NCBI RefSeq assembly: GCF_017873605.1
Contig: NZ_JAGGKI010000016.1
Location: 1 to 64,000, forward strand
From: Paenibacillus lactis
GTDB taxonomy: Bacteria > Bacillota > Bacilli > Paenibacillales > Paenibacillaceae
Length of the DNA stretch: 64,000 nt
Direction of reading: 5' to 3'
The notes below the pieces were generated by a model, which was given only the letters and a program-made list of their open reading frames with translations, ran no database searches and was not told the DNA's origin. The position numbers were made by a program, and so were the translations under genes. This document shows positions 1 to 64,000 of the stretch, piece by piece (position 1 is the first letter of the stretch; each line of letters begins with the position of its first letter).

Positions 1-372
1 CGGATCGGACGCCACAACAATTTAAAGCTTGTGCTGGAGACCGTACAAGCAGCTGTACATAAACGCAAAGTAGCCAACCTGCTGCTCCACAGCGATCAGG
101 GCTTCCAGTATACTCACAAGGAGTACCATGCTTTTTTGAAGCGTAAGAAAATTAAAGTGAGTATGTCGCGTAAGGGAAACTGCTGGGATAACGCTTGTAT
201 CGAGAGCTTCTTTGGACACCTGAAGTCAGAATGTCTTCGACTCGACACTTTCTCGACCGAGGAAGAGCTCGTAAAGGCAATTGAACGATATATCCATTTT
301 TACAACCATGAACGTTTTCAACAAAAACTAAACAACCTTAGTCCGGTTGAGTACCGAACTAGGGTTGCTTAA
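1..372 (+). CDS. IS3-family transposase (OrfB), 3' part
   Basis: This is the C-terminal part of a DDE integrase-core transposase of the IS3 family; the reading frame is open from base 1, so the 5' part lies outside the window. The motif HSDQGFQY contains the second catalytic Asp region. SRKGNCWDNACIESFFGHLKSE contains the final catalytic Glu with the typical N-A-x-x-E-S-F-F spacing, and the end YRTRVA-stop is normal for the family. The gene ends 17 bases before the terminal inverted repeat, as in intact IS3 elements. The visible part carries no frameshift, so the element may be functional. Confidence 0.93.
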   Translation, partial: RIGRHNNLKLVLETVQAAVHKRKVANLLLHSDQGFQYTHKEYHAFLKRKKIKVSMSRKGNCWDNACIESFFGHLKSECLRLDTFSTEEELVKAIERYIHFYNHERFQQKLNNLSPVEYRTRVA

Positions 373-388
373 GGCTGCTTTTTTAGGC

Positions 389-413
389 TGTCTACTTGAC
401 AGGGTTAAGTTCA
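389..413. repeat. Right terminal inverted repeat of the IS3-family element
   Basis: The stretch reads TGTCTACTTGACAGGG then TTAAGTTCA, which on the other strand begins TGAACTTAACCC, a form common at ends of IS3-family elements. It lies just behind the transposase stop codon. The left end and target duplication are outside the window, so the exact boundary is inferred. Confidence 0.65.
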
Positions 414-524
414 GGGTCGGCGGCTTGCAGAACATGCTTATTTATATCGTTTAAAACATTCCGTTTCTGGCGTTCCAATTTTAGCGTTCCGTCTTTTCCT
501 TCGACGGGCAAGATCTTGCAGAGG

Positions 525-947
525 CTACACATCCTTGATCTTCTCACCGGATTCGGCTTTCCCGGCTTGCAGCTGCTCCCGCTCGCGCCGGAGCACAGGC
601 TTCAGATCGTCATGGACGCTCCCCTCCCACAGGGACACGCCTGAACGATAGGCTGCCCGTCCGTTCAGATGACCCGCCACCGGGCCGGTAATGAACACAA
701 ACACGATCCCAAGAAGAAGCTTAACGCTGATATGGTCCAGATAGAAAGCGAAATACAGGAAGGCTCCGGCCAAAATCATCAGAACACCGAGCGTAGCGCT
801 CTTGGTAGCGGCATGGGAACGCATATACACGTCCGGCAGCCGGACGAGGCCAAAGGCGCTTAAAGCGCCTAGAAGCGCACCGAGAAGCACGATAATAGCA
901 ATCAGAAACTCACCGATCCGGCTCATCATTTCAGCGGTCAATGACAT
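525..947 (-). CDS. mrpG: Mrp Na+/H+ antiporter subunit G
   Basis: MrpG is a small membrane subunit of the multi-subunit Mrp (Mnh) cation/proton antiporter. The family hallmark R-L-P-D-V-Y-x-R-S-H-A-A-T-K-S-A-T-L-G is present near residues 35-55, with three hydrophobic helices and a charged tail that contains the conserved S-L-W-E motif. It is the last gene of the operon and overlaps the 3' end of mrpF. The start is uncertain: TTG 959, ATG 947 and ATG 929 are all in frame. ATG 947 has the GAGAGG ribosome site, though close, whereas ATG 929 gives the length usual in Bacillus. Confidence 0.92.
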   Translation of the reverse strand: MSLTAEMMSRIGEFLIAIIVLLGALLGALSAFGLVRLPDVYMRSHAATKSATLGVLMILAGAFLYFAFYLDHISVKLLLGIVFVFITGPVAGHLNGRAAYRSGVSLWEGSVHDDLKPVLRREREQLQAGKAESGEKIKDV

Positions 948-1203
948 CACCCCTCTCAATGTATCTGGCCAGCGCTGTCGTTCCGATAAACGTTAATATC
1001 CCGATCAGCAGGATAATGTCAACATATACCGAGGTCCTGAACAGCATGCAGAGCACAGCGATGATCGAGAGCAGCAGAATGCCGATGGTGTCCAGCGACA
1101 TGATCCGGTCATTCATGGACGGTCCCTTGATCAGCCGGTACAGACAGGCGAGAATCGCCAGCGACAATATGATGAGCGAAGCAATCAGTATCCCGTTAAT
1201 CAT
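931..1203 (-). CDS. mrpF: Mrp Na+/H+ antiporter subunit F
   Basis: This 90-residue protein has three predicted membrane helices and the family signature R-L-I-K-G-P-S-x-x-D-R-I-x-x-L-D at residues 23-38. It is required for assembly and activity of the Mrp complex in studied Bacillus systems. Its ATG overlaps the TGA of mrpE by four bases (ATGA), which points to translational coupling, and its 3' end overlaps mrpG. Length and composition are normal. Confidence 0.94.
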   Translation of the reverse strand: MINGILIASLIILSLAILACLYRLIKGPSMNDRIMSLDTIGILLLSIIAVLCMLFRTSVYVDIILLIGILTFIGTTALARYIERGDVIDR

Positions 1204-1679
1204 GTCCGGGTCACCTCCTTAATCGCGCGCTCGAATGTTCCCCGGATCTGTTCCGACAGCTCGTCGGTATCTTCGATATCCATCGCGTGTATATACAGGG
1301 TCTGGCCGTCCGGGGATACTTCCAGTGTAAGGGTTCCCGGCGTCAAGCATATGAGGCATGAGAGCACGGTAATTTCCCAATCCGTCTTCAGCTCGGTCCT
1401 ATACGCGAAGATGCCGGGCCGCACATTTAGCTTCGGCTGCAAAATCTGGCCAATCACGGTGACGCTCGACTTGAACAGCTCTTTGAAGAACAGGAGCAGC
1501 AGCAGCAAAATCGACCACAGCCTCCGCATATAAAAGCCATCCGGCCAGAATCTCCGCAGCAAGAAAATCATCAGCATGCCTATGATATAGCCGACAATGA
1601 ATTGCTGCGGGGTCGGCTCGTCTTTCAAAAACATCCAAATCATCGCAATGACGATATTCAAAAGGATTTGTTGTCCCAT
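1200..1679 (-). CDS. mrpE: Mrp Na+/H+ antiporter subunit E
   Basis: MrpE is the subunit with the conserved start MGQQILLNIVIAMIWMFL and hydrophobic N-terminal half, followed by a cytoplasmic domain with the S-C-L-I-C-L-T-P-G-T-L-T-L motif. I chose ATG 1679 because AAAGGAG lies eight bases upstream and the resulting N-terminus matches the Bacillus form; a GTG at 1685 that overlaps the mrpD stop is also in frame. It is tightly coupled to mrpD upstream and mrpF downstream. Confidence 0.93.
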   Translation of the reverse strand: MGQQILLNIVIAMIWMFLKDEPTPQQFIVGYIIGMLMIFLLRRFWPDGFYMRRLWSILLLLLLFFKELFKSSVTVIGQILQPKLNVRPGIFAYRTELKTDWEITVLSCLICLTPGTLTLEVSPDGQTLYIHAMDIEDTDELSEQIRGTFERAIKEVTRT

Positions 1680-1684
1680 AACCA

Positions 1685-3166
1685 CTACTCCTTTAATACG
1701 GCGTTAATGTACAGGGACGGATCCGTCAGCACCGCTCCTGCCTGCGAGGTATACGAGTATACCCACTCGGAGCCGACACCCATCAGAATGACGATCAGCG
1801 TTAAGCCGATCGCCGCACCGTATGCCGTGCGAGGAATTTTGACCGGCTGCTGCTCCCGGCGGGCCGGTGAATCGCCCCAGAACGCGCCCATGAACACCTT
1901 GATGAGTGAATACAGCACGAGCAGACTGGATAGAAGCCCAATGCCGCTGAGCCAGTAATGCCCTTCCTGCAACCCGCCCTGGAGAATTAACACTTTCCCC
2001 AAAAATCCGCTGAGCGGCGGAATGCCGACGAGCGCAAGCAAGGCGATGAAGAACATCCAGCCAATCCAAGGATATCGCTTTATTAAACCGCCCATCTCAC
2101 CCAGCTTGGCCGTGCCGGCGCTCGTAATGATCATGCCTCCCAGGATGAACAGCAGCGCCTTGGCAGCCATGTCGTGCAGCAGGTAGAATACCGTGCCGTT
2201 CAGCGATGCTTCGCTGACCGAGGCGATACCAAATGCGATAAATCCGACGCTGATCACGATGTTATAGTTCAAGACGCGGCCGATGTCTTTGTACGCTACA
2301 GCCCCGAGTCCTCCAAGAATCATCGTCGCAGCCGCCATCCATCCGATGATCATATGGATGCCGCCGGTTTCGTGATAGAAGATCAAGGTGAAGGTCCGAA
2401 TAATGGCATATAGACCAACCTTCGTCAGAAGGGCACCGAACAGCGCCGTCACCGCGGCGGGAGGGGCGTTATACGAGCCCGGCAGCCAGAAGAACAGAAA
2501 CAATCCGGCTTTTAATGCGAACACGATCAGGAACAGAATGCCGATCACCGACAGAATGCCCTCCTGCTGCACCTCGGCTACGCGCAGGGAGAGATGGGCC
2601 ATGTTCAACGTGCCGACCGTGCCGTACAAATACGCAACAGCAGCTACGAATAGTGTGGATGAAATAATGTTGATCAGCATGTATTTGAGCGTTTCCCGCA
2701 GCTGTCGCTTGGTGCCCCCGAGGACGATCAGTGCATAGGAAGAGATCAGCATCACCTCGAAGCAGACGAACAAGTTGAACAGATCTCCGGTCAGAAACGA
2801 ACCGATAACACCGGCAAGCAAAAACTGAAAAAACGTATAAAAATAATGCTTTTCCCTTTCCTCCCCGATGCTGCGAAAGGCGTAGAACAGACAGGCTGCC
2901 GCTACGAGAAGCGTCATGAGCACCAGCAAAGCCGCAAGCATATCCGCCACGAACACGATGCCGTGCGGCGGAAGCCATCCGCCCATATGAAGCGTCTGGA
3001 TGCCTTCACTGTCCACCTGATATACGATAAACAGGGCAACAAGAACATTCAGTGCAACGCTGATTGCACTCATCCAGCGCTGAAGCCTAATATTCTTCGC
3101 ACAGAAGATAAGAAGAACGGCGGTAACCAGCGGGATCAGCAGCGGAAGGACAATTACATTATTCAT
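1685..3166 (-). CDS. mrpD: Mrp Na+/H+ antiporter subunit D (NuoN/NuoM-like)
   Basis: This 493-residue, roughly 14-helix protein belongs to the proton-conducting membrane transporter family shared with complex I NuoL/M/N. The region F-E-V-M-L-I-S-S-Y near residue 138 carries the key membrane Glu of the family, and T-K-V-G-L-Y-A near residue 250 carries the conserved Lys. Together with MrpA it forms the ion path of the antiporter. The start ATG is preceded by GGGGGAAGG and overlaps the 3' end of mrpC by eight bases. Length is as expected for MrpD. Confidence 0.95.
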   Translation of the reverse strand: MNNVIVLPLLIPLVTAVLLIFCAKNIRLQRWMSAISVALNVLVALFIVYQVDSEGIQTLHMGGWLPPHGIVFVADMLAALLVLMTLLVAAACLFYAFRSIGEEREKHYFYTFFQFLLAGVIGSFLTGDLFNLFVCFEVMLISSYALIVLGGTKRQLRETLKYMLINIISSTLFVAAVAYLYGTVGTLNMAHLSLRVAEVQQEGILSVIGILFLIVFALKAGLFLFFWLPGSYNAPPAAVTALFGALLTKVGLYAIIRTFTLIFYHETGGIHMIIGWMAAATMILGGLGAVAYKDIGRVLNYNIVISVGFIAFGIASVSEASLNGTVFYLLHDMAAKALLFILGGMIITSAGTAKLGEMGGLIKRYPWIGWMFFIALLALVGIPPLSGFLGKVLILQGGLQEGHYWLSGIGLLSSLLVLYSLIKVFMGAFWGDSPARREQQPVKIPRTAYGAAIGLTLIVILMGVGSEWVYSYTSQAGAVLTDPSLYINAVLKE

Positions 3167-3497
3167 CGTCCTTCCCCCTTAGCTCTTCCATATTGTCCGT
3201 GCCGAGGCGCTGATACGCCTTGTAGGCTAGAACGAAGAAGAATGAAGTGACCCCGAAGCTGATTACGATGGATGTCAGAATGAGCGCCTGCGGCACGGGA
3301 TCCACATAAGAGGATGCCTCCTCGCCCAGCAAGGGAGCGGCGCCGGTCTTCAAACGCGACATCGTCAGCAGAAGCAGATGGACTCCATGGGTCAGCAGGT
3401 TCGTGCCGAGTATGATGCGCAGGAGGCTTTTGGACAAGATCTGATACACACCGACCGCAAAGAGAATGCCAATGGCCAGCGACATGTATAATTCCAC
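3159..3497 (-). CDS. mrpC: Mrp Na+/H+ antiporter subunit C (NuoK-like)
   Basis: This 112-residue NuoK-like subunit has three membrane helices. It shows the conserved L-L-T-H-G-V-H-L-L-L-L-T and the block D-P-V-P-Q-A-L-I-L-T-S-I-V-I-S-F-G-V-T. Translation probably begins at GTG 3497, giving the N-terminus MELYMSLAIG; the ribosome site GGGAGGG sits at the end of mrpA. The stop of mrpA is only two bases away, so the two are coupled. Confidence 0.94.
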   Translation of the reverse strand: MELYMSLAIGILFAVGVYQILSKSLLRIILGTNLLTHGVHLLLLTMSRLKTGAAPLLGEEASSYVDPVPQALILTSIVISFGVTSFFFVLAYKAYQRLGTDNMEELRGKDDE

Positions 3498-3499
3498 GG

Positions 3500-6361
3500 T
3501 TATTGATCCCTCCCGATTGAATTGATGATGGTCATGGTGACGCCTACAACCGCAAGATAGACCCCGAGATCAAACAGAACGGCAGTCGCTAGCTCGGTAT
3601 CTCCTAGCAAAGGCAGATCGAAGTGCCCGAAGGCATGGCTCAGGAACGGCACACCGAGCACCAGCGAGCCGATGCCTGTAAGAAGCGCGATGAGCAGTCC
3701 CATGGCCGTCACCTTCCGGAATTGAACCGGAATGACATTGCGCGTCACGTCCATGCCGAACGCCATGGACAGCAGGACAAGCGCCGCCGCTGTCATTAAT
3801 CCGCCGATAAATCCGCCTCCCGGCTCGTTGTGCCCGGCACTGAAGAGATACCAGGAGAAAGTGACCACGATGAAAATAACGACCTTCGACACCGTGCGCA
3901 GGATGACGTCGTTTCTGCTAGGCAGGTAAACCTCTTGGTATGGATCACGCTGTCCAAGTAATTGCTCACCCAAATCTACCCTGATCAACGCATAGATGCC
4001 TAGCGAAGCGATGCCGAGCACCATGATTTCGAGCAGCGTATCGAATCCGCGGAAGTCCACAAGAATAACGTTGACGATGTTCTTGCCGCCTGCGGATGGA
4101 TAGCTTTCCTTAATGAAGAAATCAGCGATGGAATCGAACGAGCGTCCAGTGCTCGCCGCCAGCGCAATCAGTGTGACGACGACCCCGACGCCGGCTGATA
4201 TCAGCAGATTCCTCCATTTCAATCCCATCGGAACCTTCTCCCGCTTCAGCTTCGGCAAATGATAGAAACACAGCAGGAACAGCATGACCGATACCGTCTC
4301 GACAATCATCTGCGTAAGCGCCAGGTCCGGTGCGCGAAACAGCACGAAGAACAACGTAACCATATAACCGGCCGCCCCCGTCAGGATGATGGCCATCAGA
4401 CGCGTTCGAACGAAAGGCAGCACCAGCACAGGGATAACCAGCGCGATGATGGCCACGGCTTCATAGAAAGAGATCGGCGCGTACGAGCCGCTGCCGCCGA
4501 AATGGATATCTCCGATCAGCAGCAGTCCTCCCCCCAGAGCCAGGATGAAGAAAGCGAAAATATAAATCACATAATGACGAACCGATCCGGTCATATACGT
4601 CGACGTTATCGATTTCCCTCCTCCCTCCAGCGCGCGCAGCCCCCGGTCGTATAGACGATTCAAGGTAAAATTCTTGGTCAAGGCTTGGTTCAGCACGCCG
4701 ACGGAACCATGCAGCTTATAGAGCAAGGAACCGATGACGATGATGCCGATCGTCATGAAAATTTCCGTCGTCCAGCCATGCCACATTTCGATCTTGACGT
4801 GGAAGGTGTCGCCGGGTTCGAGCAATGCGGGATGGATTGCCGTCATCGCCGGCTCGATCAACGAGTAGGACAGCAGATTCGGGAACAGCCCGAAGATAAT
4901 CGCTAGCGAAGCCAGTACAACCGGCGGAATGAGCATGCCGATCGGGGCTTCGTGCGGCTTCTTCTCAAGCTTTTCAGGCTGATACTTCCCGGTGAAGGTT
5001 TTGAACACCAATATCATGCTGTACAAGAACGTGAATACGCTCGCTGTCCAAGCGACCACCGGAATAAGAATTCCCCAGGTTTCGGCATCCCAGAAGTTCA
5101 TCTGTGACGCTTGAAGGACAGCTGTAAAGAACATCTCCTTACTAAGAAACCCGTTAAACGGCGGCAATCCCGCCATAGAAAATGCGCCAATCAACGCGAC
5201 GGTGAACGTAATCGGCATGAGATTCAGCAGGCCGCCAAGCTTGCGCAGGTCGCGCGTTCCCGTCTCATGGTCCACAATGCCGACCACCATGAACAGCGCA
5301 CCTTTAAAGATGGCATGGTTCATCAAGTGAAAGATCGCGGCCGTTGTCGCTTTGGCATAGATGACGGAATCCGGCCCTGCGCCGAAGTAGGCGGCAGCCG
5401 AGCCCAGTCCGAGCAAGCTCATGATCAGTCCAAGCTGGCTGACGGTCGAGAAGGCAAGCAGCGCCTTCAGATCCGTCTGCTTGATGGCTCTCAGTGACGC
5501 GTACATCAAAGTGGTCAAGCCGGTGATCGTGATGATCCAGAACCACCATGAATGGCCTGCAAATACCGGGCTGAAGCGGGCAACCAAATAAATGCCCGCC
5601 TTGACCATCGTTGCCGAATGAAGATAGGCGCTGACCGGGGTCGGCGCCTCCATGGCATCCGGAAGCCAGATATGGAACGGGAACTGGGCGGATTTCGTGA
5701 ATGCACCCAGCAGGATCAAGATCATGGCCGGAAGGAACAGCGGTTCTCCCGTTATGGTTCTAATAGAAGCGACGATCTCCCGAATGCTGAAAGTTCCGGT
5801 CATCACGTAGAGCACGATGAAGCCTGCCAGCATGGCCAGCCCGCCGAACACCGTGATGAGCATGGATTTCAGCGCTCCATATCTTGAACGATCCCGGTGA
5901 TGCCAGAAGGCGATCAGAAGAAACGACGAGATGCTCGTCAATTCCCAGAACCCGTACAAGACTAGCAGATTGTCAGACAATACGACGCCGAGCATAGCTC
6001 CCATGAACAAGAGCAGATAAACATAGAAGCGCTGGACGGCCTCTTTGGTGCGATCCATATAAAAGATAGAATACAAGACCACAAGGGAACCGATCCCCGA
6101 TATTAATAGTGCAAATATTAAGCTGAGACCATCCAGGTACAACGTTATGTCGATACCGAGCGATGGAATCCACGCTGCCCGTACATGCTGCGGTTCACCT
6201 CCCTGAATGGTCGGTATTCGCCCCAGAAAGTACGCGAATAAGATGACGGGCACCGGCAGGACCGCCCAGCCGGCATGGATTCGACTCAAGGGCTTTCGCA
6301 GCAGCATAACCCCAAGGGCGACGATAAAAGGTGCCAGAACGGCGATGTGCAGCAATGACAA
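3500..6361 (-). CDS. mrpA: Mrp Na+/H+ antiporter subunit A fused to subunit B
   Basis: This is the largest antiporter subunit. Residues 1 to about 640 are NuoL-like, with helices, the F-W-E-L-T-S-I-S-S-F motif and the K-S-A-Q-F-P-F-H-I-W-L-P-D-A-M-E-A-P-T-P-V-S block. Residues about 640-800 form the MrpA-specific extension. From about residue 800 (DPYQEVYLPSRND onward) the protein continues as MrpB, including F-S-A-G-H-N-E-P-G-G-G-F-I-G-G. At 953 residues it equals Bacillus MrpA plus MrpB, and no separate mrpB exists, so the operon has six genes. The start is TTG 6361, behind AGGAGGAG with six bases spacing. Confidence 0.94.
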   Translation of the reverse strand: MSLLHIAVLAPFIVALGVMLLRKPLSRIHAGWAVLPVPVILFAYFLGRIPTIQGGEPQHVRAAWIPSLGIDITLYLDGLSLIFALLISGIGSLVVLYSIFYMDRTKEAVQRFYVYLLLFMGAMLGVVLSDNLLVLYGFWELTSISSFLLIAFWHHRDRSRYGALKSMLITVFGGLAMLAGFIVLYVMTGTFSIREIVASIRTITGEPLFLPAMILILLGAFTKSAQFPFHIWLPDAMEAPTPVSAYLHSATMVKAGIYLVARFSPVFAGHSWWFWIITITGLTTLMYASLRAIKQTDLKALLAFSTVSQLGLIMSLLGLGSAAAYFGAGPDSVIYAKATTAAIFHLMNHAIFKGALFMVVGIVDHETGTRDLRKLGGLLNLMPITFTVALIGAFSMAGLPPFNGFLSKEMFFTAVLQASQMNFWDAETWGILIPVVAWTASVFTFLYSMILVFKTFTGKYQPEKLEKKPHEAPIGMLIPPVVLASLAIIFGLFPNLLSYSLIEPAMTAIHPALLEPGDTFHVKIEMWHGWTTEIFMTIGIIVIGSLLYKLHGSVGVLNQALTKNFTLNRLYDRGLRALEGGGKSITSTYMTGSVRHYVIYIFAFFILALGGGLLLIGDIHFGGSGSYAPISFYEAVAIIALVIPVLVLPFVRTRLMAIILTGAAGYMVTLFFVLFRAPDLALTQMIVETVSVMLFLLCFYHLPKLKREKVPMGLKWRNLLISAGVGVVVTLIALAASTGRSFDSIADFFIKESYPSAGGKNIVNVILVDFRGFDTLLEIMVLGIASLGIYALIRVDLGEQLLGQRDPYQEVYLPSRNDVILRTVSKVVIFIVVTFSWYLFSAGHNEPGGGFIGGLMTAAALVLLSMAFGMDVTRNVIPVQFRKVTAMGLLIALLTGIGSLVLGVPFLSHAFGHFDLPLLGDTELATAVLFDLGVYLAVVGVTMTIINSIGRDQ

Positions 6362-6432
6362 AATCTACTCCTCCTATAGTCTGAATTTTTCCTGCATTTA
6401 GTATTTCCCCAAATATCCGGTTCAAAGACCAG

Positions 6433-6466
6433 AAAAACACAAAAAGAGCCCGCTGTTGGCAGGCTC
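6433..6466 (-). terminator. Terminator-like hairpin in the mrp leader
   Basis: On the minus strand an 8-bp stem (GAGCCTGC/GCGGGCTC, loop CAACA) is followed directly by TTTTTGTGTTTTT. It sits between the mrp promoter and the mrpA start, not at a gene end, so it would stop transcription before the operon unless it is overridden. This suggests attenuation; the signal is unknown. Confidence 0.7.
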
Positions 6467-6511
6467 CTCCGGGTAAAACATATCGTATTGTCTCGCGTCA
6501 CACTGATGAAA

Positions 6512-6540
6512 AGTATATATGCAGATCGCTGCTTTGTCAA
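6512..6540 (-). promoter_or_regulatory. Sigma-A promoter of the mrp operon
   Basis: TTGACA (6540-6535), a 17-base spacer and TATACT (6517-6512) form a near-consensus sigma-A promoter on the minus strand. The predicted leader to the TTG of mrpA is about 145 bases and contains the terminator-like hairpin at 6433-6466. Confidence 0.85.
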
Positions 6541-6606
6541 AGATTTCTTCGGGAATGAAAATCATGGAATGGGGACAACACTGTAGGGAAAGGAGTGAGA
6601 TGTATC

Positions 6607-6852
6607 ATGGTAAAAAAAGCCATTCTATGCGTCTTGGTTTTCATCGTGCTGCTCGCCGCGGCATATTTGGCGGATTCCGCCTCGCGCACCCGATACCGGC
6701 CGGGAAGCTCCCAGATGATGCAGCAGCCGGGAGGAACCTTGGAAATCTATCAATCCGAAGATATCCGGAATACATCATCCGGCTTCTCGCCGCGTGAATA
6801 TATTAAGATCCTCCGGGGCATGCCCGAACCCTCTTCCGACGACACTCCGTAA
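6607..6852 (+). CDS. Small membrane-anchored protein of unknown function
   Basis: I do not recognise the family. The 81-residue product starts MVKKAILCVLVFIVLLAAAYLA, a single N-terminal membrane segment or uncleaved signal, followed by a short polar domain rich in Ser, Arg and Pro. ATG 6607 has AAAGGAG 11 bases upstream; a GTG at 6595 is in frame but lies within that ribosome site. The gene is divergent from the mrp operon. Real coding is supported by the membrane segment and ribosome site only. Confidence 0.6.
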   Translation: MVKKAILCVLVFIVLLAAAYLADSASRTRYRPGSSQMMQQPGGTLEIYQSEDIRNTSSGFSPREYIKILRGMPEPSSDDTP

Positions 6853-6883
6853 TGAAGCCTATGAACCGTTGGATCGTCATGAC

Positions 6884-7510
6884 TTAACCGTGGATCTGAA
6901 CCTCCTTGTCGCACTTTAAGCGTTTGCTTCTTCTTCTGGACAAGATCAGGATGAGGGCCAATGCGAGTACGGCCACTGCCCCTGCCAGATAATATCCGTA
7001 TCGGTTAATGAGCGCACCGATATGGTCAACCACTTGATCGCCGACGTACATGCCCAAGGAAAAATAGCCCACGGTCCATAACAATGATGCCGAATAGGAA
7101 AAAAGCGCAAATTTCCGGTAAGGCATCCCTTTCATGCCAACCGCATAGGGAGTCACGTTACGAAGAATCGGCAGAAACGCGCTGATGCAGATCGCATAAT
7201 TGCCGTATTGGCGGGTCAGCCGTTCGGAGACGTCAAGGAATTGCCGGATACTCTTTTTGTCCCCAAAACGGTCCAACAGACGGCTAGCCGTAAAGCGGCT
7301 AAGCATAAAGCCTACGGTAGCTCCGGAGCATACCCCGAGATATAACATCACAAACGAAGGGAACGGCGCTAATATTTCGGATGCGGCCAGCGCCCCGCCC
7401 GTCATGGCAACGACCTCGTTGGGCACAGGCAGACCGATAACCCCAAGGCATAAGACGAGAAATAAAGCGTAATGCCCGATTTGTTCAATAAAATTAAGCA
7501 GCGTGTCCAC
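6884..7510 (-). CDS. DedA-family membrane protein
   Basis: This protein has the VTT/SNARE-associated domain of the DedA family, polytopic proteins linked to lipid-carrier recycling and membrane homeostasis. Family features are G-x-P-x-P-N-E near residue 27, the re-entrant segment L-G-x-x-x-G-A-T-x-G-F, and the block R-x-L-P-I-L-R-N-V-T-P-Y-A-V-G-M-K-G-M with the essential Arg residues. The tail is basic. I chose GTG 7510 because TAGGGGG lies just upstream; a TTG at 7534 is possible. It is convergent with the small gene at 6607. Confidence 0.88.
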   Translation of the reverse strand: MDTLLNFIEQIGHYALFLVLCLGVIGLPVPNEVVAMTGGALAASEILAPFPSFVMLYLGVCSGATVGFMLSRFTASRLLDRFGDKKSIRQFLDVSERLTRQYGNYAICISAFLPILRNVTPYAVGMKGMPYRKFALFSYSASLLWTVGYFSLGMYVGDQVVDHIGALINRYGYYLAGAVAVLALALILILSRRRSKRLKCDKEVQIHG

Positions 7511-7635
7511 GCGCCGGCCCCCTAATCCGTCCAAAAGTATATAACCAGCTTACTGAATGCTCGGCATTCGGAAAACGTGCTCAAGACGAGGTTCATAACT
7601 AGACCTGAGACTAGGAATTGTTGGGTGCGGGACGA

Positions 7636-7911
7636 TTAAAGTTGTTTGAAAGCCTCGATGAATGTCCGGGGATCCTCTTTCACCGTATAGGAATATACGC
7701 CCTGCTGGGTATGCAAATACAAGAATCCCCCCTCCCCGCCAATCGTACGATACGAGAGATCAAACACCTGACCCAGCGGAAAAACCCGATACTTTGTAAC
7801 GATTCTGTCTTCGTACAGGTACATCTTCCGCCTTTGCTCTTCGGTTCTTTGTTCGATGCCGTCCACGACGCGATTGATTTTGTAATAAGGCTGTACTGCG
7901 ATCCAATTCAT
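7636..7911 (-). CDS. Conserved hypothetical protein, PH-like
   Basis: The 91-residue soluble product has no membrane segment. Its alternating beta-strand pattern ends in GVYSYTVKEDPRTFIEAFKQL, which resembles the final strand and helix of short bacterial PH-like domains; this is a pattern inference and no function can be named. ATG 7911 follows AGGAGGGAGACC. It lies 27 bases behind the small membrane-protein gene at 7939 on the same strand, so the pair is probably one transcript. Confidence 0.72.
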   Translation of the reverse strand: MNWIAVQPYYKINRVVDGIEQRTEEQRRKMYLYEDRIVTKYRVFPLGQVFDLSYRTIGGEGGFLYLHTQQGVYSYTVKEDPRTFIEAFKQL

Positions 7912-7938
7912 GGTCTCCCTCCTATTGGGCTGGGCTCC

Positions 7939-8145
7939 TCATTTGGAAGAAGGTTTTCGGTTGTTCTTGCTCCTCCCTCGCCTCTTGATCCATTCCATGA
8001 GCTCAAGGCACCCGATAAATAACACAAACACTGCAAATAACGCGCCTGCCCGCATGGGTTCAATGAGTCCCGCTGAAGAAGCGGCAATCCCGGCGATGCC
8101 TACGATAACGATCCCGAGCACGGATAGCTTCCATCCTGTAAACAT
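7939..8145 (-). CDS. Small two-helix membrane protein
   Basis: This 68-residue product has two hydrophobic helices (residues about 6-27 and 32-50) and a very basic tail K-R-R-G-R-S-K-N-N-R-K. Function is unknown. ATG 8145 has AGGAG seven bases upstream, and a 14-bp palindrome precedes the ribosome site. It heads a probable two-gene unit with the gene at 7636. Confidence 0.7.
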   Translation of the reverse strand: MFTGWKLSVLGIVIVGIAGIAASSAGLIEPMRAGALFAVFVLFIGCLELMEWIKRRGRSKNNRKPSSK

Positions 8146-8159
8146 ATGTATGCTCCTAT

Positions 8160-8173
8160 TAATTACGTAATTA
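8160..8173. promoter_or_regulatory. 14-bp perfect palindrome, possible operator
   Basis: TAATTACGTAATTA is a perfect palindrome right upstream of the ribosome site of the gene at 7939. Its position fits an operator near the transcription start. No cognate regulator is evident. Apart from this palindrome I see nothing else convincing in 8146-8455. Confidence 0.4.
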
Positions 8174-8455
8174 GTGCATCTTATGAATCTTCAATGTGCC
8201 AATATATCGCTCGCGCCAGATTCAATGCACTTTAAAATTGTTTTCCATTTCAGTTATAGGGCCTATAAGCAACCATGTCAAATCTGCATTTGAATCTGGC
8301 TGCTGCACGATGCTCAGCGTCGACGCTCGGATCACAAGCCCTGCAGGCATGATCCGTAAGCACGAATAGCAATTGAGAAGAAATGCGATGCCGTCAGGTA
8401 TGATAGATTAACATTGATCGATGCGATATCAAGTTGAAAGGATTGAGGAGAGCAA

Positions 8456-8866
8456 ATGGGTACGCTGAAGCCATATCTTATTTCCGTAAATGCTAGGGAA
8501 CAGGCGGATTTCTATTTAAAGTCGCTCAGCGGGAAGATCATATCCATCATGACGCATGAGGAGGCAATGGGCACGCAATCCGAACTGAAAGACAAGGTTA
8601 TGCATATGTGTCTGAATCTTGCCGGTGATAATTACATTTTCATGGCGGATGCCATCGAGCCCTCGTCCCCCGGTAACGATATCTATCTGTCTATCGATTA
8701 TGATAATATAACCGAGGCCGAAGAAGCTTTTCAGAAGCTTGCCGAGGGGGGAAAGGTGAACTATCCGTTTGAGCTCCAGCCGTTCGGCATCTATTTAGGC
8801 GAGGTTCGGGATAAGTATGGCGTACAATGGATGATTACCGCCGAGACGAAGGCGGACGCGACATAG
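8456..8866 (+). CDS. VOC-family protein (PhnB-like)
   Basis: This 136-residue protein has the vicinal-oxygen-chelate fold pattern of the PhnB/glyoxalase-like group: a single chain with two beta-alpha-beta-beta-beta halves, beginning PYLISVNAREQADFYLK and ending with the typical D-K-Y-G-V-Q-W-M-I. Such proteins are often annotated as glyoxalase-like, but the substrate cannot be read from sequence. ATG 8456 follows GAGGAG with a normal spacer. It is monocistronic, with a hairpin terminator downstream. Confidence 0.86.
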   Translation: MGTLKPYLISVNAREQADFYLKSLSGKIISIMTHEEAMGTQSELKDKVMHMCLNLAGDNYIFMADAIEPSSPGNDIYLSIDYDNITEAEEAFQKLAEGGKVNYPFELQPFGIYLGEVRDKYGVQWMITAETKADAT

Positions 8867-8984
8867 ATCCTTGTACGAAGCATCGGCTTTGCCTCAGTGC
8901 TTTGACGGGATAATTTGTGGGAGCGTTAAAGCAGCATTTCCATCCGGGAGGAGGAGCTGTTTCGGGAGAATTTCGCGATGTCCT

Positions 8985-9005
8985 GAGGCAGCGCCTCCTT
9001 TTTTT
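8985..9005 (+). terminator. Intrinsic terminator after the VOC gene
   Basis: A GC-rich 5-bp stem GAGGC/GCCTC with a three-base loop is followed by CTTTTTTT. It lies 120 bases after the VOC gene on the same strand. Confidence 0.6.
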
Positions 9006-9060
9006 ATGCTGTATTCACCACGGCTCTTACGCTTAAGCTGCTCTGCCGGCAAACTTTGAA

Positions 9061-9090
9061 TTGCCAATATCGTGCTTCATTTGCCATAAT
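9061..9090 (+). promoter_or_regulatory. Candidate promoter for the gene at 9151
   Basis: TTGCCA, an 18-base spacer and CATAAT match a moderate sigma-A promoter about 60 bases before the start codon. Confidence 0.45.
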
Positions 9091-9150
9091 TAAGGAAGGA
9101 GAGAACCTTTCTGCCTCCGGACCAACAAACAGAAACAGGAGGAATATGCG

Positions 9151-10191
9151 ATGAATACGACGGGCTGGATCATTCTCATTTTGTTTATCATTGCGGATGT
9201 TTTCATCATATCTTACCTTGTGAGGCGATCGTCGCGGAAAGAGCGGGCAATAAGCCCAGTACGCCGGAGAAATCCTTTCCAGAATGCACCCGAACCGCCA
9301 CAAGTGGCCGAGCCCGGGAGTCCCGCTTACGCACTTTCCAAGCGTCTGGAAGCTTCCCTGCCCTCCGCCTTGCCGGATGCCGTTAAGCAGCGAGTGATGA
9401 CCGAATATCCCGAATTAACGGAGCGGGAATATGAATGGCGGTGGGTTGAGCTCAAGCGATTTTTTATCATGTGTGCCGTCATGGACCGCGTACCGATGTT
9501 CAGCAAAGCGGTCGACGAAGTATGGCATGAGATGCTGATGTATACATACGAGTATCAACAATTTTCGGACCGTTTCCTCGGACGGATGCTGCATCATGCG
9601 CCCAATACCGGCAGCGAGCAGGTATCCATGAAGAACGAGCGGGCATGGTTCGATGTTATATACGTGCAATTATTCGGGTGGAATGAATACAGCGCTGTCT
9701 TGTGGGGACCCTTCTTCCGTGTTCCCCTGCCGCTCGAAGAGCTGGAGGAGTTTCGTCACACCCATTCTTTCATCGAAAATGAGCGTTTCAATTCGTGGAC
9801 GTATGAGCGACTGCCCGAAGCCGCCGAGGCCATCGACCAGGTTGTCGGCGGACTCAAGGAGCGGCTGTCGGAAGCCGAGAACGGCTCCCCGCCGGCAAGC
9901 CGTAAGGTGGATTACGGAAATAATGAGGTGCTCCTTGCCTCGGCAGTCTTCTTTGCCTGGCATTATTCCGATGATTTCATGCATCGGATGGAACCTGAAG
10001 AGAAGTATACGGAGAAGACTGCCGGAGCAACCGGCAGCAGCTGCACCTACGCCTCCGCCTGCGGTTCAGGGGGACATGATGACGCAGGTGACGGAGGCGG
10101 CAGCGGCAGCGATGCATCCTGCAGCAGCGGATCTTCCTGCAGCGGCGGCTCCTCTTGCAGCAGCTGCGGTGGAGGCGGCTGCAGCAGCTAA
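9151..10191 (+). CDS. Membrane-anchored protein with DEVWHEML core and Cys/Gly-rich tail
   Basis: The 346-residue protein begins with one membrane helix (residues about 5-24) and basic residues. A soluble alpha-helical core follows with V-D-E-V-W-H-E-M-L, then Y-x-x-F and L-H-H-A-P, a pattern reminiscent of the glycine-rich-domain-containing (DUF1399-like) family. The last ~50 residues are almost only Gly, Ser, Asp and Cys with seven Cys (for example CSSGSSCSGGSSCSSCGGGG). ATG 9151 has AGGAGG upstream. The tail could bind metal or be modified; function is unknown. Confidence 0.85.
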   Translation: MNTTGWIILILFIIADVFIISYLVRRSSRKERAISPVRRRNPFQNAPEPPQVAEPGSPAYALSKRLEASLPSALPDAVKQRVMTEYPELTEREYEWRWVELKRFFIMCAVMDRVPMFSKAVDEVWHEMLMYTYEYQQFSDRFLGRMLHHAPNTGSEQVSMKNERAWFDVIYVQLFGWNEYSAVLWGPFFRVPLPLEELEEFRHTHSFIENERFNSWTYERLPEAAEAIDQVVGGLKERLSEAENGSPPASRKVDYGNNEVLLASAVFFAWHYSDDFMHRMEPEEKYTEKTAGATGSSCTYASACGSGGHDDAGDGGGSGSDASCSSGSSCSGGSSCSSCGGGGCSS

Positions 10192-10316
10192 TAACGCTTC
10201 GGTGAACAGAACAGATGCCACGTCGTGGGGTCTGCGTGGGTTGATTGGTAATACGTGTTATTTACTAACCATGTTAAAAAGATTTATGGGAATGGAGACT
10301 GTTCAATTTTTTAAAG

Positions 10317-10357
10317 GCCGGATTTTCCTACTTCTAAGGAATCCGGCTTTTGTTTTT
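10317..10357 (+). terminator. Intrinsic terminator before the sigma-factor gene
   Basis: GCCGGATT and AATCCGGC form an 8-bp stem around a 15-base loop and are followed by TTTTGTTTTTT. Confidence 0.85.
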
Positions 10358-10471
10358 TCTCTGATCGTGGTCGTGACGAATGTTTTGTAATGATCTGTAT
10401 ATCGGACCGAACCTTTTTTTCAAAGCGAGACAATATAGGGTGTAAGCTGCTTACTCAGGAGGGCCCTCTGA

Positions 10472-11047
10472 ATGCAAAGTGATGATATGTACCAGTTACT
10501 CACAAAAATGAAAGATGGTGATCAACAGGCATTTCATTCGATCTATGATGCCACCTATCAGGACGTGTACCGTACAGTCTCGTTTCTGGTCGATCATCCG
10601 CAGGACCGGGAAGATGTCATGAACGAAATCTACATGCAAATGTGGACGTCCCTTGCAAATTACGATGCCAACCGGCCATTCCGCTTCTGGCTGCACGGCT
10701 TGGTCATCCGTCAGGTGCAGAGATTCCGGGTTAAACGCTGGCGGAGATTCCGGATTTTTGAACGCATTCGTGCCTTCTCGCGGGAAGAGTCTCATTGGGA
10801 TCAGCCTGCCGTGTTGATGGATGGGACGAACCAGATGATATCACAAGCCATTCAAAAGCTGACCGACAAACAGCGAACCGTGATCATCCTCCGCTTTTTT
10901 CACGACTATACGCTTGAGGAAATCGCGACATTGCTCGATATTCCGCTCGGTACCGTCAAGTCCAGATATCATGCCGGCCTTCAGGCGCTTCGAAAACACA
11001 TAGGGAATCTCCCCCCAGAGAGGATGGAAAAGATCTATGACTATTGA
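10472..11047 (+). CDS. ECF-type RNA polymerase sigma factor
   Basis: This is a 191-residue sigma-70 family protein of the extracytoplasmic-function type. Region 2 (about residues 20-95) includes the D-R-E-D-V-M-N-E-I-Y-M-Q-M-W core. Region 4 (about 125-180) reads L-T-D-K-Q-R-T-V-I-I-L-R-F-F, with the helix-turn-helix L-E-E-I-A-T-L-L-D-I-P-L-G-T-V-K-S-R. ATG 10472 follows AGGAGG. The gene overlaps the membrane partner gene by 11 bases. A GAACC followed by a T-run near 10409, typical of ECF -35 elements, may allow autoregulation, but no clear -10 was found. Confidence 0.93.
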   Translation: MQSDDMYQLLTKMKDGDQQAFHSIYDATYQDVYRTVSFLVDHPQDREDVMNEIYMQMWTSLANYDANRPFRFWLHGLVIRQVQRFRVKRWRRFRIFERIRAFSREESHWDQPAVLMDGTNQMISQAIQKLTDKQRTVIILRFFHDYTLEEIATLLDIPLGTVKSRYHAGLQALRKHIGNLPPERMEKIYDY

Positions 11048-12092
11048 ACACAAAATCCGTGAACATCTGCATCATGAAGCAGAAAAAATGGATTGCCCCC
11101 CGGCAATTTCCAAACGAATCGAACAATCCTATTCAAAATATTTGCTGAGAAAAAGGAGCCAAAAACCTATGAAAAAACGTATGATTGCCGGCATCGTTGC
11201 CACCGCGATTTTGATTCCCACCGCAGCGTTTGCTGCCCCTACCCTGATTGACATGCTGACGAGAACACCGATGACTGCTGAACAAATCAAGACAGATAAG
11301 GTTGGCAAAGCTACGCTCGAGAAGCTGTATCGCGCATTTCCCGAAACGAAATCGTTCGAGATCATCGAGGCAAGCGCCGTACAAGGTGTCCAAACCAGCA
11401 TAATCCTCCAGGAAAAAGGTGGGGGCGGCAAGAAAATTACCCTTCATACAAACAGTGCTACCGGTGAGATTGAACACATAATTCAAGAGAATTGGGAGTC
11501 TAGGGAAAAGCCTCTTACGGATTTAACCGATCTTGAACTCAAGTCGAAGGTTGATCATCTCATCAGTACATTATATGGCAGCATCGAAGCGTATGAGTTT
11601 ACTATGGAGCAAATGGAGAACCCGGATCAAAAAACGTTGATGTTGAATTACGCCCAAAAGGGATCAGAGAGACCGGTCTATCAGGTTATGGTTCAGGATA
11701 ATACAATCAGCGTTTCTGTAATTGGAGGTGAGACTGCATCTTCGAATAGTAAAGTAGAAGGTTTCTTCTCTACAGATGGTCTGCCTGATTACTTTGCCGA
11801 TGCCTATTTGAATGATGAAAAACTCTTTTCTCTGCTAAACATGAGTCCGTCCGAATTAAAACAAGAATTAGCCAAAGGAAAATCTGTAGTGGAGATTGCT
11901 GCAGCTAAAAATGTCTCAAAGCAGCAAGTGATCGATGTTATTTCGAAAACTCAGGTTGATGTACAACTTGAAGCTGAACATAATGGCGAAATTCCTAATA
12001 ACAATCTTTCATATGAACAACTGTTAAAAGAGATTGAGCCCAAAGTGCTGCAAGTTATTGAATACAAAGCTGAAGCACCTTCGAACAAATAA
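11037..12092 (+). CDS. Putative anti-sigma / membrane partner of the ECF factor
   Basis: The 351-residue product has a short cytoplasmic N-terminus, one membrane helix at about residues 48-68 (G-I-V-A-T-A-I-L-I-P-T-A-A-F-A-A) and a large outside domain. The start overlaps the sigma gene in another frame, implying coupled synthesis. That order and topology are usual for an anti-sigma factor, although no zinc-type ZAS motif is seen. Near residues 258-300 lies S-P-S-E-L-K-Q-E-L-A-K-G-K-S-V-V-E-I-A, a small helical module common in secreted Firmicutes proteins. The 3' half is AT-richer than its surroundings. Confidence 0.75.
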   Translation: MTIEHKIREHLHHEAEKMDCPPAISKRIEQSYSKYLLRKRSQKPMKKRMIAGIVATAILIPTAAFAAPTLIDMLTRTPMTAEQIKTDKVGKATLEKLYRAFPETKSFEIIEASAVQGVQTSIILQEKGGGGKKITLHTNSATGEIEHIIQENWESREKPLTDLTDLELKSKVDHLISTLYGSIEAYEFTMEQMENPDQKTLMLNYAQKGSERPVYQVMVQDNTISVSVIGGETASSNSKVEGFFSTDGLPDYFADAYLNDEKLFSLLNMSPSELKQELAKGKSVVEIAAAKNVSKQQVIDVISKTQVDVQLEAEHNGEIPNNNLSYEQLLKEIEPKVLQVIEYKAEAPSNK

Positions 12093-12143
12093 GAAGCACT
12101 AAAGACGCCAGTCGTATGGACCCAGTCCATTCATAATTCAAAT

Positions 12144-12180
12144 CAAGAGCGCAAAAACCCTGCGGGTTAATGCGCTCTTG
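12144..12180. terminator. Bidirectional hairpin between convergent genes
   Basis: A perfect 10-bp stem CAAGAGCGCA/TGCGCTCTTG encloses a nested AACCC-TGC-GGGTT hairpin. It lies between the convergent genes at 11037 and 12213. T-runs are short, so termination strength is uncertain. Confidence 0.7.
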
Positions 12181-12212
12181 TCGTTCCATGGCCAAACGAG
12201 AGTATCGGTTCA

Positions 12213-12869
12213 TTACAAGTAATCCAGGCTATTTAGTATCAGCAGCAATCCAACGATACACATGATCCAGGATAGTGCGGAACTCGAATTATTGGAGACC
12301 TGCTTCTGGATATAATTGAGCGGTCTTTGCATTGACCTGCCCAGAAGCTTATGCAAGGCGTACAGAATCAATGGCGGGAGCACCATCACCACATTATATG
12401 CGATCAATAGAGGAAGCCATTGATAGAACGCCAACCCGGCATTCGTCATTAAACCGATCGCCGCGAAATAAGGAAAAGCCGTGCCGACCTCGATCAGCGA
12501 TGTCGTAACGCCAAGCGCCACCATAGCGGCAATGCTTTTTGACCGGGGATTCGTTAAACTGGGTTGTTTCCTCTTGGGAACATAAAAGCTCCATACAAAC
12601 AAAATGACGCCGATGATAAACAGAAGCCAACTAACTGCGCGGCTTTGGAAAAAGCCTGAGAATATTTCAAACACAACGCCCAGTCCGAGCTTGAGCGCGA
12701 TGCTAACGGCAAAATAGAATCCGGCGACCGTCAGAAGATAAACCACTAATCTTGACCCTAATCTTCGCTTCTCGGTAAGCAGCAAGTAGACTGTTACGCC
12801 GAGTGTAGCCGGACTAAGGGTATCCAATAAGGATAGTCCGCCGATCATTAAGATTAACTCGGTACTCAT
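12213..12869 (-). CDS. GAP-family (Sap/SfLAP-like) membrane protein
   Basis: This 218-residue, six-helix protein starts with G-G-L-S-L-L-D-T-L-S-P-A-T-L-G-V-T-V-Y-L-L, the hallmark of the GAP (sulfolipid-1-addressing-like) family, which is related to LysE-type exporters. Substrate is unknown. ATG 12869 overlaps the stop of the MerR gene by four bases, so it is the translationally coupled effector of that regulator and possibly an efflux protein. Confidence 0.85.
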   Translation of the reverse strand: MSTELILMIGGLSLLDTLSPATLGVTVYLLLTEKRRLGSRLVVYLLTVAGFYFAVSIALKLGLGVVFEIFSGFFQSRAVSWLLFIIGVILFVWSFYVPKRKQPSLTNPRSKSIAAMVALGVTTSLIEVGTAFPYFAAIGLMTNAGLAFYQWLPLLIAYNVVMVLPPLILYALHKLLGRSMQRPLNYIQKQVSNNSSSALSWIMCIVGLLLILNSLDYL

Positions 12870-13642
12870 GCTTCCCCTCCCTGTCTGAAGTCTCCTTCGG
12901 CCGTGTTTGAGATGTAAATCTCATACGCTCGCTCCAAGTATTCGAGTACCTCAGGCTCGATTGGATACATCCCCAGCTGCTCCGATGCGGAGGGGGATTT
13001 CCTCAGCTCCCATAGTTTATCGATAAACTCATCTTCCAGCGGAAATTCTTCGGCTTGTTTTTCCAGCATGCGCCTGATCACATTTTGCACATTAGGCGAG
13101 GAAGGTACTTCACTTGCATGGTATTTGATAATAAGGCCAATAAGCGCAATCCATTCCATGGATTCGGGATGCTCGCCATTCATATTCGGCAATTTGGTCC
13201 ATAGCTTTAGCTCGGTATCACTGAACATCTTTTCCCTAAAGTGCATGGGTCTTTTCTTATCCTGCATGGATAGCTTGATCAGTTTTTGTACCGCCTGCTC
13301 TTGATTCCCCGCCTCAACCGCAATGCCGTTTAACAACGTGCGCAGGGACAGCTCCATTTCCTTTAATCTCGCCTGCTCCTCCTGAATATAGGTTAATTGA
13401 TTCACGAGTCCGGTTGTCCAATTCCAATTCGGATCGGTAAGCATCTCCTGAATTTCTTGCAGTCGATACCCCATGCTTTTATAAAATTGGATCTGCTGAA
13501 GCTTCTGAAGATCCTCATCCGAATACAGACGATGGCCTCCCTCTGTTTTCGAAGAACATTCGAGCAAGCCGATTTGATCATAATATCGCAGCGTTCGGAC
13601 GGTAATATGGGTCTGCTTCGCCACTTCGTTAATATGGATCAT
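12866..13642 (-). CDS. MerR-family transcriptional regulator
   Basis: The N-terminus (residues 2-72) is a MerR winged helix-turn-helix: I-N-E-V-A-K-Q-T-H-I-T-V-R-T-L-R-Y-Y-D-Q-I-G-L-L, then G-G-H-R-L-Y-S-D-E-D-L. A coiled-coil dimer helix follows at about 78-110. A 140-residue C-terminal domain of unknown ligand completes the 258 residues; no Cys metal site is seen, so a small-molecule or multidrug type is likelier. ATG 13642 follows GGAGG. It lies 32 bases behind a 46-residue ORF, behind a promoter with the MerR-type 19-base spacer. Confidence 0.93.
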   Translation of the reverse strand: MIHINEVAKQTHITVRTLRYYDQIGLLECSSKTEGGHRLYSDEDLQKLQQIQFYKSMGYRLQEIQEMLTDPNWNWTTGLVNQLTYIQEEQARLKEMELSLRTLLNGIAVEAGNQEQAVQKLIKLSMQDKKRPMHFREKMFSDTELKLWTKLPNMNGEHPESMEWIALIGLIIKYHASEVPSSPNVQNVIRRMLEKQAEEFPLEDEFIDKLWELRKSPSASEQLGMYPIEPEVLEYLERAYEIYISNTAEGDFRQGGEA

Positions 13643-13674
13643 GCATTATTTCCTCCACGCCCTGATTTCTTTGA

Positions 13675-13815
13675 TCATTCCTTATACAAAGCATACTTTA
13701 AGAGATAGCCCACTCCAAGGCCAACGCATACAGCCGGTAGAGGCTTATCGACCATCAGACCGATCCCCCCTCCTATAATGACGCATCCGTATATAATCAT
13801 GTCGCCTTTTTTCAA
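13675..13815 (-). CDS. 46-residue glycine-rich membrane peptide
   Basis: A small ORF starts at TTG 13815, eight bases behind AAAGGAG, and reads LKKGDMIIYGCVIIGGGIG and onward to the end LKYALYKE. It forms two short hydrophobic, glycine-zipper-like segments (residues about 7-21 and 27-43). It is the first gene after the MerR-type promoter and 32 bases before merR, so it is probably part of the smORF-merR-GAP operon. I do not recognise the family. Confidence 0.65.
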   Translation of the reverse strand: MKKGDMIIYGCVIIGGGIGLMVDKPLPAVCVGLGVGYLLKYALYKE

Positions 13816-13868
13816 ACAATCGTCTCCTTTTCACATCATTTAGCATCCAGAGGATCCTCAGCAAGGCC

Positions 13869-13899
13869 ATTATAATAAATGACGTAACGTCAGTTTCAA
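13869..13899 (-). promoter_or_regulatory. MerR-type promoter with operator in a 19-bp spacer
   Basis: TTGAAA (13899-13894) and a consensus TATAAT (13874-13869) are separated by 19 bases, the stretched spacing typical of MerR-activated promoters. Inside the spacer lies the perfect dyad TGACGT-T-ACGTCA (13880-13892). The adjacent merR gene is the obvious ligand-responsive regulator. Confidence 0.85.
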
Positions 13900-13949
13900 G
13901 CTTTTATTAAAATAAACTTGCTTACTGAGAGGAATTTTCCGTCCTCAAC

Positions 13950-13987
13950 AAAAAAAGCACCTGCCCATCAATGATGGTTCAGATGCT
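13950..13987 (-). terminator. Intrinsic terminator after the gene at 14017
   Basis: On the minus strand an AGCATCTG/CAGGTGCT stem with an inner CATCA/ATGG part is followed by TTTTTTTG. Confidence 0.85.
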
Positions 13988-14016
13988 TTCACATTAGTTA
14001 TTGATAATCATGCGCA

Positions 14017-14493
14017 TTACAAGTTTGACGAGAGGACCATATCGGACCGGGTTTGCGGGCCGATCTTGCGGACAGCGATACCATTGCGCTCCGCCCATTT
14101 TGTCAATTGGCGGATCCCTTCGCAGTTCTTATCTTCGAATTTAAAGCTGCAGAACAGCGGGGTTACATTCTTGTCTTTCAGGCTCAGATGGAATGCTGCT
14201 TTGTGACATCCGGAAACCTTGATCTCCCGGATCTGCTCAGCCTTCACCAAAGCACCGTTAATGGTAATGGTATCGGAATTCTCTTGAATCCGGATTTCCC
14301 GTTTGATCAACCGCGCATATCCCTCAATCGCGAGGGCTACCAGCATAACCGCATTCACTGCCATCTGCATATAGAATAAAACAGGATAGGAGTACTCCGT
14401 CAGGGTTGCGACTTGAAACATAATAATGCTGATGACCAGCGAAAAAATTAAAATGTCCTTCATTCTTGTGGAGTAATGGATGGCAAACTTCAT
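14017..14493 (-). CDS. Two-helix membrane protein with PH-like tail, unknown function
   Basis: This 158-residue protein has two membrane helices (about residues 13-32 and 38-58) and a C-terminal soluble part of alternating beta strands, then a helix, resembling short membrane-linked PH-like domains. No catalytic motif is visible. It has its own TATAAT box (about 14532-14537) upstream and its own terminator, so it is monocistronic. Confidence 0.7.
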   Translation of the reverse strand: MKFAIHYSTRMKDILIFSLVISIIMFQVATLTEYSYPVLFYMQMAVNAVMLVALAIEGYARLIKREIRIQENSDTITINGALVKAEQIREIKVSGCHKAAFHLSLKDKNVTPLFCSFKFEDKNCEGIRQLTKWAERNGIAVRKIGPQTRSDMVLSSNL

Positions 14494-14669
14494 TTTGATC
14501 AGCTCCGTTCCGTCTGTAAGGGTTTACATGTGCTTCTTCTCTTATTATAACACCATTGTACATAATTTTGACAGATTTAATTCATATTTTCGTCAAAAAT
14601 ATGCTGTGCACCACGCTCCATTCTATGCTTACCCCGATCATTTTGGCGGAGAGGATCGGCAGTTCCCGC

Positions 14670-14709
14670 AAAAAAAAGAAGATACCGGCCTACTCCTTAG
14701 GCTGGTATC
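14670..14709 (-). terminator. Intrinsic terminator after the HAAS-domain gene
   Basis: The minus strand forms GATACCAGCCTA/TAGGCCGGTATC (one wobble) and continues TTCTTTTTTTT. Confidence 0.9.
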
Positions 14710-14742
14710 TCCTTATGATTCTCTTGTATTCGGATGTCCTGT

Positions 14743-15765
14743 TTACTTGCTTAGTACTCTTGGCCCGTCTTTGTGACGGAACCATTTCATCCCAACAGAA
14801 ACGGTATCCATTAGGTTGATGATTATGATGATGTAAATGAGCCCTTCCCTGGACTGATTCCAAATCCGATTTACGGTATTATACGATTCTTCGCCCGTGG
14901 TCAGCAGGTTGGCATCCACGAGCTGGTTCATAAACGTCGGGTTCATGATGGCCGGATCCGAAAGTATGACGATGGCAGCAATCGTAAATACGACATTGAA
15001 AATGAGATGTACAGCCACCAGCTGAGAGGTCCATTTTCGCAAGATGAGTTTCATTGTGTCCTTCAAAATGCCGATCGCCGTCACGGCCCAGATGAAAGGT
15101 AAATAGATCGCGAACGCTTCTTTATCAAACACCGGTATGTTAAAGGATTGCTCGCCCGAAAAACGGATCACCCCGATCCAATCGATTGAGAACGTGAACA
15201 CGACAAAGAACAGGATCGATGCCAAAAAACCGATCATTGGCTCAATGGGCTTAATGCGCGTAGCAGAATCGGGGACGGGCTCCAGGTGCGACGGCTCCCA
15301 ATCCTTCGCCTTGTCGGTTCGTGCTCCAAGGTATTCGATAAAGGCAAAAATCCCCGTTACCCATGCGAACCCTTGAATGCTAACACTCAATATCGTCACA
15401 AAATATTCAAGCAGCGTCTCCCCCGAGCTGTCTGTGCTCGAAAAATATTCAATAATATACGAAATGCTGAGGAAGATCACCAGAGAATATATGACAATCT
15501 TCAGCACTGACCAATATCCGTCGATCAATCCCGGACCGATCAAATACCTTTCCTTGACCCTATATCGAGCCGCCATTTCGTTTGGCGGGCCGAGCTTCAG
15601 CAGCACCTGTTCTACATCCTCACGGCTGGCTGCGTCACCTGGAGCCCCGCGGTCCTCCAACATGTCCTCTATAAGTCCCCGCAATTCCATTTCGATATCA
15701 GCCCTTTGCGGCACGGGCAGCTTTTGGGTTACGGCATATACATACCTGTTTATCAGATCCGTCAT
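14743..15765 (-). CDS. HAAS-domain membrane protein
   Basis: The first ~75 residues (MTDLINRYVYAVTQKLP, then MELRGLIEDML) form a HAAS / DUF1700-like N-terminal domain that commonly sits next to PadR regulators. Five to six membrane helices follow. I chose ATG 15765 because it overlaps the padR stop by four bases (ATGA); the longer in-frame extension upstream is the padR gene in another frame. It is the effector or partner of the PadR unit, perhaps a PadR-coupled envelope sensor; biochemical function is unknown. Confidence 0.85.
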   Translation of the reverse strand: MTDLINRYVYAVTQKLPVPQRADIEMELRGLIEDMLEDRGAPGDAASREDVEQVLLKLGPPNEMAARYRVKERYLIGPGLIDGYWSVLKIVIYSLVIFLSISYIIEYFSSTDSSGETLLEYFVTILSVSIQGFAWVTGIFAFIEYLGARTDKAKDWEPSHLEPVPDSATRIKPIEPMIGFLASILFFVVFTFSIDWIGVIRFSGEQSFNIPVFDKEAFAIYLPFIWAVTAIGILKDTMKLILRKWTSQLVAVHLIFNVVFTIAAIVILSDPAIMNPTFMNQLVDANLLTTGEESYNTVNRIWNQSREGLIYIIIIINLMDTVSVGMKWFRHKDGPRVLSK

Positions 15766-16118
15766 GGGTCTCTCTTCTCCTCCTTGGCGTCGACGAGTCC
15801 CTCGAGGCTCGTCATCATATCCTTCCATTCCCTGTACAGCTGGCTGTAGATTTCCTTGCCCATCTTACTAATGATGTAGTACTTTCTAGGTCTTGCCTCG
15901 TTCGTATCCCACTGACTTTCAAGCAGGCCTTGCTTCTCCAATCTTCGCAACAGCGGGTATAGCGTGCCCGCCTCGACGCCGATTCCCTTCTCCTGCAATA
16001 TGGCAACGAGGGAGTAACCATACTGCGGTTCTGACAACTGGCTGAGCACGCCAATAATGATCGTGCCTCTTCGAAGCTCCTGTACCAGTCCATGCAATAT
16101 CTCTTGATCTTCAGACAT
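15762..16118 (-). CDS. PadR-family transcriptional regulator
   Basis: This 118-residue winged-helix regulator has the PadR core R-R-G-T-I-I-I-G-V-L-S-Q-L, then Y-G-Y-S-L, then G-T-L-Y-P-L-L-R-R-L-E-K-Q-G-L-L, and R-P-R-K-Y-Y-I-I-S-K-M-G. The short C-terminal helix defines it as a small PadR-s2-like form. It is coupled to the HAAS-domain gene and preceded by a promoter with a dyad in the spacer, fitting autorepression. Confidence 0.95.
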   Translation of the reverse strand: MSEDQEILHGLVQELRRGTIIIGVLSQLSEPQYGYSLVAILQEKGIGVEAGTLYPLLRRLEKQGLLESQWDTNEARPRKYYIISKMGKEIYSQLYREWKDMMTSLEGLVDAKEEKRDP

Positions 16119-16138
16119 GTCATCAACTCCTGGAAATA

Positions 16139-16168
16139 ATTATAGTGTACGTCACACAATATTGTAAA
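16139..16168 (-). promoter_or_regulatory. Promoter and candidate PadR operator
   Basis: TTTACA (16168-16163), an 18-base spacer and a consensus TATAAT (16144-16139) precede padR. The spacer begins with GTGT-ACGTC-ACAC (16145-16157), an inverted repeat placed where an autorepressor would block polymerase. Confidence 0.65.
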
Positions 16169-16231
16169 GATGACAATAATGAATTCTTAAAATATTTTTT
16201 TCGATTACACGCCATTCCACCCAGACGACAA

Positions 16232-16278
16232 ACAAAAAAAGGTTATCGAAGGGTCGTCGTGACCCATCGATAACCTTT
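16232..16278 (-). terminator. Intrinsic terminator after namA
   Basis: An 18-bp stem with one mismatch (16238-16255 with 16261-16278, loop of five) is followed on the minus strand by TTTTTTTGTTTG. Confidence 0.93.
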
Positions 16279-16396
16279 CATATCCAATAAATGAATGGAA
16301 TCGGAATGGAGCATTGCTCATTTTGATATTATTTCGAGATCTCGTGTTACTTCCCGCTAGTTAACGCAGGCAAACCGTTCCATGCATTCTTCATGA

Positions 16397-17434
16397 TTAT
16401 TGCGCCTGTTTAGGAAATCCGTTGAGGTATTGTCTTGGAATGGATGTATCCTTCTTGAGAACGGCTGCCGCTTCCAACGCCCAATACGGGTTGCGCAGCA
16501 TCCCTCTGCCAACGGCAACAAGATCCGCCTCTTCATTGCCGATGACTGCATTCGCCAGAGTCGGCTCATCCAGCCGGCCGACAGCAATCACCGGTACGCC
16601 CAGGGCTTCTTTGATTTGTCGAGCCAGCGGAACCTGGTATGCCGCATGGGTACCCGGTCTTCCCTCTGCAGCGATTGGGCCTTCGCCGCCAGCGCTGATA
16701 TGGAACATATCCACCCCTGCAGCATGATATGCCTTGGAGAACGCAATGCTTTCCTCGATACCGTAGCCGCCATCCACGTATTCCCTTGCAGAGATACGCA
16801 TGATCAGCGGCATATCGTCAGGCATTTCGCTCTTGGCCGCTTGAATCACCTCGACGCCGAATCTCGTTAAATCCTGGCCATATGCATCGGTTCTTGTATT
16901 CGTTAATGGTGAATGGAACTGGTGAATTAAGTATCCGTGAGCTCCATGCAGCTCGATGGCATCAAAGCCGGCTTGCACGGCACGGCGTACGGCCAACCGG
17001 AACTTCTCCACCATCTCTTGTACTTCTTCGGTCGTCAGGGCTCTCGGCGTTTTGGAATTATTGTCAAAAGGAATGGCCGACGGCGCGACAGGCGTCTGCG
17101 CGTCCTCCGCCTTCCGGCCGGCATGGGCAATTTGGATCGCAGCCTTCGCGCCATGCTGGTGGATTCCGTCAACGATGCGCGCAAGCGGCGCAATTTGTTC
17201 ATCGGACCATAAACCAAGGTCGTAGTCCGAGATTCGTCCGTCAGGCTCTACGTCCGTCATCTCAACAATGACGAGCCCGGTTCCGCCGACCGCGCGGCTC
17301 ACATAATGCAGATAATGCCAATCCGTTGCGATACCGTCCTTGTTCGTAACGGAATATTGACACATCGGCGGCATCACGATCCGGTTTTTCAGTTTCAAAG
17401 CTTTCAACGTAAAGGGGCTGAATAAATGTTCCAT
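16397..17434 (-). CDS. namA: NADPH dehydrogenase NamA (YqjM-type old yellow enzyme)
   Basis: This FMN-dependent ene-reductase reduces activated C=C bonds and works in xenobiotic and oxidative-stress response. The 345-residue TIM barrel has the thermophilic-type marks M-P-P-M-C-Q-Y-S (flavin-tuning Cys, active-site Tyr) and E-L-H-G-A-H-G-Y-L (substrate-binding His pair and proton-donor Tyr), the A-G-R block in HAGRKAED and G-R-G-M-L-R-N-P. ATG 17434 is preceded by a promoter overlapped by a long palindrome. A MarR gene lies directly upstream on the same strand, a classic repressor/reductase pair. Confidence 0.96.
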   Translation of the reverse strand: MEHLFSPFTLKALKLKNRIVMPPMCQYSVTNKDGIATDWHYLHYVSRAVGGTGLVIVEMTDVEPDGRISDYDLGLWSDEQIAPLARIVDGIHQHGAKAAIQIAHAGRKAEDAQTPVAPSAIPFDNNSKTPRALTTEEVQEMVEKFRLAVRRAVQAGFDAIELHGAHGYLIHQFHSPLTNTRTDAYGQDLTRFGVEVIQAAKSEMPDDMPLIMRISAREYVDGGYGIEESIAFSKAYHAAGVDMFHISAGGEGPIAAEGRPGTHAAYQVPLARQIKEALGVPVIAVGRLDEPTLANAVIGNEEADLVAVGRGMLRNPYWALEAAAVLKKDTSIPRQYLNGFPKQAQ

Positions 17435-17475
17435 ATGGTTTCCTTCACTCTCCTGATGTCATGTAATCCTCTAAA

Positions 17476-17526
17476 TTAAATGCATGCGCATGCATTTAAA
17501 ATAACAGACGAAGGAGCATTCGTCAA
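17476..17526 (-). promoter_or_regulatory. namA promoter with a 24-bp perfect palindrome
   Basis: TTGACG (17526-17521), a 17-base spacer and TATTTT (17503-17498) form the promoter. Overlapping the -10 box and start region, 17476-17499 is a perfect palindrome: TTAAATGCATGC and its exact reverse complement. This is the expected place and shape for a MarR operator. Confidence 0.8.
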
Positions 17527-17539
17527 TATTTCGATACAA

Positions 17540-17974
17540 TCAGGACTTCATAATCTCCATCATATTCTGGACGCCTTGGCGGAATTTCGGAGAAGAGAAT
17601 TGCTGCTCCAGCACATTCAGCACGGTAGCTCTTGCCCGTTGAAGTTTGTCTTCACCAATGGAGGTGAGCGACGTATATATCCCCCTGCGGTCATTCTCGC
17701 AGATCGCCCGCTGCATTGCACCGCAGCCCTTGGCTTCAAAGCGGCTGACCAGCCTCGAGATCGCGCTTTGACTGAGGCCGACCATCGCTTGCAATTGCTG
17801 CAGCCGCAGCTTTTTTTCAGGAGCCTCGAACAAAAATAACAGCACGTAAAACTCGTTCAGCGACAAGTCGTGCTGCTGCTGAAGCGTCTGTTCCAGTTCA
17901 TTTGTGATCATCGCCTGTGTTTGCGTCAAGGACAGCCAGCTTGTAATGAGATCTTGTTTGTGATTGGTTGACAT
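17540..17974 (-). CDS. MarR-family transcriptional regulator
   Basis: This 144-residue winged-helix dimer protein has the helix-turn-helix L-R-L-Q-Q-L-Q-A-M-V-G-L-S-Q-S-A-I-S-R-L-V and wing E-N-D-R-R-G-I-Y-T-S-L-T. I chose ATG 17974 (MSTNHKQDL) because AGGTGGG lies just upstream; a GTG/ATG extension to 18025 is less likely. It sits directly upstream of namA, with a strong palindrome in between, and probably represses namA until an electrophile or quinone is sensed. Confidence 0.93.
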   Translation of the reverse strand: MSTNHKQDLITSWLSLTQTQAMITNELEQTLQQQHDLSLNEFYVLLFLFEAPEKKLRLQQLQAMVGLSQSAISRLVSRFEAKGCGAMQRAICENDRRGIYTSLTSIGEDKLQRARATVLNVLEQQFSSPKFRQGVQNMMEIMKS

Positions 17975-18112
17975 CGTTCCCACCTGCTCTAGGTTAATGG
18001 CCCTCAGATGGCAGGTCTCTCCCACCCGAAAGGCAGCTGTTGTTAACTTATCATATCAAGCTCACATTTCAGCCGTCAAACGGCTTTTCCTGTTGCATCG
18101 CATGATATCTCG

Positions 18113-18152
18113 CAAAAAGGCCCGCTCCTTATCATTTAAGGAACGAGCCTTT
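18113..18152 (-). terminator. Intrinsic terminator after the HAD gene
   Basis: A 15-bp stem with two wobbles (18116-18130 with 18138-18152) reads into TTTTT on the minus strand. It is 125 bases behind the HAD hydrolase. Confidence 0.8.
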
Positions 18153-18276
18153 CGTGTGTTGATCGGAACGATAAGAAATGATGCGACGCCAAGCACCGTC
18201 TAAGCACGTCGTGCATGCAGCAGGCAATATCATACTGCGAGCCGGTCGGGAGAGGCACGCGCTTATAAAAGCTTGC

Positions 18277-19077
18277 TTATGCCATCACCTGCGGTTTTGG
18301 ATCCAGCAGGCCCAGCATTTGAAGCCCGTGCCGGATGCCGTCCTCGCCTACATCCTTGGTAACGTGTCGGGCTGCGCGCTTGACGACGTCGGGCGCGTTC
18401 CCCATGGCTACGCCATGGCCGACATACGACAGCATTTCCAGATCATTCAGATAATCGCCAAAGGCGATGGTATCGGCTACGTCCATGCCCAGCGCTTGGA
18501 TAAACTGCCGGATGCCTTCGGCTTTGGAACCGCCGACCGGAAGCACATCGGTGCCGTACGGACCCCAGCGGACCAGATCAAGCCTTCCTCCAAAGCTGGA
18601 CCGATATGCCTCCTCTTCCTCCTCGGTGCAAAACACAATGGCCTGGAAAATATCCCGTCCAAGATAGTACTCCGGATCATATTCCGGGATCGTCAGCTTC
18701 AGCTCGCCCCAGCTGGAATCGATGTGCTCGTGGTGAGTCACGTTCATTTTCATTGCATCGCTTCCTGCATAGATGATCGGATGGTCCATCCGCACCGCCA
18801 GCTCGGTCAGCTGCTGCAGCTGCTCGGGAGGCATCGGGTTCCCGTAGATCGGCTTGCCCTGGTGAACGACATATTGCCCGTTCAAGGACACATAGGAATC
18901 GATGCCGAGCTGCTCGCGGATTTCATCGAAATGATAGGGAGCGCGACCGGTCGCAATCGCGACTTCATGCCCGTTGTCTTTTAATTGTTCAATGGACTCC
19001 AGCGTCGACTCCGGGATCCGCTTGTCGTGATCGAGCAGCGTTCCGTCGATGTCAAAGAAAATTAATTTTTTATTCAA
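18277..19077 (-). CDS. Cof-type HAD-IIB phosphatase
   Basis: The N-terminal F-F-D-I-D-G-T-L-L carries the nucleophilic Asp and acid/base Asp of the haloacid-dehalogenase family. Motif II is I-A-T-G-R-A and motif IV is A-F-G-D-Y-L-N-D-L-E-M-L, with the conserved G-N-A-P-D-V-V-K following; the cap domain is of the C2 type. Such enzymes hydrolyse sugar phosphates or flavin/nucleotide phosphates; the substrate is not predictable here. TTG 19077 is the likely start. It stands alone with a terminator. Confidence 0.93.
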   Translation of the reverse strand: MNKKLIFFDIDGTLLDHDKRIPESTLESIEQLKDNGHEVAIATGRAPYHFDEIREQLGIDSYVSLNGQYVVHQGKPIYGNPMPPEQLQQLTELAVRMDHPIIYAGSDAMKMNVTHHEHIDSSWGELKLTIPEYDPEYYLGRDIFQAIVFCTEEEEEAYRSSFGGRLDLVRWGPYGTDVLPVGGSKAEGIRQFIQALGMDVADTIAFGDYLNDLEMLSYVGHGVAMGNAPDVVKRAARHVTKDVGEDGIRHGLQMLGLLDPKPQVMA

Positions 19078-19292
19078 TAGCCCTCGCCCCTCTTTTCATA
19101 GCTGATGGGTGTATTGTAAATGATGAAAAGCATTTCAGAGCAAGCAACAATTTATACCTCATGATCTTCCAACAACACGAATCCATCATGCTTTTTAACT
19201 TATCCTAGGTGACCCAACCTTGGTGAAAGACAATCCGCACAAGGGCTCTCCGCATATAGCCGGAACGGGAAGTCTTCTCTCGGCATCCTATT

Positions 19293-19325
19293 CAAAAGAA
19301 AACCGAGCCTTCAAAAGGACCCGGT
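19293..19325 (-). terminator. Intrinsic terminator after folD
   Basis: On the minus strand AACCGGGTCCTT pairs with AAGGCTCGGTT around a short loop and runs into TTCTTTTG. Confidence 0.8.
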
Positions 19326-19349
19326 TCATTTGCATTGCATTATCCACGA

Positions 19350-20198
19350 TTAGGACTTCAGTGTTCTTTCGGCCGCCTCAACCGTATGCTTCAGCAGCGT
19401 GGCAATCGTTACCGGCCCGACGCCTGCCGGAACCGGCGTGATGGCCGACGCGCGCTCCGCACACGCCTCATAATCGACATCTCCGACATTGCCTTTGTTG
19501 TAGCCGGCGTCAAGCACTACCGCCCCCGGCTTGATCCACTCGCCTTGAATGAACTTTGGCTTGCCGACCGCAGCAACGACAATATCCCCTTGCGCGACGA
19601 TGTCGCCTAGATTGTTCGTTTTGGAGTGGCAGATCGTCACCGTAGCGTTGCGGTTTAGCAGCATCATCGAGACCGGCTTGCCGAGAATCGGGCTGCGGCC
19701 GATAACCACGGCATGCTTGCCTTCGATCGGAAGCTTGTAATAATCCATGATCGCGATAATCGCTGCCGGGGTGCAGGACGGATAGTCCGCGAAACCGAAC
19801 GCATTTTGCGAGAAGCCGAGCGTGGTCACGCCGTCCACATCCTTTTCGATCGCGATCGCATCGAATGCCGCTCTTTCATCAATATGATGCGGAACCGGAT
19901 GCTGGAGCAGAATGCCATGCACTGCCGAGTCCTCATTCAGCTGCCGAATGGCCGCGATGAGCTCCTCGGTGGTCGTCGACGCCTTCAGCTCGATTTTCCG
20001 GGATTCGATCCCCAGGCGCTGGCATGCATTCCCCTTCATTCGCACATAGGTTGCCGAAGCCGGATCATCCCCGACGAGGATCGTAGCCAAGCAAGGAGTG
20101 ACTCCCTTGGCTTTAAGCTGCTCGACCTTGACGGCCAACTTAACCTTTAGATCATCCGATACCGCTTTCCCATCCAAAATCAACGTTTCTGTACTCAT
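19350..20198 (-). CDS. folD: Methylene-THF dehydrogenase / methenyl-THF cyclohydrolase
   Basis: FolD interconverts 5,10-methylene-, methenyl- and 10-formyl-tetrahydrofolate and supplies one-carbon units for purines. Signature blocks are D-D-P-A-S-A-T-Y-V-R-M-K with the catalytic Lys, G-I-L-L-Q-H-P-V-P, K-D-V-D-G, P-C/S-T-P-A in SCTPAAI, V-I-G-R-S-P-I-L-G-K-P-V and P-V-P-A-G-V-G-P-V-T. ATG 20198 has GAAGGAG ten bases upstream. Expression is most likely set by the ZTP riboswitch in its leader. Confidence 0.97.
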   Translation of the reverse strand: MSTETLILDGKAVSDDLKVKLAVKVEQLKAKGVTPCLATILVGDDPASATYVRMKGNACQRLGIESRKIELKASTTTEELIAAIRQLNEDSAVHGILLQHPVPHHIDERAAFDAIAIEKDVDGVTTLGFSQNAFGFADYPSCTPAAIIAIMDYYKLPIEGKHAVVIGRSPILGKPVSMMLLNRNATVTICHSKTNNLGDIVAQGDIVVAAVGKPKFIQGEWIKPGAVVLDAGYNKGNVGDVDYEACAERASAITPVPAGVGPVTIATLLKHTVEAAERTLKS

Positions 20199-20231
20199 GT
20201 TCAACCCGCTCCTTCGCCATTGTTAGTCAAT

Positions 20232-20276
20232 AAAAACATAAAGAGGCAAGGCGACATGATCGTCTCCTTACCTCTT
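20232..20276 (-). terminator. Terminator of the folD riboswitch (expression platform)
   Basis: AAGAGGTAAGG and CCTTGCCTCTT pair around a small inner CGA/TCG hairpin, then TATGTTTTTATTG. The 5' arm begins directly at the last aptamer bases (GGGCA/AGAGG), so ligand-bound P3/pseudoknot structure would compete with it. Confidence 0.85.
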
Positions 20277-20346
20277 GCCCAGGCGTACGGCATATGAAAC
20301 TATGCGCTCCCTCTTGGTACCCCAAGCTACGCCAGTAACGCATAGT
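20276..20346 (-). ncRNA. ZTP (pfl) riboswitch upstream of folD
   Basis: On the minus strand P1 is ACTATGCG (20346-20339) with CGCATAGT (20306-20299). The conserved ACTGGCG (20336-20330) follows, then the P2 hairpin CTTGG-GGTA-CCAAG (20326-20313), GGGAGC (20311-20306), and finally CCG and CGCCTGGGCA (20285-20276). This order and these bases match the pfl/ZTP aptamer consensus. The riboswitch senses ZTP/ZMP, the alarmone of 10-formyl-THF shortage, which explains folD downstream. The terminator at 20232-20276 serves as a transcriptional ON-type platform. Confidence 0.93.
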
Positions 20347-20410
20347 CTACGTACTACTACTATACCATGAGCTTGCGGGAATACGCCATAGCTTCGGTGG
20401 AAAGAGTTAT

Positions 20411-20425
20411 TCGTAATTCTTTTGA
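20411..20425. promoter_or_regulatory. Degenerate Zur-box-like site before the ycgR-type operon
   Basis: TCGTAATTCTTTTGA keeps the left half TCGTAAT of the Bacillus Zur box (TCGTAATnATTACGA), but the right half matches at only four of seven positions. Its place 75 bases before the ycgR-like gene fits zinc control, as known for B. subtilis ycgR, ycgQ and yciC. The site itself is weak. Confidence 0.35.
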
Positions 20426-20498
20426 TTAAATTGGAAAGTTGTCTTTCGTCCAAGCATAGAATGTCCTCGTAGATGATTTTTTTCGTCAGGAGGCCTTC

Positions 20499-21509
20499 AT
20501 GAAAATTCCGGCTTTTTTCAAATGGCTGCCGTTCTTCCTGCCGCTGCTCTTTCTGTTCCCGGCTCTCATGACGATGCCCCGGAGCGGGCTCGCCCTGCTT
20601 GGCAGCACCGAAGTGCAGCAGCTTAAAACTGTATTCATCGGCATTTTCCTTGAGGCCCTGCCGTTCGTGCTGCTCGGGGTGCTGATTTCTTCGCTGCTGC
20701 AAATCTTTGTCAAGGAAGAATGGGTTCGCCGCCTAACGCCGAAGCATCCAGTTCCCGGCGTCCTGTTCGCATCCCTGCTCGGGATGATCCTTCCCGTCTG
20801 CGAGTGCGGCATGATCCCTGTTGTGCGCCGGCTCATGTTAAAAGGCATGCCGGCTTATGTCGGGATCACCTTTCTTCTCAGCGGCCCGATTCTGAATCCG
20901 GTGGTGCTTGCCGCAACGATGATGGCATTCCGTTCGCATCCCGAGATCACGATCGGACGAATGGGACTGGCCTTCATGATTGCCGTTACGATCGGCTTGC
21001 TCGTATTTGCTTTCGTGAAGAATAACCCGCTAAAGCGCTCCTTCCATGATTTCACCGCCGAGGTCGAAGCCGCCGGAAGCCGGCCATCCCACGCACACAG
21101 CAAAACTTGGCGCAGCCTTTTTGTTCATGCTGGTGACGAAATGGTGGATATGGGCAAATATTTAGTGCTCGGTGCGTTTGTCACGGCCTGCATTCAAGCA
21201 TTTATTCCGCGGGAGGAGCTGCTCTCTCTTGCGAGCGGTCCGATGTCCTCCTATCTGTTCATGATGGGTCTGGCGTTTGTCCTTTCGCTCTGCTCAACGT
21301 CGGATGCATTCGTCGCTTCGGCTTTTACGCATACCTTTACCGTGGGCCCTCTCGTGTCCTTTCTCGTGCTTGGCCCGATGCTCGATTTCAAAACGCTGCT
21401 CATGCTATCCGCCGCATTTAAGACGAGATTCGTCATTGCGCTAAGTGTCGTCATCGTCACGCTCGTGTTTGTCGGTTCCCTGATCGCGAACATACTGCTT
21501 GGCGGATAA
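20499..21509 (+). CDS. ycgR: Permease of the UPF0718 / YcgR family
   Basis: This 336-residue, eight-helix protein has the family motifs P-V-C-E-C-G-M-I-P-V-V (a membrane Cys pair), S-G-P-I-L-N-P-V-V-L and L-C-S-T-S-D-A-F-V-A in the second half. YcgR-type proteins are related to the ArsP/DUF318 permeases and are zinc-regulated with YcgQ in B. subtilis. A large loop between the halves contains a short His pair (S-H-A-H-S). ATG 20499 follows AGGAGG. It is first of a three-gene set with the TIGR03943 protein and a CobW GTPase. Confidence 0.88.
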   Translation: MKIPAFFKWLPFFLPLLFLFPALMTMPRSGLALLGSTEVQQLKTVFIGIFLEALPFVLLGVLISSLLQIFVKEEWVRRLTPKHPVPGVLFASLLGMILPVCECGMIPVVRRLMLKGMPAYVGITFLLSGPILNPVVLAATMMAFRSHPEITIGRMGLAFMIAVTIGLLVFAFVKNNPLKRSFHDFTAEVEAAGSRPSHAHSKTWRSLFVHAGDEMVDMGKYLVLGAFVTACIQAFIPREELLSLASGPMSSYLFMMGLAFVLSLCSTSDAFVASAFTHTFTVGPLVSFLVLGPMLDFKTLLMLSAAFKTRFVIALSVVIVTLVFVGSLIANILLGG

Positions 21510-21540
21510 TCCGTGAACAAGAAGGAGGTGAGCTCTTTCC

Positions 21541-22491
21541 ATGAACCATTCATCGGCAGGTGCGCGGTTTCATTATGTTGTTCGTGCGCTGCTGCTGGCT
21601 GCTCTTGCTATTTATGTCATGCACTTAAATGAATCGAATCTCCTTGAATACTACCTGGCTCCGCAGATGCAGACGCTTCTGCTGCTCTGTCCGGTACCGC
21701 TTTTGTTCATTGCCTTCGGCATGGTATATCATGCCGTAATGGGCGACGCCGGCGACGTATGCGATTGCGAGCACCCTCATCCCCGAGGCGTTGTCCGAAA
21801 TTTAACGGTCTACGGATTGTTCGCCTTACCCCTGCTCTTCGGATTGCTGGTGCCCGATCAGCCTCTCGCGAGCAGCATGGCAGCCAAGAAGGGCATGGTG
21901 TACACCTATCCGAATCCGGATGTGCGGACCGGTTCTGAGAATGTACCCGGAGATTCCGATGCCGCTGGCAGCGCCCGCGCACCGAACCCAACCGGAAATG
22001 AAAGCAGCCCGGTCGATCCGTTCGCACCGAGGGATAAGTATAGCGTGGAGTTTGCGGAGCTGGCCAAGCGGCTGTACGCCATGCCCTCCGTCACGGTAAG
22101 GCCCGAAATATTTTCCGAGACCGTCGGCGCGATCGAGATGTATAAGCCTGTCTTTGCCGGCAAGCCCATCTCGGTCCAAGGCTTTGTGTTCAGGGATGAC
22201 AGCATGGATAAGAACATGTTTGCCGTCAGCCGGTTCTTGCTGATGTGCTGCACGGCCGATGCCGTTCCGTTCGGCATTCTCGTGAGCGGAGAGCAAGCAT
22301 CCCGTTTCGAGAATGATACCTGGGTATCGATTGAAGGCACGGTCCAGACCGTGAAAATCGAAGGCGAGGAGCGCCTGCTGATTCAAGCCGAATCGATCGA
22401 GGCGATTGAAGAGCCGGCTTCGCCGTATATTTTTACCAATCCTGACTCTGTAGCTGCGTTTGATGAGCTGTATCCGGCAGCTCAACCCTAA
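21541..22491 (+). CDS. ycgQ: TIGR03943-family protein (YcgQ-like)
   Basis: The 316-residue product has an N-terminal membrane part of four helices with C-D-C-E-H-P-H-P, a possible metal site, in a loop. A long linker leads to a C-terminal beta-rich domain with F-L-L-M-C-C-T-A-D-A-V-P, a double Cys typical for the family. It always pairs with the YcgR permease. The SD GGAGGTGA precedes ATG 21541, and the gap to the permease is 31 bases. Together they are thought to form a zinc-linked membrane complex. Confidence 0.88.
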   Translation: MNHSSAGARFHYVVRALLLAALAIYVMHLNESNLLEYYLAPQMQTLLLLCPVPLLFIAFGMVYHAVMGDAGDVCDCEHPHPRGVVRNLTVYGLFALPLLFGLLVPDQPLASSMAAKKGMVYTYPNPDVRTGSENVPGDSDAAGSARAPNPTGNESSPVDPFAPRDKYSVEFAELAKRLYAMPSVTVRPEIFSETVGAIEMYKPVFAGKPISVQGFVFRDDSMDKNMFAVSRFLLMCCTADAVPFGILVSGEQASRFENDTWVSIEGTVQTVKIEGEERLLIQAESIEAIEEPASPYIFTNPDSVAAFDELYPAAQP

Positions 22492-22506
22492 CCGGAGGTG
22501 AAGAAG

Positions 22507-23700
22507 ATGAACAAGACACCTGTCATCATCATCAGCGGCTTTCTTGGCAGCGGCAAAACAACCCTGCTCCTCAGACTGCTCGCCTACGCAAAGACTCAGC
22601 GGTGGAACACGGCCGTTATCATGAATGAAATGGGCGAAATGGACGTAGACGGAGCGGTTATTTCCGGTGACATGCCCGACGTTCCGGTGGAGAAGCTGCT
22701 CGATGGCTGCATCTGCTGCACGAAGCGCGGCGAGCTCGAACTGGCGATGGATGTGCAGCTCAAGCGGCGTCCCGATCTCATCCTGATCGAAACAACCGGC
22801 GTAGCGAACCCGCAGCTAATTCTTGAAGATTTGGCCGAACCATCATTGGCTGAACGCATATCTATAGCGCGCAAGGTGGCCGTCGTCGATGCCGGCAAAA
22901 TGCTCGAATACAACAGCTTCTTCGCGTCGGATCGCAGTCTGGTGCGTACGCTCCGGGGGCAGATCGCTTTCGCCGATACCATTCTGCTGAACAAGGCAGG
23001 CGATTGCGATGCCAAGATGCTGAGAAAAGTGACGGCGGCGGTTCGGAACATCAACGGCACCGCCAAGCTACGTCTGACAGACTATGCCCACATTAACGAA
23101 GCCGAAGTTTTCGGAGTCATCTCGCTCCCCCCTCGAAACCAAGGCGGGATGGCGTCCGGCAGCGCCGCCGGAACAAGCTTCTCCCCTGTCCATATGGAAA
23201 CCGCTGAGCCTGGAACTACTGCGGCTCCAAACAGTACGCATGCAGTTCCGCCCGGCTTGGCGGAAAATGCGGCTGGATTAGCGCCGGAGCCATCGGCTCC
23301 ACAGGATCGGCTCCAAGGAAGACACTGGCATCAACATGAAGACGGCAGCATCAGACACCCTATCCATACTCATCGGGATCCCAACGAGCCGACCTCGTAC
23401 GCCGGCCTGGATTCGTTAACCTTGTCCTTTCCGGACTCGTTTTTGTCGCCGGACTCGTTAACCGCCGGAAAACAGGAGCTAGAGGCCTTCTTCCAGGGCG
23501 TAACGGGTCTCCTTCGGGCCAAAGGCTATGTCCGCCTGGATTCAGGCTCTATGCTGGTGCAGTGGGCGGCGGGCAGGCTGGAGCACAAATCCAGCTCCCT
23601 GCCGCTGCAGCGGGGGTATCTCACGCTAATCGGAAGCGGGCTCGACAAGTCCCGCATCATCGAGGAATGGGACAGAAGGATGCGGAGCATCACCCGGTAA
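22507..23700 (+). CDS. CobW/COG0523 GTPase (zinc metallochaperone-like)
   Basis: This G3E-type P-loop GTPase has Walker A G-F-L-G-S-G-K-T-T, the metal-binding motif G-C-I-C-C (CxCC) at about residue 71, E-T-T-G-V-A-N-P for Walker B, and N-K-A-G-D for guanine recognition. A His-rich stretch (RHWHQHEDGSIRHPIHTH) precedes the C-terminal CobW_C domain. Gene order with ycgR/ycgQ suggests a YciC-like zinc metallochaperone. I chose ATG 22507 because GGAGGTG lies eight bases upstream; GTG 22498 is within that site. Confidence 0.92.
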   Translation: MNKTPVIIISGFLGSGKTTLLLRLLAYAKTQRWNTAVIMNEMGEMDVDGAVISGDMPDVPVEKLLDGCICCTKRGELELAMDVQLKRRPDLILIETTGVANPQLILEDLAEPSLAERISIARKVAVVDAGKMLEYNSFFASDRSLVRTLRGQIAFADTILLNKAGDCDAKMLRKVTAAVRNINGTAKLRLTDYAHINEAEVFGVISLPPRNQGGMASGSAAGTSFSPVHMETAEPGTTAAPNSTHAVPPGLAENAAGLAPEPSAPQDRLQGRHWHQHEDGSIRHPIHTHRDPNEPTSYAGLDSLTLSFPDSFLSPDSLTAGKQELEAFFQGVTGLLRAKGYVRLDSGSMLVQWAAGRLEHKSSSLPLQRGYLTLIGSGLDKSRIIEEWDRRMRSITR

Positions 23701-23725
23701 AGCATGCTCTAGAGTCACTTGAACA

Positions 23726-23764
23726 AAACACGGGTACTGGGTGATTCCCCCAGTACCCGTGTTT
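23726..23764. terminator. Strong terminator after the CobW gene
   Basis: A perfect 16-bp stem (23726-23741 with 23749-23764) has a seven-base loop. T-runs are short on both strands, but the stem is very stable. From here to 24098 I see no gene; a partial palindrome TCGTAATAACGA at 23849 is the only notable base pattern. Confidence 0.8.
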
Positions 23765-24098
23765 AATATGCAGTTATGCCGGAACATGAAACGCCATATA
23801 CCCTGCTTCACAATCTCAATCCATATTCATATTTCAAGCACTTGTTTATCGTAATAACGACTAGTTTAGTTGTGAAGATTTAGCTCCCTTTTATCTATTA
23901 ATAATCGTCGGTAAAAAATGTTTTGAACGATGCTCTCCCCTCCTCCGATGCGGTTTCTATGCTATCGTTGAAGACAGAAATGCATCAAGTCGACACGCGA
24001 GGGCACAAACAACCTTTTCTTTGGCGGACCAAAATGACCAAAAATTAGAATTGATTTATCGAATGCGAATCCAATGCATCAATAAGGAGGTTTTACGA

Positions 24099-24650
24099 AT
24101 GTCTGATATACAAAATCCTGGCGTCATCATAGTGACAGGGGCCATGGCTTCCGGCAAATCCACCATCGCCCAGCTATTGGCGGAAAAATTTGATCGTGCC
24201 GTTCATTTACGGGGAGATACCTTTCGAAGGATGATTGTCAAAGGAAGGGAAGAACTGCTACCTGTCGCCTCAGAGGAAGCGTTAGCCCAGCTTGAGCTGC
24301 GGTATCGTCTTTCCGCTTCCGCCGCGGCCGCCTATGTCGCTGCCGGGTTCCAGGTCGTGCTTCAGGATATCATCATCGGGGCTCACTTGCAGACTATGGG
24401 CAACCACTTAAAGGGCGTCCCGGTATATATCGTCGTTTTGACGCCTAACCCCGAAGTCCTCCTTCAGAGGGAAGCGCAGCGGAATAAGAAAGGATACGGC
24501 ATTTGGGAAGCCGAAGAGCTGGACCGGCGGCTGCGTGAGGAAACGCCAAAAATCGGTTTATGGCTCGATACGTCGGATTTGACCATTGAACAGACGGTAG
24601 ATGCCATCTGGGAGCGGGTTTGGAGCGAGGGAAAGCTTGAACGGCTATAA
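24099..24650 (+). CDS. P-loop phosphotransferase / kinase-like protein
   Basis: The N-terminal G-A-M-A-S-G-K-S-T-I-A is a Walker A loop, followed by L-R-G-D-T-F-R-R-M as in chloramphenicol-phosphotransferase-like and small-molecule kinases. F-Q-V-V-L-Q-D-I-I-I-G supplies a Walker B-like Asp. The R-E-A-Q-R-N-K-K-G-Y lid region is typical. ATG 24099 is chosen because AAGGAGG lies eight bases upstream; the 26 extra in-frame codons have no ribosome site. The substrate is unknown, and resistance is only one possibility. Confidence 0.85.
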   Translation: MSDIQNPGVIIVTGAMASGKSTIAQLLAEKFDRAVHLRGDTFRRMIVKGREELLPVASEEALAQLELRYRLSASAAAAYVAAGFQVVLQDIIIGAHLQTMGNHLKGVPVYIVVLTPNPEVLLQREAQRNKKGYGIWEAEELDRRLREETPKIGLWLDTSDLTIEQTVDAIWERVWSEGKLERL

Positions 24651-24907
24651 GCTGTATGCGCGTGTGAAACTCCGAGCGAATCGCGTTGAATCAGTTCCTC
24701 GGCAGTTCTTCGTCCCAACGAATATGACGCATTCCATTGATCTATCATCCTTTGGTATATACGTATTGGTTGATGTACGCTCGATTCTGGCTAAAGACCG
24801 GGAAAGAATGGACAAGCGGTACTCACTTTACTTTTATTTCCTACTAACCGTTAACCATTTATGGTACTTTACTCATAGACCATAATGACTATAATCTTGG
24901 AGGCCGT

Positions 24908-26035
24908 ATGAAAAAACTACTAAAAGCAAAAGTGCTTATCATTTTTTTGTTTACCTCATTCTTTTCCATATTCTTATCACCTGAATCAAACGCAACGTCA
25001 AACGTTGTACCTGGCAATGCTTATTTATCAGAAGAAAAGGCCATTTTCTTAGACGGCGAAATTCTTATAACGCGTGAAAAAGCCTATTCCATCGATAAAA
25101 TAAAAAATCCGGGTACGTATGTTCCTGTGAAATTATTATCCAAACTTAAAAACATTTCAATCGACTACTCTAAACCAATCACAGTAAAGTCAAATAAGGG
25201 TACATACAAAATTAATGAAAGTAATTCCGTTTTATTAGACGGGACCACTTATATAAAATTAGACTACTTTTATAAGATATCAGGTCTGTCCGGTAAGGAG
25301 TTTTACGAATCTCATACTATTTTTCTGTGGAGCAACAAAGAAGGTAAAGCCAAATCAGAGAAATTAATGTCCCAGATCAAAAGGGTATCCGATGACTATC
25401 TTAAGACCTATATGGGGAAAAAGGTATACATCTATGAAGGAGAAAAGGTTGGGCGGGTCATTGAGATGGCAGTAATCAGCAAACAAACAACGAGTTTTAA
25501 AATATTGCTGAATAATGGAGTAGTCGTTGAAGAGCTGGTAAGTGGTTCTACACCTGATACATTCTGTACCTATTTTTATTATGAAAATGTTAACGGCTTT
25601 TATTCCGGCAAGTATTACTGGGCAAATAAAAACCTATTACCTTCATCCAATCCTCTTTTAAATATTGAAAAGGTCTACTTTAAATCTGTGAAGATGAAGG
25701 GAAATAAGCTCATTGTAACTGCAAAGAGATCAAACGGCGCTAATGTTACTTTTAAGCTTCCCTTTTATGATGACCCCAGCACGGTAATACAACAAGGTTT
25801 CTACACCGTTAATCCCAAGAGCGTATTCCCTAAGTGGGACTCTGCTACCTGGAATCGGATCGTTCAGCAAAAGATAGCTATAGGCATGAATCAGGAACAG
25901 GTGCTGCTATCCTGGGGGGCCCCCGATGATCATAGTTCGTACACGGGCAGCTATTTAACTATGGATCAATGGATTTATGGCGACACTTACTTGCACTTCT
26001 ATAATGGTATACTTGATTCTTGGTCGGATTATTAA
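24908..26035 (+). CDS. Secreted protein with copper-amine-oxidase-N-like and BamE-like parts
   Basis: The protein has a clear signal peptide (residues 1-30, ending N-A-T) and N-terminal beta-strand repeats with Y-V-P-V-K-L-L-S-K, like the Cu_amine_oxidN1 domain of Paenibacillus exoproteins. The C-terminal 55 residues, I-A-I-G-M-N-Q-E-Q-V-L-L-S-W-G-A-P, resemble the SmpA/BamE-like fold that occurs in Firmicutes lipoproteins. Base composition is far more AT-rich than the neighbouring genes, which suggests recent acquisition. TTGGAGG precedes ATG 24908. Function is unknown. Confidence 0.82.
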   Translation: MKKLLKAKVLIIFLFTSFFSIFLSPESNATSNVVPGNAYLSEEKAIFLDGEILITREKAYSIDKIKNPGTYVPVKLLSKLKNISIDYSKPITVKSNKGTYKINESNSVLLDGTTYIKLDYFYKISGLSGKEFYESHTIFLWSNKEGKAKSEKLMSQIKRVSDDYLKTYMGKKVYIYEGEKVGRVIEMAVISKQTTSFKILLNNGVVVEELVSGSTPDTFCTYFYYENVNGFYSGKYYWANKNLLPSSNPLLNIEKVYFKSVKMKGNKLIVTAKRSNGANVTFKLPFYDDPSTVIQQGFYTVNPKSVFPKWDSATWNRIVQQKIAIGMNQEQVLLSWGAPDDHSSYTGSYLTMDQWIYGDTYLHFYNGILDSWSDY

Positions 26036-26047
26036 ACTCGATCTCTA

Positions 26048-26073
26048 GGGCAGCAACGGACTGCCCTTTTTTT
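26048..26073 (+). terminator. Intrinsic terminator after the secreted-protein gene
   Basis: GGGCAG and CTGCCC form a 6-bp stem with a seven-base loop and run into TTTTTTT. Confidence 0.9.
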
Positions 26074-26127
26074 CGTCCATTCTTAAAAAACTTCTGACGT
26101 TCCGGCTGGCCCTAGCGAACAAATCAT

Positions 26128-26577
26128 TCATTCTACCTTGTACAAAGTTACCTCGTAATCATGAAAAACATCCTCAATGATTCCATATACAACACTCCAA
26201 TCCCCATTTGCCAGGCCGCAGCCAATGTTGAACGGTAAAGCTACGCTAAGACCGTCTTTTTGTGCTTCCGTCTTAAGTGCGGCTAGGGACTCCTTCAAAG
26301 CTTCATAATACGTGTACCTCACTTTTTGTCTTCCATAATTGAGCTGACCAAACAGATTGGCAACGGATTTGTTATCGGTTTTGACGATCAGGCACTTGCC
26401 TAATACATCATGTGGATCGTGGTTTTGGCAAAATTCTTTATAAGCAGGAAATAAGCTCGGATACTTGTTTCGCAGCAGCTTAGCGATTCCGGACCCCATA
26501 ACCCCTTGACAATTTACTTGGTGCCCAATGATATCCTCAGCAGCTTCAAGCAAGCTCCCTTCAACCATTTTAATCAT
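26128..26577 (-). CDS. Macro-domain protein (ADP-ribose hydrolase-like)
   Basis: This is a stand-alone macro domain of about 149 residues. G-S-L-L-E-A-A-E-D-I-I-G-H-Q-V-N-C-Q-G-V-M-G-S-G-I-A-K-L-L-R is the ribose-phosphate binding start, and L-P-F-N-I-G-C-G-L-A-N-G-D-W is the second loop. It resembles the TARG1/Poa1p-like group that removes ADP-ribose from acidic residues or dephosphorylates ADP-ribose-1''-phosphate. ATG 26577 follows GGAGGAG. No NAD-dependent toxin partner is visible next to it. Confidence 0.9.
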   Translation of the reverse strand: MIKMVEGSLLEAAEDIIGHQVNCQGVMGSGIAKLLRNKYPSLFPAYKEFCQNHDPHDVLGKCLIVKTDNKSVANLFGQLNYGRQKVRYTYYEALKESLAALKTEAQKDGLSVALPFNIGCGLANGDWSVVYGIIEDVFHDYEVTLYKVE

Positions 26578-26687
26578 CCCGACTCCTCCATGCTTCATGC
26601 ATTCATTCATGCTTGTATTCCCCAAGCATTAGTACCTTATTGTATCCCTCTTCCGGAAGTTGGTAAAGGGCCCCAAGACTAGGGTCG

Positions 26688-26704
26688 CTGGTAAAAAACA
26701 ATTA
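26688..26704. repeat. Conserved upstream box of RNA element A
   Basis: CTGGTAAAAAACAATTA occurs identically at 40813-40829, at nearly the same distance (40 versus 41 bases) from a TAATAT box. It may be an UP-like or activator element of a shared promoter. Confidence 0.6.
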
Positions 26705-26744
26705 AGCCTATTTATTCACTACAACCTGCTCCAGGGCTATGGTT

Positions 26745-26874
26745 TAATATAGATGTCCGGCCGGACGGAATTCACCGGAAAGGAGGCTGAACGAATTGAT
26801 TCAGAATACGGAGGTGGCATTCGCGTAAAGCGGATGCTGCACGAACAAGGGGAGCCTCTAGGGCTCCCCTTTTG
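26745..26874 (+). ncRNA. Structured RNA element A (copy 1 of a paired family)
   Basis: TAATAT is followed by the hairpin GTCC-GGCC-GGAC (26755-26766), CGGAAAGGAGGCTGAA (26776-26791) and a CTGAA/TTCAG hairpin whose loop holds a TTG start. A third hairpin, GCATTCGC-GTAAA-GCGGATGC (26817-26837), holds the TAA of a 10-codon ORF. The terminator GGGGAGCC/GGCTCCCC (26849-26869) with TTTTG ends it. The same order occurs in element B at 40871, with compensatory changes in two stems. No gene follows on this strand. It does not match an RNA family I know. Confidence 0.7.
26796..26828 (+). CDS. 10-residue peptide of RNA element A
   Basis: TTG 26796 lies nine bases behind AAAGGAGG and opens the ORF (M)IQNTEVAFA-stop. 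The paralogue in element B reads MIQIHEVVFA, so six of the nine residues after the start are shared (I, Q, E, V, F, A), with one synonymous codon change. The stop codon sits in the loop of a hairpin. It may be a leader peptide or a secreted/signalling microprotein; it is too short to judge coding by composition. Confidence 0.5.
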   Translation: MIQNTEVAFA

Positions 26875-26905
26875 TATGATTGACACCCTGGTTTGCTTAT
26901 GGTGC

Positions 26906-27922
26906 CTATTCGTAAATTACCGCCTTGATCTCCTCGCTGTCGATGTTGTTCTTGTCGTACCAGTAGAAGCCTGTGTCAATCTGCGGCTCCAGCTTCTCGC
27001 CTTTGATGGCAGCCAAGGCGGCTTTCACGGTTTCATAGCCGATGCCAACCGGATTTTGCGTAATGGCTCCAGCCATCGTACCATTCTTGATCGCATCGAT
27101 CTGGGCTTTGCCCGAATCAAAGCCGATCACGACAATCTGGCCTTCCTTCTTCATTTCGGTCACGGCGTTAATGACGCCGACGGCCGAGCCTTCATTCGCA
27201 CCGAATATGCCTTTCAGATCCGGATGCGCCTGCATCATCGCCTTGGCCAGGTCCGTCGATTTCAGATGGTCCCCGCCGCCGTACTGGATATCGACGATCT
27301 GGATATTCGGATACTTCTCCTCAATCTGCTTCTTGAAGCCGTCGCGGCGGCTGACGCCCGTGACACTCGTCTGATCATGAACAACCATGGCGATTTTGCC
27401 TTCGCCACCGATCAGCTCCGCCATTTTATCGGCTGCCAGTGCCGATGCTGCCATATTATCGGTCGACGCCGTCGTCACCGGAATATCGCTTTCCACCCCG
27501 GAGTCAAATGCGATGACCGGAATGTTGTTCTCCTGGGCTTTCTTCAGCAGCGGGATCGAAGCCTGGCTGTCCAGCGCGGCGAATCCGATCGCGCTTGGCT
27601 TTTTGTCCAGCGCAGCCTGCAGCATCTCAATCTGCTTATCCACTTGGGATTCCGTCTCCGGCCCTTCGAAGGTAATGCGCACGCCAAGCTCTTGGCCGGC
27701 TTGCTCAGCCCCTGACTTTACGGCTTGCCAGAACTGGTGCTGGAACCCTTTGGAAATGATCGGAATGTAGATTTCTCCTTCTGCGGCTGAACCTCCGCTG
27801 CCCGAGCCCCCTTCGCTTGGACTGTCACCGCCGGATGCTCCATTGCCTGCATTGCCGCAGGCGGACAGCAGACTCGCTGCGAGCATGAGCACGAGCGCAA
27901 ATACCGATAGCTTTTTTCCCAT
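26906..27922 (-). CDS. Ribose/xylose-type ABC substrate-binding lipoprotein
   Basis: The start MGKKLSVFALVLMLAASLLSAC is a lipoprotein signal (lipobox L-S-A-C). The body is a periplasmic-binding-protein type 1 domain (Peripla_BP_4) with Q-F-W-Q-A-V-K-S-G-A-E, D-S-G-V-E-S-D-I-P-V and V-I-G-F-D-S-G. ATG 27922 follows GGGGAG. It is the last gene of the importer set ATPase-permease-binding protein, behind a 145-base gap. The substrate is probably a simple sugar such as a pentose or related monosaccharide. Confidence 0.92.
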   Translation of the reverse strand: MGKKLSVFALVLMLAASLLSACGNAGNGASGGDSPSEGGSGSGGSAAEGEIYIPIISKGFQHQFWQAVKSGAEQAGQELGVRITFEGPETESQVDKQIEMLQAALDKKPSAIGFAALDSQASIPLLKKAQENNIPVIAFDSGVESDIPVTTASTDNMAASALAADKMAELIGGEGKIAMVVHDQTSVTGVSRRDGFKKQIEEKYPNIQIVDIQYGGGDHLKSTDLAKAMMQAHPDLKGIFGANEGSAVGVINAVTEMKKEGQIVVIGFDSGKAQIDAIKNGTMAGAITQNPVGIGYETVKAALAAIKGEKLEPQIDTGFYWYDKNNIDSEEIKAVIYE

Positions 27923-28067
27923 CTTCAATCTCCCCTTGTTCTTTGAATGAAATGTCCATCTATAGAACTTCCTGAAGGAAGGTCTACAAACATGTGATTC
28001 GCTGCAATCCGCCCGTCGGATGAGGGCGCTGATCCCTCCGCATGAGTTTCCTCCCGAACGAAGCTTC

Positions 28068-29036
28068 CTACGCTTTCCTTCTGCGGAGCATATCCGCATA
28101 CACGGCCAAAATAATGACGAATCCGACGACGACCGTCTGCCACTCCTGCGGTACGGACAAGATGCGCAATCCGTTCGTCAGCACGCTCATGATCAGCGCG
28201 CCGATAACCGTACCCATGATCGTGCCCTTTCCTCCGCTGAGCGAGGTGCCTCCAAGCACGACGGCCGCGATCGCCTCCAGCTCATATCCGGCGCCTAGGG
28301 CCGGGTTCGCCGAATTCAGCCGGGAAGCCATCATAACGCCGGCAAGTCCAGTGAACGCACCCGTCAGGGTGTATATGACAATTTTCCAGTAACCGACGTT
28401 GACCCCCGACAACCGCGTTGCTTCCTCGTTGCTGCCGAGCGCGACATTGTACCGGCCGATAATGGTTTTTGACAAAATCAGAAAGCCGAGAATCGCGGCA
28501 ATGAAGAATATAAGCACCGCATTCGGAATATCGAAGCCCGGAATCAGCGAGCCCAGCACGCTTCCCTGGGAAATGTTCGCAAAGCTTTCCGCTTCGGTAA
28601 AATAAATTGGCTTCGCGCCCGAGATGATCAATGCCAGCCCTTTCGCGATCATCATCATGGCCAAGGTGGCGATGAACGGCGGTATCTTCATCTTAGCAAC
28701 CGCCGTTCCCGACAGCAGCCCGCACAGCGCGCCCGTCAGGATGCCGCCGAGAATGCCGACCGGGACGGGCAGCCCCCAGAACGTAATGAATACGCCGGTC
28801 ATGACCGCACTTAAGGTCATGACCGTGCCAACAGACAGGTCGATGCCTCCCGTTATGATCACGAAGGTCGAGCCAAGAGCCAGTACGCCGATGACCGCCG
28901 TGGACAACAGAATGCCGATCAGATTGGAGAATTGAAAAAAGTTGCCTGACGAAATCGAAAAAGTGACAAGAAGCACAACCAAGCTTGCAAGAGCGAGCAC
29001 CTGCTGCAGTGCGCCTGATTTCAGCTGTAGATTCAT
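28068..29036 (-). CDS. Ribose-type ABC transporter permease
   Basis: This RbsC-like (BPD_transp_2) permease of 322 residues has about nine helices and shows the family marks G-G-I-D-L-S-V-G-T-V-M, G-S-N-E-E-A-T-R-L-S-G-V-N (EAA-like coupling loop) and V-V-L-G-G-T-S-L-S-G-G-K-G. ATG 29036 (MNLQLKSG) is selected because AAAGGAAAG lies upstream; the longer ORF has no ribosome site. It pairs with the ATPase gene 43 bases upstream. Confidence 0.93.
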   Translation of the reverse strand: MNLQLKSGALQQVLALASLVVLLVTFSISSGNFFQFSNLIGILLSTAVIGVLALGSTFVIITGGIDLSVGTVMTLSAVMTGVFITFWGLPVPVGILGGILTGALCGLLSGTAVAKMKIPPFIATLAMMMIAKGLALIISGAKPIYFTEAESFANISQGSVLGSLIPGFDIPNAVLIFFIAAILGFLILSKTIIGRYNVALGSNEEATRLSGVNVGYWKIVIYTLTGAFTGLAGVMMASRLNSANPALGAGYELEAIAAVVLGGTSLSGGKGTIMGTVIGALIMSVLTNGLRILSVPQEWQTVVVGFVIILAVYADMLRRRKA

Positions 29037-29079
29037 GGCTTGTATCTTTCCTTTCGTATGGTTAGATTCCGTAAATCGC

Positions 29080-30579
29080 TCACATCGCTGCCGTTGCCAA
29101 TTGCATGATGTTCTCCTGCGTTGCTTCCTCATGCCCAAGCTCGCCGGTTATTCTGCCTTCGCACATCACGATGATCCGGTGGCTCATCCGAAGAATCTCC
29201 GGCAGCTCCGACGAGATCATGATGATCGATTTGCCTTGAGCAGCCAGCTCGTTCAGCAATTTGTAGATCTCGCTCTTCGCGCCTACGTCAATGCCGCGCG
29301 TCGGCTCGTCGAAGATGAGAATATCGCAGTCACGGGTCAGCCACTTTCCGATGACGACCTTCTGTTGATTCCCGCCGGAGAGAAACTTGACTTCCTGGTC
29401 AACATGCGGCGTTTTCACCCTTAGTCGATCTACGATCCGCTCCGCTTCTTGCCGGATTCGGCCGGTGTCCATCCATCCCGCCGGCTTCAGAAAGCGCCGG
29501 TAGGAAGCGATCGCAACGTTGCTCTTCACGTCCAGATCAACGATACAGCCGAAGCGCTTCCGGTCCTCGGATAAATAACCGATGCCGTGGCGCACCGCAT
29601 CATGGGGTCCCTTCATTCGCACGGGCTGTCCGTGAACGCGGATCTCTCCCGCATCCGGCCGGTCTGCCCCGAAGATCACCCGGGCTAATTCCGTGCGCCC
29701 AGCGCCGACCAGCCCGGCAACGCCCAGAATTTCTCCTTTTTTCAAGGTGAAGCTGACGTCGCTCAGGACCCTTCCGCGGCTTACCCCCTGGACCTCAAGC
29801 ACGGTCTCCCGATCACGTGAGACGCCCTCGGGCTTGGACGTATCGTAAATCTGGCGCCCGACCATCATGGAGATGATGTCCTGCGTGGAGACTTCCGCGG
29901 TCGGGACGGTGGCGATGTATTGACCGTCGCGCATCACGGTGATGCGATCCGTAATCCGTTTGATTTCATCCATCCGGTGCGAGATGTAAACGATTCCAAC
30001 TCCTTCGGCGCGAAGCTGCCGGATGATGCGGAACAAATCCTCGATCTCCGCTTCGCTCAATGCTGCCGTCGGCTCATCCATCACCAGCACATCGGCGTTG
30101 TAAGACAACGCCTTCGCGATTTCGACCATCTGCTGCCTCGCAACCGTTAAATCCGCCACCAGCGCGGAAGGGTCCATAACGAGTCCCATGCGCTCGAACA
30201 GCGCCTCCACTTGGCGGTTGAGCGCCTTTTCGTCGAGGAACAGCCCGAGTTTCCGCCGCGGCTCCCGTCCGATGTAAATATTTTGAGCGACGGTCAGATC
30301 GGGCGCGAGGTTCAATTCTTGGTGAATCATGCTGATCCCCGCATCCTGAGCCGCTTTCGGGTGGTTGATTTCGACGGTCCTGCCTTTGTACGTGATGCTG
30401 CCCTCATCCTTCTGGTATACGCCCGTCAATATCTTCATCATCGTGGACTTGCCGGCCCCGTTTTCGCCCATAAGCGCATGAACCTCGCCTTTCCTCAGCT
30501 CGAAGCGGCATCCGTTCAGCGCCATCACGCCGGGAAATTTCTTGGTGATTCCTTCCATATGCACAAGTATTTCGCTCAC
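29080..30579 (-). CDS. Ribose-type ABC transporter ATP-binding protein
   Basis: This double-ABC ATPase of RbsA type has about 500 residues. Domain 1 has Walker [10 protein letters not shown], the signature region L-T-V-A-R-Q-Q and Walker B V-L-V-M-D-E-P-T. Domain 2 has a degenerate Walker A (G-L-V-G-A-G-R-T-E) and the signature L-S-G-G-N-Q-Q-K, as usual. GTG 30579 lies nine bases behind AGAGG and is favoured over ATG 30585, which is too close. Upstream at 30669-30702 two TTTTTCAA repeats may be regulator sites. Confidence 0.93.
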
Positions 30580-30668
30580 AGTCATTCACCTCTCTAGCAG
30601 TGGAGCCTTTTACGATCATTCTACCTGTGGAGTGCAGCCCGCCGGAATGGAATATTCTCTTCGCGATG

Positions 30669-30702
30669 TTGAAAAATCTATGATTTTTCTCTCATTGAAA
30701 AA
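30669..30702 (-). promoter_or_regulatory. Direct TTTTTCAA repeats before the sugar importer
   Basis: TTTTTCAA occurs at 30702-30695 and 30676-30669 on the minus strand, 26 bases apart, upstream of the ATPase start. AraC-type regulators bind such direct repeats, and one is encoded nearby at 33497. The AT-rich inner AAAAATC/GATTTTT dyad could also be a weak terminator for the gene at 30724. Confidence 0.3.
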
Positions 30703-30723
30703 CCCACTCGATAAAGGAAAAAG

Positions 30724-31707
30724 CTACTCCTCCACAAAGGGAAAGAGCAGCTTCTGATTTTCTTCGGTATACATATTGCTTTTGTGAATGACGACCGAGT
30801 CGGTATACACCTTGTCTGGAACCTTATCGCCTTCCAGTACGGAAAGGGCGGTTTTTACACCCAAATAGCCGATGTTAAACGGCTTTTGCACGATAATCGA
30901 TTGAATGACCCCCTCCTCGAGCAGCTTGACCTCCTTGATTGAGCTGTCGAAGCCGACCAGCTTGACTTGTCCCGTGAGACCCAGCTCGCGAATGGCTCTT
31001 CCGGCGCCGACGGTGGACGGTTCGTTCAAGCCAACGATCCCATCCAGGTCCGGACGCTCCTGCAGCAGCTTCATCGTGATCTCGTAAGCGCGCTCTTCCA
31101 TGCCTTCGCTGAAATAGGTGCCGACAATCTCCGTCCCGGCTCTCCCTTCAAGGATGCTGCGAACGCCCTGCTCCCTCTCAATTTGAGTCGAGGCGCCTTG
31201 TACAAAGCTTACAATCGCGACTTGCGCATTCCCAGGAAGCAGAGCGGCAAGTTCTTTGCCGGCTTTCTGCCCGGCACCGAAATTATCGGTTGCAATCAGG
31301 GTTTCCGCGTAGCTTCCCTGCACGGCCGAGTCGATCATGACTAAGGGAATCCCCGCCTGGTGAATTTTCTCTGCCACCGGAACAAGGCGATGATAGTCGC
31401 CTGCAGCCATGACGATAGCGTCCGGTTTCTCCGGTATCGCCGCCTCGATCAGCTCGATCTGCCGGTCGACGTCGACCTCCTTCGGCGGACCAATGACGGA
31501 TACCTCCACATTGAACTCCCGCGAAGCCGTATGAACGCCGTCAATCAAGACGCGCCAAAATTCGATTTCGTCCATCGCTTTAACGGCTACGGTTATTTTA
31601 GGGGGGGCCTGACGTCCCCCGCCGATCAGCTGATACAAGGCAACTCCGAAGACCAAAGCCGCGACGGCGGCCAGCAGAACATATCGCAAACGAATCGTTG
31701 ATCTCAC
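30724..31707 (-). CDS. Membrane-anchored sugar-binding sensor protein
   Basis: This Peripla_BP_4 protein has an N-terminal membrane anchor (residues about 9-29) but no lipobox Cys. It retains the binding core (D-E-I-E-F-W-R-V-L-I-D-G, V-M-I-D-S-A-V, L-V-G-F-D-S-S). It overlaps the kinase gene by four bases (ATGA) and is not next to the importer core, so it probably presents sugar to the kinase as a third component instead of transporting it. Confidence 0.88.
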   Translation of the reverse strand: MRSTIRLRYVLLAAVAALVFGVALYQLIGGGRQAPPKITVAVKAMDEIEFWRVLIDGVHTASREFNVEVSVIGPPKEVDVDRQIELIEAAIPEKPDAIVMAAGDYHRLVPVAEKIHQAGIPLVMIDSAVQGSYAETLIATDNFGAGQKAGKELAALLPGNAQVAIVSFVQGASTQIEREQGVRSILEGRAGTEIVGTYFSEGMEERAYEITMKLLQERPDLDGIVGLNEPSTVGAGRAIRELGLTGQVKLVGFDSSIKEVKLLEEGVIQSIIVQKPFNIGYLGVKTALSVLEGDKVPDKVYTDSVVIHKSNMYTEENQKLLFPFVEE

Positions 31708-33500
31708 GACAGCTTCTCCCCCCTTCCTGCAAGCTCCTCGACTCGGATGGCCGGAATGGTGACAGTAACGGTCGTTCCGGCACCTGGCTCGCTTTCATAG
31801 GACAAGCCGTATTCGGGACCAAAATACAGCTGGATCCGCTGATGCACATTCGCGATGCCTACGCTCGTCTTGGATCGCTCCTTCCCCGGAGCGGTCAACA
31901 GCTTGGAAAGCTTGTCCGGGGCCATCCCGATCCCGTCATCCGCCACCCGCAGCATAATGCGGTCGCCTTGCAGCTCGCCGCTGATGACGATGCTGCCGGG
32001 TCCCTGCTTGTTCTTGATGCCGTGGTAAATCGCGTTCTCCACGAGGGGCTGAAGGAGCACCTTCAGCGTCACGTACGGGTAAAGGCTCGGATCAACACTC
32101 TGCGTGAACCGGATTTTATCCTGATACCGCATCTGCTGGATGTTTAAATAACTCGTAATATGCTCGATCTCCGTAGCAATCGGGATCATTTCCCTGCCCT
32201 TGCTGAGCGACGCCCGGAACAGTCTGGCTAGCGCCGACGTCATTAGAATCACCTCGTCATGCTTTTTGCTCTCCGCCATCCAAATGATGGAATCCAGCGT
32301 GTTATACAGAAAATGCGGGTTAATCTGCGCTTGCAGCGCATTCAGCTCGCTTTTTCGTTTGACCTCCTGCTCGACGACGATCTGGTTCATGAGCTCCTTG
32401 ATCTTGAGCACCATGACATTAAAGCTGCGGGCCAAGCTGGAAATTTCCTTGGAATGGCCGACCGGAACCCGGATATCGAAATTCCCCTTCTCAACCTCCG
32501 CCATCGTTTCCTGCAGGCGTTTGATCGGGCGCGTCAAGTTACGGGAAAGAAGGAATGATAACAGCACCCCGACGCCGAGGCAGAGCATCCCCGCAATGGC
32601 AAATGAGCGCTGCATCTGCCTTTTGTTGTCAACAAGCTCATTCTCGTAGAACACGCCGACGATTTTCCACCCGAAATCCGTGTCTTTGATGCTGTAAATC
32701 CGACTGCCTCCGTCTTCCTTCACTACAAATCCGCCCCGGGTATCTTGCAGCACTTGCTCCAACCGTTCAGTCTTCAAATTGCTGTAGAGCAGCTGCTGCT
32801 GCGGATGGTAGACGATACGGCCTTCCTTGTCGATTACAAATACGTACCCCCGGTTGCCAAGGTCCAGCTTGCTGAGCATGTCGTTGATGACTTTGAAGTT
32901 CAAGTCGATCAAAAGAATGCCGATCCCCTTGTCCGGATCCGATCCGCTCAGCTCCCGGCTAAGCGAGACGACCCATCGGTACTCGTCCTTAACGACAGGC
33001 TGCACATGCGAGGAGGAGATGACCGCCTGTCCTTTATGCTCTTGCGCCTGCCGGTACCAGTCCTGTTCCTGCAGCGAGATGTTCGGATTCAGCTCCGTAT
33101 CCATGCGGTCCGAGATGAAGGTCCCGTTGTATCCGAAGATATGGATGGAGGCGATATCCTTACGGGAGACGAGGATGGAGTGGAAGTAGCCGGAGATCTT
33201 CCTCTTCAGCTTGGCCAGCTCTTCCGGCTCAAGCCCGCCGCCGGAAACGAGATATTCACGTACATTCGGATTGTTCATGGCCGCCAAAGACATGTCCTTC
33301 ATGCCGGTGATATAGGTCTCAATATTCGCATTCACTTGGTTAATCAGCTCGGAGGTGTAATTTTCCGCTGTCTCCCGGACCGCCGATTCCGACAACGGGT
33401 AGGAGATAAAAATCAGCAGCAGCGCCGTGAACAGAACGAGCATGACGAAGGAGCCGGCGATGCGGGACTGAATGCTTTTGATGCGGGTGGACGGTCTCAT
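31704..33500 (-). CDS. YesM-type sensor histidine kinase
   Basis: Domains: TM1 about 16-36, extracellular Cache-type sensor about 40-290, TM2 about 300-320, HAMP about 322-375. Then comes a His_kinase domain with N-P-H-F-L-Y-N-T-L-D (phosphorylated His) and a HATPase with L-V-E-N-A-I-Y-H-G-I and V-G-I-A-N-V-H-Q-R. The protein has 598 residues. Starts and stops overlap with the regulator upstream and the binding protein downstream, so all three are translated together. Confidence 0.95.
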   Translation of the reverse strand: MRPSTRIKSIQSRIAGSFVMLVLFTALLLIFISYPLSESAVRETAENYTSELINQVNANIETYITGMKDMSLAAMNNPNVREYLVSGGGLEPEELAKLKRKISGYFHSILVSRKDIASIHIFGYNGTFISDRMDTELNPNISLQEQDWYRQAQEHKGQAVISSSHVQPVVKDEYRWVVSLSRELSGSDPDKGIGILLIDLNFKVINDMLSKLDLGNRGYVFVIDKEGRIVYHPQQQLLYSNLKTERLEQVLQDTRGGFVVKEDGGSRIYSIKDTDFGWKIVGVFYENELVDNKRQMQRSFAIAGMLCLGVGVLLSFLLSRNLTRPIKRLQETMAEVEKGNFDIRVPVGHSKEISSLARSFNVMVLKIKELMNQIVVEQEVKRKSELNALQAQINPHFLYNTLDSIIWMAESKKHDEVILMTSALARLFRASLSKGREMIPIATEIEHITSYLNIQQMRYQDKIRFTQSVDPSLYPYVTLKVLLQPLVENAIYHGIKNKQGPGSIVISGELQGDRIMLRVADDGIGMAPDKLSKLLTAPGKERSKTSVGIANVHQRIQLYFGPEYGLSYESEPGAGTTVTVTIPAIRVEELAGRGEKLS

Positions 33501-35116
33501 CGCCGCTCTCCCCCAGCCGTGATCCGGTTTCGATATTCCGTCGGTGTATCGCCCGTATGCTTCTTGAACAGGACGCTAAAATACTGCGGATCCTGGTACC
33601 CCGTGCTCGCAGCAATCTCGTACGTCTTCATTCCCGAATGCTTGAGCAGCTCCTTCGCCTTATCCATCCGGATATCGGTCACGTATTCCACGAAGGTCCG
33701 GCCGGTATGCGCCTTAAAGAGCGCGCTGAAATAGCTGGTACTCATGAAAATGCGGCTGCTGACCGTCTTTACGGACAGATCCGGATCGCTATAGTGGGAA
33801 TGTATGTAATCCACAGCCTCCATCATTTGACTGCGGGTTAGATCCTTACGGGTCTGCGCCACGCCTCGCAGCGCCTCCCCGCATACGCCTTTCAGCCACA
33901 CCTCGATCTGCTCCAGCGATCGGAAGGAATACAAGTCGGACAGCAGCCTCTTCTCCATCCCGAACAGATCATGATCGTTGCTTCCCATCTCCATCAAGGT
34001 CTGCAGCACGGCCAGCATCACGCGCAGAATCCGCACATGGCATAATTCAATCGGCATTGAAGCGCTTCCAATTTCCTGGATCAGCCGCTGGATGCAATGG
34101 TCGACCTCGGAAGCGGTCCCCGCACGGATCGCCGACACAAGCGCCGCCTCAGCTTCGAAGCCGTCTTGAAGAGGCTTCCCCCCGCGCACCTCCAGGTCCG
34201 TAATGTTCACGACCTGATCAGGCCCCATCAGCAGCCGGTACTCCAGGGCGGCTTCGGAAGCGCGGCAGGAATGCCGGATCTCGGCTACATCGCTGCGTAC
34301 GGTCCCAATACCGACCGTTACCGTAAACTTCATATATTCCTTCACGGAATTACGAATGTCTTCGGCCAGCTTATATGCCTGTGCATGCAGCTCTTCCGCA
34401 TTTGATCCTGACAGCACTGCCATGACCTTATGTTCTTTGAAACGAAAAACCGCCGATTCTTGCGCGCTCCCTGCAATCTCTTGAACAATGTTGTAAAGGG
34501 CAAAGGCATACAGCTCCACATCAGCCGTCTCCCCATACAGCGACGGCTCGTCTATCTCAGCTGTCATGGCGATATATAACGGCCCGTTTAGCGGAATATT
34601 GAAGTACGCCAGCTTGGCCGTGATATCCGCTCTTCGCATCGGCGATGAAGCCAGGCGTTCCAGAAAGCGCTCCGAGAGCAGCGCCATGCTGTTCTTCAGC
34701 TCCTGCTTCATCCTTAGAAGATGCTCGTTGCGGCCGCTCTCCTCGTCCATTTCCAGTTTGATTTTGTCCAGCAGCTCGCGCAGTTCTGCGGATGTAATCG
34801 GTTTCAAAATAAAGTCTGTTACCTGCAGCTTCACCGCCTGCTGCGCGTAATCGAAATCATCAAAGCCGGTCAAAATAATAATCCGCGTCTTCGGATACTT
34901 CTCCACGATATGACGGGACAGCTCCAGCCCGTCCATGTATGGCATGCAGATGTCCGTCAGCACCACGTCCGGCCGTTCTTGGGCCATTACCTCCAGCGCT
35001 TCGCGTCCGTTCTCGCAGGCTCCGATGCATTCATATCCATGTTTGGCCCATTGAATCCGCTCTCTAATGCCTTCCCTTACGATCGGTTCATCATCCACGA
35101 TCAGGATTTTGTACAC
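33497..35116 (-). CDS. YesN-type response regulator with AraC HTH
   Basis: The receiver domain (1-125) carries I-V-D-D-E-P, the phospho-Asp in V-V-L-T-D-I-C-M-P-Y-M-D-G, and the final K in F-I-L-K-P. A long middle linker of about 280 residues follows, then the double AraC helix-turn-helix (F-M-S-T-S-Y-F-S-A-L-F-K-A-H-T-G and A-A-S-T-G-Y-Q-D-P-Q-Y-F). GTG 35116 has GGGGGAG seven bases upstream and gives MYKILIVDDE. It probably activates the downstream importer. Confidence 0.95.
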   Translation of the reverse strand: MYKILIVDDEPIVREGIRERIQWAKHGYECIGACENGREALEVMAQERPDVVLTDICMPYMDGLELSRHIVEKYPKTRIIILTGFDDFDYAQQAVKLQVTDFILKPITSAELRELLDKIKLEMDEESGRNEHLLRMKQELKNSMALLSERFLERLASSPMRRADITAKLAYFNIPLNGPLYIAMTAEIDEPSLYGETADVELYAFALYNIVQEIAGSAQESAVFRFKEHKVMAVLSGSNAEELHAQAYKLAEDIRNSVKEYMKFTVTVGIGTVRSDVAEIRHSCRASEAALEYRLLMGPDQVVNITDLEVRGGKPLQDGFEAEAALVSAIRAGTASEVDHCIQRLIQEIGSASMPIELCHVRILRVMLAVLQTLMEMGSNDHDLFGMEKRLLSDLYSFRSLEQIEVWLKGVCGEALRGVAQTRKDLTRSQMMEAVDYIHSHYSDPDLSVKTVSSRIFMSTSYFSALFKAHTGRTFVEYVTDIRMDKAKELLKHSGMKTYEIAASTGYQDPQYFSVLFKKHTGDTPTEYRNRITAGGERR

Positions 35117-35185
35117 GCAGCATCTCCCCCATCCGAAGCAATTCACATTTTTGTTGATTTTGTCGCGTTATGAGGTGAATATACA

Positions 35186-35220
35186 GGAAAAGCCCTTCGG
35201 CAGGCAACTGCCAAAGGGCT
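35186..35220 (-). terminator. Intrinsic terminator after the FMN-reductase gene
   Basis: AGCCCTTTGGCAG and CTGCCGAAGGGCT pair with one mismatch on the minus strand and run into TTTTCC. Confidence 0.85.
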
Positions 35221-35234
35221 CCATGATCTGTTAT

Positions 35235-35777
35235 CTACTTGCGGGTATTCATCCATGTGATGAAATTGTTGACCACGAGATCGAGGAAACGGATCGTCGG
35301 TTCATGAATCAGCTTACCGGATTCATCCATCTTCTCATGGACGGCGCCGATATAAACCTCATTGTTCGGCAGCAGCGGAGATGTGATGCCCACGGAAAAA
35401 AGGATATCCCGCAGATGCTCTTGTGCGCGAACCGTTCCCAGCTGACCCATCGATGCGCCCATGATCCATGACGGCTTTCCGTTCATAACCTTATCGACGC
35501 GCGATAACCAATCCAGCGCGTTCTTGAGCACGCCCGGTATGGAATAATTATACTCCGGCGTGATCCATAATACCGCGTCCGCGGCAGCAATCTGCTCTTT
35601 AAACTCCTTGACGGCCTTAGGCGGGTCCAGCTCAATGTCTTCATCGTAAAAAGGAAGCGGGCGAATATCCGCAATTTCAAATGTGATCTGATCCGCATAC
35701 CGCTTTTTCAAATATTCCGCCAGCTTCCGGTTGTACGACTCTTTTCTAATGCTTCCTACAACGATTGCAACTTTCAT
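35235..35777 (-). CDS. NADPH-dependent FMN reductase
   Basis: This 180-residue flavodoxin-like protein has the FMN phosphate loop G-S-I-R-K-E-S-Y-N-R-K-L-A, then P-L-P-F-Y-D-E-D and T-P-E-Y-N-Y-S-I-P-G-V-L-K-N-A-L-D-W, characteristic of the NADPH-dependent FMN/azoreductase (YhdA/YwqN-like) family. ATG 35777 follows GGAGGG. It stands alone, with its own terminator, between the sugar sensor set and a second FMN reductase operon. Confidence 0.94.
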   Translation of the reverse strand: MKVAIVVGSIRKESYNRKLAEYLKKRYADQITFEIADIRPLPFYDEDIELDPPKAVKEFKEQIAAADAVLWITPEYNYSIPGVLKNALDWLSRVDKVMNGKPSWIMGASMGQLGTVRAQEHLRDILFSVGITSPLLPNNEVYIGAVHEKMDESGKLIHEPTIRFLDLVVNNFITWMNTRK

Positions 35778-35880
35778 GATTCCCTCCAGTTCCGTGCTTT
35801 TTTAGCACATAAATGTTCCATTGACGATACCCTGCTTGATATGATTACCATATCTTCCGACGTTTAAAATAACTTTTATC

Positions 35881-37593
35881 CTACTTCATTAACGACAGCA
35901 GCCTACACACACCGCGTTCCATATCTGATCTTCTCTCCGGCGGCACATATTGGAGCAGGGACAATGCAGCATAAGGCACTTTGATGGCATGTGGATCTTC
36001 ATATTGTCTGTTCCAATAGCTTGCTTCCGTAATCGAGGCTTCCTCGGCGATGTTTACCCCCTGGTTCGATAGCGCTTCAGGCCTTAGGCGGTTAAGCTTC
36101 ATTTGCAGCCGATGATTGCCTTGACCGAGCTTTGCCAGCTCGGCGTATCCGAGCCGTTCCAGTTCAATCAGCGCATGGGCATGGGTAACGCCATGCTCCA
36201 GTTCACCGGCAAAAAAGTAAAACTCGCCTTCAACATGTTGATCCGGCAGGACGAGTTCCAGCTCGGAAAGGGCACGAACTGCCAGATCCGATGCATCCCG
36301 GTAAGGCGGGATGTCCGAGAGCAAATTTTCCGATCGATTCAGCTGCGTATAATCATCGATTCCGTAATAGCGTGCAAGTTTATGTTCTCCGCCTGCATCT
36401 TCCATCAGCTTTAGGATGCCTCGAACGATGGACGGAGTCAGCAAGTCCGGACGGTCCCGCAGCGCCTTTAGCGCGAGTACGCCTAAGGTTACCCCATGTC
36501 CGGAGGTGCTCAGATTTGTCAGGTTAGGCAGCAAGCCTTCAATCAATCGTTCCATCAGCTCTGGCTGCGCAGTTTCGGGAGGATAGGGCTTAAACCAATC
36601 TTCATGCCGACTGCGCAAGTGGCGGCAATTGGCAGCCAGCCCCTGCAATACCTCCTGCGGAAGGTCATGCTCTTTTTGCATATAATAAGCTGCCAAATAA
36701 GCTCCGCCGACATGCCCTTCAAACCATCCGACCTCGCCGCCCCGGCTCAAAGCCGTCAGACCTTCCTCAAGAAATTCGTCGCCAATGACCGAATTCACCT
36801 CCTCCCCTTCGGCTGCGTGCGGCAAATTCAGCCTGACCGCAATATCCTTGGGGAAGCTAGTGACCTTCAATCGGATGCTGTACCCGTACATTCTGAAATG
36901 AAGACCTGCTTCGGTATCCGATATAATCATCCGGCGATCCAAGGATGACCGAACCCGATCCAGAAAGCGTTCGTCTGTCACGCCATATGTTATTTCCAGT
37001 GAAGGCGCCAGCGCATACATCGCGATTGGGATCCATTTGCGCATGGTTGATACAACAACGGCGTGGGCCGTTCCGCCAATAACAAAAGCAAATTGATCAG
37101 ACTCCTTGGCAATCGTTAACCCGAGCGTCTGTTTCATCCATAATCTTGCAGCTACCGGGTCTTCCACGGGCAGCCCTACCTCCCGCAAATACAGGACACC
37201 GTAAGTGCCATACGGAACGAGCACATCTTCCTTCAAATACGGATGGGCAAGAAATTCGAGCAAATTCCCGTCTCCATCCCTGAAGTACACGTTCACACTG
37301 GAATCGATTGAAGCAACAATTTTTCCGTCCGGCCCTTTTAATAAGGGCATCTGCTCCCCAAGCTTCTGAACAATGAATTCAAACTGGGAATAAGCCACCT
37401 CAAACGCCATGTGGACAGGGGTTATCGGTTCACCAGCTTCCTCAAATTTCAGCGTAAAATCAGGCGTTGGCTGAAACTCGATCTCGTTCTCGCTTTCCCT
37501 TGCGACAGGGAAATGAAGCAGATCATGGTAGAATTGCTTCACCCCCTGGATCGAAACCGTCTTTAATTTCAAACAGGCGAAATGGGTAATCAT
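35881..37593 (-). CDS. VOC-domain protein with large helical C-terminal domain
   Basis: Residues 1 to about 230 contain two VOC-like halves (T-H-F-A-C-L-K-L-K-T-V and F-R-D-G-D-G-N-L-L-E-F as metal-site strands). Residues about 270-570 are mainly helical with G-H-V-G-G-A-Y-L-A-A-Y-Y, L-S-T-S-G-H-G-V-T-L-G and H-G-V-T-H-A-H-A-L repeats, which look like an alpha-toroid oxidoreductase-type domain. ATG 37593 overlaps the FMN-reductase stop by four bases, so it may use flavin from that partner. No specific function can be named. Confidence 0.75.
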   Translation of the reverse strand: MITHFACLKLKTVSIQGVKQFYHDLLHFPVARESENEIEFQPTPDFTLKFEEAGEPITPVHMAFEVAYSQFEFIVQKLGEQMPLLKGPDGKIVASIDSSVNVYFRDGDGNLLEFLAHPYLKEDVLVPYGTYGVLYLREVGLPVEDPVAARLWMKQTLGLTIAKESDQFAFVIGGTAHAVVVSTMRKWIPIAMYALAPSLEITYGVTDERFLDRVRSSLDRRMIISDTEAGLHFRMYGYSIRLKVTSFPKDIAVRLNLPHAAEGEEVNSVIGDEFLEEGLTALSRGGEVGWFEGHVGGAYLAAYYMQKEHDLPQEVLQGLAANCRHLRSRHEDWFKPYPPETAQPELMERLIEGLLPNLTNLSTSGHGVTLGVLALKALRDRPDLLTPSIVRGILKLMEDAGGEHKLARYYGIDDYTQLNRSENLLSDIPPYRDASDLAVRALSELELVLPDQHVEGEFYFFAGELEHGVTHAHALIELERLGYAELAKLGQGNHRLQMKLNRLRPEALSNQGVNIAEEASITEASYWNRQYEDPHAIKVPYAALSLLQYVPPERRSDMERGVCRLLSLMK

Positions 37594-38150
37594 AAGGCTT
37601 CGACCTCCTCTTTGCTGCTGATCTTCTTGACCAGCTCCATGAAGATAGCGAGGGCTTCCTTGGCTCGATAATCCAGGACGATCGTTCCTTCTGCCGCTTC
37701 CGATTCGTAAAGATTGCGCTGAGACCCCCCGATGGAAATCCACTCCGGACTGTTAATTCCGTGCAGATTGCGTACCGTAGCCTGCATCTGCTGCAACGAA
37801 CTCACACCGACCGCGCCGCCCGCCGAGCTTACGGATAGAACCGGCTTACCCGAGAAATGCATCTGCCCCATATGATCCAAGGCGTTCTTCAGCACTCCGC
37901 TCATCCCTCCGTGATACTCCGGTGTAGTCAAAATAATGCCGTCGGCCTCCATTAACAGACGCTGCAGCTCACGAACGCCCTCATGACGGTTAAATATCTC
38001 GTCTGGGGAATAGAAGGGAAGCGGAGTTTCATACAAGTTAAACAGCTCCGTTTCCACGGACCCCAGGTTCATTTGTGCTTGAAGGGCTTTCGCCAAAATG
38101 GTGCTTGTTGCTTCCTTGCGGTTGCTGCCCGCGATGATCACGATCTTCAT
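37590..38150 (-). CDS. NADPH-dependent FMN reductase (coupled to the VOC fusion)
   Basis: The flavodoxin-like core starts M-K-I-V-I-I-A-G-S-N-R-K-E-A-T-S and continues with P-L-P-F-Y-S-P-D-E and T-P-E-Y-H-G-G-M-S-G-V-L-K-N-A-L-D-H. ATG 38150 has GGGGAGG upstream; 15 extra codons of the long ORF lack a ribosome site. It may supply reduced FMN for a flavin-dependent oxygenase, so the coupled VOC fusion gene may encode one. Confidence 0.93.
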   Translation of the reverse strand: MKIVIIAGSNRKEATSTILAKALQAQMNLGSVETELFNLYETPLPFYSPDEIFNRHEGVRELQRLLMEADGIILTTPEYHGGMSGVLKNALDHMGQMHFSGKPVLSVSSAGGAVGVSSLQQMQATVRNLHGINSPEWISIGGSQRNLYESEAAEGTIVLDYRAKEALAIFMELVKKISSKEEVEAL

Positions 38151-38244
38151 TTGTACTGCCTCCCCTGCTCGTATTTGAAAGCTTGTTATGTACATTGTAG
38201 AGGAGGCAAGCGATCGAAATCGTCAGCATATGGAGTGATTTTAC

Positions 38245-38279
38245 AAGCAAAAGCTCTCATGCCTTCGGCTGAGAGCTTC
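38245..38279 (-). terminator. Hairpin after the NarL-type regulator
   Basis: AAGCTCTCA pairs with TGAGAGCTT around a TGCCTTCGGC loop. On the minus strand it continues TTTTGCTTG, giving a moderate terminator 60 bases behind the regulator. Confidence 0.7.
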
Positions 38280-38336
38280 TACAACTTTAGTCTTAGAAAA
38301 GTTGGCGTTCATCAGATCCAATTCATTCCCGACACC

Positions 38337-39005
38337 TTATACAATTCCATGCTTTAGCGCGTAAATGGCTGCCTGCGTCCGGTCGGCAACCCCCAGCTTA
38401 TCGAGCAGATGACTGACATGGGTTTTGACCGTTTTCTCCGTAATGTGAAGAGCGTCACTGATTTCCCTATTATTCATGCCTGATGCTATCAGCTGCAGGA
38501 CCTCTTGCTCGCGCCGGGTGAGCTTATCCAGCTCCTGTGCAGCCTTTCCCGAATGAGCGGGTCCGCTGGCTTCTTCAGCTCCTGCCGGCGAAGTCACATG
38601 CGTCATAAGCAGACCTGCAGCATCAGGATGCAGCTCGACCTGCCCTTGGAACACCCGTCTGATCGCGGCTACAAGCTCCTCCGGCTCAATATCCTTCAAG
38701 AGATATCCGCGGGCTCCCGCCCGAATGGCGGGCAGAACGTGGTCATAATCGACAAACGAGGTCAGCACAATGACTTTAATGTCAGGCTGTTCTTTTTTTA
38801 ATCGTGCCGTCGTATCGATGCCATTGAGAACAGGCATATTCAAGTCCATTAACACGATATCGGGATTTACTTGTTTGGCCGTCTCCAGCGTCTCCTCGCC
38901 ATTCGCGGCTTCACCGACCATTTCGATATCCGGCTGCGTTGCCAGAAAAACCTGAAGCCCCCGGCGAACCATGGCATGATCGTCAGCGATCATCAATCGA
39001 ATCAT
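38337..39005 (-). CDS. NarL/LuxR-type response regulator
   Basis: The receiver has the acidic pair I-A-D-D-H, phospho-Asp in V-L-M-D-L-N-M-P-V-L-N-G and L-K-D at the end. The DNA-binding part is a LuxR HTH: L-T-R-R-E-Q-E-V-L-Q-L-I-A-S-G-M-N-N-R-E-I-S and T-V-K-T-H-V-S-H-L-L-D-K-L. Its start overlaps the kinase stop by four bases, so both are made together. Possible targets include the downstream FMN reductase/VOC unit, but this is inferred from position only. Confidence 0.95.
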   Translation of the reverse strand: MIRLMIADDHAMVRRGLQVFLATQPDIEMVGEAANGEETLETAKQVNPDIVLMDLNMPVLNGIDTTARLKKEQPDIKVIVLTSFVDYDHVLPAIRAGARGYLLKDIEPEELVAAIRRVFQGQVELHPDAAGLLMTHVTSPAGAEEASGPAHSGKAAQELDKLTRREQEVLQLIASGMNNREISDALHITEKTVKTHVSHLLDKLGVADRTQAAIYALKHGIV

Positions 39006-40699
39006 CGGTCCCCCTCCTTCTCTGTTAATCTCTCCCTCAAGGGCAGCATAACCTCAATGATGGTTCCCTCCCTGTGTACACTGTATAACCGGAATCGTCC
39101 TCCTAGCGTTTCAGCGCGCTCGCGCATGCTGGACAGCCCGATGGAATGCTTTGTCAGCTCGTTCAATCGCTGCTTGGTAATCCCTCGCCCACGGTCCTCA
39201 ATCCGAAGCTCGACTTCATCCTCCTGGAGGGATAAAGCTATCGTTACTTCCTTGGTATCCGCATGCTTGCTCACATTGTTCAGCGCCTCTTGGCCGATCC
39301 TCCACAAAGCTTCTTCCACGATACGAGGAAGCTCCTGTATCCCGCTGATATGCGAACGCACATGAAGCCTCAATCGTTCCCCGTATTGCTTAAGCCCTGT
39401 CATAAGCCCTTCCTCGAGTCCGGGCGGACGAAGCTGCATGATCAGCTCCCGCATTTCCTTCAGAGCGCTTTGCGATAACGACTGAATATCATGGATCGTG
39501 TCCTGCAGCATACTGTTTGTTTCGTTCGGCTCCCCGGCAAGCATACCGCCTACCCCCTTGGACATCATCACCAGGGAGAAGAGGGTTTGACTTACCGAGT
39601 CGTGCAGGTCCCGGGCTAGACGATTTCGCTCATCCATCCTTGCGAGCTCCCGTCGGTTCTCCTCCAGACGGAACCGCTGAAGCGTCATCCCGATATGTTC
39701 AGCCAGAGCCTCAATCACCCCGAGGTCCGCCCGGTACGAATCCCGGTAGGGGTTATACGCTACCAGAAGCAGTCCCTTTTCGGAATCACCTGCTGCCGCC
39801 AGCGGGACAGCAACCGCTCGGGTAACGGATGAGATCCATCCCTCTTTAGCCAAGTGATCCGCAAGCCGCTGGGCGTCTTCGGCACTTATCGGATCCGTCG
39901 TGACACTCCCCTTCCGGGAGCGGGTTCGTGCGGTATCGGCAAGTGGAAATTTGGCATGGGGCAGCGTGGTTTGCCCTCCGCTGTATAGGGCTCTGAGCGT
40001 CACTTCGTTGCCGGCGGGTTCCAGCAATGCGGCCACAGGCCAATCAAAATAACGGCCGATTAAGCTCATGACCTGCTTCGTTAATTCGGCCCGATCCACC
40101 GCTTGGGAAGCATAAGCACCGAGTGCGCCGCTATACTCTCCGAGCCGGGCGAACAAATCCGCGCGACGCTGCTCGGCTGTGTATAGACGCATGCGTTCGA
40201 TAGCGCTGCCGATTTGGTAAGCCACCGACTCCAAGAGCGCCAGCTCCTCTTTGGAGAAGTGCAGCTTCCCGGGGGCAGCTACATTCAACACGCCGAACCT
40301 GCGGCTGCCGGATCGCAAAGGAACGGTTGCATGGTGGGTAATGCCTTCCGTATCGCCCCACTGGTACCGGACGGCGTTATCCAGACGTTTGCAATTCAAA
40401 ATGTTTACGGCATTCCTCAAACGGCCGTCGTCATAACGCTCCAGGCACCAACAGCTGCCGCAGCGCATGGGCTTGTCGTCCTCCCTGCGGAGGGCAGGCG
40501 GCAAATTCCGGCCGGCAATGAATTCATGCGTTCCCGGATCCTCCACTAAGAACAGCCAACCGGTCGTAAGTCCTGTCAGCTCCAGCAGCTTCCCAATCAC
40601 CACATCCAGCATGGGGATTAACTCATTCGATTCGTTCAACGTTTCGGCAATGGTCTTCAGCGTGATTAACTCCTGAACATGCGTATCGTGTGTGGACAT
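39002..40699 (-). CDS. GAF-domain sensor histidine kinase with a Cys cluster
   Basis: This soluble 565-residue kinase has a first GAF domain at about 10-175, a second GAF at about 190-345, then HisKA_3 with R-L-A-R-D-L-H-D-S-V-S-Q and a HATPase with A-L-N-N-V-S-K-H-A and G-R-G-I. In the first GAF are C80, C83, C85 and C103 (R-C-G-S-C-W-C), a likely Fe-S or redox site reminiscent of the AirS-type kinases. No membrane segment is present, so it senses an internal signal. AAAGGAG precedes ATG 40699. Confidence 0.93.
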   Translation of the reverse strand: MSTHDTHVQELITLKTIAETLNESNELIPMLDVVIGKLLELTGLTTGWLFLVEDPGTHEFIAGRNLPPALRREDDKPMRCGSCWCLERYDDGRLRNAVNILNCKRLDNAVRYQWGDTEGITHHATVPLRSGSRRFGVLNVAAPGKLHFSKEELALLESVAYQIGSAIERMRLYTAEQRRADLFARLGEYSGALGAYASQAVDRAELTKQVMSLIGRYFDWPVAALLEPAGNEVTLRALYSGGQTTLPHAKFPLADTARTRSRKGSVTTDPISAEDAQRLADHLAKEGWISSVTRAVAVPLAAAGDSEKGLLLVAYNPYRDSYRADLGVIEALAEHIGMTLQRFRLEENRRELARMDERNRLARDLHDSVSQTLFSLVMMSKGVGGMLAGEPNETNSMLQDTIHDIQSLSQSALKEMRELIMQLRPPGLEEGLMTGLKQYGERLRLHVRSHISGIQELPRIVEEALWRIGQEALNNVSKHADTKEVTIALSLQEDEVELRIEDRGRGITKQRLNELTKHSIGLSSMRERAETLGGRFRLYSVHREGTIIEVMLPLRERLTEKEGDR

Positions 40700-40812
40700 A
40701 CGCGAAAGCTCCTTTTATTTTGCATTCTGAAGTAACTATATTATATAATCCAGTCACGCACCACCTTCCCTCGGCTCCCTTGACCAGAATCCAACGTTCA
40801 CCTTACGAATGT

Positions 40813-40829
40813 CTGGTAAAAAACAATTA
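40813..40829. repeat. Conserved upstream box of RNA element B
   Basis: CTGGTAAAAAACAATTA is identical to the sequence at 26688-26704 and lies 41 bases before the TAATAT of element B. Between them the two copies diverge. Confidence 0.6.
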
Positions 40830-40870
40830 TTATTGTTTTATCTATTGCAAATTTCCACCAATCTATGGCT

Positions 40871-41000
40871 TAATATAGAGGTCGGGCCGACGAAATGAGC
40901 GGAAAGGAGGCTGAAGCGCAATGATTCAGATCCACGAGGTGGTATTCGCTTAAAGCGAATACCCGTTCCCATGGGAGCCCCCGGGGCTCCCTATATCTGT
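40871..41000 (+). ncRNA. Structured RNA element B (copy 2), upstream of a CD3324-family gene
   Basis: After TAATAT come the hairpin GTCG-GGC-CGAC (40881-40891), the 16-base block CGGAAAGGAGGCTGAA (40900-40915) identical to element A, and a CTGAA/TTCAG hairpin with an ATG in its loop. The 9-bp hairpin GGTATTCGC-TTAAA-GCGAATACC (40941-40963) holds the stop codon. A GGGAGCC/GGCTCCC terminator (40973-40991) follows, then TATATCTGTTTT. Compared with element A, stem pairs change C-G to G-C and C-G to T-A, showing selection on structure. It may regulate the gene at 41121 by attenuation. Confidence 0.72.
40921..40953 (+). CDS. 10-residue peptide of RNA element B
   Basis: ATG 40921 lies ten bases behind AAAGGAGG and opens MIQIHEVVFA-stop. 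It matches the element-A peptide MIQNTEVAFA. The start lies in one hairpin loop and the stop in the next, so a translating ribosome would open both stems. A leader-peptide role for the CD3324-family gene is inferred. Confidence 0.55.
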   Translation: MIQIHEVVFA

Positions 41001-41052
41001 TTTCCAATTCGTAAACACAACAAATTATAAATTCGAAAGGAGGAGGGCAAGC

Positions 41053-41190
41053 ATGATCAATACAATTGTTTTGACACTCAGCGATAGCTTGAACATTCAT
41101 ACAGAAAGAGGAGGGCATCGATGGGCCATTACAAAAACGGTAGAGAAGTGCTTCCCCCCGAGCTGCTGCAGCAAATTCAACAGTATATAG
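41053..41190 (+). CDS. Possible upstream ORF overlapping the CD3324-family gene
   Basis: ATG 41053 follows AAAGGAGGAGGG and opens a 45-codon ORF (MINTIVLTLSDSLNIHTERG onward) that continues past the CD3324-family start in another frame. No similarity is recognised. It may be a regulatory uORF or chance; the strong ribosome site is the main support. Confidence 0.3.
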   Translation: MINTIVLTLSDSLNIHTERGGHRWAITKTVEKCFPPSCCSKFNSI

Positions 41191-41408
41191 ACGGAGAACT
41201 TCTCTACATACCGAAACAAAGCGAGCAAAGAGCCGGCTGGGGTGAATTAAGCGGTTCCCGAGAACGCATCGAACGTCGCAATAAGGAAATGTACCGGGCC
41301 TACTGCAAGGGCCGGACCATTGAAGAATTAGAACGGACCTACTTCCTGTCCGGAGAAAGCGTCCGCAAAATCATCAGTAAACTTACCCGCGTTGGGACTA
41401 GAACCTAA
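41121..41408 (+). CDS. CD3324-family HTH protein
   Basis: This 95-residue protein begins GHYKNGREVLPPELLQQIQQY and has I-D-G-E-L-L-Y-I-P, both typical of the CD3324 family common in Clostridia and Paenibacillus. The C-terminal T-I-E-E-L-E-R-T-Y-F-L-S-G-E-S-V-R-K-I-I-S is a helix-turn-helix of the Mor-like type, so DNA binding is likely; the targets are unknown. The start is preceded by GAGGAGGG. Upstream lies RNA element B, which ends in a terminator, so expression may depend on read-through. Confidence 0.85.
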   Translation: MGHYKNGREVLPPELLQQIQQYIDGELLYIPKQSEQRAGWGELSGSRERIERRNKEMYRAYCKGRTIEELERTYFLSGESVRKIISKLTRVGTRT

Positions 41409-41447
41409 ATCTATGAGACTTCCAAATGGCTCACGCGGATTACGATA

Positions 41448-41477
41448 GGACTGTTCCCCAGAGGGAGCAGTCCCTTT
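41448..41477 (+). terminator. Intrinsic terminator after the CD3324-family gene
   Basis: GGACTGTTCCC pairs with GGGAGCAGTCC (one mismatch) and is followed by CTTTC. It lies 40 bases behind the stop codon. I see no gene between here and the next terminator. Confidence 0.75.
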
Positions 41478-41606
41478 CAATTTACATAGCTATGATCGGC
41501 AATGGCCAAGATCGAGAGGGTGCCAAAGGCAGCTCAATATGTCCTATCGCACCGTTGCTCATGTTGGCTCGTATCCGCCCTGTCGAACAGATCAACATCT
41601 TTTCAA

Positions 41607-41661
41607 AAAAAAACGAAAAACAATCAGCCCTTTCGCTTCCCTTAAGGAAGTCGGAAGGGCT
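41607..41661 (-). terminator. Intrinsic terminator after the GH2 gene
   Basis: A long stem (41626-41640 with 41646-41661) is followed on the minus strand by GATTGTTTTTCGTTTTTTTTT. From here to 41820 no ORF or further structure is convincing. Confidence 0.85.
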
Positions 41662-41820
41662 GTGTTGTTCCTGTCCACGTTACCTAGTGCCTCTATTCGA
41701 TTCACACGCAAGAAGCCGCTTGATTTTGAAGATGGGTATTCGGCACCATCACGGTCAGGATCCTAAGCGGCCGTCGTTCGCCGGGGCAACCTCAAACTTC
41801 AGCCCCCGTAAAGACCCCCG

Positions 41821-44800
41821 TCATTTCGGCTCAACCTCGTTCAGCGTCATTCGGTATTCCAAATCCTTCATGTACGTCCCATCCGCATGCCGGAAGATCA
41901 TTCCGATCGCCAAATCTCCGCCCGTTCCGCGAACAATCGCGATCAGCCGGTTAAGTCCTCCCGCCAGGGTAATCTCGCGTTCCGGATTCGGGACCCGTTC
42001 GCCGTTCAAATAGATAACGTACGGCGCGCCGGTCTGAATCTGCAGTCGTCCCGCGCGAGGCGCTGCGGATTCACCCGGCACCCATACGAAGCAGCTCAAA
42101 AACCACGGATCCTTGCCCGCATCCCGGATGAGCAAAGCTCCATCCGCTCTCCTGCGCTCTTTTTTCTGCATCCAGCCGTAAAGGCCCTCTCCTAAATTGT
42201 TCAGCGAAAAATCAGGATCGGTATAATATGCCTTCATCGCTTCGTAGTCGGCATAGGTCGGGCAGGGCAGCGCCATGACCGCCTCCACGGACCATGCCCC
42301 GTCATCCTTCTCGCTCTCAAGGAAGCCGTCGTCAAAGTCCGCGCCAAGATTGGCCAACAAACGTGCGTACAGCCTTCGTGCCTTGTCGCTGTCAGCGTCA
42401 AGCGACAGCTGTGAGCACAGGATGGAGCCGCCGCCCGCCTTGACCTCGATCAGGAATGCCCCGGATCCGCGCGCCTTGCTGCGATTCAGCTCAACCAGCG
42501 CGAGGCGGCTGTACTCCGAAGTGTAGCCGTTCACGAAGTAATCCTTCCAGGCGGTCCCTTCGGCGCTGGCCAACAATGTCGTTGCTTCCTGCACCTCCAG
42601 CCGGTGCGAGGCTAGCGGCCGGTTGGCGGCGTCCCGCGGCGACAGAAACACTTTGTCAAAGCCGAACAGATCAACCGGACTGAAGCCGCTCACCAGCTCC
42701 CCGGCGTCGCCCGCAGCCAGATGGAACGTTTCATGCGGCTCCACAAGCACCGGCCGGCCCAGCAGCCGGGCAAGCGCCTCCTGGTCGCAAGGCTCCGCCG
42801 GCAGGACAAGCACCCGTCCACCGGCTTCGGCATAATGCCTGATTGCCTCGGCGAGACCAGGGGCATCGAGCAGGCAAGCCTCTACAACCAGCATGCGGAG
42901 ATCTTTTGCAGATTGGGCAAAGCCGTCACCTTCACCAGCCGGTGCAGATTCCATGAGCGCCTCGGCATCAAGCAAAGCGCAGCGCAGCTGCAGCTTGTCG
43001 AGAAATGCCGCAGCCTCTCCGCCAGGCCGAACCAACGCGCCTGAGGGCCCAGCGTCATCCCCGGTTAATCCATCTGCGCGGCCCGCGTAAGCAAGCAGGT
43101 TGCGAAGCAGCAAGCAGGCTTGCGGAGCACGAGCGATATTGGCCATCAGCTCCAGCTGGTTCGCCAGCAACAAGCCGCGGCCGTTTCGGTATTCCAAGAG
43201 CGGGGTCCATAGATCCCCGCCGTCGCCGAAATCGCCTGCGCCGCATTCCAGAAGCATGGTGAAATCCCCGGCTGCCGGCTTCTCGAATGCTGCGCGAATG
43301 ATCGGCAGCGGTCCTTCCTCGCATAGCTCCTCCTGCCAGAACATTAAGTCCTCGTCTCCGATTCCCGACAGAACCGGATGGCGGTAATCGCCGGCATGGG
43401 CACGAAGGAACGGTCTTCGCGACAGCGTTAGCCGTCCCAGCGACAGCCCGGTCTGCTCCAGCATCACCAGATGTCCGCCTCGAGCAACGAAGTCTTTCAG
43501 CAAATCCTCGAGCGAGCCGTCCGGGTCCACCGTCCTGCTGCCGATGATGAGCAAGCCAGCGGCCGGCAGCTGGGCGATCGCCTCCCGATCCACCCGTTCG
43601 CAGCCGGGAACGAGCCTGCGGAGGATGTCGTAATCCTCTTCCGATCCCCAGTAGGCGGCCGGACGTTCGACGTCGACGGGATCGTGGAGCAAACTGGCTG
43701 ACACGAGCCGGAACTCTACGCGAAGCTCATGCATCCGCCGCCCGCCATGGAGCAGCACTGCCGAAAGCACGGCCACCCCTTCTCTCTTGACGGGTGCGGG
43801 AGTCCAGGTTATCCCGATTGTTCTAGATTCGGCAGGCTCTTGACGGAAGGCGAAGACCTGCTCATGAACGACCGCCTCTCCCTGTATGATCTTGCATTCA
43901 ATCCGTACCTCTTGCTCCGAGAGCGTATCATTGAAGACGTCAAAATGTCGGGTGATGGGCGCATCATCATAGAAGCAGCGATTATATTCAGACGCGAACA
44001 TCGTGACCGGCTTAAACGCCTCGGCCATGATGGCGAACGCCGGATTGGGCGCGTACATCGGATGATCAGGCAGCAGTCCGTTGTTGATCGTCAGCGAATA
44101 AGCCGGGATCCTTCGGGGCATTACACCGGGCAAGCCCGGTACCGATGGCGGAACCGCAGCATCGCGCTCCGGCATCGCCCTCATGAAGTAATGCGCGAAA
44201 TTGAACGTCGATATGCCGGAGACGCCTTGCCGCCGCGCATACTCTACGAATAAGCGCTCCTTCTGAGCCAGTCCTGCCGCACTCTCGTCTGTATCCCGGT
44301 ATGCCCTCAGCCCAACATACTGGCTGCTGTTCTGCGGACAGATGTACCACCATCCTCCGTGTTCGCCGTAGGTCAGCGGAACGGACCGGTCCCACTGAGC
44401 TATCGTGCCGTCGATGTTGTAATGTCGGCTTTCCACCTCCGTATGCGCTTTGGGCAGCAGCCGGTTGTCTCCTTCGGCGACGATCGGTCGCGTTGCGTCC
44501 AGTTCCCGGATCGCTTGGATGAAGCAGGGCATATGCAGCTTGTAACCGTCCCGTCCGTCCACCCAGCGCATTTCGTTCTGGAGGCTCCACATGATGACCG
44601 ACGGGTGATTCTTGTCCCGGCGAACGAGCCGCAAAACATGCATGCGGCAGTTGGCTATATAGTCGGGATGGTCGGCAAGCATCGATTTGGCCGATCCATA
44701 TATTGCCGTTTCGTCGACGATCAGCATCCCTTCTTCGTCGGCGATCCGCACGTAATCCTCCGGATACGGCTCGGCATGCAGACGAACGCTGTTGATCCCG

Positions 44801-46053
44801 ATGGAACGGCACATCCGGTACCAATTACGGATGTACGCTTCCGTCTGCTGCAGCCCACCTTGAAAATGCCATGAATCGCCGCGAAGCCGGATCGGGATGC
44901 CATTCAGCATAAACCGCGGGCCTTCGCACCAAAACTCGCGGAAGCCAAACACTTCAACACGTTGATCGACAACCTGCCCGCCATCCAGCAATTCAACTTC
45001 GGCCGCATACAGAAACGGCGTATCCGGGTCCCACAGCTTGGCATCCCGCCAATCCAGGCTGAAAGCGGCACGGTAAACAGCTCCGCCGCGATCGTTTACG
45101 CACAGCCGGAGATGTGAAGCCGCTTCAAAAACGAAGTGCTCCGCCGGCCGCTCCGCTTGAAGGACCGGCGGTCCCCCTTGGGCGAGCCCTCTTCGAGCCG
45201 TGCCGCTTCCGTGTTCGAGCATCTCACGCTCCGTGCCCGTTCCTCCGAGCGTGCAAACCTGCAGCGGTTTGCCATCATCAGCCGCTTGCCGGCCGCTCCC
45301 GCTGCCAGGGAAATCTCGATGATTCAGCAGCTGATCATCCCGCTGCGATATCACTCCGATTTTCCGGATATTCACTCTGACGCGGAGCGAGTCTGAGGCC
45401 GCCTCCGGATCGGTTGTTCCGGCCAACACATCCAGCTCAAACCGGCCTTTCCGGACGGATGTACGGATCGTAACATCCTCTATGGATAGGGGAGGATAGC
45501 TCTCCAAATATATATCCTGCCATATCCCCCGGGCGACATTGCCAAACCAGGAGCCCGTCAGACCTGTCACCTTCTCCATGCCAGACGGGAGCGTCACTTT
45601 GTCGAAGCTTCCGCATACGACATGGAGATGATGCTCACTCCCCTGGCCGACCTTAGGCGTAATATCTAATCGCAGCGGCAGATAGCCGTCTTCCCATACG
45701 GCAACTTCTTCCCGATCGAGAAAGATGACGGCCTTTTGCATAATGCCGTCCAGGCGCAGCACGATTCGCTGCCCGGCCATGTCCTCGGGAATCCGAAAGC
45801 TTCGATGCAGCACGCCAGCCTCCGCTTCGTCCCATTCTTTCGGGTAGCCGTAAAGGTCCATCGGAGCATATCCGTGCTCGGGAATTTCACCGAACGTTTT
45901 GCCATTCGCCTGCCTGTAGGAGCGCCGCCAGCTGGACGGGACTTGCACCCGCCGCGATTCGTATACAAGCTCATCCGGCAGCCGCCTCCACTGCGTCTGG
46001 CCATACAACGGCATAAAATCCCATTCCCCGTTCAGACACACCCGATTACGCAT
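41821..46053 (-). CDS. Large GH2-family glycoside hydrolase
   Basis: The 1410-residue enzyme begins with the GH2 sugar-binding jelly roll (L-N-G-E-W-D-F to about residue 190), then an Ig-like sandwich and a TIM barrel with D-E-T-A-I-Y-G. The acid/base is E494 in S-L-Q-N-E-M; Y-G-E-H-G-G near residue 570 holds the probable nucleophile. Residues about 850-1250 contain two glutamine-amidotransferase-like, non-catalytic domains; the C-terminus has a further beta domain. There is no signal peptide, so it is intracellular. Residues about 235-320 are a Gly/Ser/Arg-rich insert. It is coupled to the gene at 46046. Confidence 0.9.
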   Translation of the reverse strand: MRNRVCLNGEWDFMPLYGQTQWRRLPDELVYESRRVQVPSSWRRSYRQANGKTFGEIPEHGYAPMDLYGYPKEWDEAEAGVLHRSFRIPEDMAGQRIVLRLDGIMQKAVIFLDREEVAVWEDGYLPLRLDITPKVGQGSEHHLHVVCGSFDKVTLPSGMEKVTGLTGSWFGNVARGIWQDIYLESYPPLSIEDVTIRTSVRKGRFELDVLAGTTDPEAASDSLRVRVNIRKIGVISQRDDQLLNHRDFPGSGSGRQAADDGKPLQVCTLGGTGTEREMLEHGSGTARRGLAQGGPPVLQAERPAEHFVFEAASHLRLCVNDRGGAVYRAAFSLDWRDAKLWDPDTPFLYAAEVELLDGGQVVDQRVEVFGFREFWCEGPRFMLNGIPIRLRGDSWHFQGGLQQTEAYIRNWYRMCRSIGINSVRLHAEPYPEDYVRIADEEGMLIVDETAIYGSAKSMLADHPDYIANCRMHVLRLVRRDKNHPSVIMWSLQNEMRWVDGRDGYKLHMPCFIQAIRELDATRPIVAEGDNRLLPKAHTEVESRHYNIDGTIAQWDRSVPLTYGEHGGWWYICPQNSSQYVGLRAYRDTDESAAGLAQKERLFVEYARRQGVSGISTFNFAHYFMRAMPERDAAVPPSVPGLPGVMPRRIPAYSLTINNGLLPDHPMYAPNPAFAIMAEAFKPVTMFASEYNRCFYDDAPITRHFDVFNDTLSEQEVRIECKIIQGEAVVHEQVFAFRQEPAESRTIGITWTPAPVKREGVAVLSAVLLHGGRRMHELRVEFRLVSASLLHDPVDVERPAAYWGSEEDYDILRRLVPGCERVDREAIAQLPAAGLLIIGSRTVDPDGSLEDLLKDFVARGGHLVMLEQTGLSLGRLTLSRRPFLRAHAGDYRHPVLSGIGDEDLMFWQEELCEEGPLPIIRAAFEKPAAGDFTMLLECGAGDFGDGGDLWTPLLEYRNGRGLLLANQLELMANIARAPQACLLLRNLLAYAGRADGLTGDDAGPSGALVRPGGEAAAFLDKLQLRCALLDAEALMESAPAGEGDGFAQSAKDLRMLVVEACLLDAPGLAEAIRHYAEAGGRVLVLPAEPCDQEALARLLGRPVLVEPHETFHLAAGDAGELVSGFSPVDLFGFDKVFLSPRDAANRPLASHRLEVQEATTLLASAEGTAWKDYFVNGYTSEYSRLALVELNRSKARGSGAFLIEVKAGGGSILCSQLSLDADSDKARRLYARLLANLGADFDDGFLESEKDDGAWSVEAVMALPCPTYADYEAMKAYYTDPDFSLNNLGEGLYGWMQKKERRRADGALLIRDAGKDPWFLSCFVWVPGESAAPRAGRLQIQTGAPYVIYLNGERVPNPEREITLAGGLNRLIAIVRGTGGDLAIGMIFRHADGTYMKDLEYRMTLNEVEPK

Positions 46054-46606
46054 CGTTCATTCCCTTCCTTTCATCATAAACTCGCAAGTCCAGCACCAGC
46101 TCCAGCTCCCGCCAAATCTCCTGTCCAGCTGGAACATCCCCCCATTTGATGAAATGCGGCTCCATCACCTCTGCCCAATTGTCCGGTCGAAGCTTCGTGT
46201 TCAGCTTTCCTTCGTACGGGGCGGGCTCGATCGTGGCCGGGAGCTCGGAATAGAAGAAGAGCACCGTCTCGTGCATGCCGATGATCCCATACTTGTCGCC
46301 GTCGCCCGGCCGCTCTTCCTGGTATTGATAATGGTAATACACGTAGCTTGCAGCCTCTTTCGGCTTTAAACGAGCGATCCTTCCGTACGGCAAGCTGTTT
46401 TCGTTCCTGCGCTTCCAGTGCAGCTCCGAAACGGGGGATTGATAATGAAAAATATCGATCATCGGCGCCCACCTCCGTCCCGGTTCTGCGCCGGGCCATG
46501 CCGCCAGCCAGGCATCGGCTTCCGGCAGCAAGCTTTCCGGGCGTACCGGCCCGCGTAGGCATTCGTAATATAGGAACAATCCGCTTCCGTTCGCAAACAA
46601 GCTCAT
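46046..46606 (-). CDS. Conserved hypothetical protein coupled to GH2
   Basis: The 186-residue soluble protein (MSLFANGSGLFLYYECLRGP onward) is rich in aromatic residues, with beta-type stretches S-Y-V-Y-Y-H-Y-Q-Y-Q and T-V-L-F-F-Y-S-E-L. I do not recognise the family. Its 3' end overlaps the GH2 start by eight bases, and its ATG overlaps the stop of a 40-codon ORF by three, so the three form one translation unit. It may be a sugar-binding or mutarotase-like accessory of the GH2 enzyme; this is only context. Confidence 0.7.
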   Translation of the reverse strand: MSLFANGSGLFLYYECLRGPVRPESLLPEADAWLAAWPGAEPGRRWAPMIDIFHYQSPVSELHWKRRNENSLPYGRIARLKPKEAASYVYYHYQYQEERPGDGDKYGIIGMHETVLFFYSELPATIEPAPYEGKLNTKLRPDNWAEVMEPHFIKWGDVPAGQEIWRELELVLDLRVYDERKGMNDA

Positions 46607-46725
46607 TCTGGATCATGCTGACGTTCCATGGCTTTCTCGGCCGCGAACCTAATCCGCTCCTCGCGTAAACCGGAAACGGCGTCCATATTGCCGATTCCTT
46701 CGGCTCTATATAAGCAGCGCTTCAT
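46603..46725 (-). CDS. 40-residue ORF at the head of the GH2 operon
   Basis: ATG 46725 follows GGAGGTGTGTT, an excellent ribosome site. The peptide begins MKRCLYRAEGIGNMD, is charged and mostly helical, and ends H-D-P-E. Its TGA overlaps the ATG of the next gene (ATGA). It shows no match to known families, but the ribosome site and overlap support expression. Confidence 0.5.
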   Translation of the reverse strand: MKRCLYRAEGIGNMDAVSGLREERIRFAAEKAMERQHDPE

Positions 46726-46809
46726 AACACACCTCCAAACGTGAAATTATGAGTTAGCCACTGTCACAGGAATTGTGTCTGCTACAAACTTCACTTGCCC
46801 GATTCCGGA

Positions 46810-46848
46810 TATAAAAGGCGCTGCCCCCCGATCGCGGGAGGAAGCGCC
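46810..46848 (-). terminator. Intrinsic terminator after the beta-helix gene
   Basis: GGCGCT and AGCGCC close a stem with an inner CCC/GGG part, followed on the minus strand by TTTTATAT. It separates the importer/beta-helix operon from the GH2 operon. Confidence 0.8.
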
Positions 46849-46852
46849 GCAT

Positions 46853-49800
46853 TTAAGAGACCACGGTGAAGCGAATGTTGTCAAACAGCATATAATCGAA
46901 ACCGCTCACGTAAAAGCCCACTTTCCCGGATGGCCTGTGATTCGGATCAGTGCCGGCCAGTCTTGACTCGCCGTCGACGTAAACCGCAACGTCTCCGTCC
47001 TTCACGATAATCTTGACTGCATATTCCGTGTCCGGCTGCAGGTCCCGATGCGGCAAGGCGGACTCGGCGATCTTCTGCCAAGCCGTATCATACAGGATCC
47101 AGGCGGATGTTCCGTCCGGACGCGTACGATAGCCGATTCGAGTCGAGCCGGTGGCATCCTGCCGATCAAAGACATACATCGTGCCGTCGTCCGGCATGAC
47201 AGCCGGGGTCTTCAGGGTGAAATCAAGCTCATACGATTGGAAAGCCCTGTCCAGCAGCCCCGTTGCCCCGTTCAAGATTTTGTAGCGCCGATTGCCGTCC
47301 GGATCCACAGCGATGCTCCGGTTCGGGTCTACCGGCCATCCATTGCCCCCTGTCTCAAAATCGGTTTCATGCATGATGCTCGAAACGGTTACCTTGATAT
47401 CCGCTTTGACGAGCGGATTGGCAACGGATACGGCCGTGACGGTCGTCTCGCCTTCATATACGGCGCTGACGACCCCCGTATCGCTCACCTCCGCTACGGC
47501 CGGATCGGCGGATTGCCAGATCACGCCGGTGTCCGGGGTGCCGGCGGGGTCGAACGTCAGCTCAAGCTGCCGCTGCTCCCCGGCGGCAAGCCGCACTTCG
47601 CGTTCCGAAGGAATAATGCCGGCCAGCTCCGTCGTCAGCGCTTTGAACCGGATGTCGTCAAACAGCATGTGGGTGACGTTGTTCACGTAGAATCCGACCT
47701 TGCCCGCCTCGTTATGGCCGGGATCGGCAGCCTTCAGGCGGAATTGGCCGTCCACGTACACGCTGATCTCGCCGCCATGCACAAGGATTTTGATCTCGTA
47801 CTCCGTATTCGGCTTTAAATCGTGGCCGGGCAGCTTCAGTTCGTGAAGAATCGTCCAAGCGGCGTTATACAGCAGCCAGGATGATGTGCCGTCCGGGCGG
47901 GTTTTGTAGCCGACGCGGGTAGAGCCGCTGCCGGCCTGGCGGTTGAACACGTACAGGGTCGCGTTTTCCCCGATCGACTCCGGCGTCTTCAGCTTGAAGC
48001 TCAGCTCATAATCGGAAAAGGTTTTGGCGCTTAGAGCGGTAGCGCCATTAAGAATTTTGTACCAGCGGTTGTCCCCTTCCTTGACGATGCTGCGGTTCGC
48101 ATCCTGCGGCCAGCCGTTAGCCCCTGACTCGAAATCGGTGAAATCCATGATGCCGTCTCCGGCCTCGACCGTAACGTCCACCGTTGCCGTGAGCTGCGGA
48201 TTCTCCGCCGATGCCACCGTAATGACCGTCTGGCCGACCTCCTGACCTGTAACGATGCCGTTATCGTCGACCGCAGCGATGGCGGGATCCGTCGATGTGA
48301 AGACCAGCTTCGGATTATCGGCGTTCCATGGCAGAACCGCCGTGCGCAGCTTTACCGTTTTCCACCGGTCCACCGTAACCTCGTCGTCATAAACCACGAC
48401 GCCTTCGACCGGGTATCCGTCCGGGCTGTTGGTCGTGCCCGCTTTCCCGTGGATGCCGATCTCATGGAACGGGATATCGGGAAAGCCGGGTATCGCCTCG
48501 AATACTTGAGCATCCATTCGAAGCGACAGGTCGCCTCCCGCCAAGTTGACGAAGCCGGGATCCTCGTCGGTTACCCAGTTATCCGCATATTGGACAAGAT
48601 TGAATTTGTCGTACGCGCCTTCCTCGTTCGTCGTCGAACTGCGTGGTACCGTCGGATTGTAGACGACGTTGCCGTGGAATGTATTCGTATCCGGATAATA
48701 GCGGTTTTCCGTGAAAAAGTTCGCGAGTTCCGGATACTTGGCCAGGTACGGCGTGCCGACAAAGTCGTTGTTGGCTTCGAACAGCGCCCTCCATTTCGGC
48801 ATGTAATTCAGCGGCACCTGATCATCCGGCTCGTCGCCGAGGAACAAGTCGGCATAGTCGTACGGAACCTTGCTGTCTACGAATATATTGTTGCGGGTCA
48901 AGATATGGGCCCCGCCGTTATTTTTGATCGCCGAGTTGCCCATTTTGTAGAATATATTCTCGTCGATCTTCAGTCCCATCGTGAAGTTGTCGGGATAGAC
49001 GCCTTCAACGCCAGGCTTGCTCTCCCCGATATGGTGGAAGTAATTGCGGCGGATGACGGTGCCGCGCTGCTGCGGCGTCTCGCCCGCGTTCATATAAATG
49101 GCGCCGAGATCGGAGAACGTTTTGCATACGTCGTAAATGTTGTTGTACTCCACCAGATGATCATTGCCGAATATCAGCACGCCGGGATGCGGTGCGTCAT
49201 GCAGCTCGTTGTTCGACATGCGGTTGCCCACTCCGGACAAGAGCACGCCGGGGTTGTAAGCTTTATGATAATAAGCGAAGTCATGAATGTGCGAATTCTC
49301 CACCGCGTTGTTGCCCGGAGCGAGGGTAGTCTTGTCGCCACCGGTGAGCGTAACGGCAGTGCCCCCGATATGATGGATGTGGGTGTTCTCGATTTTATGA
49401 TCTGTTCCCGGCACTCCGGCAAAGTCGTTATAATGGAATCGGCTCTGGGTGTTCACCAGCACGCCGCTGTTGGTGAAATTGCGGATTTCGCTTTGCAGAA
49501 TGCGCATGTGGCTTCCGCCCATGAACACAACCGCCGAATCGCGCCCATTCTCCAGAATAAGCTCGGAGAAATCAATATAGGATGCATCGATCGCATTGAT
49601 CATCGGTGTTTTCAGCATCGTTACTTCAATGGATGGATCGGCGGTCATAAATTCGGCGTTCGGCAGAAAATACAGCTTCCCGGTTTGGCGGTCGATATAA
49701 TACTCGCCTGGCATATCGATCTCCTCGAGCAGGTTTTGCGCAAAATGGAAATCCGGGTACCAATTCTTGAAGATGCCGCTCATCTCGCCGTAACGGAGCG

Positions 49801-50626
49801 TTATGCTCTTGGCTTCCGTGTCGATGGCGGCGATTTGGTTGTAGGACCATTCCCAGCTATACCCGAAAATGCCGTCCAGCCAAATATCATCCGCCTGCGT
49901 CCAATATTGCGGCCTGTCATACGTGTAAGTGAAAGTGCCGCCCCGCTTATGAACCTCCCCGTCCGGACTTTTTCGAGTCGGTCCGGGATCGAGGATTTCG
50001 TCCATTTGCACCGTTCCCTCGTTCGGCCAGCGTGCCAATGTCATCCCTTCCCCACCGACGTACAGCTCCATCGGCGGAACCTTGCTCAAATCGTTGGCCA
50101 AATAATATCCGTGCCGGCTCATCTCTCCGTAATCCGTGATGCCGAGTGAAGCCAGGTCGGCGACCAGGACTTTGCTTCTGGCCTCCTCGCTAATGATGCG
50201 ATTCAGAATGGCCGTGTCGGTAACCGGAACGAACGCGGATTTCTCAAGCCTCCTTGAGCCGGACAATATGACCGTCTCACCCGGATAAGCCGTGTACGTG
50301 ATCGGCTTGCCGGCTTCCCCCGAATCCTGGGCGTTCAGCTCGAAGCTTGCCGTCCGCTCGTAACGCCCTTCGCGAAGATAGACCGTGACGCCTCCCCTCG
50401 GCAGCCCTTTCTTTGCTTTCAGCGCACGGATGGTATCCCGCGCTTTTTCCAACGTTCGAAACGGTTTGTTCTTCGTCCCTTTGTTCGAATCACTTCCGTC
50501 CGGAGCGACGTAATAGGCCGTCCCGTGCGGATTGCCGTAGGCCGATGCCGTGTCGGTCATCATTGCAAACGGATGCAGCGCGAATAGCAGGCTTGCAGCC
50601 AGCGCAGCAAGCAAAAGCTTTTTCAT
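46853..50626 (-). CDS. Secreted right-handed beta-helix enzyme (GH141-like)
   Basis: Signal peptide residues 1-29; then Y-V-A-P-D-G-S-D-S-N-K-G-T and K-P-F-R-T-L-E-K-A, the usual entry of secreted beta-helix polysaccharide enzymes. Residues about 40-700 are the beta-helix with many N-x-I-x-x repeats (H-I-H-H-I-G-G-T-A-V, Y-N-N-I-Y-D-V), similar to GH141-type pectin enzymes. Residues about 740-1257 hold two copies of a Big_2-like repeat followed by a lectin-like module ending M-L-F-D-D/N-I-R-F. ATG 50626 fits the AGGAG spacing; ATG 50629 is also possible. It follows the LplABC importer on one strand. Confidence 0.87.
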   Translation of the reverse strand: MKKLLLAALAASLLFALHPFAMMTDTASAYGNPHGTAYYVAPDGSDSNKGTKNKPFRTLEKARDTIRALKAKKGLPRGGVTVYLREGRYERTASFELNAQDSGEAGKPITYTAYPGETVILSGSRRLEKSAFVPVTDTAILNRIISEEARSKVLVADLASLGITDYGEMSRHGYYLANDLSKVPPMELYVGGEGMTLARWPNEGTVQMDEILDPGPTRKSPDGEVHKRGGTFTYTYDRPQYWTQADDIWLDGIFGYSWEWSYNQIAAIDTEAKSITLRYGEMSGIFKNWYPDFHFAQNLLEEIDMPGEYYIDRQTGKLYFLPNAEFMTADPSIEVTMLKTPMINAIDASYIDFSELILENGRDSAVVFMGGSHMRILQSEIRNFTNSGVLVNTQSRFHYNDFAGVPGTDHKIENTHIHHIGGTAVTLTGGDKTTLAPGNNAVENSHIHDFAYYHKAYNPGVLLSGVGNRMSNNELHDAPHPGVLIFGNDHLVEYNNIYDVCKTFSDLGAIYMNAGETPQQRGTVIRRNYFHHIGESKPGVEGVYPDNFTMGLKIDENIFYKMGNSAIKNNGGAHILTRNNIFVDSKVPYDYADLFLGDEPDDQVPLNYMPKWRALFEANNDFVGTPYLAKYPELANFFTENRYYPDTNTFHGNVVYNPTVPRSSTTNEEGAYDKFNLVQYADNWVTDEDPGFVNLAGGDLSLRMDAQVFEAIPGFPDIPFHEIGIHGKAGTTNSPDGYPVEGVVVYDDEVTVDRWKTVKLRTAVLPWNADNPKLVFTSTDPAIAAVDDNGIVTGQEVGQTVITVASAENPQLTATVDVTVEAGDGIMDFTDFESGANGWPQDANRSIVKEGDNRWYKILNGATALSAKTFSDYELSFKLKTPESIGENATLYVFNRQAGSGSTRVGYKTRPDGTSSWLLYNAAWTILHELKLPGHDLKPNTEYEIKILVHGGEISVYVDGQFRLKAADPGHNEAGKVGFYVNNVTHMLFDDIRFKALTTELAGIIPSEREVRLAAGEQRQLELTFDPAGTPDTGVIWQSADPAVAEVSDTGVVSAVYEGETTVTAVSVANPLVKADIKVTVSSIMHETDFETGGNGWPVDPNRSIAVDPDGNRRYKILNGATGLLDRAFQSYELDFTLKTPAVMPDDGTMYVFDRQDATGSTRIGYRTRPDGTSAWILYDTAWQKIAESALPHRDLQPDTEYAVKIIVKDGDVAVYVDGESRLAGTDPNHRPSGKVGFYVSGFDYMLFDNIRFTVVS

Positions 50627-50755
50627 CATTTGCTCTCCTTCCTCCAAGTGGGGTACGGACAGCCATACCGCGAAGCACGGCATAGTCGTCCCAGGACAGC
50701 AGGTTTCTCTCGGGCGCTTAGGTGCCTATCCCTTAACGTTTGTCCGGGCCGACGA

Positions 50756-52282
50756 TTATTTCAAGCCCTTCTCTTTCAGGAATTGCTCAAATTGTCGCGT
50801 CACCTCCTCCACATACCGATCTTCACCCGCTTCCTTCAGCTTGCCGTACAGCACGGGCCAAGTCTCCTCGAAATCAAGCGTGCCGGTCACGAGCCCCCGC
50901 TTGTATTCGCCCCATACGGCGTTCAGGTTGGCGATCTCCGTGCTGACCGGCTCCGAATTGAACTTGAAAGCACCCACCGGGTTAATTTCGGAGCTCGTGT
51001 TGATTTTTTTCGTTTCCTCCCAAATGTTTTCCGGCTGTCCTTCCTTCAGGTAGGAATTGAAGACGCTGCCGAACACCCAATCCATGTTCGGGCGGTATCT
51101 GGAATCCGCCATCGGCTTGATGTACTCGCCGCTCAGCTTCTCGTAATGTACGCCCTCCAAGCCGTTGCACAGCAGATTATAAAGCTCCTTGTCGGTGTTG
51201 ATCAGATTCAGCAGCATCATGGCCCGTTCCGGATTTGGCGAAGTGCGGCTGATCGACTGATTGGTCGTCGCCGAATAGCCGTTGGAGAACCAATCGCTAA
51301 GCGGGATGATGACGACGTCGTTGCCGCCGTTCTTCGCTTTCACTTCCGCCTCGACGCCCGGCTTTAACGTGACGTCGAACTCTACCGCAATCTGGCCTTT
51401 GGATTGATAGTCGGTCATTTTTTCCGTAGCGGCGTCCTTGTGGATGTAGCCTGCCTTATACCACTTGCTGGCCAAACGGAAATTGTCCAGCTCCTCCTCG
51501 GGGTAGCGGTAAAGCGTATAGGTCGGGTCATCTGTTTTGATGTAGAAGTGATCGTCCAGTCCCGGAACGACCCAATACTCATCATCATGCGCCTGAGGGT
51601 TGACGAATGAGCCGCCGAACAGGCCGATCGGAATGATGCCCGGCTCGTTTTGCTTGATTTGTTCGAGGAACGGCTCGATATCCGCTATGCTTTTAATTGT
51701 CGAAGGATCCAGGCCGTATTTATCGGCAAACCGCTTCTGTACGATGAACCCGTAACGCGAACCGTTGATCTGCTGATTCGGGACGCCGTAAATTTCCCCG
51801 TCAACCGAGAGGCCCTCCCACATGACCTGCGGAACGTCCGCTTTCAGCTCCGGCGCGTATTGGTCCAAGAGCCCGTTCAGCGGCTGAATGGCACCCTTGC
51901 GTACCAGCTCCTCCGGTTTCAGCATGTAGCCGGTCCACAGGATATCGAACTTCTCGCCCGCAGCCAGAACGGTGTTCATCTTCTGCACGTAATCCCCCAG
52001 GGCGACCGGCATCAGCTTGACGGTGGCGTTCAGCTTTTCTTTGACGATTTTGTTGATCTCCTCTTCGACCTTCTTCTGGTCCGGCTGAAGCTGAAGCAGC
52101 GGATAATACCATGTGAGCTCGACGGGCTCAAGCCCGCTTGTTCCGCCTGCCTCCGGCGTTGTTCCTTGCGCTTCCGGCGTTCCTCCGCCGTCCGTGCCGC
52201 TTCCGCCATTCCCGCCGCAGCCGGCGAGCGCGGTCATCGCGATCAAGGCGATCGCCAGCAGCCCTAACAGTCTTTTTTTCAT
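50756..52282 (-). CDS. LplA-type extracellular solute-binding lipoprotein
   Basis: The lipoprotein signal ends A-L-A-G-C (cleavage before Cys), followed by a Gly/Thr-rich spacer. The mature part is a family-1-like solute-binding protein with L-N-A-T-V-K-L-M-P-V-A-L-G-D-Y and a C-terminal DUF3502-like region, as in LplA of Bacillus/Paenibacillus oligosaccharide importers. It has 508 residues. AGGAGG precedes ATG 52282. It works with the two permeases directly upstream; the ATPase (MsmX-type) is elsewhere in the genome. Confidence 0.94.
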   Translation of the reverse strand: MKKRLLGLLAIALIAMTALAGCGGNGGSGTDGGGTPEAQGTTPEAGGTSGLEPVELTWYYPLLQLQPDQKKVEEEINKIVKEKLNATVKLMPVALGDYVQKMNTVLAAGEKFDILWTGYMLKPEELVRKGAIQPLNGLLDQYAPELKADVPQVMWEGLSVDGEIYGVPNQQINGSRYGFIVQKRFADKYGLDPSTIKSIADIEPFLEQIKQNEPGIIPIGLFGGSFVNPQAHDDEYWVVPGLDDHFYIKTDDPTYTLYRYPEEELDNFRLASKWYKAGYIHKDAATEKMTDYQSKGQIAVEFDVTLKPGVEAEVKAKNGGNDVVIIPLSDWFSNGYSATTNQSISRTSPNPERAMMLLNLINTDKELYNLLCNGLEGVHYEKLSGEYIKPMADSRYRPNMDWVFGSVFNSYLKEGQPENIWEETKKINTSSEINPVGAFKFNSEPVSTEIANLNAVWGEYKRGLVTGTLDFEETWPVLYGKLKEAGEDRYVEEVTRQFEQFLKEKGLK

Positions 52283-52318
52283 GACATGACCTCCTACACG
52301 TTTATTGGTTGTTCTATG

Positions 52319-53203
52319 TTAACCCTTGAGGGAGCCAACCGTAAGCCCTTTCACGAAAAATCGCTGGAAAAACGGAAAGATGACCAGCATCGGCCCGCCG
52401 GCCAGCACCGCAATCGCCATTCTTGCCGAATTGTTCGGAAAGCTGGATAGATCGATCCCCAGCTGCTGCGTAAATTCCGAATTGGAGGTGATGAACTCGA
52501 TGCTGGACAACGTCCGCACGAGCAGCAGCTGCAGCGGCACCTTGTTCGGATCGTCGATGTACAGCATGGCGTTAAACCACTCGTTCCAGTACGTAAACGA
52601 TATCAGCAACCCGAGCGTGGCCAGGGCCGGTGTGGACAGAGGCAGAATAATCCCGAAAAAGATGCGGAGCTCCCGCGCGCCGTCGATTTTCGCGGATTCC
52701 ACGATTTCCAGCGGAATTTTGGACATGAAGCCTTTCATGACCATAATGTTGAACGGGGACAGCAGCACCGGAAGAATCAGAGCAAGCAAGCTGTCTTTCA
52801 AATGCAGGTACTGCGTGATCAGAATGTAGGAAGGAACGAGGCCTCCGCTGAACAGCATCGTGAAAAAGACGTAAAACGTTGTCGCCCGGTTGTAGCGGTA
52901 ATCCGGCCTGGAAATGACGTATGCGGTCATCGCGGTAAGCAGCAGACCCGCCAGCGCTCCGATCACGGTCACCGTGACCGTTACCCCGTATGACCGCAGC
53001 AGAATGTCGGGTGCATCCAGAAGGTAGCGGTACGCTTCCAAGCTGAAGGATTCGGGCAAAAACTGATACCCGTTTTCGGTGAGCGACGCTTCGTCGGTGA
53101 AAGACACGGCGATAACAAGCAGGAACGGAAGGACAACCGCCAAGGAAAGCAGGGCAAACAGCAAGTGAATGATCATTTTGGAAAGCTCGAACTTTTTAGG
53201 CAC
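52319..53203 (-). CDS. Carbohydrate ABC permease (LplC/YtcP-like)
   Basis: This BPD_transp_1 permease of 294 residues has six helices and the coupling motif E-S-A-K-I-D-G-A-R-E-L-R-I-F-F-G-I-I-L-P-L-S-T-P (EAA loop). Its end F-V-K-G-L-T-V-G-S-L-K-G is typical for CUT1 permeases. GTG 53203 follows AAAGGAGGAG. The gap of 18 bases to lplB-like and 36 bases to the binding-protein gene shows one operon. Confidence 0.94.
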   Translation of the reverse strand: MPKKFELSKMIIHLLFALLSLAVVLPFLLVIAVSFTDEASLTENGYQFLPESFSLEAYRYLLDAPDILLRSYGVTVTVTVIGALAGLLLTAMTAYVISRPDYRYNRATTFYVFFTMLFSGGLVPSYILITQYLHLKDSLLALILPVLLSPFNIMVMKGFMSKIPLEIVESAKIDGARELRIFFGIILPLSTPALATLGLLISFTYWNEWFNAMLYIDDPNKVPLQLLLVRTLSSIEFITSNSEFTQQLGIDLSSFPNNSARMAIAVLAGGPMLVIFPFFQRFFVKGLTVGSLKG

Positions 53204-53221
53204 CGGGTGTCTCCTCCTTTC

Positions 53222-54241
53222 TTACCACAGGGAATGGTCGGGATTGATTTTGCGCACGATTCCGTTCGCGACAAGCACAAGCACGAAGCCGACCACCGAC
53301 TGGTAAAAGCCCGTAGCCGCCGACATGCTGACATTGCCGATCTCGCGCAGCGCCCGGTACACGTACGTGTCGATAATATCCGTGGAGCCGTACAGGAACC
53401 CGGAGTTGTTCGGAATGAAGTAATGCAGACCGAAATCGCCGCGGAACATGCTGCCGATTGAGAGAATCAATAGGATGATGACCAGCGGGGCCAGCAGCGG
53501 GACGGTAATTTTGGCAGCCATCTGCCACTTCGTCGCCCCGTCGATGCGGGCCGCTTCGTAATACTCGCTGTTAATGCCGATAATGCCGGCGAAATAGATG
53601 AGCGTGTTGAACCCGACCGCTTTCCATAAATGGACAAGGATGAGGATTGCCGGCCACGCCTCGGCCGTCTGGTACCAGCTGACCGGATCGATGCCGAACA
53701 TCTGCAGGGTCCGGTTGATGAAGCCGTCGGAATGGTTCAGGAAGGCGTAGGCCACGTATCCGACGAGCACCCATGACAAGAAGTGCGGCAGGAATAAAGC
53801 GGTCTGATAAAATTTGCTCCATTTCGCCCGGATCTCGTTCATAAAGATCGCCAGCAGCAGCGCGGCCACGGTCGTCACAACGATGTAAGCGGCATTGTAC
53901 AGCACGGTGTTGCGTGTGATACGCCAAGCCGTATCGGTCGAGAACAGATAGCGGAAGTTCTCCAATCCTACCCATTCGCTGCCAAATATGCCGAGATCGT
54001 AGCGGTAATGCTTGAAGGCAATGATCAAGCCGACCATCGGAATATAAGCAAAAATCAACTTATACAAAATCCCCGGCAGGGAGAGCAGGAACAGCTCCCG
54101 ATTGTTCCGAAAATGCTGCAGCTCCCTGCGTATCACCGACTTTCGCTTACGTGCCCCTGGGGGCGCGGGCGTCCGTTCGGGTTCCGGAACCGACCGGTGA
54201 GCCGTCCCGGTCTCGACCGATCGTGAAACATTGTTCAACAT
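53222..54241 (-). CDS. Carbohydrate ABC permease (LplB-like)
   Basis: This six-helix CUT1 permease has E-A-A-R-I-D-G-A-T-K-W-Q-M as its EAA coupling loop and the extra N-terminal helix L-S-L-P-G-I-L-Y-K-L-I-F-A-Y-I-P-M-V-G. A 50-residue Pro/Arg-rich N-terminal extension is unusual. ATG 54241 (MLNNVSRS) lies eight bases behind AGAGAGGGG; a TTG at 54247 is too close. It is the first gene of the importer operon, behind six CTGTA repeats. Confidence 0.94.
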   Translation of the reverse strand: MLNNVSRSVETGTAHRSVPEPERTPAPPGARKRKSVIRRELQHFRNNRELFLLSLPGILYKLIFAYIPMVGLIIAFKHYRYDLGIFGSEWVGLENFRYLFSTDTAWRITRNTVLYNAAYIVVTTVAALLLAIFMNEIRAKWSKFYQTALFLPHFLSWVLVGYVAYAFLNHSDGFINRTLQMFGIDPVSWYQTAEAWPAILILVHLWKAVGFNTLIYFAGIIGINSEYYEAARIDGATKWQMAAKITVPLLAPLVIILLILSIGSMFRGDFGLHYFIPNNSGFLYGSTDIIDTYVYRALREIGNVSMSAATGFYQSVVGFVLVLVANGIVRKINPDHSLW

Positions 54242-54330
54242 AGCCAAAGCCCCTCTCTTTCGTTATGCGCTTCTCGCCTGCATCCCAGGCTTTGCATGTT
54301 TAACGATAGCGCAAGCCTCGGCCATGCGTT

Positions 54331-54421
54331 ACTGTACATTTTTTGGATAGCTGTACGGGCGGACTGTAGGGATTCCCGATTGCTGTACAGCTGCCTGTAA
54401 GGATTCAGGTTTACTGTACAG
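54331..54421. repeat. Three tandem ~32-bp units with paired CTGTA motifs
   Basis: CTGTA (mostly CTGTACA/G) starts at 54332, 54351, 54364, 54383, 54395 and 54414, giving spacings 19, 13, 19, 12, 19. This is a 31-32 bp period with two motifs per unit. It lies 90 bases before the importer start and behind the membrane AraC regulator, and looks like a tandem operator. Confidence 0.7.
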
Positions 54422-54501
54422 ATGTCCTCTCCCTTCGAAAGGGTGCAGGACGAATCGGGCTAAGGCACAGAAGACGGCCGAATTGAAGACAAGGGCATGC
54501 C

Positions 54502-54535
54502 AAAAACCCGCAAACGGTCATCTTCATTTGCGGGT
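54502..54535 (-). terminator. Intrinsic terminator after the membrane AraC regulator
   Basis: ACCCGCAAA pairs with TTTGCGGGT around a 12-base loop; on the minus strand TTTTTGG follows. Confidence 0.85.
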
Positions 54536-54561
54536 CGTATGGAAAGCTGCCGATTCTCGGA

Positions 54562-56871
54562 TTAAGTGCTGCGGTCGATGGCCGACTTCAGGCGGTACTC
54601 CTTCGGTGTCGTGCCATAACGGCGCTTGAACAGCCGATAGAAATAGCTTTCATTGCCGAAGCCCACCTTCTCCATAATTTCGGCTACGGTCAAATGCTGC
54701 TGTTCCAAATAATGCTGAGCCCGGGCCAGGCGGGTAGCGTTAATCTGGTCGACGACAGTCGTTCCCTCCTGGGCTTTGAACACCTGTCCCAAGTAGACGG
54801 CGCTCATCTTCAGCATGTCGGCAATCTTCTGAACGTTGAGGTCCGGGTCGGCGTAATGCTTGTCGATCATCTCTTTGACAGTGTCAGCCAGCAGACGGTT
54901 CTTGTCTTCGCGTGCGCTGCGCCGCTGCTCGAACACATCCCGAACGACGTCAAGAAGAACGCCCTCGATCTCGTCCAGCGTCTCTTTCTCGAGAATGCGC
55001 CGATTGATGGCCTGCAGATCGACCGATACCGGATTCAGATTATGGTTATTCATTTCGCTCAGCGTATGGCTCAGGGTCATCGTCAGATGGAGCAGCGCCG
55101 AGAACATGTTGTCAAAGCTGAGCTCGCCAAGCAGCTCCCGCAAGCTTCGGATGGCTTGCTCCGTCTCGTCGGGATTCCCGCCTTTCAGCCCTTCGGTCAA
55201 CCGGCGCTCCAGCTCCTTCGGAATGCCGAACGACGGGTTCCGTTCGTTTCGGATGATCATCTCAGGCCGAATCACCGCTCCTTTGCCAAAAATCATACGA
55301 TAGCTGGCATGCTTCTGGGCTAGATGGTAATGCTTCGTCAGCTGACGGTAATCCTCGAACGTTTCGCTCAGCGTTACGGTAAACGTGATCCGATAATAGC
55401 GGAAGATCGTTTGCTGTAGCTCCCTGAACCGTTCATGCAGCGATTCGAGCGTCGCTTGTTCGCCGCCTGCGATAAAGACAAGATGGCCGCTCTTCATATC
55501 CGCAGCTTCACACGTTCCGCCGCGCGAGAGCAGCTCCTGGCCGATGTTCGCTATGGCGAAGTAATACAGCGACTCGGACTGCGAGCCCGGCTGCCGCGCC
55601 AAGCCCTGCAGATCGTCAATCTGCACGAGCGCTAACCGCAGCGGCGAAGGAAACGCGATATCCATTCCGTACTGATCCTTGATGCGCAGGAAGGCAGCTT
55701 CGTCCATGCTCTCGCTGTGACTGATCAAACTCCGCATATGATATGCCTTGGCGATATTCCACTGTGAGAGGCGCTCCTGCTCCAGCCCCTTGAGCTTGCC
55801 GATCATTTCCGTAACATTCTCCGTGATGAGCGACAGCTCATCCTTCGCTTTGGCGTGACCGCGTCCGTCGTGGGGAACGAGTGTGAGCAGCCGACCGACC
55901 GGCTTATACAGCCGCAGCGAAATGAATACCGACAGGAGTAATGCCAATAGGGACACGGAGAAGGTGACGGTTATTTCCGTCCACCTCATTTGCCGGACGC
56001 TCCCGAGCACGTCATCATAGTCCTGCAGGCTGATGATCTGCCAGTGGTTCAAGCCTTTGCTCAAATAGGTGACCTTGTATTTTTTCTCCCCCTGCTCATG
56101 AATAAAGGAGCCCGGCGTGTTTTCCGCTGCGCCCATGCGTCCGAGCAGATCGTTCTTGATGTCCAGTCCGTCCGGCAGTGTGCGATCCCCCGCCATCAGC
56201 ACTTGCCCTTCGCCGTCGGTGACGAACAGAACGTCGTCTTCCCGTTCAGCCACACGATTAAGCGCTTTCACATTGTCAAGCATCCACCCCGGCTTCACCG
56301 TCAAGATGAGCGCGTTGCGATTGACCGAACCGAGACTCGGTCCGTCGTAGACAAAAAAAGCAAACACATCGACGCCTTCCTGCTCCCCATCAAGATCGAG
56401 CGGGATGAGCTGCAGCTTCGGCAAATCGGCACGGGAAGCCATATACGCTTCCAGTGCTCCGTACAGGACGCTCGTGTCCATGTCGTGGCTTAGCGACGAG
56501 AAGAACCGGCTCTGCTTGCCGTTGTAAAAAACGGCTGCATGCAAATACGGCGATGCGGCAACCGTCCGGTTGAGCCGCTCAATCTTTAAGATGCTTTGCT
56601 TATAGTCCGACCCGGATTTGAGCGCGATCAGCTCCTCGTCATTGTACAACGAGACCGCCAAATCCTTCACGATGCCGTTCATGTTCTCGATATTGTAATC
56701 GATTTGGGTGAGCAGCTTGCGATCGGCTTCATTCTGCAGGCTTAACACCTTATCGCGTGCAGATGCATTCAGTAGTAAGGAAGCCACGGCCAGCATCGCG
56801 ACAACGAGCATAAAACTTAACAAGATCCGCTGCAAATATTTGCGAGAGCGGAGCGTCTGCAGCATGTTCAT
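54562..56871 (-). CDS. Membrane AraC-type regulator with Cache-like sensor
   Basis: The protein (769 residues) has TM1 at about 10-30, an extracellular sensor of about 240 residues, TM2 near 290-310, a HAMP-like and linker region, and a C-terminal AraC double helix-turn-helix (K-M-S-A-V-Y-L-G-Q-V-F-K-A-Q-E-G and E-K-V-G-F-G-N-E-S-Y-F-Y-R-L-F-K). It therefore binds DNA from the membrane without a kinase, as in the YtdP/YesS group. ATG 56871 follows GGAGAG. It probably controls the adjacent importer operon through the CTGTA repeats. Confidence 0.93.
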   Translation of the reverse strand: MNMLQTLRSRKYLQRILLSFMLVVAMLAVASLLLNASARDKVLSLQNEADRKLLTQIDYNIENMNGIVKDLAVSLYNDEELIALKSGSDYKQSILKIERLNRTVAASPYLHAAVFYNGKQSRFFSSLSHDMDTSVLYGALEAYMASRADLPKLQLIPLDLDGEQEGVDVFAFFVYDGPSLGSVNRNALILTVKPGWMLDNVKALNRVAEREDDVLFVTDGEGQVLMAGDRTLPDGLDIKNDLLGRMGAAENTPGSFIHEQGEKKYKVTYLSKGLNHWQIISLQDYDDVLGSVRQMRWTEITVTFSVSLLALLLSVFISLRLYKPVGRLLTLVPHDGRGHAKAKDELSLITENVTEMIGKLKGLEQERLSQWNIAKAYHMRSLISHSESMDEAAFLRIKDQYGMDIAFPSPLRLALVQIDDLQGLARQPGSQSESLYYFAIANIGQELLSRGGTCEAADMKSGHLVFIAGGEQATLESLHERFRELQQTIFRYYRITFTVTLSETFEDYRQLTKHYHLAQKHASYRMIFGKGAVIRPEMIIRNERNPSFGIPKELERRLTEGLKGGNPDETEQAIRSLRELLGELSFDNMFSALLHLTMTLSHTLSEMNNHNLNPVSVDLQAINRRILEKETLDEIEGVLLDVVRDVFEQRRSAREDKNRLLADTVKEMIDKHYADPDLNVQKIADMLKMSAVYLGQVFKAQEGTTVVDQINATRLARAQHYLEQQHLTVAEIMEKVGFGNESYFYRLFKRRYGTTPKEYRLKSAIDRST

Positions 56872-56906
56872 TGGACCACTCTCCATGCATAAGTTGGGTG
56901 GCTTTA

Positions 56907-57839
56907 CTATAAGCCTGCGGGAAAATCGTTGTCAATCGGGATTTTCGGCCCCGCCTCCCCTTCATCCCGCTGCCGCTGCAGCATCCGCCGATACGCCCCC
57001 GGCGTCACACCATGCTTGGCGGTAAATAGGCGAGTCATGTAATTGGCATCTCGAATCCCCACCCTGTACGCGATCTCGGAAATGCCAAGCACCGTGCCGC
57101 CCAGCAGTTTCTTGGCCTCCTCCAGGCGCAAATGCAGCACGTATTGAAGCGGCGTTTTGCCGATATGCTTTTTCATGCATCTCGCAATATAGCCTGCCTG
57201 GAAATGCAGCTCCTCCTCGAGCGACGCTCTGTCGAACGGCTCCTTCCAATGTTCATTCAAATATGCAACGGCAGCCCGGGCCAGCCGTTCGGAGGGCTCG
57301 GGTGCAGACGTCCGCGCGCATTCCGCCTGCAATGCGGCGAACAGTTTGGCGAGCAGAAGATGGAGCAGAATCGCGTTTTCCCCGTTCAGTCTGTTATGGG
57401 TATCGTTCAACCCGCGGAGGATCGGCTCGATCGCCTGCACGTCCACAGCGGCAAACTTCGGCAAATACATGCGCTGCTGCGCTGGGGGCTCGACGTCCTC
57501 GACCGTGCCTTTGGACAGCAGCACGGACCAGGGAATGTCTTCTTGCCGGATGCGCGTCGCAGCATGCCCATGGATGAAATGCACCCAGTAAATCTCCGTA
57601 TCCTCTTCGCAGGATCGATGCCCGATATGAGGCAGGCCCGCCTCCAGCACAAGCAGCTTGCCCGGGCTGATCTCGTATTCGGTTCCCTCTTCGGTCATAT
57701 AGAACGTTCCCCTCGTAACCAACAGCAGGTCATAGACGCCGAAGGTGCGGGCGAAGTGCCGATCTCCCGGCTTCCATACGGCATGTCCCGCCGTCACGAA
57801 TTGCGGCAGCGGCGGAATCGCGAATTCAAGGCATAGCAA
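56907..57839 (-). CDS. AraC-family regulator with cupin-like sensor
   Basis: This 310-residue soluble protein has an N-terminal cupin-type sugar-sensing half (F-G-V-Y-D-L-L-L-V-T-R-G-T-F-Y and L-E-A-G-L-P-H-I-G-H) and a C-terminal AraC HTH (H-F-Q-A-G-Y-I-A-R-C-M-K-K-H-I-G-K-T-P-L, then R-D-A-N-Y-M-T-R-L-F). TTG 57839 is the likely start, with AGGAG upstream. It is divergent from the glycosidase-like gene at 57977, its likely target. Confidence 0.92.
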   Translation of the reverse strand: MLCLEFAIPPLPQFVTAGHAVWKPGDRHFARTFGVYDLLLVTRGTFYMTEEGTEYEISPGKLLVLEAGLPHIGHRSCEEDTEIYWVHFIHGHAATRIRQEDIPWSVLLSKGTVEDVEPPAQQRMYLPKFAAVDVQAIEPILRGLNDTHNRLNGENAILLHLLLAKLFAALQAECARTSAPEPSERLARAAVAYLNEHWKEPFDRASLEEELHFQAGYIARCMKKHIGKTPLQYVLHLRLEEAKKLLGGTVLGISEIAYRVGIRDANYMTRLFTAKHGVTPGAYRRMLQRQRDEGEAGPKIPIDNDFPAGL

Positions 57840-57976
57840 AACAGCAGGCTCCTCTCTCGCATAAGTTCATTTTGTGCTAGTCAAAGTCTATATTATCACT
57901 GGTTCGAAGGCTGGAAAAGAGTTACATTGGAGCACAAGAAACCGTTCTCATGAATATGCAAAGGGGCTGACCACGC

Positions 57977-59962
57977 ATGCGATTCCGTCAGGTTCATCTC
58001 GATTTTCATACGTCGGAGGCCATTCCGGGCATCGGAAGCCGCTTCTCCAAATCCCAGTTCCAGAACATGCTTCGATTGGGGCACGTCGACTCCATCACGG
58101 TCTTTTCAAAATGCCATCATGGCTGCGCATATCACCCCAGCGAAGCCAACGAAATGCACCCTCATCTAGCCTTCGATTTGCTGGGCGAGATGATTGCTGC
58201 CGCGCATGAAATCGGCGTCAAAACGCCGGTATACCTATCGGCCGGCCTCGATGAAAAGCTGGCTCGCCGCCATCCCGAATGGCTGATTCGGGATGCGGAA
58301 GACCGGACGCGCTGGGTGAAGGATTTCATGACACCAGGCTATCACGAGTTCTGCTTCAATACACCTTACCTGGACATTCTGCTGGCGCAGATCCGAGAGG
58401 TTGTCACCCGCTATGATGCCGATGGCATATTCCTTGACATCGTCGGCATCCGTAAATGCAGATGCCAATACTGCGTCGCTTCGCTGCGGAATGCCGGTCA
58501 AGATCCGCGGGACGAAGCAGCCGTAGCTGCCTTGGGCGAGTCGATCTACCTGAATTATACCCGGCTTGTGCGGGAAACGGTGGACGCTGTGAAGCCCGGT
58601 CTTCCCGTCTTTCATAACAGCGGCCATCAACGCCGGGGCCGCCGCGACCTCGCCCATGTCAACAGCCATCTGGAGCTGGAATCGCTGCCGACCGGAGGCT
58701 GGGGGTACGACCACTTCCCCCTGTCGGCGCGTTATGCCCAGACGCTCGGCATGGAGTATCTAGGCATGACGGGAAAATTCCATACCTCCTGGGGCGAATT
58801 CGGCGGCTACAAGCATCCGAATGCGCTTCGGTTCGAAACGGCGCTAAGTCTCGCTCACGGCGCCAAATGCTCGATCGGCGACCAGCTCCATCCGTCAGGC
58901 TTCATGGATGAAGCAACGTATGCCCTGATCGGCGCCGCCTACTCGGAGGTGAAAGCCAGAGAACCGTGGTGCAGCGGCGTTGCATCCGTGGCGGACATCG
59001 CGGTCCTGTCGCTGGAAGCCGCTTGGGAAGCTTGCCCGGATGTCCGGAAGTCGGAGGACCGGACGAATCTGGCCGATGCCGGAGCTGTGCGCATGCTGAA
59101 TGAGGGCCATTATTTATACGACATCGTGGATGCTGAAGCAGATTTCGGGCGCTACAAGGTGCTTATTTTGCCCGATGAAGTTCCGGTATGGCCGCAACTA
59201 GCAGAGGCCATCCGCTCATTTACCGATAACGGCGGCAAAATTCTGGCAACGGGACGTTCGGGCCTGAACCCGGCCGGCAACGCGTATATGCTGGACCTGG
59301 GGCTGGATTGGAAGGGAGCAAGTCCCTACCGCCCTTCCTATTTCCGTCCGGATTTTACGCCGGGTTCCCTGCTCCCCGCTTCGTATGTTATGTATGGCGA
59401 AGGACAGCAGGTCGAATTGAACGGCGGGCGGGCACTTGGTAGCCGGGAGCATCCATATTTCAACCGCGACGTTTTCACATTTTGCTCGCATATGCACACT
59501 CCAAGCGCTGGGGAGGACAACGGACCGGGTATGATCGAAAGTTCAAACGGGATCTACATGGCCTGGAATGTGTTCAGCGAGTATGCCGATAACGGTCACC
59601 TCATCCTGAAAGAGATGGTGCTCCATGCACTCGGCCGCCTGCTCCCCCAGCCTTCCCTGCGATGTGATTTACCTGCCCGGGGCATTGCGATCCTCCAGTA
59701 CCAAGGGACGGAGAACCGATATGTCAACCACCTGTTGTATGCATCGCCGGTACTGAAAGGGCGGGTTGAGGTTATCGAGGACATCGTGCCGCTGCGGAAC
59801 GTTTCGGTCGCCCTGCGTCTCCCCTCCTCCGCATTGGTCAAACGGGTGTATATCGCCCCTTCGATGGAGGAACTCCCTTTTGATACAGAAGCTAACGGTG
59901 AAATCAGCTACACCGTTCCGGTCTTGGAAAATCACCAGATGGTTATCTTGGAGTTAGCCTAA
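57977..59962 (+). CDS. GHL6-like glycoside hydrolase-related protein
   Basis: This 661-residue TIM-barrel protein starts MRFRQVHLDFHTSEAIPGIG, the usual N-terminus of the hypothetical-glycosyl-hydrolase 6 group. D-G-I-F-L-D-I-V-G near residue 150 holds the probable catalytic Asp, and K-C-R-C-Q-Y-C after it is a Cys cluster that could bind metal. Residues about 330-560 are a glutamine-amidotransferase-like (beta-galactosidase trimerisation-like) domain, then a beta domain. There is no signal peptide. The enzyme may act on fucosidic or galactosidic bonds, but the substrate is not determined. Confidence 0.83.
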   Translation: MRFRQVHLDFHTSEAIPGIGSRFSKSQFQNMLRLGHVDSITVFSKCHHGCAYHPSEANEMHPHLAFDLLGEMIAAAHEIGVKTPVYLSAGLDEKLARRHPEWLIRDAEDRTRWVKDFMTPGYHEFCFNTPYLDILLAQIREVVTRYDADGIFLDIVGIRKCRCQYCVASLRNAGQDPRDEAAVAALGESIYLNYTRLVRETVDAVKPGLPVFHNSGHQRRGRRDLAHVNSHLELESLPTGGWGYDHFPLSARYAQTLGMEYLGMTGKFHTSWGEFGGYKHPNALRFETALSLAHGAKCSIGDQLHPSGFMDEATYALIGAAYSEVKAREPWCSGVASVADIAVLSLEAAWEACPDVRKSEDRTNLADAGAVRMLNEGHYLYDIVDAEADFGRYKVLILPDEVPVWPQLAEAIRSFTDNGGKILATGRSGLNPAGNAYMLDLGLDWKGASPYRPSYFRPDFTPGSLLPASYVMYGEGQQVELNGGRALGSREHPYFNRDVFTFCSHMHTPSAGEDNGPGMIESSNGIYMAWNVFSEYADNGHLILKEMVLHALGRLLPQPSLRCDLPARGIAILQYQGTENRYVNHLLYASPVLKGRVEVIEDIVPLRNVSVALRLPSSALVKRVYIAPSMEELPFDTEANGEISYTVPVLENHQMVILELA

Positions 59963-59996
59963 CCACTTTCCTTCATTGTAAAAATCATATCAACAC

Positions 59997-60031
59997 AATC
60001 CAGCCGCAGTCCCGAACACTGCGGCTGGATT
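59997..60031. terminator. Hairpin after the GHL6-like gene
   Basis: A perfect 14-bp stem (59997-60010 with 60018-60031), loop of seven, lies 35 bases behind the stop. T-runs are poor, so it is called from stem strength and position. Confidence 0.7.
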
Positions 60032-60123
60032 CCGTATTGACTAATCCGGATATATTGAAAAAGAGTTAAGGTAAGCGGCTGTACACCATTTGCATTGGTA
60101 CCTATGGCACATAGAAATAGCAA

Positions 60124-60151
60124 GCCGGTCCGACGTTAGGTACGGACCGGC
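60124..60151. terminator. Hairpin after the GH35 gene
   Basis: GCCGGTCCG and CGGACCGGC form a 9-bp stem; on the minus strand TTGCTATTTC follows. It is a probable terminator for the GH35 gene that ends at 60235. Confidence 0.6.
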
Positions 60152-60234
60152 AAATGAATAAGCAGGATACAGCGGTTATCTCAACAGAATCAGGAAAGAG
60201 CTTACCCAGCCAGATGGATGCTAGCTCTGCCCTC

Positions 60235-63066
60235 CTATGATTGGACCGGGAAGAATTCCAGCAGCCGGAGGATCCCGTCGCTCTCCCTTTCCACGGCTTC
60301 CGCATATATAGCAAGCCGATTCTCCGCTCCCTTGGCAAACCAGCTTCCCGGAAGCAAAAACGATGTCTGGTCCCCGCCGGAAAATACGGGCCGTTCCGAG
60401 GAATCCGGGGTCCACAGCCGTCCGGCCACCCGGCCGTTAAAGAACACCGTCAGCTTCAGGTTTTTTCCGTCTACACGCACACGCCATCCGCGGCCATGAT
60501 TGGAATCCGGCACCACTGCATGCAGCCATGACGTCCCGCCGGACCTCAAAGGATACGGGAGCAGGATGGTGGAAGCTTCCTTCATGGAGGCCATAGCATG
60601 CTCCCAGAAAGCTTGCTCTTCCCCCCCTGTCAACGTCCACTCCTCCGCGCGGGTTCCTTCATACAGCAGAATCTCGCCCGCTGAGGAAGCATAGTGGCGA
60701 TTCACTTCGCAGGCGATGGTGAGCGATCGTTCTCCGGTATCCAACCGGAGGAAGGGATTGCGTGGATTGATCACCCCGTGCTCGCGCCCATTGATATATA
60801 CCTTGACCGTGCACTGGAGATCGCGGAAATGCAGGATGGCTGCATCGGCATCCTCGGATATTGCAATCGTTTTGCGGTACCAGCCTCGTGCATGAACCGC
60901 AGTATCCATCCATGCGCCCCAGCCGATGACCGTCCACGAAGCATCGTCGGTCCCTTCTGCAAATGCCCGATCTCCCTTCTCCGCTTCTGACAATAGAGCA
61001 TCCGTGCTTTCCGCCTTGAACCTCCAGTTGTCGGTTAGCCTGCGAATTCGGCGGACAGCCGTCACTCCCTTGATCCCTTTCGTGCTATGAAGTCGGATGG
61101 AAGGAATGCGGTTGTCGTCGAAATTGGTATGCCCCCAAATTTCCGCGCGAACGGTCAGCGCAAGCGGATCCTGACCGGTCCATTTTCCCGGCAAATAGCA
61201 TATGCCTCCCGCCGGCACATGCGTTCCTTCATAACGTCCGTTTACATAAACCGACACAATGTCGCTCGCTTCCTCCAGCATCAAACCGCAGTACCCGTCT
61301 CCCGTCGGAGCCGCCAACACGGCTTCATACCAGCCAAATCCCCTGTAGATCCCGTAATACTCCAGATGGTCCGGCGCTTTCCCGAGAACGGTGGTCTGAT
61401 CGAACAAAGGTGCATCGGGTGGCAGCTCCGAAGCAGTCCAAGCGATGTCGACGGGAGCTGCAGCAGGCTGCAGCCAAGCGATCCTATCCTCCAGCAGCAG
61501 CCGGCCTTGCCTGATTCCGGTTAGTCGAAGCGCTTCATCTCTGGTACACACCGCTACGAATAATCGACGGCCATCCTCATAGGTCAGGCAAGCAATGCGG
61601 CTGCCGTCCTGATGTATGAATCGCAAGCGGCAGCCTTCGTTCATCATGTCGACTTCAGAGCCATCGCTAGTGACCTCCACTTTCGACCCTCGCTCAAACC
61701 GGAAACAAACTTCCGTTTGATGATCGCTTTGAAAGATCATATATCGTTCGGATGTCGTTTGGTCCAAGGTCACCCATACCAGCTCGGCATTGGCATATTC
61801 GAGCACGCCGCTGTATCCCCATGTCTCCATTGGAACGCCCAGCGGGAAGAACGGGCATTCGCGGGCACCGATCCGAAACGGCAAAGTGCGCCGGAGGGAA
61901 CCGGTGTCGAAGGATACCGTTGTTTCCGCTTCCACACCGGTCAAGTTGGCCAAAGCAAACACGATGCCGCCTTGGGGAAAACGAATAACGTGCGGCCCGG
62001 CAAGTACGCCGGGTTGAATCCCGGAGGTGCGTATCTCTTGCGCAGTTGCTTCATCCGGTGTTCCTGACGCCAATCCGGTGCCGTAGGTCGATATGAGGCG
62101 TCCCAGCATCCGCCCTTCATGGATTTCGGGGCGGAGATGCCCCTCGGGGGATATCATGCCGCCGAAATCATAATCCGAGGTCAGCATTGCCAGCGGATCG
62201 CCCCAGTTATTGGCCGCATTGGTGAATCCAAAGTCGGTGCCCGATACCTGCAGATACGGACCCAACAGCTTCGCGCCGCTGACGAGCAGCCGGCGGAGCA
62301 AATAATGAGATCGATTCGTTTCGGTCACGAGCAGCGGATAGTCCAACTTGCTTAGCCGCTGCTGGTACACCCTCACCTTCTCTTCGAAATCCGGCTGCAC
62401 ATCGTCCGGATAAAAATTACAGGTCGGAACGATGCCTTCCGCATAGCCGGAGGCGCGAAAAAGGTCGCCCTGACCGGCGCAGGCGATCAGCGGCACGCCG
62501 ATGCCTTCGGCCCGTGCCAGATCCCGCAAGGCGGACATATACCCTTTCGGATCTTCGCAAGCATAGAAATCCAGCTCGTTATCCAGCTGTACGCAGATCA
62601 CCGTTCCCTCCCGGCCATACTCATACCGCCTCAGGATGGGCATGATCCGGCCGTACCATTTCGCCGTTTCGGCCAAGAACTGCGGGTCGTTGTCGCGCAG
62701 CTTCATCCCGCTTCGCGTGAACAGGTAAGCGGGCAATGCCCCTCCGTCCCATTCCGAGCAGATATACGGACCCGGCCGGGCGATTACGTACAGCCCTTCT
62801 TCCGCTGCCATTCGCAGGAAAGCCCCGGCATCCTTGTCCTCTTCAAACTCCCATTGACCCGGTTCGGGCTCGTGAAAATTCCAGGGGAAATACACATCGA
62901 TCGCATGGTAGCCCGCCTCTCTTACCTTCCTCATCCGATCGCGCCATTCCGCCCGCGGTAGCCGGAAATAAAACAAGGATGCGCTTAGGAGGACAACCGC
63001 ATGGCCGTCAATATAGATTCCCTCTTTGCTTAATTCGATCCGTGGTATCGTCTCCGTGTGTTTCAT
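60235..63066 (-). CDS. GH35-type beta-galactosidase
   Basis: This 943-residue protein has the GH35 core: A-S-L-F-Y-F-R-L-P-R, then Y-F-P-W-N-F-H-E-P-E-P-G-Q and A-R-P-G-P-Y-I-C-S-E-W-D-G-G. The acid/base is E164 in Q-L-D-N-E-L-D and the nucleophile E249 in L-V-T-E-T-N. Beta domains follow with N-G-R-Y-E-G-T-H and N-G-R-E-H-G. ATG 63066 has GGAGG five bases upstream; the 17 codons before it lack a ribosome site. With no signal peptide it acts in the cytoplasm on imported oligosaccharides. Confidence 0.93.
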   Translation of the reverse strand: MKHTETIPRIELSKEGIYIDGHAVVLLSASLFYFRLPRAEWRDRMRKVREAGYHAIDVYFPWNFHEPEPGQWEFEEDKDAGAFLRMAAEEGLYVIARPGPYICSEWDGGALPAYLFTRSGMKLRDNDPQFLAETAKWYGRIMPILRRYEYGREGTVICVQLDNELDFYACEDPKGYMSALRDLARAEGIGVPLIACAGQGDLFRASGYAEGIVPTCNFYPDDVQPDFEEKVRVYQQRLSKLDYPLLVTETNRSHYLLRRLLVSGAKLLGPYLQVSGTDFGFTNAANNWGDPLAMLTSDYDFGGMISPEGHLRPEIHEGRMLGRLISTYGTGLASGTPDEATAQEIRTSGIQPGVLAGPHVIRFPQGGIVFALANLTGVEAETTVSFDTGSLRRTLPFRIGARECPFFPLGVPMETWGYSGVLEYANAELVWVTLDQTTSERYMIFQSDHQTEVCFRFERGSKVEVTSDGSEVDMMNEGCRLRFIHQDGSRIACLTYEDGRRLFVAVCTRDEALRLTGIRQGRLLLEDRIAWLQPAAAPVDIAWTASELPPDAPLFDQTTVLGKAPDHLEYYGIYRGFGWYEAVLAAPTGDGYCGLMLEEASDIVSVYVNGRYEGTHVPAGGICYLPGKWTGQDPLALTVRAEIWGHTNFDDNRIPSIRLHSTKGIKGVTAVRRIRRLTDNWRFKAESTDALLSEAEKGDRAFAEGTDDASWTVIGWGAWMDTAVHARGWYRKTIAISEDADAAILHFRDLQCTVKVYINGREHGVINPRNPFLRLDTGERSLTIACEVNRHYASSAGEILLYEGTRAEEWTLTGGEEQAFWEHAMASMKEASTILLPYPLRSGGTSWLHAVVPDSNHGRGWRVRVDGKNLKLTVFFNGRVAGRLWTPDSSERPVFSGGDQTSFLLPGSWFAKGAENRLAIYAEAVERESDGILRLLEFFPVQS

Positions 63067-63163
63067 AATGCCTCCATTTCTGCATGAAGCCTCTGCGGCA
63101 TCTTCGGTGCCCGCCATTGCCTGATCCGAGTTGCCGCAAAGGGCTGTTATTCCTCGCTGTTAT

Positions 63164-63226
63164 TCTTTGGTCTTCGTTCTTGGTTCTTCGTTCTTCGTTC
63201 TTCGTTCTTCGTTCTTCGTTCTACGT
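63164..63226. repeat. Heptanucleotide tandem repeat (TCTTCGT)
   Basis: Nine 7-bp units fill the 180-base gap between the permease and GH35 genes: TCTTTGG, TCTTCGT, TCTTGGT, five TCTTCGT and TCTACGT. Five exact units are contiguous at 63185-63219. Such repeats gain or lose units by slippage. Confidence 0.9.
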
Positions 63227-63246
63227 TTCACATCAACACACCGTTC

Positions 63247-64000
63247 TCAACCCTTAAGCGCTCCGCCGATCTTAATGCCGCTCATGAAATATTTCTGGCC
63301 GAAGGCGAAGAGCAGAAGGCTCGGAAGCAGCGTAACCAGCGACGCGGCGAACATCAGCCCGTAATCGGTCAGCCCCTGCCGGCCTGCATTCAGATTGTAG
63401 ATGCCCATCTGAAGCGTATATTTCTCCGGGGTACTCAAGTAAATCAAAGGCCCCATAAAATCGTTCCAGTTGCTGTTAATCGTCCAAATGCCGATGGTGA
63501 CGAGAATCGGCAGGCACATCGGCATAATGATCCGGACCAGGATTCCGAAGGAATTCGCGCCGTCGATCTTCGCCGACTCATCCAGCTCTTTCGGGATGGT
63601 CAGCATGAATTGGCGCAGCAGAAAGATGTTAATCGCCGCCGCAAAATAGTTCGGAACGATGAGCGGCAGGTATGTGTCGATCCAGCTGAGCTCTTTGTAG
63701 ATCAAATATTGCGGTATCATCGTCACCTGGCCAGGAATCATCATCGTCGACAGGACGAGGATGAACAACGGGCCGTTCAGCCGGTGCCGGAATCGGGCGA
63801 AACCGTAAGCCACCAGCACGGAGGATGCCAATTGGCCGATCAAGGCAAATGCTACGATAATCAGCGTATTTTTGACGTAAATCCAGAACGGGAACACGCT
63901 GAACAGCCGTACATAAGTATCCCATTGAAAATCCGAAGGGATCCAGCGAATCGGAACCGTGAATATTTCCCCGGGAGGCTTCAGCGAACCTGAGATGGTC
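63247..64000 (-). CDS. Carbohydrate ABC permease, 5' end outside the window
   Basis: This CUT1 (LacG/MalG-like) permease has the EAA loop E-S-A-K-I-D-G-A-N-S-F-G-I-L and the end Y-F-M-S-G-I-K-I-G-G-A-L-K-G. The frame is open to the window end and reads S-L-K-P-P-G-E-I-F-T-V-P-I-R-W near base 63970, typical of the N-terminal periplasmic segment, so the true start lies beyond 64000 and the GTG at 63897 is internal. It is the last permease of another importer upstream of GH35. Confidence 0.92.
   Translation of the reverse strand, partial: TISGSLKPPGEIFTVPIRWIPSDFQWDTYVRLFSVFPFWIYVKNTLIIVAFALIGQLASSVLVAYGFARFRHRLNGPLFILVLSTMMIPGQVTMIPQYLIYKELSWIDTYLPLIVPNYFAAAINIFLLRQFMLTIPKELDESAKIDGANSFGILVRIIMPMCLPILVTIGIWTINSNWNDFMGPLIYLSTPEKYTLQMGIYNLNAGRQGLTDYGLMFAASLVTLLPSLLLFAFGQKYFMSGIKIGGALKG

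Follow-up and report, generated by a model that had tools for sequence, protein, structure and literature searches.

What is a unit of little more than a hundred nucleotides that occurs twice in one stretch of bacterial DNA, and what might it do where no gene follows it? In the window, i.e., the whole stretch of 64,000 nucleotides of Paenibacillus lactis DNA analyzed in this work, a sequence-only reading had singled out positions 26688-26874 (copy A) and 40813-41000 (copy B) as two copies of an unknown structured RNA with a 10-residue peptide, and had proposed a small RNA or a signalling microprotein. The positions are correct, there is indeed no gene on the same strand directly behind copy A, and the observation as a whole is borne out, A and B being two members of one conserved family. 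The interpretation holds in part: the unit is a structured element with a conserved open reading frame (ORF), but its usual place, which is that of copy B before a gene for a CD3324-type regulator, and a second Shine-Dalgarno-like site inside the ORF (SD2) had been missed.

A conserved family of small units

Both copies possess a common 17-nt box (26688-26704 in A and 40813-40829 in B), an identical 16-nt block, CGGAAAGGAGGCTGAA (26776-26791 and 40900-40915), a 10-codon ORF (LIQNTEVAFA in A, with its TTG start read as Met, and MIQIHEVVFA in B), a stop-codon hairpin, and a terminator-like hairpin, all as originally described. From 5' to 3', the unit consists of the promoter-like box, an extended -10-like sequence, TATGGnTTAATA, a GC-rich inverted repeat, a Shine-Dalgarno sequence (SD1), the ORF, the stop hairpin, and a last hairpin (Table 1). 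Chance is excluded as the cause of the likeness between A and B, since GGAAAGGAGGCTGA with at most one mismatch occurs twice in the window compared with 0.01 occurrences expected from shuffles, since a blastn search of copy B against its own 6.7-Mb genome returned copy A at an E-value of 1.6e-17 and 12 other matches at 0.004 or worse, and since the unit recurs in hundreds of genomes.

Table 1. Features of copies A and B and of the gene behind copy B
Feature	Position	Strand	Evidence
Copy A, promoter-like box CTGGTAAAAAACAATTA	26688..26704	+	Identical in B; 98% mean identity in 7 A-type loci, vs 37% far upstream
Copy A, extended -10-like TGG TTTAAT	26740..26748	+	Conserved in family alignments; promoter role inferred
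Copy A, palindrome GTCCGGCCGGAC, near presumed transcription start	26755..26766	+	Inverted repeat in nearly all members examined
Copy A, Shine-Dalgarno SD1 GGAAAGGAGG	26777..26786	+	Family-wide
Copy A, 10-codon ORF TTG...TAA, (M)IQNTEVAFA	26796..26828	+	Frame kept across family
Copy A, internal SD-like GAGGTG (SD2)	26811..26816	+	First base 15 nt before stop
Copy A, stop-codon hairpin, loop GTAAA	26814..26840	+	Fold; cognate-pairing test over 52 members
Copy A, GC-rich terminator-like hairpin, then T residues	26847..26871	+	Folds; cognate-pairing test; not called by consensus scan
Copy B, promoter-like box with dyad AAAACAATTATTATTGTTTT (40820-40839)	40813..40839	+	Sequence; family consensus
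Copy B, extended -10-like TGG CTTAAT	40866..40874	+	Family alignments; not called by consensus scan
Copy B, inverted repeat GTCGGGCCGAC	40881..40891	+	Family alignments
Copy B, Shine-Dalgarno SD1 GGAAAGGAGG	40901..40910	+	Window scan, alignment
Copy B, 10-codon ORF MIQIHEVVFA	40921..40953	+	Translation
Copy B, internal SD-like GAGGTG (SD2)	40936..40941	+	Family comparison
Copy B, stop-codon hairpin, 10 bp, loop exactly UAA	40941..40963	+	Fold, z -5.1
Copy B, terminator-like hairpin	40973..40991	+	Fold; called by consensus scan
CD3324-family (Mor-like) regulator gene behind copy B	41121..41408	+	NF040785, E 6e-33, 112.8 bits (cut-off 65); Pfam Mor, E 8e-8

Covariance models, which had been proposed as the means of finding relatives, brought up further copies in hundreds of genomes. 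An exact pattern located the element in 5 of 60 relatives. The first model, R1, built from seven copies and applied to the genus at an E-value of 0.1 or better, found it in 85 of 100 genomes, and the matches form two tiers, namely, A- and B-like copies of 98 to 124 bits in 12 genomes and copies of 45 to 74 bits in another 72; the remaining genome, G023, gave no more than 28 to 33 bits, as did a second place in G035. The second model, R2, detected the element in 223 of 394 genomes of the family (11 of 19 genera; more than one copy in 12 genomes) and in 186 of 296 genomes of the order (29 of 48 genera; more than one copy in 5 genomes), and most element-bearing genomes have a single copy. With the third model, R3, 27 of 398 genomes of the class were matched: 18 in the order, 3 strongly outside it, and 6 weakly (E 0.0016 to 0.0095; L132-L137), the latter lacking the anatomy of the element and being taken as chance matches. 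Searches over 40 genomes were run with stricter filters, by which weak matches are lost. Outside the order, the element is also present in Oceanobacillus, Virgibacillus, Lentibacillus, and Lederbergia. When named genomes were scanned with a pattern, 101 stretches were obtained, and R3 matched 76 of the 80 listed (all except L155, L166, L193, and L211), the matched loci including ones from Paenibacillus, Cohnella, Oceanobacillus, Virgibacillus, Lederbergia, Scopulibacillus, and Pseudalkalibacillus; as this pattern demands GAGGTG and a stop beginning with TA, the set is excluded from the statements on invariance and stop usage made below.

The impression of an unfamiliar family is in line with Rfam 15, in which no match at the gathering threshold was found over the element in the window or, in E-value mode, in 18 element loci. 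The nearest matches are two sub-threshold ones to ftsZ-DE in the region of the 3' hairpin (L016, 21.2 bits, E 3; L111, 30.2 bits, E 0.04; gathering threshold, 72.2), which we take as a chance likeness between GC-rich hairpins. Copy B had no match in plasmid and phage collections, and no paper on the element was found among the titles listed, most subscription journals lying outside that search; PMC5670726 is an RNA-seq study of P. riograndensis. The family and its coding signature are well supported by sequence comparison, and the unit is apparently an uncatalogued tiny gene of about 120 bases for a ten-residue peptide, present in Paenibacillus-like soil bacteria and far too short for the usual gene callers. 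A large share of the order's genomes searched here, together with several Bacillaceae-type genera, keep it, usually in one copy.

A constrained frame and two hairpins

The scan of the family covered 97 of 114 loci (all except L002-L015, L019, L021, and L112) and gave 102 matches, 87 of which are distinct. A parser accepting 8 to 13 codons found the ORF frame in 86 of these 87 members, and in L103 the ORF is visible by reading. Ten codons are present in 79 members, 11 in 4, 12 in 2, and 13 in 1, an alternative in-frame start being available in the three longest. The 86 parsed ORFs end in TAA (77) or TAG (9) and never in TGA, which accounts for 188 of 649 stops of long ORFs in the same DNA. GAGGTG starts 15 nt before the in-frame stop in 87/87 distinct members found by covariance model, a spacing seen in 0/649 of the background long ORFs, which may include spurious ones, though Glu-Val occurs at those codons seven times. 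Over 52 diverse members, mean duplex energies with the anti-SD are -17.0 kcal/mol for SD1 and -12.1 kcal/mol for the internal GAGGTG. The entropies of the last three codons (in bits, n = 52) are 0.71, 0.14, and 0.00 at the first position, 0.66, 0.84, and 0.97 at the second, and 1.63, 0.71, and 1.69 at the third, which is the most variable position in two of the three codons. We read this variation as a coding-like signature with two layers of constraint, one on the peptide end, conserved as E-V-V/I/A-S/F-A/V-stop, and one on the RNA; in the stem codons, the signature could partly reflect a sequence preference of the hairpin.

Such a frame may point to a functional 10-residue peptide, either an internal signal or a protein-binding microprotein, for which the RNA features would only ensure expression and release. 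The conserved length and frame of the ORF, its largely conserved E-V-[VIAT]-[SF]-[AV] end with third-position variation, and the conservation of orphan copies, i.e., those without a downstream gene, all agree with this explanation, which we nevertheless consider unlikely. Residues 3 to 5 are free, F/S and T/M swaps occur inside the A group, and GAG GTG is without synonymous change in 87/87 distinct members, a constancy beyond the needs of a peptide alone. The second elements of L139 and L167, which are outside the 87-member set, carry AAGGTG in place of GAGGTG, so that Glu is changed to Lys while AGGTG stays. The unit could still encode the free signalling microprotein of the sequence-only reading, but 10 residues leave no room for the usual export signal, and constraint on the peptide falls mainly on its last residues. 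When the family was compared with Phr-type peptides, neither an export signal nor a longer precursor was found, 83 of the 87 members having 10 or 11 codons.

RNA pairing was assessed by comparing the energy of a pair of regions in their own RNA with the energy after partners had been swapped between species; this was done in 52 diverse members chosen by an 8-mer overlap filter (L077 and L100 are absent from these statistics), whose counts are not independent because the members are related. Of the hairpins proposed originally, two are strongly cognate-specific, with z values of about -14: the stop hairpin has -16.8 kcal/mol compared with -11.4 kcal/mol for swapped partners (z -13.8), and the last hairpin has -19.1 compared with -13.8 kcal/mol (z -14.1), whereas the start-codon hairpin is weak (z -4.2). 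The statement that start and stop codons lie in hairpin loops holds for the stop codon, which is unpaired in 49 of 52 hairpin folds with loops of 3 to 7 nt. The covarying feature is the stop hairpin, not the start hairpin: for 5 of its 9 pairs there are sequences in which both bases differ and still pair, and for three of these pairs such sequences number 8 to 13 of 28.

A strong last hairpin is present in 85 of 85 parsed members (mean, -18.4 kcal/mol). Only 23 of these 85 have at least five T residues in the 8 nt that follow, so that termination may be partial or absent. A scan by consensus called the hairpin of copy B and none in copy A; the designation as a terminator rests on conservation. 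RNAalifold, run with the terminator included, misaligned the last hairpin, which was consequently omitted from the models. Antiterminator structures were rejected, since no such pair had a cognate excess in the 52 members; the values were z +1.5 for SD1 with the 3' arm of the terminator and z -0.6 for the 3' arm of the stop hairpin with the 5' arm of the terminator. Pairing of the inverted-repeat region with its own SD1 reached z -2.9, and a weak masking of SD1 is possible.

The promoter-like region and the neighboring genes

The family alignment gives the consensus GGTAAAAAAC-nn-TTATAACTGTTCTTTC-n-CTTG for the box upstream of the ORF. The core of this box, GGTAAAAAACAATTA, has only two exact copies in the genome; copies with one mismatch elsewhere in the genome (4 of the 6 matches) have no element in the adjoining sequence. 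A consensus scan of the + strand called no sigma-70-type promoter in either copy, and the promoter label thus rests on conservation. The pairs GTCC/GGAC and GTCG/CGAC, originally described as a covarying stem, do belong to an inverted repeat, and a short RNA hairpin is possible at this place in most members; in 7 of 51 diverse members, however, the repeat is a loopless palindrome of 6 to 10 nt (e.g., AAGCCGGCTT and TGCCGGCA), where an RNA hairpin is impossible and the sequence may instead be a site in the DNA. That the repeat forms an RNA hairpin in every lineage is therefore doubtful.

A shorter pattern of the box was found at 27 places in 23 of 198 genomes, compared with 2 matches for the reversed pattern used as a control. 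As judged by position and by the reading of ten loci, 19 of these places are at the element and 8 at other promoters (L245, L264, L263, L253, L254, L255, L259, and L261). According to names given from translations, the latter lie, two each, before genes for an ABC-F ATPase, thrS, rpsD, and one further gene. The core is perhaps an UP element of strong promoters used by translation genes; given its presence at other promoters, a dedicated activator site is not established. This bears on a further explanation, in which the box and palindrome form a DNA-level regulatory site bound by CD3324 or another factor and the RNA is a by-product. The conservation of the box and inverted repeat would agree with such a site, as would six loci examined in the Oceanobacillus group, in which two elements flank CD3324 (apparently truncated in one of them), but we find it hardly credible: the ORF frame, the spacing between SD2 and stop, and the stop hairpin would be left unexplained, the repeat allows an RNA hairpin in most members, and the part of the box shared with the rpsD, thrS, and ABC-F promoters may be an UP element plus -35 rather than a factor site.

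The usual place of the element is upstream of a CD3324/Mor-like regulator gene, as in copy B. In a regular-expression search, a CD3324 gene was located behind the element, on the same strand, in 84 of 102 matches; the 18 misses are 12 A-type copies, 2 contig ends (L045 and L105), 1 frameshifted CD3324 (L066 = L138), and 3 loci (L093, L078, and L095) in which a second reading reveals a CD3324-like frame. For the named set, the count is 66 of 92 matches, the misses including second copies, weak or antisense matches, and loci with little downstream sequence. The CD3324 gene is more widespread than the element, as it was found in 261 of the 296 genomes of the order (1 to 8 matches each) compared with 186 for the element, of which the strict filters may miss weak examples. 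Two (L118 and L119) of the eight top-scoring CD3324 loci (L115-L122) have the element. No paper was found in the literature under the name of the CD3324 regulator family. In L139, L160, L163, L167, L183, and L191, a second, divergent element (e.g., MLTKLNEVALV) is located 718 to 880 nt behind the first, beyond CD3324.

In aligned loci of one genus, g1 (13 loci), and of one family, f6, and its neighbors (13 loci), a separate promoter for CD3324 seems to lie behind the element, read by eye as TAGACG-N17-TATAAT in g1 and as TAGACA-N17-TATAAT in several f6 loci. By the same reading, there is a further small ORF before CD3324, and f6 also has a second strong terminator-like hairpin. An own promoter weakens the reading of the element as a leader in the single-copy g1 loci and in f6. 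These data are relevant to the idea of a purely cis-acting, ribosome-mediated transcription attenuator of CD3324, similar to antibiotic-responsive leader peptides. The same-strand position of CD3324 behind most matches argues for it, as do the consensus scan, which called no separate promoter between copy B and CD3324, the five loci in which the element immediately precedes a P-loop kinase gene, and the existence of uORF attenuators, described in PMC8632094. Its probability seems decidedly low to us, given that no alternative antiterminator pairing is cognate-specific, that CD3324 seems to be transcribed from its own promoter in single-copy g1 loci and in f6, and that orphan copies have no gene to control.

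Two further observations concern the region between the element and CD3324. In the f6 loci L077, L084, L086, L101, L102, and L108, it contains a second leader, composed of a small ORF ending in GAGGTR-N9-TAA, a conserved GGAATAACCG, a hairpin GGCACGAT..ATCGTG, and a long T run, for which there is no Rfam match at threshold. In the window, a second small ORF of 45 codons (41053-41190, + strand) has its own SD and overlaps the start of CD3324, and the g1 loci have a comparable SD and start.

In five loci of the offshoot that includes copy A (L018, L020, L022, L023, and L024), a P-loop kinase gene directly follows the element; the three of these kinases that were scanned have matches to the AAA_33 and CPT domains. 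A search for a remnant of the element before the kinase gene of the window found none. In eight places (L016, L017, L019, L020, L023, L026, and the second elements of L018 and L024), a convergent gene is close behind the element, and by reading it is the sugar-binding-protein gene of the window. Seven A-type loci were aligned, namely, L016, L017, L019, L020, L023, L026, and L021, which is cut by a contig end; the convergent gene is close behind six of them. Compared pairwise, their sequences are on average 98% identical in the box, 100% between SD and start, and 93% in the ORF, but the values fall to 56% in the last hairpin, 47% downstream, and 37% far upstream. The last hairpin could serve the convergent gene as well, but the conservation of the SD and ORF is not explicable in that way. 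The conserved orphans, together with a promoter-like box and a terminator-like hairpin of its own, would also fit a base-pairing small RNA of about 120 nt, in which the ORF is incidental or only modulates the RNA. Since the most conserved parts are the SD, the ORF frame, and the stop spacing, and since the sequence of the last hairpin is poorly conserved in the A-type loci, we hold this to be very unlikely.

A possible ribosome-responsive mini-mRNA

That the unit has been conserved, in most cases next to one regulator gene, suggests a role in reporting on ribosomes or in acting through them. Tentatively, and with a probability that we place somewhat below even, we favor a translated mini-mRNA that holds ribosomes at its stop codon, serving as a ribosome-responsive leader before a gene and acting in trans in the orphans. 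The promoter and the extended SD would load a ribosome onto the 10-codon ORF of a transcription unit of about 110 to 125 nt. With the stop codon in the A site, GAGGTG would end 6 nt before the P-site codon, which is close to ordinary SD spacing, so that the terminating ribosome could be retained, and the conserved last residues perhaps help to hold it; this retention is proposed from spacing and pairing energy. As estimated from ribosome footprint sizes, a held ribosome would cover the 3' arm of the stop hairpin, thereby keeping it open, and would about reach the start of the ORF, hindering the next initiation. When no ribosome is present, the hairpin would close over the stop codon, and two states set by ribosome traffic would result.

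Before CD3324 or the P-loop kinase gene, such a mini-mRNA could serve as a leader responding to ribosomes through partial termination or read-through, although no base-pairing switch supports a partial read-through into either gene. Orphan copies such as A have no downstream gene and would require an action in trans, through the RNA or the peptide, or an effect exerted by occupying ribosomes. A more far-reaching version, according to which the units form a class of stand-alone, trans-acting, ribosome-sensing mini-mRNAs with the terminating ribosome as ligand, a programmed SD that holds it, and a stop hairpin that toggles, appears rather doubtful.

The element can be compared with several known systems. 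Ribosome-mediated attenuators with short leader peptides include the erm, cat, and vmlR types. Like these, it combines a short ORF that overlaps an RNA structure with a terminator-like hairpin, often upstream of one gene; unlike them, it has a fixed SD-like site before the stop, a stop codon in a hairpin loop, conserved orphans, and no cognate antiterminator pairing. Its manner of working would resemble that of a translated leader or a dual-function small RNA, but the antiterminator, one defining feature of a classical attenuator, was not found. Dual-function small RNAs with a small ORF, such as SR1 and SgrS, are likewise small transcription units, but the 10-codon ORF is the core of the element, and we know of no stop-codon hairpin or SD2 in SR1 or SgrS. 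In internal-SD recoding and pausing signals, e.g., that of prfB, an SD-like sequence acts on the ribosome at a stop codon, as is proposed for the element, but the SD-stop spacing of prfB is shorter than that of the element, in which the stop follows 15 nt after the first base of GAGGTG. Leaderless or Phr-type signalling peptides share with the element a very short peptide adjoining a regulator gene, whereas the element lacks the usual export signal and has its strongest constraint at the nucleotide level. The nearest published motif found is uORFC-6-1, which PMC8632094 places upstream of hflX in Bacillales and which encodes an Arg-Leu-Arg peptide; the peptides of the element are without this Arg-Leu-Arg motif, and its target gene differs from hflX.

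The element offers a compact natural case for the effect of an SD-like sequence before a stop codon on the terminating ribosome and a way into the study of the CD3324 regulator family. Furthermore, with its orphan copies, one can ask cleanly whether an ORF or RNA of such small size has an effect in trans.

Three other features of the window may be of interest. The P-loop kinase (24021-24650, + strand) has matches to AAA_33, CPT, and Zeta_toxin, its best PDB match being 2bdt (BH3686; E 3e-6). The sole Rfam match in the window is a ZMP/ZTP riboswitch at 20270-20349 on the - strand (RF01750, 61.1 bits). A macro-domain protein encoded at 26128-26625 on the - strand is weakly similar to the DarG antitoxin (67 bits; cut-off, 250).
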